A program made the translations under genes and the position numbers. Positions 1-64,000 of a stretch of 64,000 bases of DNA are shown piece after piece. Source of the DNA: Mesorhizobium loti (GTDB lineage Bacteria; Pseudomonadota; Alphaproteobacteria; Rhizobiales; Rhizobiaceae). Under the pieces are notes generated by a model that saw nothing but the letters and a program-made list of their open reading frames with translations, was not told the origin of the DNA and did no database searches. Position 1 is the stretch's first letter; each line of letters begins with the position of its first letter. The DNA is taken from NCBI GenBank assembly GCA_014189435.1, contig CP050293.1:2237001-2301000 (forward strand). Reading direction: 5' to 3'.

Positions 1-27
1 TTGGGACACCCTTTTAGCCCTGTGCTC

Positions 28-45
28 CTGACACGGTTCTGTCAG
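28..45 (-). terminator. weak hairpin downstream of the MFS gene
   Basis: Six-base arms CTGACA and TGTCAG flank a 6-nt loop, about 45 bases past the stop of the minus-strand MFS gene. There is no T-run, so a terminator role is only a guess. Confidence 0.2.
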
Positions 46-91
46 CAGCCTGTCATCGGCCAATGCGAATGCCGGGCTGACGGCAGTCGCG

Positions 92-1270
92 TTACAGGAG
101 GATCTTGCGGACCAGCCTGACGGCGACCAAGGCAATGTAGGCGGCGAAGAACAGGCCGAGCGACCAGCCGAAGCCGGACGGACCGAACGCATCCATGCCG
201 ATGCCGATCGCTTGCGGGCCGAGCACCATGCCGACGCCGTAGCACAGCACGAAGGCGGCGTTGGCCGACGCCAGTTCGTGGCCGGAAAGCTGCGAGCCGA
301 GATGAGCAAGGCCGATCGTGTACATGGCAGCGACGACACCGCCCCAGACGAACAGAAGTGCGGCCATCAAATGCCAGTTCTGGGCGAAGAAGGGCATGAA
401 GACGGTGCCGACGAGACCGACCGTGGCGCAGGCAATCAGCAGATAGCGGCGGTCGCTGACGCGGTCGCTGATCATGCCGATCGGGATTTGCAGCAGCACA
501 TTGCCGAGGCCGATCATGGTCAGGAGAAGGGCTGCGTCGGCTTCGGAATAGCCGATGCGGCTGCCGTAGATCGGGAACAGCGCAAAGCCGCCGGTTTCCA
601 CCGCGCCGAACACCAGCACGGCAGCGGTCGCCGACGGCACCAGCCAGATGTAGCGCAGAAAATTGCTGGTCTCGCCGTCGGAGGCGATCGACGGGCTCTC
701 GTTGCGCGCCGCCAGCACAGGAATGGCTGCCAGCGTCACCAGACCGATGATGACGCCGAACGGCCTGAAGCCCGAGCTGCCGAGATGGGCGAACAGCCAC
801 GGCCCGGCGGCAAAGCCGAGCGACAGAACCGTAGCATAGATGCCGAGGACAAGGCCGCGCCGGTGCGGCGGCGCCGAGGTGCTGATCCAGAATTCAGACA
901 GGATGAACAGCACCGTCAGCGCGATGTGCAGCACGATGCGCAGCGGAAACCACATCCAGAAATCGGGCGCGAAATGGAAGCCGACAAAGGCCAGCGCGCC
1001 GGTAGCGATCATGGCAATCATGGTCCAGGCGACGCCGAAGCGCATGGCGAGCGGCGTCGCAAGCGGCGCGCCGGCGATCGAGGCGAGGCCGGCGACGGCG
1101 GTGTTGAGGCCGATCATCGAGGCCGAATGGCCGCGCGTTTCGAGGATGACGCTGAGCAGCGGCATGCCGAGGCCGATGGCGATGCCGACGACGCTGATCG
1201 ACGAGATCGCCGCCACCATCGGCAGCCAGTGTACGCGTTCGTCGCCCTGTGGTTGGGTATCGACCGTCAT
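92..1270 (-). CDS. MFS transporter, 12-TM (YcaD-like)
   Basis: The predicted protein of about 392 residues is almost entirely hydrophobic helices, with a soluble loop in the middle near residues 195-205, the usual 6+6 layout of the major facilitator superfamily. A loop between helices in the second half reads GMISDRVSDRRYLL, matching the MFS motif-A pattern G-x-x-x-D-R-x-x-R-R. The substrate cannot be told from sequence; YcaD/YfkF-like carriers of unknown substrate are the closest type I recognise. I start at the ATG at 1270 (MTVDTQPQG); a longer GTG start at 1330 would run through an intergenic repeat. It is the last gene of the minus-strand topA-rnr-DUF983-NUDIX run but is separated from NUDIX by that repeat, so it may be transcribed on its own. 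Confidence 0.85.
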   Translation of the reverse strand: MTVDTQPQGDERVHWLPMVAAISSISVVGIAIGLGMPLLSVILETRGHSASMIGLNTAVAGLASIAGAPLATPLAMRFGVAWTMIAMIATGALAFVGFHFAPDFWMWFPLRIVLHIALTVLFILSEFWISTSAPPHRRGLVLGIYATVLSLGFAAGPWLFAHLGSSGFRPFGVIIGLVTLAAIPVLAARNESPSIASDGETSNFLRYIWLVPSATAAVLVFGAVETGGFALFPIYGSRIGYSEADAALLLTMIGLGNVLLQIPIGMISDRVSDRRYLLIACATVGLVGTVFMPFFAQNWHLMAALLFVWGGVVAAMYTIGLAHLGSQLSGHELASANAAFVLCYGVGMVLGPQAIGIGMDAFGPSGFGWSLGLFFAAYIALVAVRLVRKILL

Positions 1271-1290
1271 GGGATGCTGAATACTCTGTC

Positions 1291-1353
1291 TTTTTGATCT
1301 TACGCAATTCCGGACGGAAAACCGCGTCACACTTTTCCTGGAATTGCTCTAGA
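1291..1353. repeat. GCAATTCC intergenic palindromic repeat, copy 1
   Basis: The core runs from 1304 to 1347 with 8-bp inverted ends (GCAATTCC and GGAATTGC) and inner A-rich/T-rich arms (AGGAAAA, TTTTCC). On the minus strand it begins directly after the NUDIX stop codon, so its hairpin could act as an RNA terminator or stabiliser. A second copy lies at 17011-17066 in front of mfd. The sequence resembles a common dispersed intergenic repeat of rhizobia. Confidence 0.7.
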
Positions 1354-2089
1354 GAAGTTCGCGGGTGAAGCGGTTGCGGACAAGCCGGTAGAAGGGCACG
1401 GGACCGCCTGGACGCAACAGCGGATCATGGGCGAGGCGCTTTTGCAGCTCGTCCAGGATCATTCGGGTGATGTCGGGTATGTCGGCTTCCCTGGCCTTGG
1501 CAAGCGGCAGCCAGACCAGCTCTTCGAGTTCGTTGGTCGGGCCGCCACCGGGCAGTTCGACCGCGACGTCGTCGCGCCAGGCGCTGAAGAATCGCGTGTC
1601 GAAGCGGCGCACCCGATTGGGCGGCGTGATGGCGCGCGCGACGAAGCGCAGCATGTCCAGGGAAGGCTGCACGCCGTGTTCGGCAAAGCCTTGCCAATCG
1701 GGCCTGGGCGTGGCGAAAGCGCCTTTGCGGCCGATCAGCAATCCGGCTTCCTCATAGGTCTCGCGGATGGCCGACAGAGCGATGGCGCGGGCCCGTGCGG
1801 CGCTTGTGCGGCCCGGCCCGGCGATCAGCCTGGCTTCCTGCTCCGGGTGCAATGCGGCGGCGACGGGGATGCGGCTGTCGGCCGGATCGGTGCGGCCGCC
1901 GGGAAAGACGAACTTGCCCGGCATGAAGGCGTGGCCGGCATGGCGGCGGCCCATCAGAACCAGCACGTCATCGCCCTTGCGGTCGAGCAGGATCAGGGTT
2001 GCCGCGTCGCGCGGGCGAATTGGCCGGTCGCTATGGGCGATCATGCTCCGCTCGATCTTGTCGACTTCCGCCTTGGTCATACCGTCCAT
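1349..2089 (-). CDS. NUDIX hydrolase with a split Nudix box
   Basis: The 246-residue protein has the N-terminal strands and loop of a Nudix fold (VLVLMGRRHAGHAFMPGKFV) leading into a Nudix box. FPGGRTDPADSR (residues about 61-72) is separated from the metal-binding helix RETYEEAGLL by about 35 extra residues. The canonical box G-x5-E-x7-RE-x2-EE-x-G is therefore interrupted, as in NUDT19/NUDT7-like CoA diphosphatases. Family members hydrolyse nucleoside diphosphates linked to another group; the substrate here is unknown. It sits downstream of DUF983 and rnr on the same strand with an 86-bp gap. A second in-frame ATG lies at 2080. I am sure of the family, not of the substrate. Confidence 0.85.
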   Translation of the reverse strand: MDGMTKAEVDKIERSMIAHSDRPIRPRDAATLILLDRKGDDVLVLMGRRHAGHAFMPGKFVFPGGRTDPADSRIPVAAALHPEQEARLIAGPGRTSAARARAIALSAIRETYEEAGLLIGRKGAFATPRPDWQGFAEHGVQPSLDMLRFVARAITPPNRVRRFDTRFFSAWRDDVAVELPGGGPTNELEELVWLPLAKAREADIPDITRMILDELQKRLAHDPLLRPGGPVPFYRLVRNRFTRELL

Positions 2090-2175
2090 GCGCAGGACCT
2101 AGCGGAAACTTCTGGCAAGCGAAAGTGGCCTTTCACGGTCGGTATGTTGCGCCAGGCCGCATTCTTGGCTGCGAC

Positions 2176-2622
2176 TCAGGCTCCGGGATGCGGCTCGATC
2201 ACGTCGTGCTCGCCGCCGAAGCCGTGCATATAGAACGCCCATTGCAGTCCGATGACGGCACCCTTGACCGGTTGCAGCAGCGCGACCGACAGAAGGATGG
2301 TCAGCGGCACCCAGATGGCGATGTGCTGCCATGTGGACAAGGTCGAGGTCGCCTCGACACCCATGAAGGCGCCGAGCACGATGTGGCCGACGATGACGAT
2401 GACGAGATAGGCGGGCAGGTCGTCGGCGCGGTGGTGATGCAGTTCCTCGCCGCAGACGCTGCATGTGTCGACGGTCTTGGTGAAGGCGCGAAACAGCTTG
2501 CCTTCGCCGCAATGCGGGCAGCGGCCGAGCAGGCCGCGCTTTATCGCCGTCCACAGCGGGCGTGCGGCCCGGCCCGAGTGATGTTCTCCGCCGAAAACCT
2601 GTTCTTCCATGGCTGTTGTCAT
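2176..2622 (-). CDS. DUF983 family membrane protein
   Basis: The protein has about 148 residues. Its N-terminal cytosolic part carries two Cys pairs (CPHC and CSVC), likely a zinc ribbon. Two hydrophobic helices follow (LPAYLVIVIVGHIVLGAFMG and IAIWVPLTILLSVALLQPV). This is the DUF983 layout; the function is unknown. There are two adjacent ATGs (2625 and 2622). I choose 2622 because AGGAG then lies six bases upstream. The start overlaps the RNase R stop as TGATG, so translation is probably coupled to rnr. The same rnr-DUF983-NUDIX order is common in rhizobia. Confidence 0.85.
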   Translation of the reverse strand: MTTAMEEQVFGGEHHSGRAARPLWTAIKRGLLGRCPHCGEGKLFRAFTKTVDTCSVCGEELHHHRADDLPAYLVIVIVGHIVLGAFMGVEATSTLSTWQHIAIWVPLTILLSVALLQPVKGAVIGLQWAFYMHGFGGEHDVIEPHPGA

Positions 2623-4928
2623 CATCGTCTCCTGCCGCGCGAACCCGGTCGCGTTTGCGACGCGCGGGCGCGGCCCTTGGCCTTGTGAAACGACCGCTTG
2701 GAGCCCGGCAAAGGCTTCGGGTCGGTCAACATCTCGAAGCGCATCGCGCCGGCCATCGGCGCCACCTCGATGAGTCGGACCTCGACGCGGTCCGCGAGCT
2801 GGTAGCCTTTGCCCGAGCGTTCTCCGAACAGGGAGCGGGCCGTTTCGTCGTATATATAGTAATCGCCGTTCAATGTTGACACCGGGATGAAACCATCCGC
2901 GCCGTACTGCGGCAATTGGACAAATAGTCCTGATTTGGTGACGCCGGAGATGCGGGCATCGAAACGGTCGTCGATGCGCTCCGCCAGATAAGCGGCGATC
3001 AGCCGGTCGACCGTGTCCCGCTCGGCCGCCATTGCGCGGCGTTCCGTGCCTGAAATCAGCACTGCGACATCTTCGAGCCGTGCTGCTTCGTCCTGTGTCA
3101 GCCCGCCGGGACCCAGTCCGAGTGCGGCAATAAGTCCGCGATGCACGATCAAATCGGCATAGCGGCGGATCGGCGAGGTGAAATGGGCGTAGCGCCTGAG
3201 GTTGAGACCGAAATGGCCGATGTTCTTGGGCGAATATTCGGCCTGGCTCTGCGAGCGCAGCACCACTTCGTTGACCAGGCCTTCATTGTCGGCGCCGCGC
3301 ACGCGTTCCAGGATGCCGTTGAACTGGCTTGGCTGCATCTGCGCACCGCGAGCCAGCGACAGGCCAAGCGTCTGCAGAAACTCGCGCAGCGATTCCTGCT
3401 TGGCCAGCGATGGCGCGTCATGGACGCGGTAGACCAGTTCCTGTTTCTTCGCTTCGAGCGTCTCGGCCGCGGCAACATTGGCCTGGATCATGAATTCTTC
3501 GATCAGCTTGTGGGCATCGAGCCGTTCCGGCACGATGACGCGATCGACGGTGCCGTCCGGCTTGAGCAGGATCTTGCGCTCCGGCAGATCGAGCTCGAGC
3601 GGCTGGCGGCCATCGCGGCCACGCTTCAGGATCGCATAGGCGTCCCACAGCGGCTTCAGCACGGTATCGAGGATCGGACCGGTCTTGTCGTCCGGCACGC
3701 CGTCGATCGCCGCCTGTGCCTGGGTGTAGGCAAGCTTTGCCGCCGACTTCATCATGACGCGATGGAAGGAGTGCCTGAGCTTGCGGCCCTCGGCCGAGAA
3801 GATCATGCGCACGGCGAGCGCCGGCCGGTCCTGCCCCTCGCGCAGCGAGCAGAGATCATTGGAGATGCGCTCGGGCAGCATCGGCACGACGCGATCCGGG
3901 AAATAGACCGAATTGCCGCGCTTCAGCGCTTCGCGATCGAGCGCCGTGCCAAAGCGCACATAGGCGGCGACATCGGCGATGGCGACGGTGGCGACCACGC
4001 CGCCCGGGTTCTTCTCGTCGAGATCCGGCGTGGCGAAGACGGCGTCGTCATGATCCTTGGCGTCCGCGGGATCGATGGTGACCAGCGGCAGGTCGCACCA
4101 GTCCTCGCGGTGATCCAGCGTCGCCGGTTTGACGGCTTCGGACTCGGCGATGACGTCGGACGGAAAGATATGCGGAATGTCGTGCGCGTGGATGGCGATC
4201 ATCGAGACCGCCTTTTCGCTGGTCAGCGAACCCAGCACGTTGAGCACCTTGGCTCTCGGCAGCCCATAGCGAGAGGCCCGTGCGGGCTCGACCTCGACGA
4301 GATCGCCGTTCTTGGCGCCGTTCTGGAATTCCTTGTCGACGATCAGTTCGGGCTGGCGCCGTTCCACCGGCTCGATGCGGAAGGTGCCGTCCTGCAGAAT
4401 GCGGAAGACACCGAGCACGGCATCGCTGCGCTTCTCGAAAATCTTCATCACCCGCCCGGTGTAGGCGGGGCCGGTCGCTTCGTTGGTCGGAAAGGTCTTC
4501 GCCAGCACGCGGTCGCCGATGCCGGGCGCCGGGCCGCTGCCGCCACGCGAGACGCGGATCGAGACGACGGGCGGTTCGCCGGTGCCCACGGCCTCGGCCG
4601 GGTGCGCCAGCAAAATGCCATCGCCGTCACGGCCAAAAATGTCGAGCACGGCGACATGGGGCAGGGCGCCGACGCGGGCCAGTTGCTTGCGCTCCTTGGT
4701 CAGGACGCCTTCGTCCTGCAGGTCGCGCAGGATGTCCTTCAGCCAGATGCGGTCGTCGCCACGCAGCGCGAACGCCTTGGCAATGTCGCGTTTTCCGGCG
4801 CGATCAGGATTTTCGGCGATGTAGCGCAGGATCTCGTCACGCGAGGGCCGGTAGTCGTCCTTGACCTTGGCCCTGGTGTCGGCGGTGCGCGGATCGCCGT
4901 GGCTCCTACCGGTGATCCTGCGCGCCAC
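2622..4928 (-). CDS. rnr: Ribonuclease R
   Basis: This is a 3'-to-5' processive exoribonuclease that degrades structured RNA. The 768-residue protein has an N-terminal winged-helix/cold-shock region. The RNB catalytic domain starts near residue 280 with the metal-binding run DPADAKDHDDA (286-296). A C-terminal S1 domain (ARISGVTKSGLFVQL) ends in a basic tail (KAKGRARASQTRPGSRGRRR). The RNB motif FTSPIRRYADL is intact. Length and order match the RNase II/R family, and the basic tail favours RNase R. Only six bases separate it from topA upstream, so the two are almost certainly one operon. Confidence 0.96.
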   Translation of the reverse strand: MARRITGRSHGDPRTADTRAKVKDDYRPSRDEILRYIAENPDRAGKRDIAKAFALRGDDRIWLKDILRDLQDEGVLTKERKQLARVGALPHVAVLDIFGRDGDGILLAHPAEAVGTGEPPVVSIRVSRGGSGPAPGIGDRVLAKTFPTNEATGPAYTGRVMKIFEKRSDAVLGVFRILQDGTFRIEPVERRQPELIVDKEFQNGAKNGDLVEVEPARASRYGLPRAKVLNVLGSLTSEKAVSMIAIHAHDIPHIFPSDVIAESEAVKPATLDHREDWCDLPLVTIDPADAKDHDDAVFATPDLDEKNPGGVVATVAIADVAAYVRFGTALDREALKRGNSVYFPDRVVPMLPERISNDLCSLREGQDRPALAVRMIFSAEGRKLRHSFHRVMMKSAAKLAYTQAQAAIDGVPDDKTGPILDTVLKPLWDAYAILKRGRDGRQPLELDLPERKILLKPDGTVDRVIVPERLDAHKLIEEFMIQANVAAAETLEAKKQELVYRVHDAPSLAKQESLREFLQTLGLSLARGAQMQPSQFNGILERVRGADNEGLVNEVVLRSQSQAEYSPKNIGHFGLNLRRYAHFTSPIRRYADLIVHRGLIAALGLGPGGLTQDEAARLEDVAVLISGTERRAMAAERDTVDRLIAAYLAERIDDRFDARISGVTKSGLFVQLPQYGADGFIPVSTLNGDYYIYDETARSLFGERSGKGYQLADRVEVRLIEVAPMAGAMRFEMLTDPKPLPGSKRSFHKAKGRARASQTRPGSRGRRR

Positions 4929-4934
4929 GCTGTC

Positions 4935-7571
4935 CTACCCTTTTTTCTTCGCGGCCGGCTTCTTGGCGACCGCTTTCTTGGCTGTGGCTTTCTTGGCAGC
5001 AGGCGCCTTGGCCGCTGCCGCCTTGCGGAACGGCTTCTTGCCGCCACCGCCCTTGGCTTCCTTCTCGGCAATCAGCGCCAGTGCGTCCTCGATGGTCACC
5101 GACTGCGGATCCCTGCCCTTGGGCAGGGTGGCGTTGACCTTGCCGAAATTCACGTAAGGCCCGTATTTGCCGTCGCGCACGACGATCTTGCCGCCGCCAT
5201 CGGGATGGTCGCCAAGCTCCTTCAGCGCAGCGGCAGTGCCGCCATTGCGGCCGCCCTTTCCCTTCAACTGTTTCTCGGCGATCACCGACACGGCGCGGTT
5301 GAGGCCGATCGAGAACACATCCTCGATGCTTTCGAGATTGGCATAGGTGCCATCATGCAGCACGAACGGGCCGTAGCGGCCGAGCCCGGCCGAGATCATC
5401 TTGGCCGTTTCCGGATGCTGGCCGACATCGCGCGGCAGCGACAGCAGCGCCAGCGCCTTCTCGTGGTCGATCGACTCAGCTGTCCAGCCCTTGGGCAGGC
5501 TGGAGCGCTTGGCTTCCTTGCCGTCGCCACGCTGCAGATAGGGGCCGAAGCGGCCGCTGCGCAGCGTGATTTCCTCTGACGTGTAGGGATCCTTGCCGAT
5601 GACCTTGGTGCCGTCTTCGCCGCCGCCATTCTCGCCATTCGGGTTGGCGGCGTCGCCGAGCTGGCGGGTGAAGGAGCATTCGGGATAGTTGGAACAGCCG
5701 ACAAAGGCGCCGAACTTGCCGAGCTTCAGCGACAGATTGCCGGTGCCGCATTTCGGGCAGATGCGCGGGTTGGAACCGTCTTCGCGCGTCGGAAATACCA
5801 GCGGCGCCAGTTCTTCATTCAGCGCATCGAGCACGTCGGTGACGCGCAGTTCCTTGATGTCGGCGACGGCGCCGGAAAAATCCCTCCAGAAATCGCGCAG
5901 CACGTCCTTCCAGGCGAGCTTGCCGTCGGAAATCTCGTCGAGCTTCTCTTCCAGAGATGCCGTGAAGTCGTACTCGACATAGCGTTTGAAGAAGCTTTCG
6001 AGGAAGGCGGAAAGCAGCCGGCCCTTGGCCTGCGGCACCAGCCGGCGCTTGTCGATGGTGACGTAGTCGCGGTCTTCGAGCGTCTTCAGGATCGCCGTAT
6101 AGGTAGAAGGCCGGCCGATGCCGAGCTCTTCCAGCTTCTTGATCAGCGAGGCTTCGGAATAGCGCGGCGGCGGTTCGGTGGTGTGCTGGGTGGCGTTGAT
6201 TGCCTGACGGGCAAGCTGCTCGCCGGCACGGATCTCGGGCAGACGGCGATTTTCCTCGTCTTCCGCATCGTCGTCCTTCTGGTCGGTGTAGGCGGCAATG
6301 AAGCCGTCGAAGCGAACGACCGAACCGATGGCGCGAAGCTCGGCGGTGCGCGATCCGTTGACAGCCTCGATCTCGGCGGTGGTGCGCTCGATCTCGGCCG
6401 ACTGCATCTGGCTGGCGATGGCGCGCTTCCAGATCAACTCATAGAGCCGCATCTGGTCGGAATCGAGATATTGCCTGACCGATGCCGGGGTGCGCATGAA
6501 ATCCGTCGGGCGGATCGCTTCGTGCGCTTCCTGGGCATTCTTGGCCTTGGCGGTATATTGGCGCGGCTTTTCCGGCAGGTATTTGGCGCCGAATTCCTTG
6601 GCGATGGCATCGCGTGCGGCGTCGATCGCCTCGGGCGCCATCTGCACGCCGTCGGTTCGCATGTAGGTAATGAGGCCGGTGGTCTCGCCGCCGATCTCCA
6701 TGCCTTCATAAAGCCGCTGCGCCACCTGCATGGTGCGGCTTGCCGAGAAGCCGAGGCCAGACGAGGCGGCCTGCTGCAGCGTCGAGGTGGTGAAGGGCGG
6801 GCCGGGATTGCGCTTGGTCGGCTTGGCTTCCACCGACACTGCCTTGAAGGTTGCGCCTTCAAGCATCGACTTGATGTCGTCTGCCTGCGCCTTGTTGGAA
6901 ATGTCTAGCTTTTGCAGTCTCTTGCGATCGAAGGCGGTCAGCCGCGCTTCGAAATTCTCGTTGCGCGGCGTGCCCAGCAGAGCAGCAATCTGCCAATATT
7001 CCTCGCGGATGAAGCGCTCGATTTCGGATTCGCGGTCGCAGACCAGGCGCAGCGCAACCGACTGGACGCGGCCGGCCGAGCGGGCGCCCGGCAGCTTGCG
7101 CCACAGCACCGGCGACAGCGTGAAGCCGACGAGATAATCCAGCGCCCGGCGGGCGAGATAGGCATCGACCAGCGGCGCATCGATCTGGCGCGGATTGGCC
7201 ATTGCCTCCAGCACCGACGATTTGGTGATGGCGTTGAAGACGACGCGGCTGACCGGCTTGTCTTTCAGCGCGCGCTTCTGCTTCAGCACCTCCAGCACAT
7301 GCCAGGAGATGGCTTCACCCTCGCGATCCGGATCGGTGGCGAGGATCAGGCCGTCGGCGTCCTTGACCGCCTTGGCGATGTCGGCAAGGCGCTTGCCCGA
7401 GGCGGTGTCGACCGCCCAGGACATGGCGAAATCCTCGTCCGGACGCACCGAGCCATCCTTGGCCGGCAAATCCCTGACATGGCCGAACGAGGCCAGAACC
7501 TTGTAGTTCTTGCCGAGGTATTTGTTGATTGTCTTTGCCTTGGCCGGCGATTCGACGACGACGACGTCCAT
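4935..7571 (-). CDS. topA: DNA topoisomerase I (type IA)
   Basis: The enzyme relaxes negative supercoils by transient single-strand cleavage. The 878-residue protein opens with a Toprim domain (VVVESPAKAKTI; acidic triad in ATDPDREGE at 78-86). The catalytic tyrosine is Y303 in LITYMRTDG. A single four-Cys zinc ribbon (CPKCGTG...GCSNYPEC) follows. After it come three or more short topoisomerase C-terminal repeats (GRFGPYLQRGDGK, GRYGPFVLHDG, GKYGPYVNFGK). A lysine/alanine-rich tail of about 35 residues ends the protein, as in other alphaproteobacteria. It is the first gene of the minus-strand topA-rnr-DUF983-NUDIX run. The usual upstream neighbour dprA is absent here. Confidence 0.97.
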   Translation of the reverse strand: MDVVVVESPAKAKTINKYLGKNYKVLASFGHVRDLPAKDGSVRPDEDFAMSWAVDTASGKRLADIAKAVKDADGLILATDPDREGEAISWHVLEVLKQKRALKDKPVSRVVFNAITKSSVLEAMANPRQIDAPLVDAYLARRALDYLVGFTLSPVLWRKLPGARSAGRVQSVALRLVCDRESEIERFIREEYWQIAALLGTPRNENFEARLTAFDRKRLQKLDISNKAQADDIKSMLEGATFKAVSVEAKPTKRNPGPPFTTSTLQQAASSGLGFSASRTMQVAQRLYEGMEIGGETTGLITYMRTDGVQMAPEAIDAARDAIAKEFGAKYLPEKPRQYTAKAKNAQEAHEAIRPTDFMRTPASVRQYLDSDQMRLYELIWKRAIASQMQSAEIERTTAEIEAVNGSRTAELRAIGSVVRFDGFIAAYTDQKDDDAEDEENRRLPEIRAGEQLARQAINATQHTTEPPPRYSEASLIKKLEELGIGRPSTYTAILKTLEDRDYVTIDKRRLVPQAKGRLLSAFLESFFKRYVEYDFTASLEEKLDEISDGKLAWKDVLRDFWRDFSGAVADIKELRVTDVLDALNEELAPLVFPTREDGSNPRICPKCGTGNLSLKLGKFGAFVGCSNYPECSFTRQLGDAANPNGENGGGEDGTKVIGKDPYTSEEITLRSGRFGPYLQRGDGKEAKRSSLPKGWTAESIDHEKALALLSLPRDVGQHPETAKMISAGLGRYGPFVLHDGTYANLESIEDVFSIGLNRAVSVIAEKQLKGKGGRNGGTAAALKELGDHPDGGGKIVVRDGKYGPYVNFGKVNATLPKGRDPQSVTIEDALALIAEKEAKGGGGKKPFRKAAAAKAPAAKKATAKKAVAKKPAAKKKG

Positions 7572-7708
7572 GAGGTCTCATATCAGCTGTGGTGCGGCAG
7601 AAGAATTCCGCTGCGCGCGACGAAATCTCGTTCTATTTGTCGCTCACATGGCCGCGCTTTTGCATCCGGTCAAGGGGAAGCGCCCAAATTGCGGGGCTCT
7701 GCGCAGCA

Positions 7709-7727
7709 ATACACTCTTAGAGTGTAT
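7709..7727. promoter_or_regulatory. 19-bp perfect palindrome, likely operator
   Basis: The arms ATACACTCT and AGAGTGTAT are exact reverse complements around one central T. It sits about 140 bp upstream of the topA start, in non-coding DNA. Its size and symmetry suit a dimeric repressor, but no regulator gene lies next to it. Confidence 0.45.
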
Positions 7728-7907
7728 GGAGAAAATCACAGAATTTCGAGAAAGGGAGATGGTGGTCCCGAGTCATCGAAAACGACCCGTTTCATTTTTT
7801 TCAACGAGTCGAGGAAGAGGCGCCTGGTTACCGCTGGGTCGACGTCGTGGCAGGTTGGCTGACGCCGGCCGCCGGCTGCATGGAGATGCCCGGCGGCCAG
7901 CCCCTTG

Positions 7908-7925
7908 TCCCGCCAGCAGGCGGGA
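7908..7925 (-). terminator. G+C hairpin after the YxYxxD-repeat protein gene
   Basis: Seven-bp arms TCCCGCC/GGCGGGA close an AGCA loop, 10 bases past the stop of the minus-strand gene. There is no T-run, so intrinsic termination is uncertain. Confidence 0.35.
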
Positions 7926-7934
7926 TTGGCGTGC

Positions 7935-8312
7935 TCAGTCGGCCTTGACGATGTGCCAGACCTCGCCGACGCCATCGCCACTCACGTCGCCGGCTTTCTT
8001 GTCCTTGATGAAGGTGTAGACCGGCTTGCCGTCATAGGCCCACATCTTGGTGCCGTCGGTGCGGTCGACAACGCTCCATTCGTCGTCCGCCTTGGCGCCG
8101 GCTTCGGCCTTCAGCGGCGGCCAGTTGGTGGCGCATTTGTCGTAGCAATTGGTCTTGCCCTTCTCGTCCTTGTCATAGGTATAAAGCGTCATGCCGTTGG
8201 CGTCGGTGTAGATCTTGGTGCCATTGACCTCGGCTTCCTTCCACGCGTCGGCGGCGAAGGATGCGGCGGTGCTGAGCAAAAGCGCTGCCAGCCCTGCGGT
8301 TATGGTTTTCAT
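7935..8312 (-). CDS. Secreted protein with YxYxxD repeats (COG4315-like)
   Basis: The 125-residue protein starts with a clear signal peptide (MKTITAGLAALLLSTAASFA, cleavage after ASFA) and has no lipobox cysteine. The mature part contains the family repeat twice: MTLYTYDKDEKGKTNCYDKC near 41-60 and PVYTFIKDKKAGD near 97-109. Each repeat has an aromatic-x-aromatic-x-x-D core. Such proteins are periplasmic or envelope-bound and of unknown function. I start at 8312, where GGGAG lies six bases upstream; longer readings of this frame are shadows. It is divergent from ccdA. Confidence 0.85.
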   Translation of the reverse strand: MKTITAGLAALLLSTAASFAADAWKEAEVNGTKIYTDANGMTLYTYDKDEKGKTNCYDKCATNWPPLKAEAGAKADDEWSVVDRTDGTKMWAYDGKPVYTFIKDKKAGDVSGDGVGEVWHIVKAD

Positions 8313-8498
8313 GGAAATCTCCCTGGCTGATATCTGGAGACGCACGGGAAATCGCGGTCTCGCTGTATCAACGCCCGCGGGCTGCTGTTTCTTCCCCGGC
8401 AGGTGCATCGGCAAGAGATGATCTTGCCAACACAATGGTGATTGGTGGACAAGGCTGCGCATCGCTATATCGGCGGCACGGCATTGGAGTTCTGAGAA

Positions 8499-9245
8499 AT
8501 GGCATTGGACATCGGCTATGTCAGCGCGGTCGGGGCAGGAGCGATCTCGTTCCTGTCGCCTTGCGTGCTGCCGCTGGTGCCGCCCTATCTCTGTTACATG
8601 GCCGGCGTGTCGGTCGACGATTTTCGTGGCAATGCGGGAACTACGGCGAGGGAAGGCGCGCGCGGTGCGCTGCTCTATTCCTCGATCGCCTTCGTGCTCG
8701 GCTTCTCGACCGTCTTTGTCGCGCTGGGCGCCGGCGCCTCGACCATCGGCCGGCTGCTGCGTGTCTGGCAAGAGCCGCTGGCGATGGGCGCCGGCGTGCT
8801 GATCATCCTGATGGGCCTGAACTTCCTTGGCGTCCTGCGCATTCCGCTTTTGTCGCGCGAGGCGCGCTTCCAGTCGCAGGGCAAGCCGGCAAGCGCGGTC
8901 GCGGCCTATGTCATGGGGCTGGCCTTCGCCTTCGGCTGGACGCCCTGCATCGGTCCGGTGCTGGGCCCGATCCTGACGCTGGCCGGCGGCCGCGAAACGG
9001 TGGGCGAGGGCGCTTTGCTGCTTGCCGCCTATTCGCTCGGACTGGGCATCCCGTTCCTGATCGCGGCGCTGTTTTCCGGCGCCTTCATGCGCTTCCTCGG
9101 CAAATTCCGCGTCCATCTCGGCCGCGTCGAAAAGGCGATCGGCGCGCTGCTGGTCGTCGCCGGCGTGTTTTTCCTCACCGGTGGCGTGCAGACCGTGTCC
9201 TACTGGCTGCTGGAGAATTTCCCGGTGCTGGGGCGGCTGGGGTAA
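8499..9245 (+). CDS. ccdA: Cytochrome c biogenesis protein CcdA
   Basis: CcdA carries reducing power from cytoplasmic thioredoxin across the inner membrane to periplasmic apocytochrome c or thioredoxin-like proteins. The 248-residue protein has six predicted membrane helices and the two conserved cysteines, C22 in FLSPCVLP and C150 in GWTPCIGP, each next to the helix-breaking prolines of the family. It is a single gene here, with no Ccm or Trx partner beside it. The neighbour on the other strand is the secreted YxYxxD protein, from which it diverges across 186 bp. Confidence 0.93.
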   Translation: MALDIGYVSAVGAGAISFLSPCVLPLVPPYLCYMAGVSVDDFRGNAGTTAREGARGALLYSSIAFVLGFSTVFVALGAGASTIGRLLRVWQEPLAMGAGVLIILMGLNFLGVLRIPLLSREARFQSQGKPASAVAAYVMGLAFAFGWTPCIGPVLGPILTLAGGRETVGEGALLLAAYSLGLGIPFLIAALFSGAFMRFLGKFRVHLGRVEKAIGALLVVAGVFFLTGGVQTVSYWLLENFPVLGRLG

Positions 9246-9502
9246 ACGCGGCAACTCGTGAGACCGTGAGACTGCCTATTTGCTGTGGATAAAATTCAAC
9301 CCGTTGATTTTCTACCCGTTTTCGCGGTTGGACCCGCTGACTCAAAATCAGTAGGTCAACGAGAAAGAACAACGACTTAGCCGCCTCACGACGCGACTTT
9401 AGCGGTATTTTAGACTGGCTACTGGGGCGCAGCCACTTTGCCATCTGCCGAAAATCTGCCAACATAAGAAATCGGCCCGAACAGACCGTCTCCAAAGATT
9501 AA
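9246..9502. other. Non-coding gap with tRNA-like anticodon arm
   Basis: No gene is convincing here and base composition is more A+T-rich than the flanks. At 9337-9351 a CTGA/TCAG stem closes the 7-nt loop CTCAAAA, the shape of an anticodon arm with CAA (leucine). No acceptor stem or T-arm is found around it, so it is not a working tRNA. It may be the remnant of an integration site. Confidence 0.35.
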
Positions 9503-9661
9503 ATGGAGAACTGTGTCATGGCGCCTCGCAAGTCGAAAAAAATCCAGCCTAGCCGCTTCTACTCTGCTCTTGCTCTTGGGGTGTGCCTGATAGATATCGT
9601 CGGGGTTCTGGCCGACAGCACAACTATCTATGATTGGCTGCATCGAACGGGTGCCATCTAA
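9503..9661 (+). CDS. Small hypothetical membrane protein
   Basis: A 52-codon ORF begins at 9503 (MENCVMAPRKSKK); an internal ATG at 9518 has TGGAGA eight bases upstream and would give 47 residues. It is a basic head (APRKSKKIQPSR) followed by one hydrophobic stretch (FYSALALGVCLIDIVGVLA) and a short polar tail, the form of a single-pass small membrane protein. I recognise no family. It lies in the unusual gap between ccdA and glmU, so it could be a young or transferred gene or a chance ORF. Confidence 0.35.
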   Translation: MENCVMAPRKSKKIQPSRFYSALALGVCLIDIVGVLADSTTIYDWLHRTGAI

Positions 9662-9801
9662 TTCTAGAGGGTTTAGTATCTGTTGTGTGTGGATTGGCTC
9701 AGCAGCTCCACCATCTCACCGGAATTTAACCGCATTGGTGCAGCATGGCGCCACTGCTATCCTGTCTTGATTCCCAACCCTTTTCATATGGTTGTCCATC
9801 C

Positions 9802-11178
9802 ATGAGCCAACGATCCTGCCTGTCCGTCATTCTCGCCGCCGGCGAAGGCACGCGCATGAAGAGCGTGCTGCCGAAGGTGCTGCACCAGATTGCCGGGCTG
9901 CCGATGGTGGCCCATGTGGTGAAGGCGGCCGAAGCCGCCGGCGCCGGTAGCCAGGCGCTGGTGATTGGCCATGGCGCGGACGAGATGCGCAAGGCGGCGG
10001 CGAAGTTTGCGCCGAAGGCCGAGACCTTCGTGCAGGAAAAGCGCCTTGGCACCGCGCATGCCGTTCTGGCCGCTCGCGAAGCGATATCAAGGGGTTATGA
10101 CGATATCCTTGTGATGTTCGGCGACACGCCGCTGATCGACGCGGATGCGCTGACCGTGGCGCGGTTGAAACTGGCGGAAGGGGCGGCCGTCGTGGTGATC
10201 GGTTTCCGTCCGCCCAGTCCGACCGGTTATGGCCGGTTGATCGAGAAGGACGGCAAGCTGGTCGCCATCCGCGAGGAGAAGGATTGCTCCGAGGAGGAGA
10301 GGAAAATAACCTTCTGCAATGCCGGCATGATGGCGGTGGCCGGCGCCCATGCGCTGAAGCTGCTCGATGCGGTCGGCAACAAGAACGCCAAGGGCGAGTA
10401 TTACCTGACTGACATTGTCGAGATCGCCGGCGCGCGGGGCCTCGATGTCGTTGCCACCGAAGCCAGCTTCGAAAGCGCGCTCGGCATCAACAACCGCGCT
10501 GAACTGGCGCAGGCCGAAGGTATTTGGCAGGCTCGTCGCCGCCATGAAGCGATGCTGTCAGGCGTGACGCTGATTGCGCCGGAAACCGTGTATTTCTCGC
10601 ACGACACCGAGATTGGCACTGATACGATCGTCGAGCCCAATGTCTGGTTTGGTCCGGGTGTGAAGATCGCCACCGGCGCCAAGATCCATGCCTTCAGCCA
10701 TATCGAAGGCGCCACCATTGCGTCCAATTGCGAAGTCGGGCCGTATGCGCGGCTGCGACCAGGCGCCGACCTGAAGACCAAGGCAAAAGTCGGCAATTTC
10801 TGCGAGGTCAAGCAGGCGGTTATCGAAGAGGGCGCCAAGGTCAACCATCTGACCTATATCGGCGATGCCCGGGTGGGCGCAGGTGCCAATATCGGCGCCG
10901 GCACCATCACCTGCAATTATGACGGCTACTCGAAATTCTTCACCGACATCGGCGAGGGCGCTTTTGTCGGCTCGAATTCGTCGCTGGTGGCGCCTGTCAC
11001 CATCGGCAAGGGCGGCTACATCGCCTCGGGCAGCGTGATCACCGAAAGCGTGCCCGACGACGCGCTGGCCTTCGGCCGCGCCCGCCAAAAGACGATCCCG
11101 GGCAAGGGCAAGGAGTTGCGCGAGCGCTTTGCTTCGGCCGCGGCGGCGAAGAAGAAGGCGGCCGGCGCCGACCATTAG
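9802..11178 (+). CDS. glmU: Bifunctional GlmU (UDP-GlcNAc pyrophosphorylase / GlcN-1-P acetyltransferase)
   Basis: It acetylates glucosamine-1-phosphate and then joins it to UTP, giving UDP-GlcNAc for peptidoglycan and lipid A. The 458-residue protein has the nucleotidyltransferase signature near its start ([18 protein letters not shown]) and a GFRP loop in the Rossmann domain. After about residue 250 a left-handed beta-helix carries hexapeptide repeats ([34 protein letters not shown]). A Lys/Ala-rich tail ends it. I use the ATG at 9802, which starts right at the conserved N-terminus; the upstream ATG at 9745 adds unconserved residues. glmS lies about 580 bp downstream, separated by a short opposite-strand gene. 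Confidence 0.97.
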
Positions 11179-11181
11179 CTG

Positions 11182-11550
11182 TTAGCGGGCGGCGCTCTGA
11201 CCGAAAGTGGCGGTCACCTCGATCTTACCGACGATGGCCTTGTTGAAATCATCCAGGTCTTCGGCGGGAATCCAGTATTCCAGATGCGCTCTGCTGCCGG
11301 CGTGTTCGACCCGATATCGATCGAGGAAGCTTTTCAGCACCTCAAATCGCGTGACGAAACCCGCGCCACTGGCGGGCACATTCCAGTCACGCGCGATCTG
11401 CACGGCATAGGCTTCTGATAGGACCGGATAGAAAATCGGCTGTTCGGGCAGGCGCGGTGGAAACGCACGCATGTCCGATTCTTCGATGAGCCCTAGCTCT
11501 TTGGGTCCGACCGGGCGCCAGAGTGTAACGGTGGTTTTGGCTTCATTCAT
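11182..11550 (-). CDS. Conserved hypothetical protein (often labelled ADP-ribosylation/crystallin J1)
   Basis: This 122-residue protein is soluble, with WRPVGPKELGLIEESDMRAFPPRLPEQP near its start and a C-terminal half rich in aromatic and acidic residues (EYWIPAEDLDDFN). Similar short proteins in rhizobia are labelled ADP-ribosylation/crystallin J1, but I see no ADP-ribosylhydrolase metal motifs, so the label should not be taken as function. It is convergent with glmU, three bases away, and divergent from glmS. Confidence 0.75.
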   Translation of the reverse strand: MNEAKTTVTLWRPVGPKELGLIEESDMRAFPPRLPEQPIFYPVLSEAYAVQIARDWNVPASGAGFVTRFEVLKSFLDRYRVEHAGSRAHLEYWIPAEDLDDFNKAIVGKIEVTATFGQSAAR

Positions 11551-11760
11551 GGTTCAAGCTTAGCCAAATATTTCCCGAACGAGAACCGAATGGCTGAAAA
11601 ACCGAATGATTGCAGTAACCGGATTGCAAGAGCGGTCTGTCATGGTGCATGCGAGCAAGAAGCGTTCCATTACACGGGACGAAATGCAATGTGACTTTCA
11701 CGGCAGGCCGGCCATCCCTAAATAGCGCTGGTTTTCCATGGGGAATCGGGGGCTTTCTGC

Positions 11761-13584
11761 ATGTGCGGTATCGTTGGAATTGTCGGCCACTCGCAGGTTG
11801 CGCCGCTCATCGTCGATGCGCTGAAGCGGTTGGAATATCGCGGCTATGACTCGGCCGGTGTCGCCACCATCGAGCATGGTGAGCTCGGCCGCCGCCGCGC
11901 TGAAGGCAAGCTGGTCAACCTCGAACGCTTGCTGAAAAACGAGCCGCTCGATGGCACGATCGGCATCGGCCACACGCGCTGGGCGACGCATGGCGTGCCC
12001 AACGAGACCAATGCGCATCCGCATTTTTCCGACGGCGTCGCCATCGTCCACAACGGCATCATCGAGAATTTCGCCGAATTGCGCGAGGAACTGATCCGCG
12101 ACGGCTATTCCTTCTCGTCGCAGACCGACACCGAGGTCGTCGCCCATCTGGTGGCGCGCGAACTGGCCAAAGGGCTGAAGCCGGTCGAGGCCGCGCATCA
12201 GGCGCTGAAGCGGCTGGAAGGCGCCTTTGCGCTGGCGATCATGTTCAAGGGCGATGAAGACCTGATCGTTGGTGCTCGCAATGGCCCGCCGCTGGCCGTC
12301 GGCCATGGCGATGGCGAGATGTTCCTGGGCTCCGATGCCATCGCGCTCGCCCCCTTCACCAACTCGATCACCTATCTGGAAGATGGCGACTGGGCGGTGG
12401 TGCGCCGCAACGGTGTTGAGATCTTCGATATCGACGGCACAAAGGTCGACCGCAAGCGCCAGCAGTCGCTGTCGACCAGCTTCATGGTCGACAAGGGCAA
12501 CCGTCGCCATTTCATGGAGAAGGAAATCCATGAACAGCCCGAGGTGATCTCGCACACGCTGGCGAATTATCTGGATTTCGTCGGCGGTGTGTCCAAGCCG
12601 CTCGACCTGCCTTTCGATTTCGCCAAGATCGACCGGCTTGCGATTTCGGCCTGCGGAACCGCCTATCTCGCCGGCCTAATTGGCAAATACTGGTTCGAGC
12701 GCTATGCGCGGCTGCCGGTCGACATCGATGTCGCCTCCGAATTCCGCTACCGCGAAATGCCGCTATCGAAGAACGATGCCGCATTCTTCATCTCGCAATC
12801 GGGCGAGACCGCCGACACGCTGGCTTCGCTGCGCTACTGCCGCAAGGCGGGGATGAAGATCGGCGCGGTCGTCAACGTGCGCGAATCGACCATGGCGCGC
12901 GAATCCGACGTGGTGCTGCCGACGCTCGCCGGGCCGGAGATCGGCGTTGCCTCGACCAAGGCGTTCACCTGCCAGCTGTCGGTGCTGGCATCGCTTGCCG
13001 TGCGCGCCGGCGTGGCGCGCGGCACGATTTCGAAGGAGCAGGAAAAGACCTTCGTGCGCGAACTGTCGGAGGCGCCGCGCTTTGCCAACCAGGTGCTGAA
13101 GCTCGACCATCAGATCGAAAAGATCGCGCGCGACCTCGCGCACTACAAGAACGTGCTCTATCTCGGCCGCGACACCAATTTCCCGCTGGCCATGGAAGGC
13201 GCGCTAAAACTCAAGGAAATCTCCTACATCCATGCCGAGGGCTATGCCGCGGGCGAGTTGAAGCATGGGCCGATCGCGCTGATCGACGAGAACATGCCGG
13301 TCATCGTCATCGCGCCGCATGACCGCATCTTCGAAAAGACCGTGTCGAACATGCAGGAAGTGGCGGCGCGCGGCGGCAAGATCATCCTGATCACCGACAG
13401 CAAGGGGGCGGCACTGACGAGCGTGAAGACGATGGAGACGATCGTGCTGCCCGACGTGCCGGAAATCATCTCGCCGATCATCTACGCGCTGCCGATCCAG
13501 ATGCTGGCCTATTTCACCGCCGTGTTCATGGGCACCGACGTCGACCAGCCGCGCAATCTGGCGAAATCGGTGACGGTGGAGTAG
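11761..13584 (+). CDS. glmS: Glutamine--fructose-6-phosphate aminotransferase (isomerizing)
   Basis: GlmS makes glucosamine-6-phosphate from fructose-6-phosphate and glutamine, the first step towards UDP-GlcNAc. The 607-residue protein begins MCGIVGIVG, so Cys2 becomes the N-terminal nucleophile of the glutaminase domain. Other glutaminase motifs are IGHTRWATHG and HPHFSDGVAIVHNG. Two SIS domains follow (ISACGTAYLAG; SQSGETADTL; EIGVASTKAFTCQ), and the protein ends with the typical LAKSVTVE. No glmS ribozyme is expected or seen, as those belong to Gram-positive bacteria. A palindromic repeat follows the stop. Confidence 0.97.
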   Translation: MCGIVGIVGHSQVAPLIVDALKRLEYRGYDSAGVATIEHGELGRRRAEGKLVNLERLLKNEPLDGTIGIGHTRWATHGVPNETNAHPHFSDGVAIVHNGIIENFAELREELIRDGYSFSSQTDTEVVAHLVARELAKGLKPVEAAHQALKRLEGAFALAIMFKGDEDLIVGARNGPPLAVGHGDGEMFLGSDAIALAPFTNSITYLEDGDWAVVRRNGVEIFDIDGTKVDRKRQQSLSTSFMVDKGNRRHFMEKEIHEQPEVISHTLANYLDFVGGVSKPLDLPFDFAKIDRLAISACGTAYLAGLIGKYWFERYARLPVDIDVASEFRYREMPLSKNDAAFFISQSGETADTLASLRYCRKAGMKIGAVVNVRESTMARESDVVLPTLAGPEIGVASTKAFTCQLSVLASLAVRAGVARGTISKEQEKTFVRELSEAPRFANQVLKLDHQIEKIARDLAHYKNVLYLGRDTNFPLAMEGALKLKEISYIHAEGYAAGELKHGPIALIDENMPVIVIAPHDRIFEKTVSNMQEVAARGGKIILITDSKGAALTSVKTMETIVLPDVPEIISPIIYALPIQMLAYFTAVFMGTDVDQPRNLAKSVTVE

Positions 13585-13588
13585 GTCT

Positions 13589-13665
13589 CATCCTTTCGTC
13601 ATCCCATCCTCGGGTCTGCGTCGCTTCGCTTCTTGCTCCGCCCGTGGATGACGAAGGGAAGGATG
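13589..13665. repeat. Intergenic palindromic repeat after glmS
   Basis: Imperfect inverted arms CATCCTTTCGTCATCC (13589-13604) and GGATGACGAAGGGAAGGATG (13646-13665) close a loop of about 40 nt. It starts five bases past the glmS stop and could form a transcript-end hairpin. The CGTCATCC/GGATGACG core looks like a dispersed rhizobial repeat, though there is only one copy here. Confidence 0.5.
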
Positions 13666-13809
13666 TTTCGGCTAATCGCGAACGTGTGCTGCTTCCGTTT
13701 GGATTGAACCGCTGGAAGTGGCGGCATAATCGACCCTTTAAAAACTTCGCAGTTCCAATGCGCTCCCTGGTTCACTATGTTGCGCTGCAACCCGCGCCCC
13801 CGGTGAACC

Positions 13810-14565
13810 ATGGCCGATGCTCCCAAGACCTCCGGCATGACCCGGCTGAGGAACTATTTCCTCACAGGCTTCATCGTCTGCGCGCCATTGGCGATCACCG
13901 CCTACATCGCCTGGTCGTTCATCGGCTGGGTCGATTCCTGGGTGAAACCCTATATTCCGGCCCGTTACAGCCCCGACACCTACCTGTCGTTTCCGGTGCC
14001 GGGGTTCGGGCTGATCGTGGCGCTCATCCTGATCACGCTGATCGGTTTTCTGACGGCCAACATTGTCGGCCGCGCCATCGTCAATTTCGGCGAGCGGCTG
14101 CTTGGCCGCATGCCGCTGGTGCGCGGCATCTATGGTTCGCTGAAACAGATTTTCGAGACCGTGCTGTCGAACAAGGGCGACATGTTCCGCCAGGTCGGGT
14201 TGGTCGAATATCCGCGCAAGGGCGTGTGGTCGCTGGTGTTCGTCGCCAGCGAGAAGGAAACCGAGATCAACCAGAAGCTTGATCAGGAAGGCGATCCGCT
14301 GATCGCCGTGTTCATGCCGTGCACGCCCAATCCAACGACCGGCTTTCTGATGTATGTGCCGAAGTCGGATATCGTCCTGCTCGACATGACGATCGAGGAC
14401 GGCGCCAAGCTGATCGTCTCGGCCGGGCTGGTGGCGCCCGAGGTCAAGCAGATGGTTGTCGTGAACGGCGAGCCGATCGAGGGAGTGCTGGCCAACCCGT
14501 CGGTTGCCGCCCTGGCTCAGCCGGCGCGCAAGAGCCGCACGGCCTCGTCGCGGCCGAACAAGTAA
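13810..14565 (+). CDS. DUF502 family membrane protein
   Basis: The 251-residue protein has two membrane helices (LTGFIVCAPLAITAYIAWSF and FGLIVALILITLIGFLTANI) followed by a soluble domain with the conserved run PLVRGIYGSLKQIFETV and a later TPNPTTGFLMYVP motif. These are hallmarks of DUF502, whose role is unknown. Its final 49 bp overlap the end of recG on the other strand, tail to tail. Confidence 0.88.
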   Translation: MADAPKTSGMTRLRNYFLTGFIVCAPLAITAYIAWSFIGWVDSWVKPYIPARYSPDTYLSFPVPGFGLIVALILITLIGFLTANIVGRAIVNFGERLLGRMPLVRGIYGSLKQIFETVLSNKGDMFRQVGLVEYPRKGVWSLVFVASEKETEINQKLDQEGDPLIAVFMPCTPNPTTGFLMYVPKSDIVLLDMTIEDGAKLIVSAGLVAPEVKQMVVVNGEPIEGVLANPSVAALAQPARKSRTASSRPNK

Positions 14566-16625
14566 AGCAGCAGGCGCAACGCCTCGCCACGCTGCGATTG
14601 CAGCTCCGGATCGCGTGACAGGACCAATCTGGCATCGTCGCGGGCAGCCTCCAGAAGATCGGCGTGCGCCTCGATGCGCGCCACCTGGAAGCCCGGCGTA
14701 CCGGACTGGCGGGTGCCCAGAAGTTCGCCTTCGCCGCGCAGCTTCAAATCTTCTTCGGCGATCAGGAACCCGTCCTCGGTCTCGCGCATCACCGACAGCC
14801 GGCGTTTCGCGGTCTCGCCGAGCGGGTCCTTGTAGAGCAGCACGCAGGAGGAGGGCTTGTCACCGCGCCCGACCCGGCCGCGCAACTGGTGCAACTGGGC
14901 CAGGCCAAAGCGCTCGGCGTGCTCGATGACCATGACGGTGGCGTCCGGTACGTCGACGCCGACCTCGATGACCGTGGTGGCGATCAGGATGCGTGTCTCG
15001 CCCTGCTTGAAGGCGCGCATCGCCTCGTCCTTGTCGGCGCCCTTCATGCGGCCGTGGACGAGGCCGATACGGTCGCCGAACAATGGTTTCAGCGAAGCAA
15101 AACGGTCCTCGGCCGACATCAGCTTGATCTCTTCGGATTCCTCGACCAGCGGACAGATCCAGTAGATCTTCTGGCCACCTGCGACGGCGTCGACCATGCG
15201 GCCGACCAGTTCGTCCAATCTTTCCAGAGGCAAGGTGACGGTGCGGATCGGCTGGCGGCCAGCCGGCTTTTCCGTCAGCTTCGACACGTCCATGTCGCCG
15301 AAGGCGGTCAGCACCAGCGTGCGCGGGATGGGGGTGGCGGTCATCACCAGCATGTCGGGCGCATCGCCCTTGGCGGTGATGGCAAGCCGCTGGTGGACGC
15401 CGAAGCGGTGCTGCTCGTCGATGACGGCGAAGACCAGGTCGTGGAAGGTGACCGTGTCCTGGAACAGCGCATGGGTGCCGACGACGATGTCGATCTCGCC
15501 GCTTGCCAGGCCGGCCAGAGTGTCGGTGCGCTCGCGACCCTTCTCGCGCCCCGTGAGGATGGCGATGCGCAGCCCGGCCTTTGCGGCCAGCGGCGTGATC
15601 GTTGCCAGATGCTGGCGCGCCAGGATTTCGGTCGGTGCCATCAGCGCCGCCTGGCCGCCGGCCTCGACGGCACGCGCCATGGCCAGCAGCGCGACAACCG
15701 TCTTGCCGGAACCGACATCGCCCTGCAAAAGCCGCAGCATGCGCTCTGGATCGGCAAGGTCGGCATTGATTTCGGCCAGCGCGAATTCTTGGGAAGCGGT
15801 CAGCGAATAGGGCAGGGCCTCGCGCAGTTTTTCGACGATGCTGCCGTCGCCGACCAGGGGACGCCCGGACAGGCGACGGACTTTTGCCCGCACCAGCGCC
15901 AGCGAGACCTGGCCCGCCAGCAACTCGTCATAGGCGAGGCGCCGCCAGGCGGCGCCGTCGACGGAGACATCGATCGGATCGGCCGGATTGTGGATGCGGG
16001 CGAGCGCATCGCCGAAGGCTGCAAAGGTGTGCCGGCGCATGAAGGCGCCATCCTGCCATTCGGGGAATTCGGGCACGCGCGCCAGCGCCTGGCCGATCGC
16101 CCGGCGCAGCACCTTGCCCGAGAGCCCGGCGGTGAGCGGATAAACCGGTTCGACCAGCGGCAGGTTCTCCGCTTCGCTGGCCAGCGCGATATGGTCGGGG
16201 TGGACCATGCTCGGGCGACCGTTGAACCATTCCATGCGGCCGGAGACCACGACATGCTCGCCCTCGGGCATCGCCTTTTCCAGATAGGAAGCATGGGCAT
16301 GGAAGAAGGTCAGCGCGATCTCGCCGGTGTCGTCATGGGCGTAGACGCGGTAGGGCACCGATTTGTTGCCGCGCGGCGGCGGCTGGTGGCGGTCGATGCG
16401 CACATCGAGCGTGACGATCTGGCCTTCCGCGGAGCCAGCGATACCAGGCCGGCTGCGGCGGTCGATGACGGTGTGCGGCAGCACGAACAGAAGGTCGCCC
16501 GCGCGCGCCGCGCGATCACCCAGATCGGCGGCGACGACTTTCTCGATCAGGGCACCGACCTTCGGCCCGACGCCGGCAAGCGAGGTGATCGGGACAAACA
16601 GCGGATCGAGGATGGAAGGACGCAT
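14517..16625 (-). CDS. recG: ATP-dependent DNA helicase RecG
   Basis: RecG remodels stalled replication forks and branched DNA. The 702-residue protein has an N-terminal OB-fold wedge domain and then superfamily 2 helicase motifs. These are Walker A GDVGSGKT, DEQHRFGVHQR (motif II), MTATPIPRTL (motif III) and QLHQLRGRVGRGD (motif VI), with the family C-terminal region GTRQSGTPGF. It is divergent from sdhE and convergent with DUF502. The recG-sdhE-mfd arrangement is typical of rhizobia. Confidence 0.97.
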   Translation of the reverse strand: MRPSILDPLFVPITSLAGVGPKVGALIEKVVAADLGDRAARAGDLLFVLPHTVIDRRSRPGIAGSAEGQIVTLDVRIDRHQPPPRGNKSVPYRVYAHDDTGEIALTFFHAHASYLEKAMPEGEHVVVSGRMEWFNGRPSMVHPDHIALASEAENLPLVEPVYPLTAGLSGKVLRRAIGQALARVPEFPEWQDGAFMRRHTFAAFGDALARIHNPADPIDVSVDGAAWRRLAYDELLAGQVSLALVRAKVRRLSGRPLVGDGSIVEKLREALPYSLTASQEFALAEINADLADPERMLRLLQGDVGSGKTVVALLAMARAVEAGGQAALMAPTEILARQHLATITPLAAKAGLRIAILTGREKGRERTDTLAGLASGEIDIVVGTHALFQDTVTFHDLVFAVIDEQHRFGVHQRLAITAKGDAPDMLVMTATPIPRTLVLTAFGDMDVSKLTEKPAGRQPIRTVTLPLERLDELVGRMVDAVAGGQKIYWICPLVEESEEIKLMSAEDRFASLKPLFGDRIGLVHGRMKGADKDEAMRAFKQGETRILIATTVIEVGVDVPDATVMVIEHAERFGLAQLHQLRGRVGRGDKPSSCVLLYKDPLGETAKRRLSVMRETEDGFLIAEEDLKLRGEGELLGTRQSGTPGFQVARIEAHADLLEAARDDARLVLSRDPELQSQRGEALRLLLYLFGRDEAVRLLRAG

Positions 16626-16717
16626 GATGTCAGCTTATGTCGCGACGGCTACAGCGCAAGGCTGACAGCACCTTCTATCCACGCTATATGCGCCGCAGCA
16701 AGTGAGGATGCGGCACA

Positions 16718-16996
16718 ATGACCGGAACGACGAGATCAAGCGAGGGGCTGGACGCCCACCGCCGCAAGCTTCTGTTTCGCTCCTGGCATCGCGGCATGCG
16801 CGAGATGGACCTGATCCTCGGCACTTTCGCCGACGCTGAGATCGGTGCCTTGACCAACGAGGAAATCGACCAATATGAGAGGCTCCTCGACATTCCCGAC
16901 ACTGAATTCCTGCCGATGATCACTGGCGAACGCCCGGTGACGGCGGATATCGACTGCGCCGTCCTGCAAAGATCCTGGCGTCCCGCCGAACCATGA
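16718..16996 (+). CDS. sdhE: FAD assembly factor SdhE
   Basis: SdhE helps attach FAD covalently to the flavoprotein subunit of succinate dehydrogenase. The 92-residue protein carries the diagnostic RGxxE motif (HRGMREMD, R25-G26-E29) in the first of several helices, followed by LTNEEIDQYERLLDIPDTEF, which matches the family. It diverges from recG across 92 bp and precedes mfd on the same strand, with an intergenic repeat between. Confidence 0.93.
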   Translation: MTGTTRSSEGLDAHRRKLLFRSWHRGMREMDLILGTFADAEIGALTNEEIDQYERLLDIPDTEFLPMITGERPVTADIDCAVLQRSWRPAEP

Positions 16997-17010
16997 CTTT
17001 CTGAACACAA

Positions 17011-17066
17011 GCAATTCCAGGAAAAGTGCGAAGCGGTTTTCCGTTCGGAGTTGCGATAAAACAAGA
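17011..17066. repeat. GCAATTCC intergenic palindromic repeat, copy 2
   Basis: The sequence GCAATTCCAGGAAAAGTG with a following GCGGTTTTCCGT and GGAGTTGCGATAAAACA matches copy 1 (1291-1353) over more than 40 bases with a few changes. It lies between sdhE and the mfd start and ends 11 bases before the mfd ATG, so it is part of the mfd 5' untranslated region if the two genes share a transcript. Confidence 0.7.
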
Positions 17067-17076
17067 CCGTGATTTC

Positions 17077-20574
<3,498 letters not shown>

Positions 20575-20708
20575 CGTAGCCGGCACATTCGCCAGCGCTT
20601 GAATTCCGGTCTAGAATAGGAAATCGGCTTCGTGTATGGAGCCGCGATCCCCATATGGGGGCGGGAATGGCGGAGTACAGGCCGCTGGAAAGAGCGTTGG
20701 GTGCAGCG

Positions 20709-22082
20709 ATGACGAAATGGTCGCCGAATTCTTGGAGAGCGATGCCGATCAAGCAGGTTCCTGCCTATCCGGACTTTGCCGCGCTGAAGAACACGGAAGC
20801 CCAGCTCGCAACCTTTCCGCCGCTGGTTTTTGCAGGTGAGGCGCGCAAGCTGAAGAAGCAGCTTGCGGCTGTCGCAGCCGGTGACGCCTTCCTTCTCCAG
20901 GGCGGCGATTGCGCCGAAAGCTTTGCCGAGCATGGCGCGGATAACATCCGCGACTTCTTCCGCGTCTTCCTGCAGATGTCGGTGGTGCTCACCTTCGCCG
21001 GCGCGCAGCCGGTGGTCAAGGTCGGCCGCGTCGCCGGCCAGTTCGCCAAGCCGCGCTCCTCCGACAATGAGACCAAGGGCGACGTGACGCTGCCCAGCTA
21101 TCGCGGCGACATCATCAACGGCATCGAGTTCGACGCCAAGTCGCGCATTCCCGATCCCGCACGCCAGGAGATGGCGTACCGCCAGTCGGCGGCGACGCTC
21201 AACCTGTTGCGCGCCTTCGCGCAGGGCGGCTATGCCAGCCTGGAGAACGTGCATAGCTGGATGCTCGGCTTCGTGTCCGACAGCCCGCAGGGTGAGAAGT
21301 ATGAGTCTCTCGCCAACCGCATCACCGAGACGATGGACTTCATGAAGGCCGTCGGCATCACCTCGGAGACCAATTACGCGCTGCGCGAGACGGATTTCTA
21401 CACCAGCCACGAGGCGCTGCTGCTCGGCTACGAGGAGGCGCTCACCCGCGTCGATTCAACCTCCGGCGACTGGTATGCCACCTCTGGCCACATGATCTGG
21501 ATCGGCGACCGCACCCGCCAGCCCGACCATGCGCATGTCGAATATTGCCGCGGCATCAAGAACCCGCTCGGGCTGAAATGCGGCCCGTCGCTGACGCCGG
21601 ACGGCTTGCTGGAGCTGATCGACCTGCTCAATCCTGAAAACGAGCCCGGCCGGCTGACGCTGATCGCCCGCTTCGGCTCCGACAAGGTCGCCGACCACCT
21701 GCCCAAGCTGGTGCGCGCGGTGCAGAAGGAAGGCCGCAGCGTGGTGTGGTCGTCGGACCCGATGCACGGCAACACGATCGAGGCCGCCGGCTACAAGACG
21801 CGGCCGTTCGACCGCATCCTGAAGGAGGTGCAGACCTTCTTCGAGGTGCACCGCGCCGAAGGCACGCATCCGGGCGGCATCCATGTCGAGATGACCGGCA
21901 AGAACGTCACCGAATGCACCGGTGGCGCGCGCGCCATCACCGCCGAGGAGTTGCAGGACCGCTACCACACCCATTGCGATCCGCGCCTTAACGCCGACCA
22001 GGCGATCGAACTGGCGTTCCTGGTCTCGGATCTGTTGAAGAAGAGCCACCCGGTGCAGCACAAGCAGGCCGTCAACGGCTGA
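20709..22082 (+). CDS. Class II (plant-type) 3-deoxy-7-phosphoheptulonate synthase
   Basis: This enzyme condenses phosphoenolpyruvate and erythrose-4-phosphate, the first step of the shikimate pathway. The 457-residue protein has the class II features: the metal-ligand cysteine in [14 protein letters not shown], the run [24 protein letters not shown] and [15 protein letters not shown]. The first residues [10 protein letters not shown] match the usual start of this family, so I use the ATG at 20709. Plant-type DAHP synthase is the usual form in rhizobia. A strong terminator follows. Confidence 0.95.
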
Positions 22083-22110
22083 TTTTCGCCGCGATCTGAA
22101 TGAACCCATG

Positions 22111-22141
22111 AAAAGGCGCTGGAGACATCCGGCGCCTTTTT
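22111..22141 (+). terminator. Rho-independent terminator of the DAHP synthase gene
   Basis: A stem of AAAAGGCGC(T)GGA with TCC(G)GCGCCTTTT around a GACA loop ends in a T-run, 28 bases past the stop. The A-run before the stem makes it work for both strands, so it may also serve the convergent RES gene. Confidence 0.85.
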
Positions 22142-22151
22142 CGTTTTCGGC

Positions 22152-22919
22152 TCAGTGCCCGCGTTCCCAGCGCAAGTCGGTTAGACGGGGATCGGCAAAG
22201 GCGGTTCTGGAAAATTCGATCCGTTTTTCCGGAAATTCGCAGATCGCCTGCACGCCGAACGCGCCGAGCCGGATGCGCCAGGTCTGCGGCTCCATCGGCT
22301 TGGCCTTGGCAAAGCCGCGGCAGGTCAGCAGCGCGATGTTGGCGCCTTTGGGGTCGCGTGCCGAGCGGTAGCGGATTGCCTCCAGCCCGGCCTCGCGGGC
22401 GACGTCGGCAATGGCCTGGCAAGCGGCATAGTCGGCCGGATGCGTCCATGCCGCCGCGTCTCGATCGAGCGGCGGCCGGGTGAGATCGACTGCCTCGGCG
22501 CATTTGATCGCGGCGGCAAAGGCCGTGTATTCGGCGGCGTCGCTCGGCCAGGGTGTTTTGGGCGACTCGGCAAAGAACAGCAGCCGGTAGAAGGCCATTT
22601 CGGCCACCGCGGTCATCATGGTCTCGGCCGCATAGTAGACGCCCTTGGTCCTGCCGGCGCGGCGGAAGCGCGAACCGTGCGGATAGACCGAGCCGTAGCG
22701 GAAGGGCGTCGCCAGGAGATAGTGGAGATGGCGGCATTCGAGGGGAATCTGCGGCTTGGTTTCCTCGATCAGGTCTTCCAGCATCGCCTGCTCGTCGAGC
22801 GTGTCGACGATCTTGAGCGTCGAGACATGGTGCTGCGCCTCGACCATACGCCAGTATTTGCCGTCGATGCCGACGGCTTCAGACGAGAGCGCGTCGGGAG
22901 TCCAGATAGGCGATGACAT
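22152..22919 (-). CDS. RES-domain toxin (NAD+-degrading family)
   Basis: RES toxins of type II toxin-antitoxin pairs degrade NAD+ (MbcT phosphorolyses it). The 255-residue protein has the RES-domain signature residues: an Arg cluster in HGSRFRRAG (84-87), Tyr in GVYYAAET (95/96), Glu107 in TAVAEMAFYR and Ser186 in RYRSARDPKG. The last gives the family its R-E-S name. I start at the ATG at 22919 (MSSPIWTPDA). The gene overlaps the end of its antitoxin by 41 bp, so both are translated from one message. It is somewhat longer than minimal RES toxins because of about 65 residues before the RES core. Confidence 0.85.
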   Translation of the reverse strand: MSSPIWTPDALSSEAVGIDGKYWRMVEAQHHVSTLKIVDTLDEQAMLEDLIEETKPQIPLECRHLHYLLATPFRYGSVYPHGSRFRRAGRTKGVYYAAETMMTAVAEMAFYRLLFFAESPKTPWPSDAAEYTAFAAAIKCAEAVDLTRPPLDRDAAAWTHPADYAACQAIADVAREAGLEAIRYRSARDPKGANIALLTCRGFAKAKPMEPQTWRIRLGAFGVQAICEFPEKRIEFSRTAFADPRLTDLRWERGH

Positions 22920-23253
22920 CGACAAGCCCGGTGATGGTGAGGATTTTTTCAAGCGGAGCGGCATCGAACGCCGTGTTGGCGTTCTTCAGCCATGCCCGGG
23001 CGACAGCCGCGTCGCCGCCGACAATGGCGTCGAGCGAGCGGAACAGCCTGACGAACAACACGGCGAGCTCGAATGGCTTGGTGCCGCGCTCGAGCAGGAA
23101 TTCGTCCCTGCGCATGCGCGAAACCGTGGCCTCCGAAACGCCGATCACCGAGGCCAGCATCCTGGCGGTGATGTCCAGCAGATCAGCCGCGCGCAGCGTT
23201 GCCTTGGTCAGGACTGCATTCTCGGCTGTTTTGGCAGCGGTTTGAGGTTGCAT
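22879..23253 (-). CDS. Xre/MbcA/ParS-family antitoxin (DUF2384)
   Basis: The 124-residue protein pairs an N-terminal HTH region (ITARMLASVIGVSEATVSRMRRDEFLL) with a C-terminal toxin-binding part (VLFVRLFRSLDAIVGGDAAVARAWLKNANTAFDAAPLEKI). That is the MbcA/ParS/Xre antitoxin form, normally found with RES toxins. The antitoxin comes first and overlaps the toxin gene. It should bind its own promoter; an inverted repeat TGTGGA-N8-TCCACA lies 20 bp upstream of its start. Confidence 0.87.
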   Translation of the reverse strand: MQPQTAAKTAENAVLTKATLRAADLLDITARMLASVIGVSEATVSRMRRDEFLLERGTKPFELAVLFVRLFRSLDAIVGGDAAVARAWLKNANTAFDAAPLEKILTITGLVDVIAYLDSRRALV

Positions 23254-23272
23254 GGCGATGCCTTCCTATTTC

Positions 23273-23292
23273 TGTGGAAAATATAGTCCACA
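23273..23292 (-). promoter_or_regulatory. Operator-like inverted repeat of the RES/Xre pair
   Basis: Arms TGTGGA and TCCACA flank an 8-nt A+T-rich spacer that contains a -10-like TATATT on the minus strand. Its position just upstream of the antitoxin start suits autorepression by the Xre protein. Confidence 0.5.
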
Positions 23293-23352
23293 AAAATTCA
23301 TATGGAAAGGTGCGGATGCAAAACAATCCTGAGGAGCGACCGACGGAGAAGC

Positions 23353-24423
23353 TCAGTCCTTCTTGTACAGAAGCCAGCTCTTGCCGGCCCGGCCAGCCAT
23401 CATCGAGTGCTTGGTGACGCGGTTGCGGCCGCTGACCTTCGAACGATAGAGCGCCCGGTCGGCCTTGGTATAGAGATCCTCCGGGCCCTCGGCCTCGGAT
23501 GCCATGCAGATGCCCATCGAGACGGTGACGGTGCCGTAATTCGTGCCGGTCTGGCTGCTGGTGAACGGCGTCTGCTCGATCAGGGCGCGAATGCGCTCGG
23601 CGATCTCATAGGTGGCGTCCTCGCTGGCGCCCTCGATGATCAGCGCGAACTCCTCGCCGCCGGTGCGGGCGACGAACATGTCGCCGCGGATGCTGGTCTG
23701 GAAGATGTCGGCGATGATCTGGATGATCTTGTCGCCGACCGGGTGGCCGTAGCGGTCGTTGATGTCCTTGAAGCGATCGATGTCGGCAAGGACCAAGGCG
23801 TTGAACAGGATACCCTTGTTGCTGTTGTAGATCCTGGTGATTTCCTTGTCGAAGGCGCGGCGATTCCAGATGTGGGTCAAGGGATCGGTGTCGGCTAGCC
23901 GCTTGTACTCCTCGAGCTTCGACTTGACGCTCTCGAGTTCGGCCGTCTTGTCGCTGAGCGTCGAGGCCACCTGCCGGCCGTGGTCGATCGTCGAATTGGT
24001 GGCAATCGCCATGGCGTTGGCGATCTTCTGCAAAAGATCCTGAGAGAGAAGGCTGCGGCCACTGAGGCCGCTCGATGTCTCATCGAGGATCCGGCCGTAT
24101 TTCTCGATGTGGCTGCGCTCGCTCCTCAACAGCGAAGCGACTTCCTCGAGCTCCCTGGCAATGACGTCCCTGGCATGCTCGACGATGCCGGGACCATGGT
24201 TATGGGCAAAGAAAGTGCGTCCGATCTGATCCAGCTCATCTTGTGTCGGCCGGCTGCTCAGCGAAACGACGGCGAGGCTGAGTTCGCGATTGGTGCCGCT
24301 CAGGGCCTCGTAGAAAATCTCGTAGTTGCGCGGCAGGCCAAGTACGCCCAGCTGGCGCATTGTGGCAACAGCAGTGGCTGCGATGTCGGTGCTTCGTTCG
24401 GTCGGGACAGGTACCGGCTGCAT
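23353..24423 (-). CDS. GGDEF diguanylate cyclase (GGEEF), no I-site
   Basis: The enzyme makes cyclic di-GMP from two GTP. The 356-residue protein has an N-terminal alpha-helical region (1-165) without membrane helices, ending in a coiled coil, and a C-terminal GGDEF domain with DTDPLTHIWNRRAF, ADIDRFKDINDRYGHPVGD and the active site GGEEF (255-259). The inhibitory RxxD site nine residues upstream is RGDM (246-249), lacking the final Asp, so product inhibition is probably lost. The sensory input is unknown. The gene is alone, with the toxin pair downstream. Confidence 0.9.
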   Translation of the reverse strand: MQPVPVPTERSTDIAATAVATMRQLGVLGLPRNYEIFYEALSGTNRELSLAVVSLSSRPTQDELDQIGRTFFAHNHGPGIVEHARDVIARELEEVASLLRSERSHIEKYGRILDETSSGLSGRSLLSQDLLQKIANAMAIATNSTIDHGRQVASTLSDKTAELESVKSKLEEYKRLADTDPLTHIWNRRAFDKEITRIYNSNKGILFNALVLADIDRFKDINDRYGHPVGDKIIQIIADIFQTSIRGDMFVARTGGEEFALIIEGASEDATYEIAERIRALIEQTPFTSSQTGTNYGTVTVSMGICMASEAEGPEDLYTKADRALYRSKVSGRNRVTKHSMMAGRAGKSWLLYKKD

Positions 24424-24825
24424 TTTGATTCTTCCCCTCGGATTCCGCCGCAGAATTCGCGGGTTCCCTTTGTCGCCGACCTGGGGAATGCGACAGGCAC
24501 TTCAGAGCAATTTACGAAGGATGCGTCCCCACCCACGGCCTTCGCTTGCCGTGACCATAAATGCGCCAGCGCTAAAGTTTCCTTAATTTGTAAGAAACGG
24601 GCACGTTTTTCCCTACCTGCGGCTGTAGAAGCTTCAATCCGCGCACAACAATCCATACCGACGCCAGTTTGGCGGCCTTGAATCCGAAATTCGCGCATTG
24701 CGCTCTTGAAAATGAAACTGAATTTCGGATTCGCCGCGCCAATACATGTCGCATTTGCTTGCGTGTGGGTGCCGCAAAGCTGGAATCCTGAATGCGGGCA
24801 ATTTTTTCTTCAGGAAGGGGTCGAG
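24424..24825. other. Intergenic region between GGDEF and GFA genes
   Basis: The 402-bp divergent gap should hold both promoters. A T/A-rich patch lies at 24575-24615. ORFs here (for instance 24300-24698 minus) lack ribosome sites and family features. A 13-bp inverted repeat is at 24680-24732. Confidence 0.4.
24680..24732. repeat. Inverted repeat with 13-bp perfect arms
   Basis: GAATCCGAAATTC (24680-24692) and GAATTTCGGATTC (24720-24732) are exact reverse complements separated by 27 nt. It lies 94 bp before the GFA gene start and could be a paired operator or an RNA hairpin in its leader. Confidence 0.55.
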
Positions 24826-25245
24826 ATGAGCGACAATCACACGGGAGCGTGTCTGTGCGGAGCGGTTCGCTTCAGGACGCGCGGGGCGCTGCGCGGCGTC
24901 ATCTATTGCCATTGCTCGCAATGCCGCAAGCAGAGCGGACATTTCTATGCCGCGACCAATGTCGCCGACGCCGATATCGTGATCGAAGGCACGGAAAGCA
25001 TCACCTGGTACGAAGCATCGGCTTTCGCCAGGCGCGGGTTTTGCAAGACATGCGGGTCGGTGCTGTTTTGGAAGCCGCGCGAAGACGCCTATGTCTCGGT
25101 TCTTGCGGGATCGTTCGACGAACCGACCGATCTCAGGGGCCAATGCCACATCTTTGTCGGCGACAAGGGCGACTACTATTCGATCGATGACACGCTGCCG
25201 CAATTCGAAAAGTCGACGCCGTCAATCAAGGTGGCGGACGAATGA
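24826..25245 (+). CDS. GFA/CENP-V family zinc protein
   Basis: The 139-residue protein has the seven cysteines of the GFA fold: GACLCGAV (C9, C11), CHCSQC (C28, C30, C33) and CKTC (C73, C76), which bind two zinc ions. The family includes glutathione-dependent formaldehyde-activating enzyme, but most members have unknown substrates. The start is the ATG at 24826, preceded by AGGAAGGGG; upstream residues of the longer frame are unconserved. dgkA follows 81 bp downstream. Confidence 0.88.
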   Translation: MSDNHTGACLCGAVRFRTRGALRGVIYCHCSQCRKQSGHFYAATNVADADIVIEGTESITWYEASAFARRGFCKTCGSVLFWKPREDAYVSVLAGSFDEPTDLRGQCHIFVGDKGDYYSIDDTLPQFEKSTPSIKVADE

Positions 25246-25326
25246 ATCTGGGATAAGTCGCCGTATTCCATTGATCTGGCCAGCCATTGCATTATCCCGT
25301 GCCGGTGATTCGGAAAGGGGTTTGGC

Positions 25327-25686
25327 ATGCAGCGGCTGATCGACGCTTATTTCAATTCGGTGCGGGCGTTTCGCAAACTGGCCGTCAGCGAAAAGGCTTT
25401 CCAGCAGGAGCTGATGCTGCTGGCGCTGGCCTTGCCGCTCGGCTGGTTCGTTTCGATCTCGTGGCGCGGCTATGCCTTGCTGATCGGCGCGGTGCTGCTC
25501 TTGATCATGGTCGAAGTGCTGAACACCGGCATCGAGGCGGCGTGCGATGCTTTCAGCCGCGAGTTCAATGTCGACATCCAACTGGCCAAGGACTGCGGTT
25601 CGCTGGCGGTGCTGATTTCGGTGCTCATCGTTGCCGGCGTCTGGGGCATCGCCATCATCGAGCGGATCACGGGGCTACCGATCTGA
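25327..25686 (+). CDS. dgkA: Diacylglycerol kinase (DgkA)
   Basis: DgkA is a small inner-membrane enzyme that phosphorylates diacylglycerol to phosphatidic acid. The 119-residue protein has three membrane helices and the family run VEVLNTGIEAACD followed by AKDCGSLAVLIS. It contains the catalytic Glu and the Glu/Asp that bind Mg-ATP. A strong AAAGGGG lies before the start. In rhizobia this enzyme recycles diacylglycerol left by lipid-remodelling and periplasmic glucan modification. Confidence 0.94.
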   Translation: MQRLIDAYFNSVRAFRKLAVSEKAFQQELMLLALALPLGWFVSISWRGYALLIGAVLLLIMVEVLNTGIEAACDAFSREFNVDIQLAKDCGSLAVLISVLIVAGVWGIAIIERITGLPI

Positions 25687-25726
25687 TGCTTCAGTTCCTA
25701 CATGTCGGTTACCAAAGGAAACCGTC

Positions 25727-26314
25727 ATGTCTGAAGCCACCAACTTTCTGCTTCTGGAACGCAAAGGCCTGCCGGACGATCTGCGCTGGCTCGTCGAAAA
25801 ATACCCGCGTGAAAACTGGCAGGACCATGCCAACATCCGCGGCATCGCCAATATGTGGCTGCAGCGGCACGACATGTTCCGCGAACTCGGCGGCATGCTG
25901 ACCAAGGGCATTGGCGATTATCGCGAGGGCAGGCTGACGGCGCCCGACTTCGCGCGCTGGTTCGCGCCTCGCCTCAACCATTTTCTCGGTAATCTCGATG
26001 GCCACCACAATGTCGAGGATTACCAATATTTCCCGGTCTTCACCAAGGCCGAGCCCCGGCTGAAGCGCGGCTTCGAGATTCTCGATGCCGACCACCACAC
26101 CATCCATGAAGGGCTGCAGCGCAATGCCGAGGCGGCCAATGCCTTCATCAAGACGCTGCAGGAGAGCGAGGACAGACAGCGCTTCGCCGCCGACGCCTAT
26201 GCCGACGAAAACAGCCGGCTGATCGCCATGTTGACCCGGCATCTTGCCGACGAGGAAGACCTGATCATTCCGCTGATCCTCGATCGGGGTGATGTCGCGC
26301 TCGGCGTAGACTAG
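25727..26314 (+). CDS. Hemerythrin HHE-type protein
   Basis: The 195-residue helical protein has His-rich motifs where hemerythrins bind a di-iron centre: LGNLDGHHNVEDYQYFP, DADHHTIHEG and LTRHLADEEDLIIP. The start at 25727 (MSEATNF) has AAAGGAA upstream. Related proteins bind O2 or NO or protect iron; the role here is not known. It follows dgkA by 40 bp on the same strand, so it may share its transcript. Confidence 0.85.
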   Translation: MSEATNFLLLERKGLPDDLRWLVEKYPRENWQDHANIRGIANMWLQRHDMFRELGGMLTKGIGDYREGRLTAPDFARWFAPRLNHFLGNLDGHHNVEDYQYFPVFTKAEPRLKRGFEILDADHHTIHEGLQRNAEAANAFIKTLQESEDRQRFAADAYADENSRLIAMLTRHLADEEDLIIPLILDRGDVALGVD

Positions 26315-26353
26315 GACGTGCCTGACGGCCCGCCCTGAATCTCAAGGTCCAGA

Positions 26354-26941
26354 TCAGCTCTCTTTGGCGCGCTCCTTCTTGGCAATGTGACGGGCGACGA
26401 ACCAGGCAAGGATCGCCACCGTCAGGCCGATACCAAGCCCGACCAGCAATCGCTCATGACGCATCAACGCCTGGCCGATGAAGTGTTCGGCCCCCAGTCC
26501 AAAGACATAACCGATCGTGCTGAACAGCACCGCCCAGATCACCGATGAAATGGCGTTGAGGATGACGAAGCGCGGCGCGGGGATATTGGAAAGCCCGGCC
26601 GCGACGCCGCCGACAAGGCGCATGCCGTAGACGTAGCGGTTGGACAGCACGAAAATGTTTGGATGGGTGTTGAGCAGGCGAAAGGCACGGCGAAAGCCGG
26701 GCCGCCTGCGCAATCTGACGACGTAGCGATGGTCGGCAAAGCTTCGTCCAAGGATGAAGAAGAAGGTATCGCCGACGAAGGCGCCGAGGCCAGCCGCGAG
26801 GAAGGCGTGCCACAAGACAAAGACCTGCTGGTGGGCGAAGAAGCCGCCGAGGATGGCGGCGCTTTCGCCCTCCGCGAGGCAGCCGATAAAGACGGCAAGC
26901 AGTCCATACTGTTCGATGAAATGATGGATGGCCTGCGTCAT
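26354..26941 (-). CDS. DedA family membrane protein
   Basis: The 195-residue protein has four to five membrane helices and DedA/VTT motifs: a conserved acidic helix (AVFIGCLAEGESAAILGG), GAFVGDTFFFILGR and RYVYGMRLVGGVAAGLSNIP with the family arginines. DedA proteins act as phospholipid (undecaprenyl-phosphate or phosphatidylethanolamine) scramblases or flippases. Its start overlaps the DUF1003 stop by four bases (ATGA), so the two are translationally coupled. Confidence 0.9.
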   Translation of the reverse strand: MTQAIHHFIEQYGLLAVFIGCLAEGESAAILGGFFAHQQVFVLWHAFLAAGLGAFVGDTFFFILGRSFADHRYVVRLRRRPGFRRAFRLLNTHPNIFVLSNRYVYGMRLVGGVAAGLSNIPAPRFVILNAISSVIWAVLFSTIGYVFGLGAEHFIGQALMRHERLLVGLGIGLTVAILAWFVARHIAKKERAKES

Positions 26942-27501
26942 GAGGGTTGGGTCTGGGGGGTGAGCCGTTCGTCGATCCGCTTCAGCTGTTCGGCTATCTG
27001 CGCGATCTCGTCGCGCATGCCGATGATCTGGCTGTGGCGCAACTCGTCCAGCTTTTCGTGCAGCGCCATGATCTCGATCTCGGCCTTCAAATTGACTTCG
27101 TAGTCATGGGCGGCGTCGATGCGGTCGCGCGCCGCCTGGCGGTTCTGCGACATCATGATCACCGGCGCCTGCAAGGCGGCGATCATCGAGAGGACGAGGT
27201 TGAGGAAGATGAAGGGGTAGGGGTCGAACGAATCTTGCCCCAGCAGCCACCAATTGGCACCGATCCAGAGGATCAGGAAGGCGATAAAGGACAGGATGAA
27301 CGTCCACGAACCGCCGACGCGCGCAATGGCATCTGCGATACGGTCGCCCGCGCCCTGAAGGCCGGCAAGACTGTCGTTGATGTCCTGCGATATGGGCTTG
27401 CGGTCGACGGTACTCTGCAGCACCCGCCTCTCAAGCTCGCTCAAATTCTCCGGGTTTCGCTTCAGCCAGCGATTGGCCAGTTCGGGCACGGTCTTGTTCA
27501 T
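26938..27501 (-). CDS. DUF1003 membrane protein
   Basis: The 187-residue protein has two membrane helices (WTFILSFIAFLILWIGANWW and FIFLNLVLSMIAALQAPVIMM) followed by MMSQNRQAARDRIDAAHDYEVN and a coiled coil, the DUF1003 signature. Function is unknown. I start at the ATG at 27501 (MNKTVPELA), where GGAGA lies five bases upstream; the much longer frame to 27774 is unconserved. It is the first gene of a two-gene unit with DedA. Confidence 0.87.
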   Translation of the reverse strand: MNKTVPELANRWLKRNPENLSELERRVLQSTVDRKPISQDINDSLAGLQGAGDRIADAIARVGGSWTFILSFIAFLILWIGANWWLLGQDSFDPYPFIFLNLVLSMIAALQAPVIMMSQNRQAARDRIDAAHDYEVNLKAEIEIMALHEKLDELRHSQIIGMRDEIAQIAEQLKRIDERLTPQTQPS

Positions 27502-27595
27502 GGATGTCTCCATACAAAAGCATCGGCTTGGCAGCCTGGTTTCCATATAGGAAGATGCCGGTTCGTCAAAAGCACGACGTGAGGATGCAAGCAGA

Positions 27596-28312
27596 ATGCC
27601 CGATTTCGCAAAAATCCGCGCACGCGCTGCAAAACGCAAAGGCGGCGAGGAGGAACTGACGTCACTGCTGGGTCCGGCGCCCGACAATGCCGCCGTGGCT
27701 GACATTGCGGACAATCGCATTCTGTCCGTTATGGCCGAGCGCGTCTTCGCCGCCGGTTTCGTCTGGCGCGTCATCGAGCAGAAATGGCCAGGTTTCGAAG
27801 AGGCGTTTCTGCGCTTCGAACCGAAGCGGCTGTTGTTCCAACCCGATGATTTCTGGCACGATCTGGCTTCCGATCAGCGCATCGTGCGCAATCCGCAGAA
27901 GATCAAATCCGTTCGCGAAAATGCGGCCTTTGTCGAGCGCGTGTCGAAGGAGCATGGCGGCTTCGGCGAATTCCTCGCCAACTGGCCGGCCGACGACCAG
28001 GTCGGGCTGATGGCCTATCTCGGCAAGCATGGCAGCCGGCTCGGCGGCAACACCGGCCAGTATTTCCTGCGCTGGCTGGGCTGGGACGCCTTTGTCATCT
28101 CAGGCGATATGGCCGCGGCTCTGCGCGACGCCGGCCTCGACATCGCCGAAAGCCCGACTTCGAAGAGGGATCTCGACAAGATCCAGGCGCAGATCAATCA
28201 GTGGGTCGCGCAGACAGGCCTGCCGCGCCGGCATATTTCGCGCATCCTGGCGATGTCGATCGGCGAGAACCATTCGCCGCAAGCGTTGCGCGAATATATG
28301 GGCGACGACTGA
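27596..28312 (+). CDS. DNA-3-methyladenine glycosylase I-like protein
   Basis: Tag enzymes cut 3-methyladenine from alkylated DNA. This 238-residue protein matches the helical Tag fold: FVWRVIEQKWPGFEEAFLRF, RIVRNPQKIKSVRENA and GGNTGQYFLRWLGWDAFV. It differs from E. coli Tag in one clear way. It has no cysteine at all, so the Cys/His zinc site is missing, and the N-terminus is a basic extension. It belongs to the larger zinc-free branch of the family; substrate unproven. Confidence 0.8.
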   Translation: MPDFAKIRARAAKRKGGEEELTSLLGPAPDNAAVADIADNRILSVMAERVFAAGFVWRVIEQKWPGFEEAFLRFEPKRLLFQPDDFWHDLASDQRIVRNPQKIKSVRENAAFVERVSKEHGGFGEFLANWPADDQVGLMAYLGKHGSRLGGNTGQYFLRWLGWDAFVISGDMAAALRDAGLDIAESPTSKRDLDKIQAQINQWVAQTGLPRRHISRILAMSIGENHSPQALREYMGDD

Positions 28313-28336
28313 TACAAGGCCGTCTCGTGTCCTGAC

Positions 28337-28379
28337 CGAATGACGAATGTCGATGGTGGCAAATGACATTCGTCATTCG
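28337..28379. repeat. 15-bp perfect inverted repeat
   Basis: CGAATGACGAATGTC (28337-28351) and GACATTCGTCATTCG (28365-28379) are exact reverse complements around 13 nt. It lies 25 bp past the Tag-like stop and 63 bp before nadE. It has no T-run. It may be a transcript-end hairpin or an operator. Confidence 0.55.
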
Positions 28380-28441
28380 ATCCGAAGTGGTCCAAACGAA
28401 CGCCATTGCCCGGCGAATTTTGCCGCGCTAAGTCAGCAGGC

Positions 28442-30160
28442 ATGACCAAGAAGCTCGACATCCTGCGCATCGCCGTCGCCCAGCTCAATCCGACTGTTGG
28501 CGACATATCAGGCAACCTCGCCAAGGCACGCGAGGCGAGGGCGGATGCCGCCCGCCAGGGCGCCGATCTCGTGCTCTACACCGAGCTTTTCCTCGCCGGC
28601 TATCCGCCGGAAGATCTGGTGCTGAAGCCGGCCTTCCTGAAAGCCTGTGAAAAGGCGGCAGAAGATTTCGCCAGGGATACCGCCGATGGCGGCCCGGGCG
28701 TCATCATCGGCACGCCGCTGAAGCGCAAGAGTGGCACGCACAATTCGATCATCTTCGCCGATGGCGGCAAGATCATTGCCGAGCGCTACAAGCTCGATCT
28801 GCCGAACTACGGTGAGTTCGACGAGAAGCGCGTCTTCCAGGCCGGACCGGAGATCCAGGGACCGGTCAATTTCCGCGGCGTGCGCATCGGGATTCCGATC
28901 TGCGAGGACATCTGGGGCGATGTCGACATCTGCGAGACGCTGGCCGAAAGCGGTGCGGAAATCCTGCTGGTGCCGAACGGTTCGCCCTATTATCGCGCCA
29001 AGATCGATGTTCGCCACCAGGTCGTCATCCGTCAGGTCATCGAGTGCGGACTGCCGATGATCTATGCCAACCAGCTTGGCGGCCAGGACGAGCTGATCTT
29101 TGACGGCGCTTCGTTCGCCATAGGGTCCGACAAGACACTTGCCTTCCAGATGAGCCAGTTCGAGGAAGCAGTCGACGTCACCACCTGGAAGAGGACCCGC
29201 GACGCCGCAGGCGCGCAAAACGGAAACTCCGAAGGCTGGGTCTGCTCGGAAGGGCCGATGTCGAAAATCCCGGAACGGGAGGAAGCCGACTATCGCGCCT
29301 GCATGCTGGGCCTGCGCGACTACGTCAACAAGAACGGTTTCAAGAACGTCGTGCTTGGTCTGTCCGGCGGCATCGATTCGGCGATCTGCGCGGCTCTGGC
29401 CGTCGATGCGCTCGGCGAGGAGCGGCTGCGCGCGGTGATGATGCCCTACCGCTATACCTCGAAGGACTCGCTGAAAGATGCCGAGGATTGCGCCCGCGCG
29501 CTCGGCTGCCGCTATGACATCGTGCCGATCTTCGAGCCAGTCGAAGGCTTTCTGCACGCACTGACGCAGATGTTCGAAGGCACCAAGGAAGGCATCACCG
29601 AGGAGAATTTGCAGAGCCGCGCGCGCGGCACCATCCTGATGGCGATCTCCAACAAGTTCGGCTCGATGGTCGTCACCACCGGCAACAAGAGCGAGATGTC
29701 GGTCGGCTATGCCACGCTCTATGGCGACATGAATGGCGGCTTCAATCCGATCAAGGACCTCTACAAGATGCAGGTCTATGCGCTGTCGCGCTGGCGCAAC
29801 AGCCACGTGCCGCCGGGCGCACTTGGCCCCTCCGGCGAGGTGATCCCGAAGAACATCATCGACAAGGCGCCGTCGGCGGAATTGCGCGAGAACCAGACCG
29901 ACCAGGATTCGCTGCCGCCCTATCCGGTGCTGGACGATATCCTCGAATGCCTGGTCGAGAACGAGATGGGCGTCGACGACATCGTCGCGCGCGGCCATGA
30001 CCGGGCGACGGTGACGCGCATTGAGCACCTGCTCTACATCGCCGAATACAAGCGCCGGCAGGCAGCACCTGGTGTGAAGATCACCAAAAAGAACTTCGGG
30101 CGCGACCGCCGCTATCCCATCACCAACCGGTTCAGGGATCGGCTGGACACGGTTTCCTGA
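28442..30160 (+). CDS. nadE: Glutamine-dependent NAD+ synthase
   Basis: It amidates nicotinate adenine dinucleotide to NAD+ using ammonia from glutamine. The 572-residue protein has an N-terminal nitrilase-type glutaminase (E48 in YTELFLAGYPPEDL; catalytic Lys in KLDLPNYGEFDE; Cys in IPICEDIW). The C-terminal synthetase has the P-loop LGLSGGIDSA and ATTGNKSE-type motifs. I use the ATG at 28442 (MTKKLDILR); the upstream in-frame residues cross the intergenic gap. A GNAT gene follows closely. Confidence 0.95.
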   Translation: MTKKLDILRIAVAQLNPTVGDISGNLAKAREARADAARQGADLVLYTELFLAGYPPEDLVLKPAFLKACEKAAEDFARDTADGGPGVIIGTPLKRKSGTHNSIIFADGGKIIAERYKLDLPNYGEFDEKRVFQAGPEIQGPVNFRGVRIGIPICEDIWGDVDICETLAESGAEILLVPNGSPYYRAKIDVRHQVVIRQVIECGLPMIYANQLGGQDELIFDGASFAIGSDKTLAFQMSQFEEAVDVTTWKRTRDAAGAQNGNSEGWVCSEGPMSKIPEREEADYRACMLGLRDYVNKNGFKNVVLGLSGGIDSAICAALAVDALGEERLRAVMMPYRYTSKDSLKDAEDCARALGCRYDIVPIFEPVEGFLHALTQMFEGTKEGITEENLQSRARGTILMAISNKFGSMVVTTGNKSEMSVGYATLYGDMNGGFNPIKDLYKMQVYALSRWRNSHVPPGALGPSGEVIPKNIIDKAPSAELRENQTDQDSLPPYPVLDDILECLVENEMGVDDIVARGHDRATVTRIEHLLYIAEYKRRQAAPGVKITKKNFGRDRRYPITNRFRDRLDTVS

Positions 30161-30196
30161 CCGAAAGTTCGCGCCATGCCGCAGCCGGAGATAGCC

Positions 30197-30607
30197 ATGC
30201 CCGACTGTGAAATCAGCTTCGACCCGTCACGGATCGATTTCCGGGCGACATCCGACCTGTTGATGGCGAGCTATTGGGGCGCCGGGCGCAGTGACGAGGT
30301 CCATCGCCGCGCCTTTGCCAATTCGCTTTGCGTCAGCGCCTACATCGATGGCAAGCAAGTCGGCTTCGGGCGGGCGATCACGGACCGTACGGTGTTCGCC
30401 TATCTCGCCGATATCATCATCTGGCCCGAGCATCGCGGGCAGGGCATCGGCAGCCGCCTCGTCCAGGCCCTGATCGATCATCCGGAAGTCAGGACGGTTT
30501 TCCACTGGAGCCTGTCGACCAGCGATGCCCATGGTTTGTATGAAAAGCTCGGGTTCAAGCCATCGACCGACGGTCGCTACATGCGCTTGGATCGCATTCC
30601 TGAATGA
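30197..30607 (+). CDS. GNAT family N-acetyltransferase
   Basis: The 136-residue protein has the acetyl-CoA binding motif A of the GNAT fold (WPEHRGQGIGSRLVQAL) and a motif-B-like end (DAHGLYEKLGFKP). The substrate is unknown. I choose 30197 (MPDCEIS) because GGAGA lies just upstream; an ATG at 30176 is in frame but less well placed. It is 36 bp from nadE and probably in the same transcript. Confidence 0.87.
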   Translation: MPDCEISFDPSRIDFRATSDLLMASYWGAGRSDEVHRRAFANSLCVSAYIDGKQVGFGRAITDRTVFAYLADIIIWPEHRGQGIGSRLVQALIDHPEVRTVFHWSLSTSDAHGLYEKLGFKPSTDGRYMRLDRIPE

Positions 30608-30987
30608 GGCGCGCGGCTTGCCGCCGTTGTTGCAAAATAATCGCAGTGGTTGGACCAGATACGCTTTCGGCGAGAGCCCGTCTTGGCGATCTGCCCGAGC
30701 GTCTCTATAAGGGCCGCTCCGCAATTGTCTTGCGGGAGGTCCGAATGGCAGTATTTCAAATGGTAATGCGAGGCCGCGAAGCTTAGGTCTCACCTGGCGT
30801 CCGGCGAAGGTTTGCCCTTCGCGCCGATGCCGGGTCGAGTACGGGCTTATGCCGATGCCGGTCGCCACCCGATAAATCGGGCGCCGTCACCTATGCCGAA
30901 CCTCCGCATGCCTGGGCGCATTGCCCCAGCGCGGTTTTCAATTTTCGACTTTACTGGGATCGGGCTCGTTTGCGCCCGAATGACATC
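30608..30987 (+). other. Long structured leader before the ABC exporter
   Basis: The 380-bp gap contains a 14-codon ORF at 30745-30786 with GGGAGG eight bases upstream. Downstream are a hairpin with arms GCGAAGG/CCTTCGC (about 30804-30822) and a second with CCCGA/TCGGG arms around TAAA. The form is that of a regulated 5' leader; I match it to no known riboswitch. Confidence 0.35.
30745..30786 (+). CDS. Possible leader peptide, 13 residues
   Basis: The ORF reads MAVFQMVMRGREA and is preceded by GGGAGGTCC, a good ribosome site. It lies about 200 bp before the ABC exporter gene. No amino acid is clearly repeated beyond three methionines. It may be chance. Confidence 0.25.
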   Translation: MAVFQMVMRGREA

Positions 30988-32793
30988 ATGGCTCGTTTTA
31001 AGATCGATTTGCGCGCGAGCGCCTTTCGCAGCGTTCTTGGTTTCACGCTCACCCATTGGCGGCGCCAGCCGTGGCGGCTTTCGCTGATCATGGGCGGCTT
31101 CCTGCTGTCGACGCTGGCCGACGTTTTGACGCCGCTCTATTCTGGCCGGCTGGTCGACGCCGTCGCCAGCAGCGCCGGCGCCGACACGATTGCCTGGAAT
31201 GCCGCGATGACGGCGTTTTCGATGCTGATGGCCCTGGCATTGACCGGCGTTGTCTTGCGCAACCTTGCGTTCATGGCGATCGTTGAGCTGACGCTGAAGA
31301 TGATGGCGGACATTGCCGCCGACGCCTTCCATCGCGTCCAGCGCTTTTCCACCGACTGGCATGCCAACAGCTTTGCCGGCTCGACCGTGCGCAAGGTGAC
31401 GCGCGGCATGTGGGCGCTCGACCTGCTCAACGACACGATCCTCATCGCGCTGCTGCCGTCCATCGTCATGCTGGTCGGCTCGACGCTGCTGCTCGGCTGG
31501 TTCTGGCCGCTGATGGGCGCGGTGGTTGCCGCCGGCTCGGTGTTGTTCATCATGGTGACGGCGATGCTGTCGCTTGGTTATGTCGCGCCGGCGGCAAGGC
31601 TCGCCAACACCTGGGACACGCGCCTCGGCGGCTCGCTGGCCGACGCGGTCAGCTGTAACGCCGTGGTCAAGGGCTTTGGCGCCGAGGAGCGCGAAGAGCA
31701 CCGCCTCGCCAGGGTCGTCGCCAAATGGCGTGCGCGCACGCGGCGCACCTGGGTGCGCGGCACCATCAACGGCACCACGCAAGGGGCGCTGCTGCTGGTC
31801 ATGCGCGCGGCGGTGATCGGCCTTGCGCTGATGCTGTGGTCGTGGGGACAGGCAAGCGCCGGCGACGTCGCCTTTGTGCTGACCTCGTTCTTCGTGCTGC
31901 AGGGCTATCTCAGGGATATCGGCACGCATATCCGCAATCTGCAGCGCTCGATCAACGACATGGAGGAGCTGGTCGATTTCCAGTCCGAACCGCTCGGCAT
32001 CGAGGACCGGCCCGGCGCCAAGCCGATCCGCATCACTGAAGGACGGATCAGCTTCGACAACGTCACCTTTCACTACGGCAATCACCGATTGGCGCTCTAT
32101 CGCGACTTTTCGGTCGATATCGCGCCGGGTGAACGTGTCGGACTGGTCGGCCATTCGGGTTCGGGCAAGACGACCTTCGTCAAGCTCATCCAGCGGCTCT
32201 ATGACGTCAATGCGGGAAGGATCCTGGTCGACGGCCAGGACATCTCGCAAGTGGCGCAGGCGTCGCTGCGCGGGCAGATCGCCATCGTCCAGCAGGAGCC
32301 GATCCTGTTCCACCGGTCGCTGGCCGAGAACATCGCCTATAGCAGGCCGGGTGCGACGCAAGATGAGATCGAGCACGCCGCAAAGCTGGCGAGCGCGCAC
32401 GACTTCATCACCAGCCTGCCGAAGGGTTATGGCACGCTGGTCGGCGAGCGCGGTGTGAAACTGTCGGGCGGCGAGCGTCAGCGCGTGGCGATCGCACGCG
32501 CGTTCCTTGCCGATGCGCGCATCCTGATCCTCGACGAGGCGACATCGAGCCTTGATTCGGAGTCGGAAGTGCTGATCCAGCAGGCGATGGAGCGGCTGAT
32601 GGTCGGCCGCACGACGCTGGTCATCGCGCACCGGCTTTCGACGGTGCGGGCGCTCGACAGGCTGCTGGTCTTCGATCGCGGCAAGATCGTCGAGGAAGGC
32701 TCGCATGACGAACTGATCCGGCTGAAGGGCGGTATCTACCGCCGCCTGTTCGAGCGCCAGGCGCTGGAGCTGACCAAGGGTCTGGTGATTTGA
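30988..32793 (+). CDS. ABC exporter, fused permease-ATPase
   Basis: The 601-residue protein is a half-transporter. Six membrane helices (about residues 20-300) are followed by a nucleotide-binding domain with Walker A GHSGSGKTT, signature LSGGERQR, Walker B ILILDEATSSLD and the H-loop IAHRLST. It should work as a homodimer, exporting lipid, drug or peptide (MsbA/LmrA/Sav1866 type); the cargo is not evident. I start at the ATG at 30988 (MARFKIDL) rather than the TTG at 30970. A G+C hairpin with a UUCG loop follows. Confidence 0.93.
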   Translation: MARFKIDLRASAFRSVLGFTLTHWRRQPWRLSLIMGGFLLSTLADVLTPLYSGRLVDAVASSAGADTIAWNAAMTAFSMLMALALTGVVLRNLAFMAIVELTLKMMADIAADAFHRVQRFSTDWHANSFAGSTVRKVTRGMWALDLLNDTILIALLPSIVMLVGSTLLLGWFWPLMGAVVAAGSVLFIMVTAMLSLGYVAPAARLANTWDTRLGGSLADAVSCNAVVKGFGAEEREEHRLARVVAKWRARTRRTWVRGTINGTTQGALLLVMRAAVIGLALMLWSWGQASAGDVAFVLTSFFVLQGYLRDIGTHIRNLQRSINDMEELVDFQSEPLGIEDRPGAKPIRITEGRISFDNVTFHYGNHRLALYRDFSVDIAPGERVGLVGHSGSGKTTFVKLIQRLYDVNAGRILVDGQDISQVAQASLRGQIAIVQQEPILFHRSLAENIAYSRPGATQDEIEHAAKLASAHDFITSLPKGYGTLVGERGVKLSGGERQRVAIARAFLADARILILDEATSSLDSESEVLIQQAMERLMVGRTTLVIAHRLSTVRALDRLLVFDRGKIVEEGSHDELIRLKGGIYRRLFERQALELTKGLVI

Positions 32794-32801
32794 CCTGGGG
32801 T

Positions 32802-32825
32802 GGCCTCCGGCTTCGGCCGGAGGCC
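32802..32825 (+). terminator. Hairpin with UUCG tetraloop after the ABC gene
   Basis: Ten-bp perfect arms GGCCTCCGGC/GCCGGAGGCC close a TTCG loop, nine bases past the stop. It is very stable but has no T-run after it, so it may act as an RNA 3'-end stabiliser rather than an intrinsic terminator. Confidence 0.55.
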
Positions 32826-33081
32826 GCCTCTATCAGGCGCTGTCAGCCAGGCAGGGGGCGCAATCGCAGGGCGGAACCCAACCTGTTGCGAGCACATCGG
32901 CAAACCGGAGACGTCCGATGCCGCTGTCGCTCAGCATATGTCGGCCGAACCAATCTGCCTGTGAAGTCCTTTTCCGATCTTGAGTTTTTGAAACGCCTGT
33001 TCATCATACCGATCGAGAAATGTTGTTTCTACCTTTGGTTGATATATATTTAAGAAAGGCAACCCAGGGGCGCTCTTCGCG

Positions 33082-34260
33082 ATGCATCTTTCCGCAAATG
33101 CCGGTCCGGGAAAGGTGGCCGCGCCGTCGGTGCTGGAATCGCACGGCTCGGTTCGGCCGCTCGCTGCCGAAGATCTCGAGAGCGTCGCCGCACTCTTCCT
33201 GACCAAGTTTCGCCGGCGGCGGCGTCATCTGCGCGATCGCGCGATCGCGGAGACGGCCGCGTATATGAGAGAGATTTATCTTGACCCTGCCGGCCAGTCC
33301 GGTGCGAGCAATGCTCTTGTCCAGGTCAACCGGCAAGGTCGTCTGGGTGGGTTCCTCGGCGTCCTGAAAGCCCGCTACGAGCTCAACGGAGCGACATTGA
33401 ATGCGGCGATCATCGGTCCGCTCATGGCCGACCCCGGCACCGATGACGGCTCGGCCGGACCGCAATTGCTGCGTGCCTTGCACCAAGGCGAATTCGATCT
33501 GCAGCTGACCGATTCGGCCAACCGGACATCCTTGGCCTTCGCGCGCCCGATGAAGTATCAGCTCCTGCCGGTGCATTGTCTGGGATGGACCTGTATTTTC
33601 CGACCAGCCGCGATGGCCGCCGCCACACTGCACCGTAAGTGGCCCGGCCTGCCTCGCTTGGCACTCGATCCCTGCGCGAGAGCATTCGATGCTCTTGCGA
33701 AAAGAAGGTTCGAGCCCCCCGTCCAGCTTTCAGCGTCGCAACGGGTCCACTGCGAGCCGATCGATGCCGTGCAATTTGCCGAGCGGCTGCCGACCCTGCT
33801 GTCCGATTACTCTCTTCGGCCGAGCTGGAAGGATGGCGAGCTGCCACGGCTGCTCGCGCTAGCGGCCGAGAAGCGGGCCGACGGCCCACTTCATTTCGGT
33901 GGGGCTTACGACGAAACGGGCAAAATGCTCGGCTGCTATGCCTTCTACGGTCAAGCCGGCGATATCGCGAACCTGTTGCAAATCCAGGCGTCCGGATCTC
34001 ACTGGCGCGCGACCCTGGATGGCCTTATCTCGGCCGCGCGGGATATGGGTTGCGTGGGTATCACCGGGCAGACGCAGAGCAGATTCATGCCGCAACTCTT
34101 CGGCTACAGGAATGTCTTCTTCCGCTATGCCGGGGGGACGATGGTCCGCTCGCGAATCGCCGAGGTCACGGAAGCGGTCCGCTCCGGCGACATCTTTATC
34201 GGTGGGGTGATGGGCGACCGCTGGACCCGCCTCAGTTCCGACGACTTCGGCCACGGGTAG
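33082..34260 (+). CDS. Hypothetical protein, GNAT-like, orphan
   Basis: The 392-residue protein is soluble with no signal peptide. Its start ([21 protein letters not shown]) resembles the opening strand and helix of a GNAT fold, and the C-terminal part ([44 protein letters not shown]) looks like a second GNAT-type half. A double-GNAT acyltransferase is therefore possible but unproven. The gene stands alone in a gap whose 5' flank (33000-33060) is notably A+T-rich, and it lacks a clear ribosome site near the ATG. It may be a transferred gene. Confidence 0.6.
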
Positions 34261-34424
34261 CCTTCAACGACCTGTTCGTCGGCGCCACCGGCTGGCTGCC
34301 GCCTAAGCGCCGCCTGAGGCGCGCGCCGCCCCGGTCTTTTCATTCCAGCCGCCATGTTCTATGTCTGCCGGGCAGCGCGGGGGCGCGTCTTGTCAATCAC
34401 AAAAGCATCCGGTACGCCCCGTTC

Positions 34425-35798
34425 ATGACAGTTACCGTTCGTTTCGCCCCGTCGCCAACCGGCCGCATCCATATCGGCAATGCGCGCACGGCTCTGTTCA
34501 ACTGGCTGTTTGCCATGAACAACAAGGGTCGCTTCATCCAGCGCTTCGACGACACCGACATTGCCCGCTCGAAGCAGGAGTTTTCCGACGCCATCCTCTA
34601 CGACCTGCATTGGTTGGGCATTTTTCCCGACGCCACCGAGTACCAGTCGCGGCGTTTCGAGGTCTATGACGCGGCGGTCGAGAGGCTGAAGGCGGCAGGC
34701 GTTCTCTATGCCTGCTATGAAACGCCGGAGGAACTCGATCTGAGGCGCAAGGTGCGCCGCACGCGTGGTTTGCCGCCCGTCTATGGCCGCGAGGCGCTGG
34801 CGCTGACGCACGAGCAGATCGCCGAATACCAGGCCGATGGCCGCCGTCCGCACTGGCGGTTCCTCCTCCCCAATTTCTCAAGCGATCCGCAACAGCCGGA
34901 ACGCACCGAAATCCACTGGAACGATCTGGTGCGCGGCGAGGAAACCGTCGACCTCGCTTCGCTTTCCGACCCGGTCCTTGTGCGCGAGGACGGCACCTAT
35001 CTCTATACGCTTCCCTCCGTGGTCGACGACATAGAGATGGGCGTCAGCCATGTCATCCGTGGCGATGATCACGTCACCAACACCGGCGTGCAGATCGCCC
35101 TGTTCCAGGCGCTGGCTGCCACGCCGCCAGTGTTCGGCCACCACAACCTCCTGACCACCGCATCGGGCGAGGGATTGTCGAAGCGCACCGGCGCGCTCTC
35201 GATCGAAAGCCTGCGCGAGGACGGCATCGAGCCGATGGCGGTCGCCTCGCTGGCCGTGCTGGTCGGCACTTCGGAGAATGTCGCGGCGGTGCCGACGATG
35301 GGTGAACTCGCCGAACGCTTCGATCCGGCGGCAACTTCGAAGTCGGCGGCCAAGTTCGATCCGGACGAGCTGTTCGTGCTCAACCGGACACTGCTGCACC
35401 ACATGCCGTTCGCCGAGGCGCAAGACCGGCTGATCGTGCTCGGCGTCTCGGGCGAGCAGGCCGAGCCGTTCTGGCTGGCGGTGCGCGGCAATCTCGACAG
35501 GCTGGCCGATGCGGTCAACTGGTGGCGTATCCTGCGCGAGGGCCCGCAGGAGAAGCCGGAATTTTCCGATGAAGACCGCGATTTCCTCGGACAGGCGTTC
35601 GATCTGCTGCCGGAGGAACCCTGGACCGCGACGATCTGGAAGGACTGGACGGGCAAGATCAGGGAAGCGACCGGCCGCAAGGGCAAAGCCCTGTTCATGC
35701 CGCTCAGAACAGCCCTTACCGGACTGTCTTCGGGGCCGGAGCTTGCAGATCTATTGCCGCTGATGGGTCGGGAAGGAACGTTGGCCCGACGACCCTGA
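34425..35798 (+). CDS. gltX: Glutamate--tRNA ligase
   Basis: The enzyme attaches glutamate to tRNA. The 457-residue class I synthetase has the HIGH-type motif PTGRIHIGN (11-19) and the KMSKS-type motif GLSKRTG (250-256), plus FDDTD in the active site. The zinc Cys cluster found in some bacterial GluRS is absent (only one cysteine pair region, YACYETP). Rhizobia often carry two gltX genes; this shorter form may be the second, and its tRNA choice (Glu or also Gln) cannot be read from sequence. I use the ATG at 34425. The last 83 bp overlap the end of DUF2865 on the other strand. Confidence 0.92.
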
Positions 35799-36930
35799 CC
35801 TTGCGCTGTTCCGGTGGCAGCGCTGACACTGGCGACGTCACCGGCTTGACCGAAAGTCGCTTGATCGCCTCGCGATCGAGCCCGCCTTCCAGATTGGCCA
35901 GGGTTTCCGGATCGGCACCTGGATCCGGCTTGGACGCCGGGACCGGGATGAACGGAGCAGCGTCCGTATCGGGCAACGACTGTTCCGGATACGGCGGATT
36001 GCCGGCGATGATCTGGAAGCCCTGCGCGGCGGCATTGCAGCCGCAGGCCGGCGGCCGAGGGATGTTGGATTGCTTGTAGAGATAGGCGGTCGGCAATTCA
36101 CTGTAGGGCTGGCCGGTGACGGATGATGTCATCTTGGCCGAATCGTCGTCCATGCCGCGCGAGTAGAAAACCTGCATCTCGGTGCCGGGGCAGCTCGATC
36201 CGCAATTCTTCTGATCCCGTTCGAAGTCGCTGGTCGAGGCCGAGTTCGACATCGGGAAGAAGTAGCCATCGCAGGTGCGTACACAGGAGGTGTGGAATTC
36301 ACCGCCGACGCTCGGAAAGTCCGGTATACCGGGCCGATTGAGCACCCGGCGGACGCTGCGCTCTTCGTCGGGATCGTCAGGCTGGTCAAGTGCATCTGGC
36401 GTGTCGAGCTGCTGGCTGTTGCCGCCGAAAAGCTGGTCGAACAGGTTTGTGCTGCCGCCGTCGCGGTTCGCTTCCTGTAAGGGCGCACGCCGAGGCGCAA
36501 CGGTGTCGTCGCGGCAGCCATTGGCATCAAGTGCCGCCAGGATGCGTCCCCGGTCACGGCGCGAGCCGCCGCCGGCAAGCCGCTCGCGTTTGCCTTGCAG
36601 CGCATCGAGGTTGGCATTCATGCGATCGATGGTGGCGTTGAGCCCGGCGCATTGATTGAGGTTGCGGCCAAACAGCGAAAAGCCGCACCCTGCCTGGCTC
36701 GCTTGGCTGCGGGCCTTCGAAATCTGCTCATGCTGCCTGGCGATGGCGGCGTCATATTTCCGGATCAGCGCCGGACCGCCACCACCGCCGCGTGAGGCCG
36801 CGGCAAGATCGGCTTCCAACTGGCGGCAGACCCGCGAAGCGGCCTGTGGCTCGGCTACCCCCCAGGTTGCGGACAACAGAAGGCCAAGCAGCACGGCAGC
36901 ATGCGCCTGCTTCCACCCTCCGCTTGCCAT
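35716..36930 (-). CDS. DUF2865 secreted protein
   Basis: The 404-residue protein has a signal peptide ([20 protein letters not shown]). A helical N-terminal part follows ([20 protein letters not shown]), then a cysteine-rich DUF2865 core: [44 protein letters not shown] and ACGC. A proline-rich tail ends it. It is probably periplasmic with disulphides; function is unknown. Its 3' end runs 83 bp into gltX tail to tail. Confidence 0.85.
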
Positions 36931-37020
36931 CCGCCCAAACTCCGCCTGCCCAAAACCCGCCCGTTGGCCCGCAAGGCTACCGTGTTCGCGGTTAACTGCA
37001 GTTTACCGCGAAATCCGTGT

Positions 37021-39345
<2,325 letters not shown>

Positions 39346-39522
39346 GCGGCCGCTCCCTCGAAATCTGGCTGGAGATTCCCTTTTAGCATGCAGCCGAGGT
39401 TTTTCGCGACGCTAATTGACGCGCCGGCAGCTTTACCGGCCGGCGCATCGAAAGCCGTGATCTATCAAATGCTTATGCCGATTTCATAGCAGATGAGTCC
39501 TGCTGTTCGGCAGGTGCGTCGA

Positions 39523-40302
39523 TCAAAAGGCGCTGACGTAGAGACCGCCATCGACCGGTATGTTCTGTCCGGTCAGATAGCCGGCATGGACCGAGCACAG
39601 GAAGGCGCAGATCTGGCCGAATTCCTCCGGCGTGCCGAGCCGCTTGGCCGGAACGTCGGCACTGATGCGTGTCTTGCGCGCGGCAGCCGCGGCAGGGTCC
39701 TCGACGGTGCCGGCCTCGTGCGGGCCGCGCAGCCGGTCGGTGTCGAGCTTGCCCGGCAAAAGACTGTTGATGGTCACGTTACGGTCGATGACGGTTCGGG
39801 CCACGCCGGCAAGGAACGAGGTCAGGCCGGCGCGCGCGCCGGACGACAGGTCGAGGCCGGGAATGGGTACATAGACCGACAGCGAGGTGATGTTGACGAT
39901 GCGGCCGAAGCCACGCGTCGCCATGCCGTCGAGGACAGCCTGGACCAGCTCGATCGGCGTCACCATGTTCTGGGTGACGCCTTCGAGGATCTTTTCGCGA
40001 TCAAGCGTGCGGAAGTCGCGAAGCGGCGGTCCGCCATTGTTGTTGACGAGGATATCCGGGTCCGGGCAGGCCGCGAGCAGCGCCTTCTGTATCTCGGGCC
40101 TGGAGACGTCGCCAACGACTTCCGTCACCATGACGCCATAGCGCTGGCGCAATTCCGCGGCGGTTTTCGCCACCAACTCGGTATTGCGTCCGTTGACGAC
40201 GATGTCGCAGCCGGCCTCTGCCAGCGCCATGGCACAACCGCGCCCAAGTCCCTTGCTCGAAGCGCAGACGATGGCCTTCTTCCCGCTGATACCGAGATCC
40301 AT
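39523..40302 (-). CDS. SDR family oxidoreductase with altered active site
   Basis: The 259-residue Rossmann protein has the SDR cofactor loop (CASSKGLGRG), the NNNGG run, and NITS at the usual catalytic serine. The canonical YxxxK is replaced: an ungapped alignment to the typical NISS...YAASKAG segment puts Ser at the Tyr position and Arg at the Lys position (DLSSGARAGL). The C-terminal substrate loop (PVDGG) is normal. It may still bind NAD(P) but is unlikely to use standard SDR chemistry. I start at 40302 (MDLGISGKK), with AAGGAGAAA upstream. It diverges from the LpxH-like gene. Confidence 0.85.
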   Translation of the reverse strand: MDLGISGKKAIVCASSKGLGRGCAMALAEAGCDIVVNGRNTELVAKTAAELRQRYGVMVTEVVGDVSRPEIQKALLAACPDPDILVNNNGGPPLRDFRTLDREKILEGVTQNMVTPIELVQAVLDGMATRGFGRIVNITSLSVYVPIPGLDLSSGARAGLTSFLAGVARTVIDRNVTINSLLPGKLDTDRLRGPHEAGTVEDPAAAAARKTRISADVPAKRLGTPEEFGQICAFLCSVHAGYLTGQNIPVDGGLYVSAF

Positions 40303-40421
40303 GATGATTTTCTCCTTGTGAGCCGGCGGCAAGCTAGTCCTTCGGCTGGACCAATCGCAACCGTCATACGGTTGTTGCATGAATCGGGGCATAGGCACGC
40401 GAAAGCAACGGTGAAATCGCG

Positions 40422-41237
40422 ATGTCCGGCCAAGAGCCCCGCACGTTCCGCAGCATGTTCATCTCCGACGTCCATTTGGGCTCGAAGGCGGCCAAGGCCG
40501 AATTCCTGATCGATTTCCTTAGATATCACGATGCCGATATCATCTATCTGGTCGGTGACATCGTCGATGGCTGGCGGTTGCGGCGGAGTTGGCACTGGCC
40601 GCAAAGCCACAATGACGTCGTGCAGAAATTGCTGCGCAAGGCGCGCAAGGGCGCCAATATTACCTACATCGCCGGCAACCATGACGAGTTCGCCCGCCAG
40701 TTCCAGGGCGTGCATTTCGGTGGCATTGTCGTCGCCGACCGCGCCATCCACGAGACCGCCGACGGCAAGCGGCTGCTTGTCATCCATGGCGACCAGTTCG
40801 ACACCGTCGTCCACAATGCGCGCTGGCTGGCCTATCTCGGCGACCATGCCTATGACGCGGCCATGCTGGTCAACCGTGTGGTGACGCGGCTGCGCCAGCT
40901 GCTCGGCCTGCCATACTGGTCGTTCTCTTCCTGGGCCAAGCACAACGTCAAGAAGGCAGTGAACTTCATTGGCTCGTTCCAGACCATGCTTGCGGACGAG
41001 GCGCGCCGCTCACATGTCGACGGCATCATCTGCGGGCATATCCATCATGCCGCGATCGAGAATTTTGGCGACGTCCAGTACATCAACACCGGTGACTGGG
41101 TGGAAAGCTGCACGGCTGTGGTCGAGCACTTCGACGGCCGGATGGAAATCCTGACCTGGGCGCAGGTGCTGCCCGAGGCGCCGGATGAACCCTTTATCCC
41201 GCTGCTCATCGAAGACCGGGTAGGGCAGGCAGCATAG
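40422..41237 (+). CDS. Metallophosphoesterase, LpxH-like
   Basis: The 271-residue enzyme has all the calcineurin-type metal motifs in order: ISDVHLG, YLVGDIVDGW, AGNHDEF, VIHGDQFD and ICGHIHHA. The family includes UDP-2,3-diacylglucosamine diphosphatase (LpxH) in lipid A synthesis. Many alphaproteobacteria use LpxI for that step, so this could be a paralogue acting on another phosphorylated lipid or sugar. No other lipid A gene is near. Confidence 0.85.
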   Translation: MSGQEPRTFRSMFISDVHLGSKAAKAEFLIDFLRYHDADIIYLVGDIVDGWRLRRSWHWPQSHNDVVQKLLRKARKGANITYIAGNHDEFARQFQGVHFGGIVVADRAIHETADGKRLLVIHGDQFDTVVHNARWLAYLGDHAYDAAMLVNRVVTRLRQLLGLPYWSFSSWAKHNVKKAVNFIGSFQTMLADEARRSHVDGIICGHIHHAAIENFGDVQYINTGDWVESCTAVVEHFDGRMEILTWAQVLPEAPDEPFIPLLIEDRVGQAA

Positions 41238-41362
41238 CGCCGGCGTTCGTTTCGGCTCTGGGATCAATCGATTAGTCCAGCCGGTTCCGCCCGGTTTTCG
41301 CCCATGTTAAGGGATCGATACGCGTTGCCGTCCGGCCGAGCGCAACGTAATTGGATCGATTC

Positions 41363-42577
41363 ATGTCCCTGCCGCCGCTTTCGCCCGAACAACTCGTCAA
41401 GCCGCGCCATTTCGAGCTGCGCATGAGCCTGATTTTCGCGACGCTGTTCGTGTCGCAGGGCACGCATCTGCCCTATTTTCCGCTCTGGCTGCAGGCGAAG
41501 GGCTTCGGCGCCGAACAGATCGCCGTGATCCTTGCCGCACCGATGTTCCTGCGCGTCGTGACGACGCCTATGTTGACGGCATTTGCCGACCGGGCGAAGG
41601 ACCGCGCCAACGTCTACATCGCGCTGGTCGCGGCAACGATGGCCATTTCGGCCGGCTATTTCCTGCCAGCGACCTATGCGGTCGTGCTGGCCGTATCGCT
41701 GCTTTTGACGATCGTCTGGACACCGCATTCGCCAATGGCCGATTCGCTGGCGTTGTCTGGGGTGCGCCGCTTCGGCTCGAATTACACCGCTATGCGCAAA
41801 TGGGGCTCGATCTCATATTTCTGCGCCAATGTTGTGGGCGGCTTCATCCTGGCGGCGGCCGGAGCCAAAGCTGTGCCGATAATCATATTCGTGGCGCTTG
41901 CCGCAGCGCTTGTCGCAGCCCTGTTTGCGCCGCGAATGGGGCGGCCGCGCAAGGCTTCGCCGCTGTCGGCCGCGGAAATCCAGCACGCCGCGCCTAGCCT
42001 GTTCAATGCCTATTTCCTCTACTTCACCTTTGGCGTCGGCATCATTACCGCCAGCCACGCCTTCCTCTACGGCTTCGTCTCCATCTACTGGAAATCGATC
42101 GGCATCAGCGATTCCGTCGTCGGCCTGCTGTGGGCCTGGGGCGTGGTTTGCGAAGTCTGCATGTTTTTGTTTTTCAATCGCATTTTCGCTTCCGTGTCGG
42201 TCGTCAAAGTGATGGTGATCGCCGGCATCGGTTCAATCGTGCGTTGGGTCATCTTTCCACTGGTGTGGCCGCTTGGTCTTGGCATCCCCGGCTTCTTCGC
42301 CGTGCAGTCGCTGCATTCGGTGTCTGTCGCAATGGTGCTGATCGGCCTGCAGAAAATGATCGCCGAGACTGTCTCCGAAGAGCGCACCGGTGCTGCGCAA
42401 GGCATCGCCTATTTCTTCAATGGCTTCTTCATGGCCGCTGTTACGCTTGCTTCGGGCCCGCTCTATGACCGTCTCGGCGTCGATGGGTTCCTTGTGATGA
42501 TTCCGATCGCTATCGTCGGCCTCGTGCTGATCGGGCTGGCTGCGCGCTCAGCCCCACAGCGCCGTATCGGGCGGTGA
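41363..42577 (+). CDS. MFS transporter, HcaT/PPP-family type
   Basis: The 404-residue protein has 12 helices and the character of the MFS_1_like group that includes the 3-phenylpropionate carrier HcaT: N-terminal FVSQGTHLPYFPLWLQAKGF, MLTAFADRAKDR at motif A and MRKWGSISYF. The cargo is unknown, but its neighbour is a dipeptide-epimerase-type gene with which it shares 30 bp tail to tail. I start at the ATG at 41363. Confidence 0.85.
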   Translation: MSLPPLSPEQLVKPRHFELRMSLIFATLFVSQGTHLPYFPLWLQAKGFGAEQIAVILAAPMFLRVVTTPMLTAFADRAKDRANVYIALVAATMAISAGYFLPATYAVVLAVSLLLTIVWTPHSPMADSLALSGVRRFGSNYTAMRKWGSISYFCANVVGGFILAAAGAKAVPIIIFVALAAALVAALFAPRMGRPRKASPLSAAEIQHAAPSLFNAYFLYFTFGVGIITASHAFLYGFVSIYWKSIGISDSVVGLLWAWGVVCEVCMFLFFNRIFASVSVVKVMVIAGIGSIVRWVIFPLVWPLGLGIPGFFAVQSLHSVSVAMVLIGLQKMIAETVSEERTGAAQGIAYFFNGFFMAAVTLASGPLYDRLGVDGFLVMIPIAIVGLVLIGLAARSAPQRRIGR

Positions 42578-43531
42578 CACCAGCGACCCCTGATAGACAA
42601 GGCCGGGCACCCGGTCGCGGGCAAGCAGCAGCGGACCGTCGAGGTCGACGTAATCGGCATCCTGTGCGAGCAGCACCGCCGGCGCCATGGCCAGCGATGT
42701 ACCGACCATGCAGCCGATCATCACGCCGAAGCCGAGTTCGCGGGCGCGATCGCGCAGCACAAGGGCGGCTGTCAGGCCTCCCGACTTGTCGAGCTTGATG
42801 TTGACGGCATCGTAGAGGCCGACAAGCGCTTCGAGATTCTTTGCCTCGTGCACGCTTTCGTCGGCGCAGATCGGCACCGGATGCGCGATATGGCGCAGGA
42901 TCTCGTCACGACCGGCCGGCAGCGGCTGCTCGATCAGCGCGATGCCCTGTTCGGCGGCAAAGGCGAGGTTTGCAACGATGTTGTCGTCGCTCCAGCCCTC
43001 GTTGGCGTCGAGGATGATGCGGCTGTCAGGCGCCGCTTGCCTGACCGCGCGGATGCGGTCGATGTCGTTGTCGCCGCCGATCTTGACCTTGAGCAGCGGC
43101 CGCGCCGCATTGGCGCGAGCCTGCGCAGCCATCGCCTCCGGCTCGCCGAGCGACAGCGTGTAGGCCGTTTCGAGCGCCCGCAGTGGAGCGGCACCTATCG
43201 CATCCGCGACCGATGTTCCGCTGATCTTTGCTTCCAGGTCCCACAGGGCGCAGTCGATGGCGTTGCGTGCAGCTCCGGCCGGCATGGCATCGAGCAAGGC
43301 GGTTCGGCTGGTGCCGCCGGCGATCCGGCCGCGCATGGCCTCGATCGCCTCGCGGACGCCGTCCATGGTCTCGCCATAGCGCTTGTAGGGAACGCATTCG
43401 CCACGTCCGGCGTGGCCGCTCTCGCTTATCGTGCAGGAGATCACTTCGGCTTCGGTCTTGGAACCGCGTGAAATGGTGAAGGTTCCGGCGATCGGAAAAC
43501 GCTCGGACTCAACCGAAATGACACGCGCCAT
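42548..43531 (-). CDS. Dipeptide epimerase / N-acetyl-D-glutamate racemase-type enolase
   Basis: The 327-residue enolase-superfamily enzyme has catalytic lysines in LLKVKIGG and NIKLDKSGG and metal ligands in LDANEGW, IEQPL and ADES. The pattern is that of L-Ala-D/L-Glu epimerase (YcjG) and the rhizobial DgcA (N-acetyl-D-Glu racemase), used in recycling of murein or D-amino acids. Which substrate applies cannot be decided here, and no dgcN partner is adjacent. It diverges from the Mla-type operon across 76 bp. Confidence 0.87.
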   Translation of the reverse strand: MARVISVESERFPIAGTFTISRGSKTEAEVISCTISESGHAGRGECVPYKRYGETMDGVREAIEAMRGRIAGGTSRTALLDAMPAGAARNAIDCALWDLEAKISGTSVADAIGAAPLRALETAYTLSLGEPEAMAAQARANAARPLLKVKIGGDNDIDRIRAVRQAAPDSRIILDANEGWSDDNIVANLAFAAEQGIALIEQPLPAGRDEILRHIAHPVPICADESVHEAKNLEALVGLYDAVNIKLDKSGGLTAALVLRDRARELGFGVMIGCMVGTSLAMAPAVLLAQDADYVDLDGPLLLARDRVPGLVYQGSLVSPPDTALWG

Positions 43532-43607
43532 ATTTTTCTGCTCCGGCTATGCGACAAGCGTCGTCGGCAAATCGACAGGTCAAACCCGTCAGGCTAAACA
43601 GGACGCC

Positions 43608-44795
43608 ATGTTGACCATCGGCAAGCGCGACGCAAGCGGCACGACCGCGGGGGAGGCTGACCACGAACCGCGCGTGGCGATCGGCGAGGAGGACGGCGTT
43701 CTCGGCTGTGCTTTCTCCGGAATCTGGACAACACGGACCGTCGCGCTGATCGACGCTGATATGCGCAAGATCGAGAAGCGAAGCGGTTTCAAGACCTTGG
43801 CGCTCGATCTTTCCAAGATCGAGAAGATGGACACCGCCGGCGCCTGGCTGATCGACCGGCTGGTCAGCGCCTTCGAGAAGAAGGGCGTCAAGATCCAGAT
43901 GCAAGGCCAGAGCGAGATCGCTTCGATCCTGCTCGACGCGGTGAGCGAGGCCGTGCGGCGCGAACCCGACTCCGGCCCGTCGCGGCCGCCCAACATCGTC
44001 ATTCGCGCGCTGGAGGCGGTCGGCCGGCGCGTCTACGAGATGCGCGACGACTTCCTCGCCTCGATGAACATCCTCGGCGCCACCATCCGCGGCGCGCAGA
44101 TGAAGCTCGGGCGTGGTCATGCCGTCAACCCGGCGGCGATCTTCAACCAGATCGACCGCATGGGCGTCGGCGCCATTCCGGTGGTGGTGCTGATGTCGGC
44201 GATCGTCGGCGCCATCGTTGCCCAGCAAGGCGCCTACCAGCTCAGCTATTTCGGCGCCGATATCTTCGTCGTCGACCTCGTCGGCGTGCTGATCCTGCGC
44301 GAGCTTGGGGTGCTGATGACGGCGATCATGATCGCCGGCCGCTCCGGCAGCGCGATCACCGCCGAGATCGGCTCGATGAAGATGCGCGAGGAGGTCGACG
44401 CGCTGAAGGTCATCGGGCTCAACCCGATCGGCGTCCTGGTCTTTCCGCGGCTCGTGGCGCTGGTCATCGCCTTGCCGTGCCTGACCATCATTGCCAATTT
44501 CGCCGCACTCGGCGGCGGCATCCTGGCCGCGTGGCTCTATTCCGACATCCCGCCGGCTGCTTTCATCGACAGGCTGCGCGTCGCCATCGACCTCAGCACG
44601 ATCTTTGCCGGCCTGATCAAGGCGCCATTCATGGCCATGATCATCGGCACGATCGCCTCGGTCGAAGGCATGAAGGTTGGCGGCAGCGCGGAATCACTCG
44701 GCCAGCACGTCACAGCCTCGGTGGTGAAGTCGATCTTCGTCGTCATCATCCTCGACGGGCTTTTTGCCATTTTCTACGCAGCGATCGAGTTCTGA
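43608..44795 (+). CDS. MlaE-type lipid ABC permease fused to an N-terminal STAS domain
   Basis: The 395-residue protein joins a STAS domain (about residues 1-115: TLALDLSKIEKMDTAGAWLIDRLVSAF) to the MlaE permease (about 120-395, helices with AGRSGSAITAEIGSMKMREEVDALKVIG). In E. coli the STAS protein is separate (MlaB). Here fusion guarantees one-to-one assembly. It should form the inner-membrane channel of a phospholipid-transport complex with the next two genes. Start at 43608 (MLTIGKRDASG); the longer frame extends into dgcA-type sequence. The stop is one base from the next gene. Confidence 0.9.
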   Translation: MLTIGKRDASGTTAGEADHEPRVAIGEEDGVLGCAFSGIWTTRTVALIDADMRKIEKRSGFKTLALDLSKIEKMDTAGAWLIDRLVSAFEKKGVKIQMQGQSEIASILLDAVSEAVRREPDSGPSRPPNIVIRALEAVGRRVYEMRDDFLASMNILGATIRGAQMKLGRGHAVNPAAIFNQIDRMGVGAIPVVVLMSAIVGAIVAQQGAYQLSYFGADIFVVDLVGVLILRELGVLMTAIMIAGRSGSAITAEIGSMKMREEVDALKVIGLNPIGVLVFPRLVALVIALPCLTIIANFAALGGGILAAWLYSDIPPAAFIDRLRVAIDLSTIFAGLIKAPFMAMIIGTIASVEGMKVGGSAESLGQHVTASVVKSIFVVIILDGLFAIFYAAIEF

Positions 44796-44796
44796 G

Positions 44797-45618
44797 ATGA
44801 AGCTGAGAGAAAGGAAAAGGGCGGATACACCGGTGAACGATGCGGGCGAGGGCGACATCGTGCTTTCCGCGCACGACATCAGCGTGTCCTTCGCCGACAA
44901 GCTCATCCTGGACAGACTGTCTCTCGACATAAGGCGCGGCGAGATCCTTGGCTTTGTCGGCGCCTCGGGTGCCGGCAAATCCGTATTGTTGCGCACCATT
45001 CTCGGCCTGACGCGCAAGCAGTCGGGCACGATCAAGCTGTTCGATGTCGATATCGAGAAAGCGAGCGATGTGGAGCGGCTGCGCATCGACATGCGGCTTG
45101 GCGTGCTGTTCCAGCATGGCGCCCTATTTTCGGCGCTGACGGTGCTGGAGAATGTCCAGGTGCCGATGCGCGAATATCTCGACCTGCCGCGAAAGCTGAT
45201 GGACGAACTGGCATTGCTCAAGATCGAACTGGTCGGGCTGCCGCCAGATGCGGCGCAGAAATTCCCGTCCGAACTGTCCGGCGGCATGATCAAGCGGGCA
45301 GCGCTGGCTCGCGCCTTGGCGCTCGATCCCGACATTGTCTTCCTCGACGAGCCGACGTCGGGTCTGGATCCGATCAGCGCGGCTGAATTCGACGAACTGG
45401 TGGTCAAGCTGCGCGACACGATGGACCTGACCGTCTACATGGTCACGCATGATCTCGACACGTTGTTCACGGCTTGCGACCGGGTGGCAGTGCTTGGCAA
45501 CAAGAAGGTGCTGGTCGAAGGCACGATAGACGACATGCTGAAGAGCGAGGAACCGTGGGTAAAGTCCTATTTCCGCGGAAAACGCGCCCGGCAACTTGAT
45601 CTTGCGGCGCGCGCATAG
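44797..45618 (+). CDS. MlaF-type ABC transporter ATPase
   Basis: The 273-residue ATPase has Walker A GASGAGKSVLL, the signature LSGGMIKRAALARAL and Walker B PDIVFLDEPTSGLD, with H-loop VTHDLDTLF. The M and K in the signature are typical of MlaF/Ttg2A. It powers the lipid-transport complex formed with the MlaE- and MlaD-type neighbours. It starts one base after the permease stop, so coupling is expected. Confidence 0.94.
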   Translation: MKLRERKRADTPVNDAGEGDIVLSAHDISVSFADKLILDRLSLDIRRGEILGFVGASGAGKSVLLRTILGLTRKQSGTIKLFDVDIEKASDVERLRIDMRLGVLFQHGALFSALTVLENVQVPMREYLDLPRKLMDELALLKIELVGLPPDAAQKFPSELSGGMIKRAALARALALDPDIVFLDEPTSGLDPISAAEFDELVVKLRDTMDLTVYMVTHDLDTLFTACDRVAVLGNKKVLVEGTIDDMLKSEEPWVKSYFRGKRARQLDLAARA

Positions 45619-45632
45619 CCATAAGTGAGGCA

Positions 45633-47006
45633 ATGGAAACCAGAGCCAACTACGTCATTGTCGGCATTTTCACGCTGGCCGCGATCCTGGCGGCGTTCGC
45701 GTTCGTCTACTGGACGGCGGCGATCGGCGACAAGGGCGAGACGACGTTGCTGCGCGTGCGCATTCCGGGCTCGGCCTCCGGGCTTGGCCGCGGCAGTTTC
45801 GTGCTGTTCAACGGCGTCAAGGTCGGCGACGTCAAACGCGTCTATATCGACGTCGACAATCCAACGGTTGCCATTGCCGACACCGAGATCGACCGCCTGA
45901 CGCCGATCACCAAGTCGACGCAGGCCGATATCGGGCTTGCCGGCCTGACCGGGCAGGCCAACATCGAACTCAAGGGCGCCGACCCCAAGGAAGTAAAGCT
46001 CCTCGACCAGGCTGAAAAGGAAGGCAAGGTCGCCGAGATCGTCGCCAATCCGTCGGCGGTGACCAACCTCTTGCAGACGGCGCAGAACATCTTCACCCGC
46101 GCCGACAAGGTGCTGACGGAGCTCGAAGGCTTCACCAAGGACGTTCGCGGCCCGCTGACGCAGACCGTGCAGAATGTGCAGACCTTCTCGGATGCGCTGG
46201 CCAAGAATTCGGACGGCATCGACAAGTTCTTGTCCGCCGCCAGCACGCTGGCGGATGAGCTGAAAGGCGTTTCCGGCAAGCTCGACGGTACGCTGAAGGC
46301 AGCCGAAGGCCTGCTCAACGCCGTCGACAAGGACAAGATCAAGAGCATTGTCGCCAACGTCGATACGGTGACAGGAAACCTCAAGCAGACGACGCAGCAG
46401 CTCGACGGCGTGATCAAGAATGTCGACACGGCGGTCGGCTCGGTCAACGATTTCGCCAAGCAGACGCAAGGCACGCTGGCCAAGGTCGACGGCGTGCTCG
46501 ACGGCATCGATCCGGCGCAGGTGCGCACAGCGCTCGCCAACATCCAGAAGGCGAGTGAAAACGCCGACAAAGCGGCCGCCGATATCGCCAAAGTGACTGA
46601 CAAGTTCGCCGAACGGGCCGACGATATCAACCAGACGATCAAGGATGCCAAGCAACTGGCGCAGCGGCTCAACGACGCCTCGGTGCGTGTCGACGGCATC
46701 CTCGCCAGGGTCGACACCTTGCTCGGCTCGGGGCAGGCCGACGGCGTGATGGCCGATGCCAGGGACACGCTGAAGTCGTTCAAGCAGGTTGCCGACACGC
46801 TGAATTCGCGCCTTGGCGTGATCACCGACAATCTGGCGCGCTTCTCGGGCCAGGGGCTTTCGAATGTCGAAGCGCTGGTGCAGGACAGCCGCCGTTCGAT
46901 CAGCCGTATCGAGGAAGCGGTGACCGATCTCAGCCGCAATCCGCAGCGCATCCTTTCGGGTGGCGATGGCGAGGTTCGGCAGTTCGACGGCAGGGCGCGG
47001 CGTTGA
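45633..47006 (+). CDS. MlaD/MCE-domain substrate-binding protein with long coiled-coil tail
   Basis: The 457-residue protein has one N-terminal membrane helix (YVIVGIFTLAAILAAFAFVYW) and an MCE domain (about 36-120: SGLGRGSFVLFNGVKVGDV). A long helical tail of about 300 residues follows, rich in V-N-x-x-T-x-N-L-K-Q and similar heptads. Single-MCE proteins with long tails can bridge the periplasm as hexameric tubes (as in PqiB and YebT), unlike short MlaD of E. coli. It binds phospholipid between the inner-membrane complex and the outer membrane. It is the third gene of the operon. Confidence 0.92.
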   Translation: METRANYVIVGIFTLAAILAAFAFVYWTAAIGDKGETTLLRVRIPGSASGLGRGSFVLFNGVKVGDVKRVYIDVDNPTVAIADTEIDRLTPITKSTQADIGLAGLTGQANIELKGADPKEVKLLDQAEKEGKVAEIVANPSAVTNLLQTAQNIFTRADKVLTELEGFTKDVRGPLTQTVQNVQTFSDALAKNSDGIDKFLSAASTLADELKGVSGKLDGTLKAAEGLLNAVDKDKIKSIVANVDTVTGNLKQTTQQLDGVIKNVDTAVGSVNDFAKQTQGTLAKVDGVLDGIDPAQVRTALANIQKASENADKAAADIAKVTDKFAERADDINQTIKDAKQLAQRLNDASVRVDGILARVDTLLGSGQADGVMADARDTLKSFKQVADTLNSRLGVITDNLARFSGQGLSNVEALVQDSRRSISRIEEAVTDLSRNPQRILSGGDGEVRQFDGRARR

Positions 47007-47085
47007 CTTCGGCGTCGGCGCGCCCCAAGAACATGAGCCGCGAAAGCGGGTTGATCATACGCTCCGGGGACAACGGGGATCGCGC

Positions 47086-47694
47086 GTGAAGTCTGTATGG
47101 GTGAAAACGGGCGGGTTGACATCCGCTGCGGCACTGCTTGCCCTGACGATGGCCGGCTGCGCGGCGTTGGGCGGCAAGCCCGCGCCGCTCGATACGTTCG
47201 AACTGTCGGCGCCTTCGGTCGACGCGCATGGCCATAGTCGCCGCCAGATCCTGATTGCCCAGCCGTCGGCGCTCAAGGCGCTGGACAGCCAAAACATCGT
47301 CATCAAGCCGTCGGATCGCTCGATCCAGTATCTCAAGGGCGCGCAATGGGCCGACCGACTGCCGCTGATCGTGCAGGCGCGGCTGGCCGAGACCTTCCAG
47401 CGTTCGGGCAGCTTTGCCGGCGTCGGCAAGCCGGGCGAGGGCCTGGCGATCGACTATCAGGTGATCGTCGAAATCCGCTCGTTCGAGGTGCGCGTTGAGG
47501 GCGGCGAACATGCCGAGGTCGACCTGTTCGTGCGCATCCTCAACGATCGCAATGGCGAGGTGCGTGCCTCCAAGAGCTTCACCGCCAGCGCGCCTGTTTC
47601 AGGCAGCGGCAACCCGGCCTATGTCAGCGCGCTCGACAATGCGTTTGGCGATGCCGCCAAGCAGATCGTGCGCTGGACGGATTCGGTGATCTGA
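47086..47694 (+). CDS. ABC-type auxiliary lipoprotein (PqiC/YmbA-like)
   Basis: The 202-residue lipoprotein starts at a GTG (47086, GGGGA upstream), giving a signal peptide with lipobox MAGC (C25). The mature part has the ABC_trans_aux pattern (FELSAP, LIAQPSALKALDSQNIVI, WADRLPLIVQARLAETFQRSG). Such lipoproteins sit in the outer membrane and complete MCE-based lipid pathways. As the fourth gene after the Mla-type trio it probably forms the outer-membrane end. Confidence 0.88.
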   Translation: MKSVWVKTGGLTSAAALLALTMAGCAALGGKPAPLDTFELSAPSVDAHGHSRRQILIAQPSALKALDSQNIVIKPSDRSIQYLKGAQWADRLPLIVQARLAETFQRSGSFAGVGKPGEGLAIDYQVIVEIRSFEVRVEGGEHAEVDLFVRILNDRNGEVRASKSFTASAPVSGSGNPAYVSALDNAFGDAAKQIVRWTDSVI

Positions 47695-47729
47695 GCCACG
47701 CCCAGCAGCTATTGCTGAAATGTCTGTGC

Positions 47730-47910
47730 TGCCCCTCATTGCCCTGTCGGGCATTTCTCCCCGTATAGTGACGGGGAGAAAGACGCCGTCATTGACGGTT
47801 TCGCCAATCTCTCAACGTTGCGGAATTAGGCGCTAGCGATGCGGCCATCTCCCTTCTCCCCGTCACTATACGGGGAGAAGGTGCCGGCAGGCGGATGGGG
47901 GGCGGCGCCG
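47730..47910. repeat. Dispersed palindromic repeat with nested 26-nt hairpins
   Basis: Two 26-nt hairpins (47755-47780 and 47854-47879), each with 10-bp arms TTCTCCCCGT/ACGGGGAGAA, are exact reverse complements of one another, 73 nt apart. The flanks (TGCCCCTCATTGCC and GGCAGGCGGATGGGGGGC) extend the symmetry. Length and layout match a widespread Mesorhizobium intergenic repeat, probably spread by transposition in trans. Confidence 0.75.
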
Positions 47911-47956
47911 ACCGACGACATCTGCTGCATCTCACGTCACCAGCTTGCTGCCCCGG

Positions 47957-47996
47957 ACAAACAAAAAGGCGGGAAATTTCCCGCCTTTTTGTTTGT
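47957..47996. terminator. Perfect 40-nt palindromic bidirectional terminator
   Basis: Twenty bases (ACAAACAAAAAGGCGGGAAA) pair fully with the next twenty. The GGCGGGAAATTTCCCGCC core is flanked by A-runs and T-runs, so it terminates transcription both ways. It serves the Mla operon (plus) and the GPR gene (minus). Confidence 0.92.
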
Positions 47997-48011
47997 TGCC
48001 CTATCGGTTGA

Positions 48012-51000
48012 TCAATGCAGACGGCCGCTGGCATGGGCCAGCATGGTGTAGACCTTGCCGGTGTCCGAGGTCAGGTAGGTCTGGGCCATGATGTTGTCGC
48101 GGTCGTTGCGCGAGACATCCTTGAGCAGCTTCTCGAAATCGTCGCAGTAGCGGTCGACGGCGGCGCGGAACTCGGCCTCCGCCTGATACTTGCGACGGAT
48201 CTCGTCGAACGTCTGCTGGCCCTTCAGCGTGTAGAGCCGCCTTGTGAACACGTCACGCTCGCCGCGCCGGTAGCGGTTCCACAACTCGATCGAAGCATCG
48301 TGGTCGATGGCCCGCGCGATGTCGACGGAGAGCGAGTTCAGCGATTCCACGACATGCAGGGGCGAGCGCTGGGCAGGGGCCGGGCGCGGTGCTTCAGCGG
48401 GCGCCACGGGAGCTGCCGACCTCAGGTCCTCGTCGTTCGATGCCGCGGTCAGCAGATCGCGCACCCAGCCGCCCTGAGGCGTGCGGGCGTTGGCGTCTGA
48501 ACGCTGGCGCGGTGCCGCCTCGGCCGGACGCTCAAGGTCGAGCGTGCCGCGCAATGCGGGGCCGCCCAAGGGCGCCTGAGGCGCGCGCAGCTCCGGCTGC
48601 GGAGCCGGTGCGCGACGCGGCGGCTCGGCAGCACGTGCGGCCGGCGCTTGCGGCGCCGGACGCAGATTGCGTGGCTCGGACCCATCGCCGCCACGGCCGG
48701 ACTTCGCAACGATGTCAGAAAGCTCCTTCAGGGCATTGATCTGCTCGGAAACGGCGCGGCGGATGGCCGAGGTCGATTCCTTGGCCTCTTCCGGCATCTC
48801 GATGACGCCCTTCTTGAGTTCGGCGCGGGTGAGGTCGAGCTCGCTCTTGATCGAGCCCGCTGTGCGCCGCATCTCCTCGGTCGCATCGGCGAAGCGCTTG
48901 GTTGCCGAATCGACGACGTCGGTGATGGCGTTGCGGATCTTGTCGGCCGACTCCATCGTCTTGCCTTCGGCGTTCTGCAGCGTCTGGCCGACGAGATTTT
49001 CGAACGAGCGCATGACCCTTTCGAGATCTTCCGACTTCTTGACCAGGCCGACGGCGAGGTCTTCGAGCGACGACTGCCGTTCGAGCGTGTGTTCGAGGTT
49101 GCTCTGGGCCGAGCTCAACAGGTCCGAAGCGCTGGACAGCAAGCGGCTGTGCTCGTCGAACTTGGTGGCGATCGACGCGACCTCGCGCAAGGTGGACGAC
49201 GACAGTTCCGTCAGCCTTGTCGTGTTCAGAATCGACCAGTCGCGCCGAGCTGGCGAAGGTCTGCGCGGCCTTCTCGGTGGTGGCGGCGAAGCTTTGCGTG
49301 CTGCCGCTCAGGCGTTCGTCGACCTGGCCGAGATTGACCGCGGCCTGCTCGATCAGCTGACCGAGCTGCGAGCTGGACTTGGTCATGCGGCCGATGAGGT
49401 CGGCGACGCTGTCGGACAGCGACGAGCGCGCGCCTTCGACCGCCGACAAGGTTTCGGCGGTGCGGCTGGCGAGCGCGTCGACAAGTGCGGCATTCTCGCT
49501 GCGCAGCTTCTCGGTGGCGCGTTCGGTGACCGCTTCCATGCTCTTTTGCAGTTCCGAGCCGCCCTGGGCGAAGCGCTCGACCAAAGGCCGTGCGGTTTCG
49601 TCGAGGATCTTCGACATTTCGGCCGAACGCGCCGCGAGCATGGTGTTGAGTTCGCGGGTGTTGGCGCCGATCGTCTTGGCGGCATCGTTGGTGCTCTGGC
49701 CGATATGCTGGCCAACCGCGGTGAAGGTCTCCGCGATGACATTGGCGCGCGAGACGAGTTGCGCCTCGGCATTCGACACCTGCTCGCTGAGCTTCTGGCC
49801 CATCGTCTCGGCCGTGTAGGCGAGGCGGTTCTCGACACCTGAGACCTGCTCTTCGACACGGGCCGCCGCGGCTGCCGCGCTCGATGCGAGCCGCTCGTCG
49901 GCGCCGGCAAGCGCCTGCTCGATTTCGCGGGCATGCACGGCCATTTCCTGGCCGGTCCGCCTTGCACGCTCGGCAACCCTCTGCTCGGTATCGGCAAAGG
50001 CACCGACGATGGTCTCGGCGTGCTCGCCGATCGTGGTGGTGCTGTTGGCGATGCGCGACACCAGGCGCTGATCCGCGTCGTCGAAGATGCGGCCGATTTC
50101 CGAGGCACGGCTCGACAATGCTTCCGAACCTTCGGCGATCCGCGAGACCAATTGCTGGTCGGCGGCGTCGAAGATGCGGCCAAGGTCCAATGCACGTGCG
50201 GCAAGCGCTTCGGCCGATTCGCCGATGCGCATGCCGAGCCGCTGGTCGGCGCCTTCGAAGTTGCGCAGGATGTCGCCGGCGCGCGCGGCCAGCGACTGGG
50301 CCGTTTCGATGGCGCGGGCGACCAGCTTCTGGTCGGCGGCATCGAACGTGCCCGCAATCTCGCTTGCACGAGCTGCCAGATGGTCGGCGGTGTCCTGGGC
50401 CCGGACGGTCAGCTGATCGGCGGTTTCCTGGGCACGGGCGGCGAGCTTCTGGTCCGCCACGTCGAAGGCGCCAGCGATCTGGCTTGCGCGAGCAGCCAGT
50501 TGATCGGCGGTTTCATGGGCGCGCGCCAGCAGCGAGCTGGAGGTGTCGTCCGCGCGGGCAAGCAAGGCGTTCGACGTATCTTCCGCACGGGCGTGCAGGC
50601 GACGATCAGCCTCCTCGAAGGTGCGGGCGATGTCTTCGGCACGCGTCAGCAGGGCGGCGGAGGTCTGCTCGGCGCGCTCGGCGATCTTGCGGTCGGCGTC
50701 GCTGAACGCGGCCCCGGCCTGCTCATGCAGCGTGCTGGTGACTTCCAGGACCTTTTCGCGCAGGGCGCCGGCAACAAAGACAGCGCTCTTCTCGAGCACG
50801 CTGCGGACGTTGTCGACACCTGTCGAAAGCGCACGCTCCATGGTTCCGGCGCGCTCTTCGATGATACCGGTCTGGCGGCTGAACGCCTGCTCGATCTTCT
50901 CGACATCGGCAGCGATCGCGTCGGAAATGCCGGTGCTCCTGGCGGCGATCTGATCGATATGGCCCGACAGCGAGCGGTCGACGTCCTTGCGGGCCTCGGC

Positions 51001-54000
51001 GAGCTTGCCGAGATCGTCTTCCAGCGCGCGGGTCAGCATATTGCGGCCTTCGGCCAGCTTGCCGACATGCCCGGCTACAACGCTGTCGATATCGCCACGG
51101 CTTTCGGTCAGCTTCTGCAGGTCGGCTTCAAGGGCGCGTTTGAGAATGTCGCGGCCCTCGGCCAGTTTCTCCACCTGACCAGCGACCAAGCCGTCGATGC
51201 TCGAACGGCTTTCGGCCAATTTGGCCAGATCGGCTTCCAGCGCGCGCTTGAGAACGTCGCGGCCTTCGGCGAGCTTCTCGACCTGGCCCGCGACCAGACC
51301 GTCGATGCTGGAGCGGCCCTCGGCCAGCTTGGCAAGATCGTCCTCGAGCGCCCTCGACAGGGTCGAGCGCTCCTGGACAAGCCTTTCCGCGTGGCTGTTG
51401 ACGAGGCCGCCGACGTTTTCGATGTCGGCCTCGAGTGACCGCGATAGTGTCGAACGATCCTGGGCGAGCCGTTCGGAATGGCTGTTGACCAAGCTGCTGA
51501 CGCTTGCGAGATCGTCCTCAAGCGCCTTGGATAGCGTCGAACGGTCCTGCACGAGCCGTTCGGAATGGCTGTTGACTAGGCCGTTGACGCTTTCGAGATC
51601 AGCCTCGAGCGCGCGGGCGAACTGTGCCCGGTCATCGACCAGTTTCTGCGACTGATCGGCAATGGTCCCCTTGATCGCATTGAGGTCGGCTTCCAGGGCC
51701 CGCCGCAAGATGTCGCGGCCCTCCGACAGCTTCTCGACCTGACCGGCAACCAGCCCATCGATGCTGGAGCGGCTGTCGGCAAGCTTGGCGAGGTCATCCT
51801 CAAGTGCTTTGGATAGAGCCGAGCGATCCTGAACCAGCCTGTTCATGTGGTCGGCAATGACGCTGTTCACATTCTGCAGGTCGGCTTCCAGGACCCGCGA
51901 AAGCTGCCCGCGATCCTCGGCCAGCTTTTCCGATTGGCTTGAGATGACGCCCCTGATCGTGCTCAGGTCGGATTCCAGCGCGCGCTTGAGAATGTCGCGG
52001 CCTTCCGCCAGCTTCTCGACCTGACCGGCGACCAGACCGTCAATGCTCGAACGGCTGTCGGCCAGTTTGGCAAGGTCGGCTTCAAGGGTCTGCGACAGCA
52101 GGCTGCGGTCTTCGGCCAACCGTCCCGAATGGCCTTCGATCAGATTGCGTATGCCGGACAGGTCGCTGTCGAGCGAATGGGAAAGCTGTGTGCGGTCCTC
52201 CACCAGCTTGGCGGAATGGGTTTCGATGAGGCTCTTGATGCCGATGATGTCGTTTTCCAACGCCTTGGCGAGCACGGCGCGGCCTTCGGCGATCTTCTCG
52301 ACCTGACCGGCGACCAGACCGTCGATGCCGGCGCGGCTGTCGGACAGTTTGCCGAGATCGGCCTCCAGGGCGCGCGACAGGATGTTGCGACCCTCGGCGA
52401 GCTTGCCGACGTGGCCTGCGACCATTTCATCAATGATCGTACGAGCTTGTACCAGTTTCCCGGAGTCTTCGTTCAAGGCAGTGGAGAGCCTGTTGCGGCC
52501 TTCTTCCAGCCTTTCGAGATGGCTGCCGAGCGATGCATCGATGGCCGCCCGCGATTCATTGACCTTGCGCAGATCCTCTTCGAGAGCGCGCGAGATCAGG
52601 TTGCGGCCTTCGGCCAGCTTCTGCACCTGGTTGGTCACCGCCGCATCGATGCCGGCGCGGCCCTCGGCGAACTTCGCCAGGTCGGCCTCCATGGCCGCGG
52701 CCATACGCTCGCGGCTTTCGGACAGTTTCCTGCTGTGGTTCTCGACAGCGTCCTCGATGCCGACGCGGGCGTCGGCGAGCCGCTGGATGTCGCTGTCGAA
52801 CGAACGCGACACGACGTGACGGGCGGCTTCCATGCGCCCGGCGAAGTCGCTGGCGCGGGCTTCGAGCATGGAGGAGGTCGAGGTGACGATGTCGGCCATG
52901 TCGGCGCCGATCTGGGTCTTGCCCTGATCGATCATCGCCGACAGCGTGTCCTTGCTCTCGGCAAAGGTATGGGCGATTTCGCGGGCGCGCTCGACCAGAG
53001 TCTCGTTGATCTGGCGGGCGCGGGCCTCGAGGGCCGCATTGAGCTTCTGCGTTCCGGTGTCCAGCGCCTCGGCGCGGGTCTGGAATTCGCTGATCAGCGC
53101 CTGGCCGCGTTCGGCGAGCGTGCGTTCGATGCCATTGAGGCTGGCCTCGAATTCGGAATTGAGGGTGCGCGCGGCGCCGCCAAGCAGCGACACCATGCCG
53201 GTGGTGCGATCGTCGAGCAGATCGGTCAACGACCGTGTCAGGCCGTCCGTGGTGTCCGTCAGCTTGGCAATGCGGGTGTCGAGAAGGCTGGCGAAGGCCT
53301 CGCCCGAGGTCGACAGCCGGTCGGTGATCGAATCGAGCCGGCCTTCCACCGAATCGAAGATCGACATCGAGCTTTCGTTGATGCGGTCGATCAGCGTGTC
53401 GCCGGAATTGGTGATCGTCATCGACAATTTGGTCGACGCATTGAGGATCGAGTCGCGGATGATGTCGGAGGCGGCGCCGATCTCGTCCTTCAGCGTCTCG
53501 TGCGCGCCGGTGATCGAGGCGCGGACGCGCTCGGCGTGGGTGACGACGGCTTCGCGCTCGCTGCCGAGGCCGTCGACCAGCGAACGGATGCGGGATTCAT
53601 TCTCGGAATACGAGCGTTCGATCTGGTTGACTTCGCTGTGGACCAGCGTCTCCAGCTCGACGGCGCGGGCAAGCGTGCGTTCGATGCCTTCGCCCATGGC
53701 CGCAACCTCGCGACGAACGGCCTGGCCGATCATCATGACGCGATCCTGGGCAAGGTTTTCCGGCTCGGTCAGGCGGAAGGCCACTTCGGTCATCGACTGA
53801 GCGGCGATGCGCATTTCCTGGGCGCGGCGAATCATTGCCGCAAAGGCCCAGAACAGGATGACGGGCACGATCGCCGCGACGACGAGGCCGATCAGCTCCG
53901 GACGGGCAAGGAACTGGTCGAGCGTGCGGATTCTCCAGATGCTCGGTCCGAAAAGCAGGTTGGCCAAGCCGCCGGCGCCGGCGAACCAGGCGAGCGAAAC

Positions 54001-54408
54001 GAAGGCAACGACCCAGTAAATGGTGTTCGAGGCACGCCTGTTGAGGCTGTGCAGAAGCGTCTTGTAGTCCTTCTGGCGATCGTCATTGGCAGGCGCGAAA
54101 CCCGCGGGCTGGGCGCCATTGCGTGGTTCCACGGGGCGCAACTCGGCAGGCTTGGCCTTAGGCGCGGGCTTTGCGGCTTGGTTCTGGGCCTGGCTCTGAG
54201 AGACTACGGACTCTGGTTTCTGATTGCGTCCCTCGCGTGCCAACTCGTCGGCTGCCTGGGATATCTGCGCTTCCAGATCCTCCATCGAAGCCGCGATGTC
54301 GAGGTCGCCGCTGCCGACATCATTGCCGAGGTCGATATCAAGCGCCTTTTCCAGTTCCCTGGCCACGTCGCTGTCGAGAGTTCTCGTCGTCGTTGGTTTC
54401 TTCGCCAT
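48012..54408 (-). CDS. Growth Pole Ring protein (GPR/RgsE-like) giant coiled-coil, frame broken near 49228
   Basis: The 6.4-kb reading gives about 2131 residues when joined across one extra base. The N-terminal region (1-125) is followed by two membrane helices (about 130-152 and 171-192). Long helical repeats follow, first of an LEADLAKL...AGQVEKLAEGRD type and then ADQKLVARA...LAARAGDI. The C-terminal domain ends LYTLKGQQTFDEI...LASDTGKVYT-like. This architecture matches the GPR protein of Agrobacterium and RgsE of Sinorhizobium, which form a ring at the growing pole and are needed for polar wall growth. The frame shifts at an extra A at 49228 (+ strand GTTCAGAATC where GTTCGAATC would restore frame). 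Downstream sequence reads perfectly in the other frame, so this is either a recent mutation or a sequencing error. Confidence 0.85.
50990..52790 (-). repeat. In-gene tandem repeats of 87 and 108 nt
   Basis: About 18 repeat units in the GPR-like gene encode 29- or 36-residue helices that differ by one extra heptad (KLAESRS-type). The DNA reuses near-identical stretches, for example GACCAGACCGTCGATGC-type runs. It is coding, not an independent repeat array. Confidence 0.8.
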
Positions 54409-54680
54409 GCCTTCGCTACCCTGTACTAGCTGCCGCGGGCCTTATAATTGTGTTTGTCGTACCACGCGCAGGAGGCTGAAAATGGACCCCTCGTATCGTA
54501 ATGACACAGGGGGGTAAAGAAAACATGCATTCCGCGGGATACGTAAAACTTTAAATATAAGGTTAACGCAACCGTGATTTGGGCGCCGTTTTGCCAACAT
54601 TTTTCCCGGCCATTCATTAACCCGTTGTCCATTGGATTCGCCTAGGTTTTTGGGCGATCGAAGAAACGGAGTTCGAGTTC
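54409..54680. promoter_or_regulatory. Divergent promoter region, GPR / Hpt
   Basis: The 272-bp gap between two divergent starts is A+T-rich at 54530-54620. It contains TAAA-N7-TTAAC at 54552-54567 and another TTAACC at 54617, which resemble CtrA half-sites (TTAA-N7-TTAAC). The first is one mismatch from consensus. This suggests, but does not prove, cell-cycle control of one or both genes. Confidence 0.4.
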
Positions 54681-55049
54681 ATGCGTGGCGAAAGCGGCAT
54701 TGCCTTCTCAATGCCCGGGGGCGACGTATCCGGACCAAGGCGGTCACGGCCGGTCGATTTGGCACACCTTGCCCGCCAGACGATGGGCGACCGCGGCCTC
54801 GAGCAGGAAGTGCTGGCGCTGTTTGTACAACAGGCGCTGTCGGTGCGCGACAGAATAGTCGACGCCGACATCAAGGACCGGCTGCTGCTCGCCCATGGGC
54901 TCAAGGGCTCGGCACGGGGCGTCGGCGCCTTTGCCATTGCCGATTGCGTCACCGAGATAGAGCGCCAGCCGGAAGACAACCAGACGCTCAAGCGGCTTGG
55001 TACGCTGATCGACGAAGTGCGCGATTTCATCGCCGCCATCAATCGCTGA
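54681..55049 (+). CDS. Hpt-domain phosphotransfer protein
   Basis: The 122-residue protein is a stand-alone Hpt four-helix domain. The phosphorylated histidine is H72 in AHGLKGSARGVGAF, the usual H-x-L-K-G-[SA] signature, with a preceding helix (LALFVQQALSVRDRIVDADI). It passes phosphate between a sensor kinase and response regulators; the partners are not here. It is not the dimeric ChpT type. It diverges from the GPR-like gene. Confidence 0.87.
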   Translation: MRGESGIAFSMPGGDVSGPRRSRPVDLAHLARQTMGDRGLEQEVLALFVQQALSVRDRIVDADIKDRLLLAHGLKGSARGVGAFAIADCVTEIERQPEDNQTLKRLGTLIDEVRDFIAAINR

Positions 55050-55161
55050 ATCCGGCGCTAAACCCGGTTTGCGGAAAAACGTCACGGAGCGGCGCTTTCG
55101 CGCGGCAGTTGACTTGCTCGCCGGAGTGATTATCTCGGCTGAGACTCCCTTCAGGTGACAA

Positions 55162-56603
<1,442 letters not shown>

Positions 56604-56606
<3 letters not shown>

Positions 56607-56705
56607 AGCGCGTCGCGTTTGAACGGATTCAGCCGACGCGCTTTAGGTCTTTGTTTTATGCATGTCGTTCTCTCAAAACCGGGACCACTTTTGGGCGACA
56701 TGCAT
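56604..56705. repeat. RIME-like double-hairpin repeat
   Basis: The first hairpin has 12-bp perfect arms (TAAAGCGCGTCG, CGACGCGCTTTA; 56604-56645). The second has 10-bp arms (ATGCATGTCG, CGACATGCAT; 56658-56705). Two palindromes in about 100 bp match the form of rhizobial RIME elements. It fills the convergent gap between the FNR and MFS stops. Confidence 0.75.
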
Positions 56706-56711
56706 TAGGTT

Positions 56712-58193
56712 TTACTCCGCGAGGATCGGAGCTGCATCGTCGGCATAACCGCGAAGCGCCTTTTCGGGCATCAGCGTCAGCGTGATCAGCCCCAGCAGCA
56801 ATGTGGCGGCGGCGACGGCAAAGATCATCACGAACGGCTCGACCGATGCGGCATGGCCGGTAATCCGCACGCCTTCACCGGCAAGCGGCAGGCCATAGCC
56901 CAGAGCGACCGCGCCGAGCATCGCGACGCCCAGGGCACTGCCCAGCGAGCGCAGGAATGTCAGCACGCCCGTCGCGACGCCAAGATGCATGCGGTCGACG
57001 GCGTTCTGGACCGATACGGTGGTGACAGGGAACGTCGTTCCGGTCCCCAACCCGATGCAAATCGTCAAAACCTCTACTTCCAGCAGCGATGCATGCCCTG
57101 CGACAAGGGCCAGCAGGCAGAGGCAAACCATGCTGAAGAGGACGCCCACCATTGCAATGCGCTTGTAGTGGGTGAAGTGCGGTATCATACGCCCGCTGAA
57201 CGCAGCGCCGCCGACGGTCCCCAGCAGAAGTCCTAGCATTGCGATGCCCGACTGGCTTGCTGACAGGCCGAGCACCGACTGGAGATAGACAGGCAGGTAC
57301 ACCGCCATGCCGACGCTTGCGGCCTGAAGCAGGAACATCGAAAGCGTGCCTGCCAGGACGATCGGATTGCCGAGCACTTCGAGCGAGATGAGCGGTTCGG
57401 CGGCTCGCATCAGCCGCAGGGCAAAAGCGCCCCAGAAAATCGCTGAGCCGCAGAGAACGCCGATGACCTCAAGCGAAATCCAGGGATAGGCGCTGCCGCC
57501 CCAATTCAATGCGAGGAGCAACAGCGCCGTGGCGATGATCAGAAGCAGGGCGCCCAGGCCGTCGATACGATGGTGCTTGGCGGCGATGGGCAGTTTCTTG
57601 AGCGGCTTGTTGATGATCGCCATCGCAAGAAAACCAAGCGGAATATTGATCCAGAAGATCAGCGACCAGTGCAGATGCTCGGCGAAGGTGCCGCCGAGCA
57701 ACGGCCCGGCAATGCTGGCGACAGCCCATGTGCCGGAGAACCAGGCGGCATAACGTGCCCGCTCGCGTGGCGGAACGAGGTCGCCGACGACGGTCTGTGT
57801 CAAAGCGAACAAGCCGCCGCCACCGGCGCCCTGGATCGCCCGCCCGACAACCAGCACAAACATGTTGGGGGCCATCGCGCTGACCAGCGATCCCGCCAGA
57901 AAGATCAGGATCGCGGCATAGACGGTCGGCCGGCGGCCATAGACATCGGAGATCTTGCCATAGAGCGGAGCCACGGCGGTTGCGGTCAGCAGGTAGCCGG
58001 TGACGATCCATGGCAGATATTGTGCGTTTCCGAGCGCATGCCCGATGGTCGGCATGGCTGGTGCGACGATGGTCTGATCGAGTGCCGCCAACAGCATCGA
58101 CAGGAGCACGCCGCCGATGATGGCGTTCTTTTCGCGCTCGGTTAGCGGCGTGCCAGTTTCCACCATCGTTTTGTTGTCGACAGCCTGGTCCAT
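56712..58193 (-). CDS. DHA2-type multidrug MFS transporter (EmrB/QacA-like)
   Basis: The 493-residue protein has 14 helices and the DHA2 motifs: LDQTIVAPAMPTI in helix 1, GKISDVYGRRP (motif A) and a central GPLLGGTF (motif C). It exports drugs by proton exchange; substrates are unknown. An inverted repeat and a tandem 15-mer lie upstream in a gap without a TetR gene. The C-terminus meets the RIME-like element. Confidence 0.92.
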   Translation of the reverse strand: MDQAVDNKTMVETGTPLTEREKNAIIGGVLLSMLLAALDQTIVAPAMPTIGHALGNAQYLPWIVTGYLLTATAVAPLYGKISDVYGRRPTVYAAILIFLAGSLVSAMAPNMFVLVVGRAIQGAGGGGLFALTQTVVGDLVPPRERARYAAWFSGTWAVASIAGPLLGGTFAEHLHWSLIFWINIPLGFLAMAIINKPLKKLPIAAKHHRIDGLGALLLIIATALLLLALNWGGSAYPWISLEVIGVLCGSAIFWGAFALRLMRAAEPLISLEVLGNPIVLAGTLSMFLLQAASVGMAVYLPVYLQSVLGLSASQSGIAMLGLLLGTVGGAAFSGRMIPHFTHYKRIAMVGVLFSMVCLCLLALVAGHASLLEVEVLTICIGLGTGTTFPVTTVSVQNAVDRMHLGVATGVLTFLRSLGSALGVAMLGAVALGYGLPLAGEGVRITGHAASVEPFVMIFAVAAATLLLGLITLTLMPEKALRGYADDAAPILAE

Positions 58194-58271
58194 GATCGTT
58201 CATCCGTAAGCTTGCGATCTGCCGGCGCTGTTTGGCCGTTCCGGTCCTTTGACCGTCTTGATCGCATTGGC

Positions 58272-58332
58272 GTTTTGAGCTCGCGTGTTTTGAGTTCGCG
58301 TCTGGCGAGCCTGATATATGTCGTCCCATATA
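58272..58332 (-). promoter_or_regulatory. Tandem 15-mer and operator-like palindrome upstream of the MFS gene
   Basis: GTTTTGAGCTCGCGT is repeated directly with one change (58272-58286 and 58287-58301). Further out is a TATATG-N6-CATATA inverted repeat (58315-58332). These sit about 80-140 bp upstream of the MFS start, suiting regulator binding. Confidence 0.4.
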
Positions 58333-58415
58333 GGCCGATTTCGACAGGGGCTCGAAAGTTTTTCGAAACTGGCACTACGCTTCGGCGAATTTGGCTTTCG
58401 TCAGTTCGAGTGCGT

Positions 58416-59057
58416 TCAGGCCGGCGGCAGTTGGCCGTTCCCGATGCGCTCCATCCGGTAGCGCAGCAGCCTCAGGATGCGGCTTTCGAAATTGACGCTT
58501 TCGACACGGTCGAACTGGACTTGGGCCCGGTCGTGGCTGGCCAGAACAGCCGCAGTGATTGCGGCGGCCTTGGCCTTGGCGGCGTCGCAGTTCTTTTGCG
58601 GATAGGTGGCTTTCAGGGCCTCTTCGAGTTCGCGGCCATGGTTCTTGGCGATCTCGACATGGCGCTCCTCATGGCGCTTGATGTCGGCGGACAGCGTATC
58701 CCAGAACAGCCTGACATCGGCATCGGCCTTGCGCGGACGGCGCCACTCCGGAAGGATCACCTTCACCTTGACGGTCACTGCAGCGTCGGCGATCCGGCAG
58801 GAGTTCGATGTCTGTGCATAGCTGATGCGGGTGGTGAAGGCCATCTGGGTGGCGCCGGGGTGCCGCGTGCCCGTGCTTTTCACCTCCGGCCCGCGTTTGG
58901 AAAGCTGTGCCTCGATGTCTTCCAGCGTACTGCCGCCAATGGCGAAGTAGCTGTACGTCTTGACGAGATTGGCCGCACTCGCCGGGAGCGGGGTCACGGC
59001 GAGCAGCAGCGCGCAAGCCAAGGATTGTTTCATGCCGGGCATGGATCGCTTCATCAT
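58416..59057 (-). CDS. DUF922 secreted zinc-protease-like protein
   Basis: The 213-residue protein has a signal peptide (QSLACALLLAVTPLPASAA) and a mature domain with HExxH (H129-E-E-R-H133), the zinc-protease signature in the DUF922 family. VTVKVKVILPEW and CDAAKAKAAAI are other conserved segments. It should be periplasmic. There are two ATGs (59057, 59054). It diverges from folP across 84 bp. Confidence 0.87.
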   Translation of the reverse strand: MMKRSMPGMKQSLACALLLAVTPLPASAANLVKTYSYFAIGGSTLEDIEAQLSKRGPEVKSTGTRHPGATQMAFTTRISYAQTSNSCRIADAAVTVKVKVILPEWRRPRKADADVRLFWDTLSADIKRHEERHVEIAKNHGRELEEALKATYPQKNCDAAKAKAAAITAAVLASHDRAQVQFDRVESVNFESRILRLLRYRMERIGNGQLPPA

Positions 59058-59141
59058 GTTGCCTCTTCGACCACCTTGCTTTACGGCCGTTGCCGGCGCA
59101 ACGGAATTGATCCGCCAGGGATCACACATGGTTGATGAGCA

Positions 59142-59993
59142 ATGACGGCTAGGCAATGGCAGTTGGCACATGGACGCCATCTCGACCTTGGCGGCAAGGC
59201 GGTGGTCGTCGGCATCCTCAACGTCACGCCCGACAGCTTTTCCGACGGCGGCCTGTTCGACGCCCCCGAAAAAGCGCTGGTTCAGGCACGGCGCATGATC
59301 GGGGAAGGGGCGCTGGTCGTCGATGTCGGCGGCGAATCGACCCGCCCCGGTGCCGCCGCGGTATCGGCCAGCCAGGAACAGGCCCGCATCCTGCCGGTGA
59401 TCGAAGCGCTGGCGGGCGCCGGCGAGGTGCTGATTTCGGTCGACACCTATCGCGCCGAAACGGCGCGGCTTGCGGTTGCCGCCGGTGCGCATATCGTCAA
59501 CGATGTCTGGGGTTTGCAGCGCGAGCCCGACATCGCGCGTGTCGCGGCCGATACCGGCGCCGGGCTTGTCATCATGCATACCGGGCGAGATCGCCAGAAG
59601 CTGCCGGATGTGATTGCCGATCAGCTGGCATTCCTGCGGAAATCGCTCGAAATCGCGCGCCAGAACGGCGTTGCCGACGACCATATCGTGCTCGATCCCG
59701 GATTCGGCTTCGCCAAGGAGACGGCGGAGGAAAATCTCGACCTGATGGCTCGCTTTTCGGAGTTGCATACGCTCGGCTTGCCGCTGATGGCCGGTACGTC
59801 GCGAAAGCGCTTCATCGGGAACGTCACCGGCCGCGATGCGGCCGACAGAGGTGTTGGAACAGCGGCGACCAGCGTCATCTTGCGGCTCAAGGGCGCCGAT
59901 CTGTTTCGCGTCCACGATGTCGCATTCAACGTGGACGCATTGGCGCTCGCAGATGCTATGCTGGCGCGTCAAACCGACCGGGCGAGAAACTGA
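59142..59993 (+). CDS. folP: Dihydropteroate synthase
   Basis: FolP joins p-aminobenzoate to 6-hydroxymethyl-dihydropterin diphosphate. The 283-residue TIM-barrel protein has the two family signatures GILNVTPDSFSDGG and GGESTRPGA, plus LDPGFGFAKE and the C-terminal DVAFNVDAL. It is the first gene of a folP-folB-folK operon, three bases from folB. Confidence 0.96.
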   Translation: MTARQWQLAHGRHLDLGGKAVVVGILNVTPDSFSDGGLFDAPEKALVQARRMIGEGALVVDVGGESTRPGAAAVSASQEQARILPVIEALAGAGEVLISVDTYRAETARLAVAAGAHIVNDVWGLQREPDIARVAADTGAGLVIMHTGRDRQKLPDVIADQLAFLRKSLEIARQNGVADDHIVLDPGFGFAKETAEENLDLMARFSELHTLGLPLMAGTSRKRFIGNVTGRDAADRGVGTAATSVILRLKGADLFRVHDVAFNVDALALADAMLARQTDRARN

Positions 59994-59996
59994 GCG

Positions 59997-60356
59997 ATGT
60001 ACGTCATCCGCATGAAGAACTGCGCTTTCTTTGCCCGGCACGGCGTGCTGGACGAGGAGGAAAGGCTCGGCCAGCGCTTCTATGTCGATGCAGCTCTCAC
60101 CGTCGATCCCGGCCGGGCGCTTGTCGAGGATTCCATCGAGGACACCGTCAACTACGGCATTGCGTTCACGGTGATCGAAAAGATCATCACCGGGCAGCGC
60201 CGTTTCCTGATCGAGTCCCTGGCGCTCGAGGTCGCCCGTGCGCTGACGACGCGTTTTCCGCAGATCAAGAAAGCCGAGATCACGGTGCGCAAGCCGAACG
60301 CCCCGGTACCCGGCGTGCTCGATTACGTCGAGGTGACCGTTGTCTGGCCCGAATAG
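59997..60356 (+). CDS. folB: Dihydroneopterin aldolase
   Basis: FolB splits 7,8-dihydroneopterin to hydroxymethyl-dihydropterin. The 119-residue protein has the FolB pattern: NCAFFARHGVLDEEERLGQR (with the conserved H-G and acidic run), DTVNYG and KPNAPVPGVLDYVEV. Its end overlaps folK by 17 bp, so coupled translation is likely. Confidence 0.95.
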   Translation: MYVIRMKNCAFFARHGVLDEEERLGQRFYVDAALTVDPGRALVEDSIEDTVNYGIAFTVIEKIITGQRRFLIESLALEVARALTTRFPQIKKAEITVRKPNAPVPGVLDYVEVTVVWPE

Positions 60357-60852
60357 CACGGTCTATCTCAGCCTTGGCGGCAATCTTGGCGACCCGGCGA
60401 AATCAATGGGCGCGGCGCTGCGCATGCTGGATGCCGACGCGGACACGCGCGTCACCGGCGTCTCGTCGCTCTACCGTACGCCGCCCTGGGGCAAGCTCGA
60501 TCAGCCGGACTTTCTCAACGCGGCTGCGGAAATTTCCACCGGACTTGCGCCGCGTGCCTTGCTCGACCTTTGCCTCGATGCTGAGCGCAGACTGAAGCGG
60601 GTGCGCGAGGAGCGCTGGGGGCCGCGGCTGATCGACATCGACATTCTGGTGTTCGGCGACCGCGTCATCCACGAGACCGGTCTGGAGGTGCCGCATCCGC
60701 GCATGCTGGAGCGTGCCTTTGTGCTGGCGCCGCTGGCAGAGATCGCACCCGGCCTGGTTATCAGTGGCCGCAGCATCACGGACCGGTTGGTCGCCGTCGA
60801 CACCTCCGGCATCGAGCGCTTGTCATCCGGCCGGGATTGGTGGTTGGCCTAG
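60340..60852 (+). CDS. folK: HPPK (6-hydroxymethyl-7,8-dihydropterin pyrophosphokinase)
   Basis: FolK transfers a diphosphate from ATP to hydroxymethyl-dihydropterin, making the FolP substrate. The 170-residue protein has YLSLGGNLGDP, the FLNAAAEI region and the RWGPRLIDIDIL and PHPRMLERAFVL motifs. It must start at the TTG at 60340, because later ATGs would remove the conserved YLSLGGNLGD. That TTG has GAGGTG upstream and lies inside folB. Confidence 0.93.
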   Translation: MSGPNSTVYLSLGGNLGDPAKSMGAALRMLDADADTRVTGVSSLYRTPPWGKLDQPDFLNAAAEISTGLAPRALLDLCLDAERRLKRVREERWGPRLIDIDILVFGDRVIHETGLEVPHPRMLERAFVLAPLAEIAPGLVISGRSITDRLVAVDTSGIERLSSGRDWWLA

Positions 60853-60879
60853 GTGCGTTGATATTCAGGTGATGCCGGC

Positions 60880-60985
60880 CTGCAAACGGCGAGTTCCTGC
60901 GCTTCCGGTGCTCACGTAGCCAAAAGTACGCTCCGCTCCGGTTCTCGTACCCCACCGTTTTCGACGCGGCCTGACCTGAATCTCA
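60880..60985. repeat. Possible intergenic palindromic repeat after folK
   Basis: The segment CGAGTTCCTGCGCTTCCGG...CGCTCCGGTTCTCG has imperfect inverted symmetry around CACGTAGCCAAAAGTACG. It resembles a dispersed Mesorhizobium element from memory. Only one copy is here, so this is tentative. Confidence 0.35.
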
Positions 60986-61016
60986 ACACACCTTGGAGCG
61001 GGCGGCAGCGTAGTCT

Positions 61017-61562
61017 TTAACCCGAGAATCCGCCGCCATCCAGGAACGTCTGCTCCTGCGGCGTGGCTTCGCGGCCAAGCATTTTGTTTCGGTGCGGAAA
61101 ACGACCGAAATTCTGAATGATATCGCGGTGTTCGACAGCATATTTGAGATAGGGTTCGGCCCTGGCCTGGGTGAGATCGACCGATATATGCTGGTCGGCG
61201 AGCAGTTCCGAATGCTCGTATGGCAGATAGAGGAAGACGCGGATTTCTTGCTCGAGCGCCAGATCATGGCCGGCGGCGATCGCCTTTGCGGCAAAATATC
61301 TGGCGAGCGGGTCGGTCGCGTACATGTGGCCGGTGCCGCGAAAGCAGTTCCGTGGGAACTGGTCGAGCAGGATCATCAGCGCCAGCGCGCCTTCGGCATG
61401 CTCCAGCCAGCCGTCGCATTCACGCCGCGCGGCGGCATAGTGCAGATCGAGAAAGCGGTCGCGGAAGTCGGCATCGAAGGCCTCATTCTTCTCGAACCAC
61501 GCGTCCTCGCCGGCATCGCGCCAGAATTTGGTGACCGACAGGGCTCTGCTGTCCAATTCCAT
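61017..61562 (-). CDS. DUF924 family protein
   Basis: The 181-residue soluble helical protein has the DUF924 signature: VTKFWRDAGEDAWFEKNEAFDADFR, LILLDQFPRNCFRGTGHMYATD, FLYLPYEHSE and FGRFPHRNKMLGREATPQE. The TPR-like family has no assigned function. It starts 14 bases after the KefB-type gene's stop on the same strand, so they may be co-transcribed. Confidence 0.85.
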   Translation of the reverse strand: MELDSRALSVTKFWRDAGEDAWFEKNEAFDADFRDRFLDLHYAAARRECDGWLEHAEGALALMILLDQFPRNCFRGTGHMYATDPLARYFAAKAIAAGHDLALEQEIRVFLYLPYEHSELLADQHISVDLTQARAEPYLKYAVEHRDIIQNFGRFPHRNKMLGREATPQEQTFLDGGGFSG

Positions 61563-61576
61563 GCCTCGTTCCTTGC

Positions 61577-63412
61577 TCAGTCGGCGGGTTCGGATTTGTG
61601 CAAGACGCCGGCGGTCTCTTCGTTGAGCGCCTGACCAGGGCGGCGCGGCGTGGAGAGCGGTGTGGGAATCGGCGTGCCGATATTGCCCCTCAGGAAGCGT
61701 TGTCCGGCGCGAATGCCTTCGGCAAGCTGGGTTTCGAAGCGGTCGGTGTCGCGGCGCCTGACGTCTTCGATCGTTTCAGCCACGTCTTCGGGATCGACAC
61801 CCAGTGATTCCAGCGCCGAGCCGCCGAAAACAAGGGCGGATTCGAAGGTTTCACGCAGTTGATAGTCGACGCCGGCGCGAATGAGCTGCAGCGCGGTACC
61901 GCGATCGAAAGCGCGTGCCAGCACGGTGAGCAAAGGAAACTCTGCCTTGATGAGTTCCGCGATGCGGACGGCGGCATCGGCCTTGTCGACGCAGATCAGC
62001 ACGGCGCGCGCCCGGCCGGCGCCGGCGGCATGCAGGATGTCCAGCCGCGTGCCGTCGCCATAATAGACCTTGAAGCCGAAATCGGCCGCCGCCTGGATCA
62101 TTTCGACATCATTGTCGATGATCGAGACGTCGATGCCGCGCAGCAGCAGCGGCTGGCTGGCGATCTGGCCGAAGCGGCCGAAACCGATGACCAGCACGCT
62201 GCCGGTCAGGCCATCGGCGACATCGACCCCGTCGAGCGACTGCTCGTCGCGCGGTGTCAGATAGCGCAGCGCGATGATCGCCAGCGGCGTCAGCACCATG
62301 GAGATGATGACGATCGCCGTCAGCGTCGCGTTGGCGTTGCCGTCGATGATGCCGACTGCCGCGGCCGCCGAATAAAGGACGAACGCGAATTCGCCGCCTT
62401 GCGCCATGAAGACCGCGCGCTCAAGCGCTTCGCGGTGGCCTGACTTCAGGATACGGGCGACGATGTAGATGCCGAACGCCTTCATCACCATGTAGGCGAC
62501 GACATAGATGGCGATCAGCCGCCAGTTCGCGGCGACCACGTGCAGGTCGAGCGACATGCCGACGGCAAGGAAGAACAGACCGAGCAGGATGCCGCGGAAG
62601 GGTTCGATGTCGGCTTCGAGCTGATGGCGGAAGGTCGATTCGGACAAAAGCACGCCGGCCAGGAAGGCGCCCATCGCCATCGACAGGCCGCTGAGTTGCA
62701 TGGCGAGCGCGGATCCCAGAACGACCAGAAGTGCCGCCGCCGTCATCACCTCACGGGCACGGGCATCTGCCAGGATGCGGAAGAACGGATTGAGCAGATA
62801 CCGGCCGGCCACCACCAGGCCGACGATCGCGGCGAGGCCAATGCCGACCTCGGTCAGCCGCTCCGACAGGCTGGTGTCGGCACCACCGGGCGCCAGAAAC
62901 GCGATCAGGGCCAGCAACGGCACGATGGCCAGATCCTCGAGCAGCAGGACCGATACGATGCGCTGGCCTTTCGGTGCTGCGATTTCGCCGCGTTCCTCGA
63001 GAAGCTGCATGACGATCGCCGTCGAAGTCAGCACGAAGCCGGCGCCGGCGACGAAGGATTGCGCGATCGGAAACCCTCCCGCCACGCCGACACCGGTCAG
63101 CAGCAGCGCGCAGACGCCGACCTGCAGCGCGCCGAGGCCGAAGATCTCGCGGCGCAGGCCCCACAGCCGCGACGGCTGCATTTCCAGCCCGATGATGAAC
63201 AGGAACATTACCACGCCGAGCTCGGCGACATGAAGAATGGCTTCCGATTCGGAAAAGACGCCGAGGCCGAATGGGCCGATGACCACGCCCGCGGCCAGAT
63301 AGCCGAGGATCGAGCCGAGGCCCATGCGCTTGAAGATCGGAACGGCGACGACGCCGGCCGCAAGCAGCGCCACCACTTGAACCAGATCGCTGCTCGATGC
63401 CTCTACCGCCAT
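61577..63412 (-). CDS. KefB/KefC-type monovalent cation:proton antiporter
   Basis: The 611-residue protein has 12 or so helices with antiporter motifs (FLFIIGLEMQPSRLWGLRREIFG; GAGFVLTSTAIVMQ) and a cytosolic TrkA-N/RCK domain (VLVIGFGRFGQIASQPLLLRG; near residues 405-530) that binds nucleotides. It probably exchanges K+ for H+ and may be gated by glutathione adducts as KefB/C are. No KefF/KefG helper is adjacent. Confidence 0.9.
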   Translation of the reverse strand: MAVEASSSDLVQVVALLAAGVVAVPIFKRMGLGSILGYLAAGVVIGPFGLGVFSESEAILHVAELGVVMFLFIIGLEMQPSRLWGLRREIFGLGALQVGVCALLLTGVGVAGGFPIAQSFVAGAGFVLTSTAIVMQLLEERGEIAAPKGQRIVSVLLLEDLAIVPLLALIAFLAPGGADTSLSERLTEVGIGLAAIVGLVVAGRYLLNPFFRILADARAREVMTAAALLVVLGSALAMQLSGLSMAMGAFLAGVLLSESTFRHQLEADIEPFRGILLGLFFLAVGMSLDLHVVAANWRLIAIYVVAYMVMKAFGIYIVARILKSGHREALERAVFMAQGGEFAFVLYSAAAAVGIIDGNANATLTAIVIISMVLTPLAIIALRYLTPRDEQSLDGVDVADGLTGSVLVIGFGRFGQIASQPLLLRGIDVSIIDNDVEMIQAAADFGFKVYYGDGTRLDILHAAGAGRARAVLICVDKADAAVRIAELIKAEFPLLTVLARAFDRGTALQLIRAGVDYQLRETFESALVFGGSALESLGVDPEDVAETIEDVRRRDTDRFETQLAEGIRAGQRFLRGNIGTPIPTPLSTPRRPGQALNEETAGVLHKSEPAD

Positions 63413-63727
63413 GCCGCCATTCCGCTTGTTCGAGGGCCGATTCGTTCATTTAGATTACTACAGCATCTTCTTGGGCTCATAATCTCAGTTTGTTCTCATT
63501 AAACCTATGGTCTGGAAGCGTTTTGTCGCCGCCCCAAAGGACTGCCAGACACGCGCTGGCGCATTCCTGCGTTTAACCCGTCCTATTCACGAGCGGCCTG
63601 GTTCCTTGCCGCTTGGCGTTCGGTCATGAAGGTGTGAGGCGTCTTTTTCACCGCAGCTGAGACTGGACTTTGGAACGCGCTGGAGGGTCAAGGTATCGGG
63701 TTCGGTGGGGCTTTGATGCCCCGGCGC
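63413..63727. other. Gap between KefB-type gene and IS fragment
   Basis: The 315-bp gap shows no gene. It should contain the promoter of the antiporter gene (A+T-rich near 63440-63520) and the outer end of the insertion sequence; the terminal inverted repeat cannot be fixed without the other end. Confidence 0.4.
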
Positions 63728-64000
63728 TCATGGCCCTGCGGGCTGCAGCGTGATGGCGATCGTTCGGAACAGACTTGCTTCGGGACAGGCGGCGGCGAAG
63801 GCCAGACGGATGCGCGAGACGGTTTCGGTGACGCGGGCGCCGAGCTTGAGAAGCCTGAGCCGCAGTGTAGAGAACTCGGCGTTGCACAGATGATGGGTCG
63901 TGGGCACTGCCTCGCGCAGGGTGAGCATCAACCAGTATGCGGCGGTGTGCAGGACGAGACGGACCTGGTTGGCAATCGGTGAGCGGCAGCTGGTGCGGTC
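63728..64000 (-). mobile_element. IS1380-family transposase, C-terminal part (runs off the window)
   Basis: An open frame enters from the right edge and stops at 63728. It reads ...SPIANQVRLVLHTAAYWLM, then LREAVPTTHHLC, then AEFSTLRLRLLKLGARV, and ends FRTIAITLQPAGP. This matches the C-terminal end of IS1380-type DDE transposases. Only about 90 residues are inside the window, so completeness is unknown. Confidence 0.75.

Follow-up and report, generated by a model that had tools for sequence, protein, structure and literature searches.

The window, i.e. the whole stretch of 64,000 nucleotides analysed here, belongs to a contig of 7.22 Mb, one of three that make up an 8.33-Mb genome, and its closest named relatives are Mesorhizobium. 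It carries a long gpr/rgsE-like gene that is split between two overlapping frames of the minus strand:

48715..54408, minus strand: N-terminal ORF of the split gpr/rgsE-like gene, 1,897 aa, out of frame after residue 1,727
48012..49226, minus strand: C-terminal frame of the split gene, open for 404 residues
49226..49229: break in the gene, one net surplus base relative to 102 of 102 alignable relative loci
49229..49233: GANTC site (CcrM-type motif) adjoining the break

The 1,897-aa ORF reads ASSARLVDS and then continues in arginine-rich, non-family sequence, as the sequence-only reading of this stretch had described. The family match ends at residue 1,727, and the out-of-frame tail runs for about 170 residues up to the stop. 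The same reading had proposed that without the A at 49228 family sequence runs on for some 400 residues, which agrees with the 404-residue frame and with alignments that place the surplus base at 49228. The break is not inside a homopolymer. The identity of the product to that of genome G021 is 81% before the break and 96% after it; hence, the pattern is not the product of chance.

The name GPR/RgsE follows from that reading and from the architecture of the protein, rather than from an alignment with Atu1348 or SMc00190. The total length is similar to that of GPR (Agrobacterium tumefaciens, Atu1348, 2,115 aa) and RgsE (Sinorhizobium meliloti, SMc00190, 2,089 aa), with which it shares a helix-rich middle and relatives across the order. 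A candidate PF01442 (apolipoprotein) match, at 1539-1711, has an E-value of 5e-22 and a score of 79 bits, which is below the 90-bit cut-off. Two hydrophobic stretches are visible by eye in the first 200 residues of the N-terminal ORF, and may correspond to the pair of transmembrane segments at the N-terminus of GPR/RgsE. Unlike both reference genes, the gene is split in the present assembly. Its middle part contains tandem arrays (window positions 50047-51612) with periods of 33, 87, 108 and 120 bases, and the number of repeats seems variable among relatives: the gene is present as a plus-strand ORF of 1,572-2,570 aa in 71 of 80 named loci (nine lack such an ORF, three of them being cut by contig ends).

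We compared the break with the same position in related strains. The site could be aligned in 102 of the 109 relative loci (L003-L111; the remaining seven gave no match over it), and all 102 are one base shorter than the window. These loci correspond to 80 distinct 61-base segments, some loci being one genome fetched twice. A 392-aa ORF of the C-terminal frame was matched in 145 of the 146 genomes of the genus, and among the matches listed it lies mostly within a single open frame of roughly 1,900-2,600 aa, as opposed to 431 aa in the window's own genome. The exact junction pattern was found in one of these 146 genomes, that of the window, although the pattern is strict and could miss variants. 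The shifted tail, used as a protein query, had no match among 1,079 candidates. This search is weak evidence: its companion query (residues 1-1720, 7,989 candidates scored) gave six matches, all with at most 51% identity, and did not list the close relatives already found with the C-terminal ORF. Among the assemblies aligned, the surplus base is thus private to the window's own.

Nine other fetched stretches carry the gene in two pieces. Two of them come from few-contig assemblies, with breaks that on base-by-base inspection are not at GANTC: a one-base loss in G056 (L215, near 7859) and a 19-base loss in G011 (L214, near 2862), the latter located between two short copies of GATCG. In the other seven (L216-L222) the pieces join in the long middle part, at reference positions from about residue 550 to about residue 1,420, and repeat misassembly is one possible reason for this.

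We then consider the frequency of such breaks in the assembly. We surveyed 864 kb (464 kb around the window and 400 kb more) at the protein level against the collinear stretch of genome G009. Breaks were called strong when each flank reached 41 residues and 85% identity and the shift was no larger than 4; G021 was surveyed for the first part only and without this filter. With the window's own assembly as the target (397 genes, 418 kb coding), there were 33 raw shifts, of which 12 were strong and internal and 21 were dropped by the filter. With G009 as the target (389 genes, 412 kb), there were 23 raw shifts, five strong and 18 dropped. The strong breaks of the window's assembly fall into two sets:

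Touching GANTC: rpoB, ilvD, a ppiD-like isomerase, pyrG, a circularly permuted ATP-grasp protein, eno and rplE
Without GANTC (five): cckA, an ntrY-like kinase and three others

GANTC is thus touched (in the reference) by seven of the 12 breaks when 0.13 are expected, as the motif takes up 1.1% of positions (binomial p = 1.6e-11). In the reverse test it is touched by none of the five strong G009 breaks, which are few events, and the comparison of seven of 12 with none of five gives a Fisher p = 0.044 on small numbers. The idea of a link with GANTC arose from the first part of the survey, where four of six strong breaks are at the motif; in the part fetched afterwards the proportion is three of six. 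The gpr break is outside the 12, being absent from the report against G009 and found against G021. The window contains four other raw shifts, all near gene starts and with weaker flanks, none of which passes the filter. A nucleotide-level survey (24, 21 and 18 flagged genes in the window's genome, G009 and G021, respectively) was dropped, since it mostly flagged misplaced starts and antisense ORFs. The adjacency of the surplus base to the GANTC site at 49229-49233 and the recurrence of breaks at this motif elsewhere in the assembly are both new relative to the sequence-only reading.

The identity of the broken genes is what decides between an error and a real mutation. Whole-genome searches found one copy each of rpoB, rplE, eno and pyrG, each split into two neighbouring pieces that are not in the same frame. 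These genes are indispensable. A cell in which all four were broken would not be viable, and these breaks are therefore errors. The gpr break resembles them in type and shares their motif, and is therefore most simply one more of them. We conclude that the frameshift is almost certainly a consensus error in the assembly, and that the gpr/rgsE-like gene is most likely intact in the organism itself, as it is in relatives. The split single-copy genes thus support the sequencing error that had been preferred from the sequence alone.

Two biological explanations of the split can be weighed against this evidence. The strain could have a real one-base insertion that truncates the GPR-like protein, with loss of its C-terminus. 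This would be consistent with the survival of S. meliloti after deletion of rgsE, with slow and aberrant growth (PMC7327166), and with the breaks of the gene in the few-contig assemblies G056 and G011, be these real or artefacts. Yet, the surplus base is private to one assembly and matches in kind and motif the breaks of single-copy essential genes, making a real insertion very unlikely. Alternatively, ribosomes could read across the junction by programmed frameshifting, giving a short and a long product. The single point in its favour is the pair of overlapping frames. However, no slippery heptamer was seen at the junction by direct reading, the surrounding RNA shows no unusual degree of structure (z = 0.70), the arrangement occurs in none of the alignable relatives, and rpoB, eno, pyrG and rplE would all require the same mechanism. 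We consider its probability to be negligible.

An assembly error could still be random, or the result of a homopolymer, with no link to methylation. Five of the 12 strong breaks are indeed without GANTC. Among these, cckA and the ntrY-like histidine kinase gene (contig C1 of the window's own assembly, G000, near 2312366 and near 2799366, the latter next to an A-run) are broken away from the motif, and a second type of error is therefore present in the assembly besides the one linked to GANTC. Also, rpoB differs by the loss of one base just beyond the motif, in a run of two As, which could be a common slip at a homopolymer. Nevertheless, seven breaks at GANTC greatly exceed the 0.13 expected and the gpr break is outside any homopolymer, so that we regard a random origin of the latter as unlikely.

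The breaks at GANTC have a preferred context: in six of eight (counting gpr) G009 has GATTC followed by G. In alignable DNA, the GATTCG sites of the reference show six insertions and two deletions in 172 sites when the window's assembly is the target, against one and one in 162 when G009 is. For all GANTC sites the counts are 12 insertions and five deletions in 534, against four and 11 in 533, the 11 deletions being partly mirror images of the insertions in the window's assembly. A count over all motifs, which is noisy and takes in non-coding DNA, places GANTC at the top of 16 motifs when the comparison is with G009 (9/336), but not when it is with G021 (4/264, compared with 10/296 for TTNAA). 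The preferred context hints that the assembly might carry a specific error signature, made of one-base insertions at CcrM sites and mostly at GATTC followed by G, a suggestion that we make tentatively.

CcrM methylates the adenine of GANTC. A search of the genome for the N6_N4 methyltransferase family gave a single match, whose best solved match is CcrM (6pbd, 4.8e-166), and which by sequence is a close relative of this enzyme. We thus propose that the cause is probably systematic miscalling at CcrM-methylated GANTC, where we infer the platform, the methylation of the sites and its causal role. The enzyme would methylate the adenine at GANTC sites, the methylated sites would give an altered signal in nanopore-type long reads, the basecaller would then add or drop a base in the motif or next to it, and a few per cent of GANTC sites would keep the miscall in the consensus.

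Several published observations bear on this proposal. In Rhizobium leguminosarum, 6mA occurs at GANTC (PMC8709438), and methylation-linked consensus errors have reportedly been described in nanopore bacterial assemblies (PMC10687267). Basecalls near methylated bases can fail, and in Brucella methylation accounts for 6.5% of errors (PMC12392509). In nanopore assemblies of Agrobacterium, most SNP errors are near likely methylated motifs, e.g. GANTC, and small indels are listed separately (PMC12710330). As in these two studies, we find errors near GANTC at a minority of sites in a CcrM-bearing bacterium of Rhizobiales type. Two differences stand out: the Brucella study has only two potential GANTC-related errors, and the Agrobacterium study ties methylated motifs mainly to substitutions, unlike the gene-splitting one-base indels of the present assembly. 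The latter difference slightly weakens the case for methylation as the cause. The literature searched contained no joint treatment of Mesorhizobium, nanopore sequencing and GANTC.

A true loss of the C-terminus, it had been remarked, would be striking given the role of GPR in polar growth. This is a fair point. In Agrobacterium, GPR assembles into a ring at the growing pole, and versions lacking 221 or 332 residues at the C-terminus failed to complement (PMC8262873). On the other hand, rgsE is dispensable in S. meliloti at the cost of slow growth. Since such a deletion mutant grows, gpr alone would not have revealed the error: a real break would be interesting but survivable, and it is the other genes that carry the conclusion. 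Biologically, the gpr break is ordinary, and should not be taken as a lost polar-growth function. If the rate of seven in 397 tested genes applied to the whole genome, breaks linked to GANTC would by extrapolation number on the order of one hundred. Core genes of this assembly contain false frameshifts, so its pseudogene calls need care. If the signature were general, false pseudogenes in published Rhizobiales assemblies would be recognisable from sequence alone.
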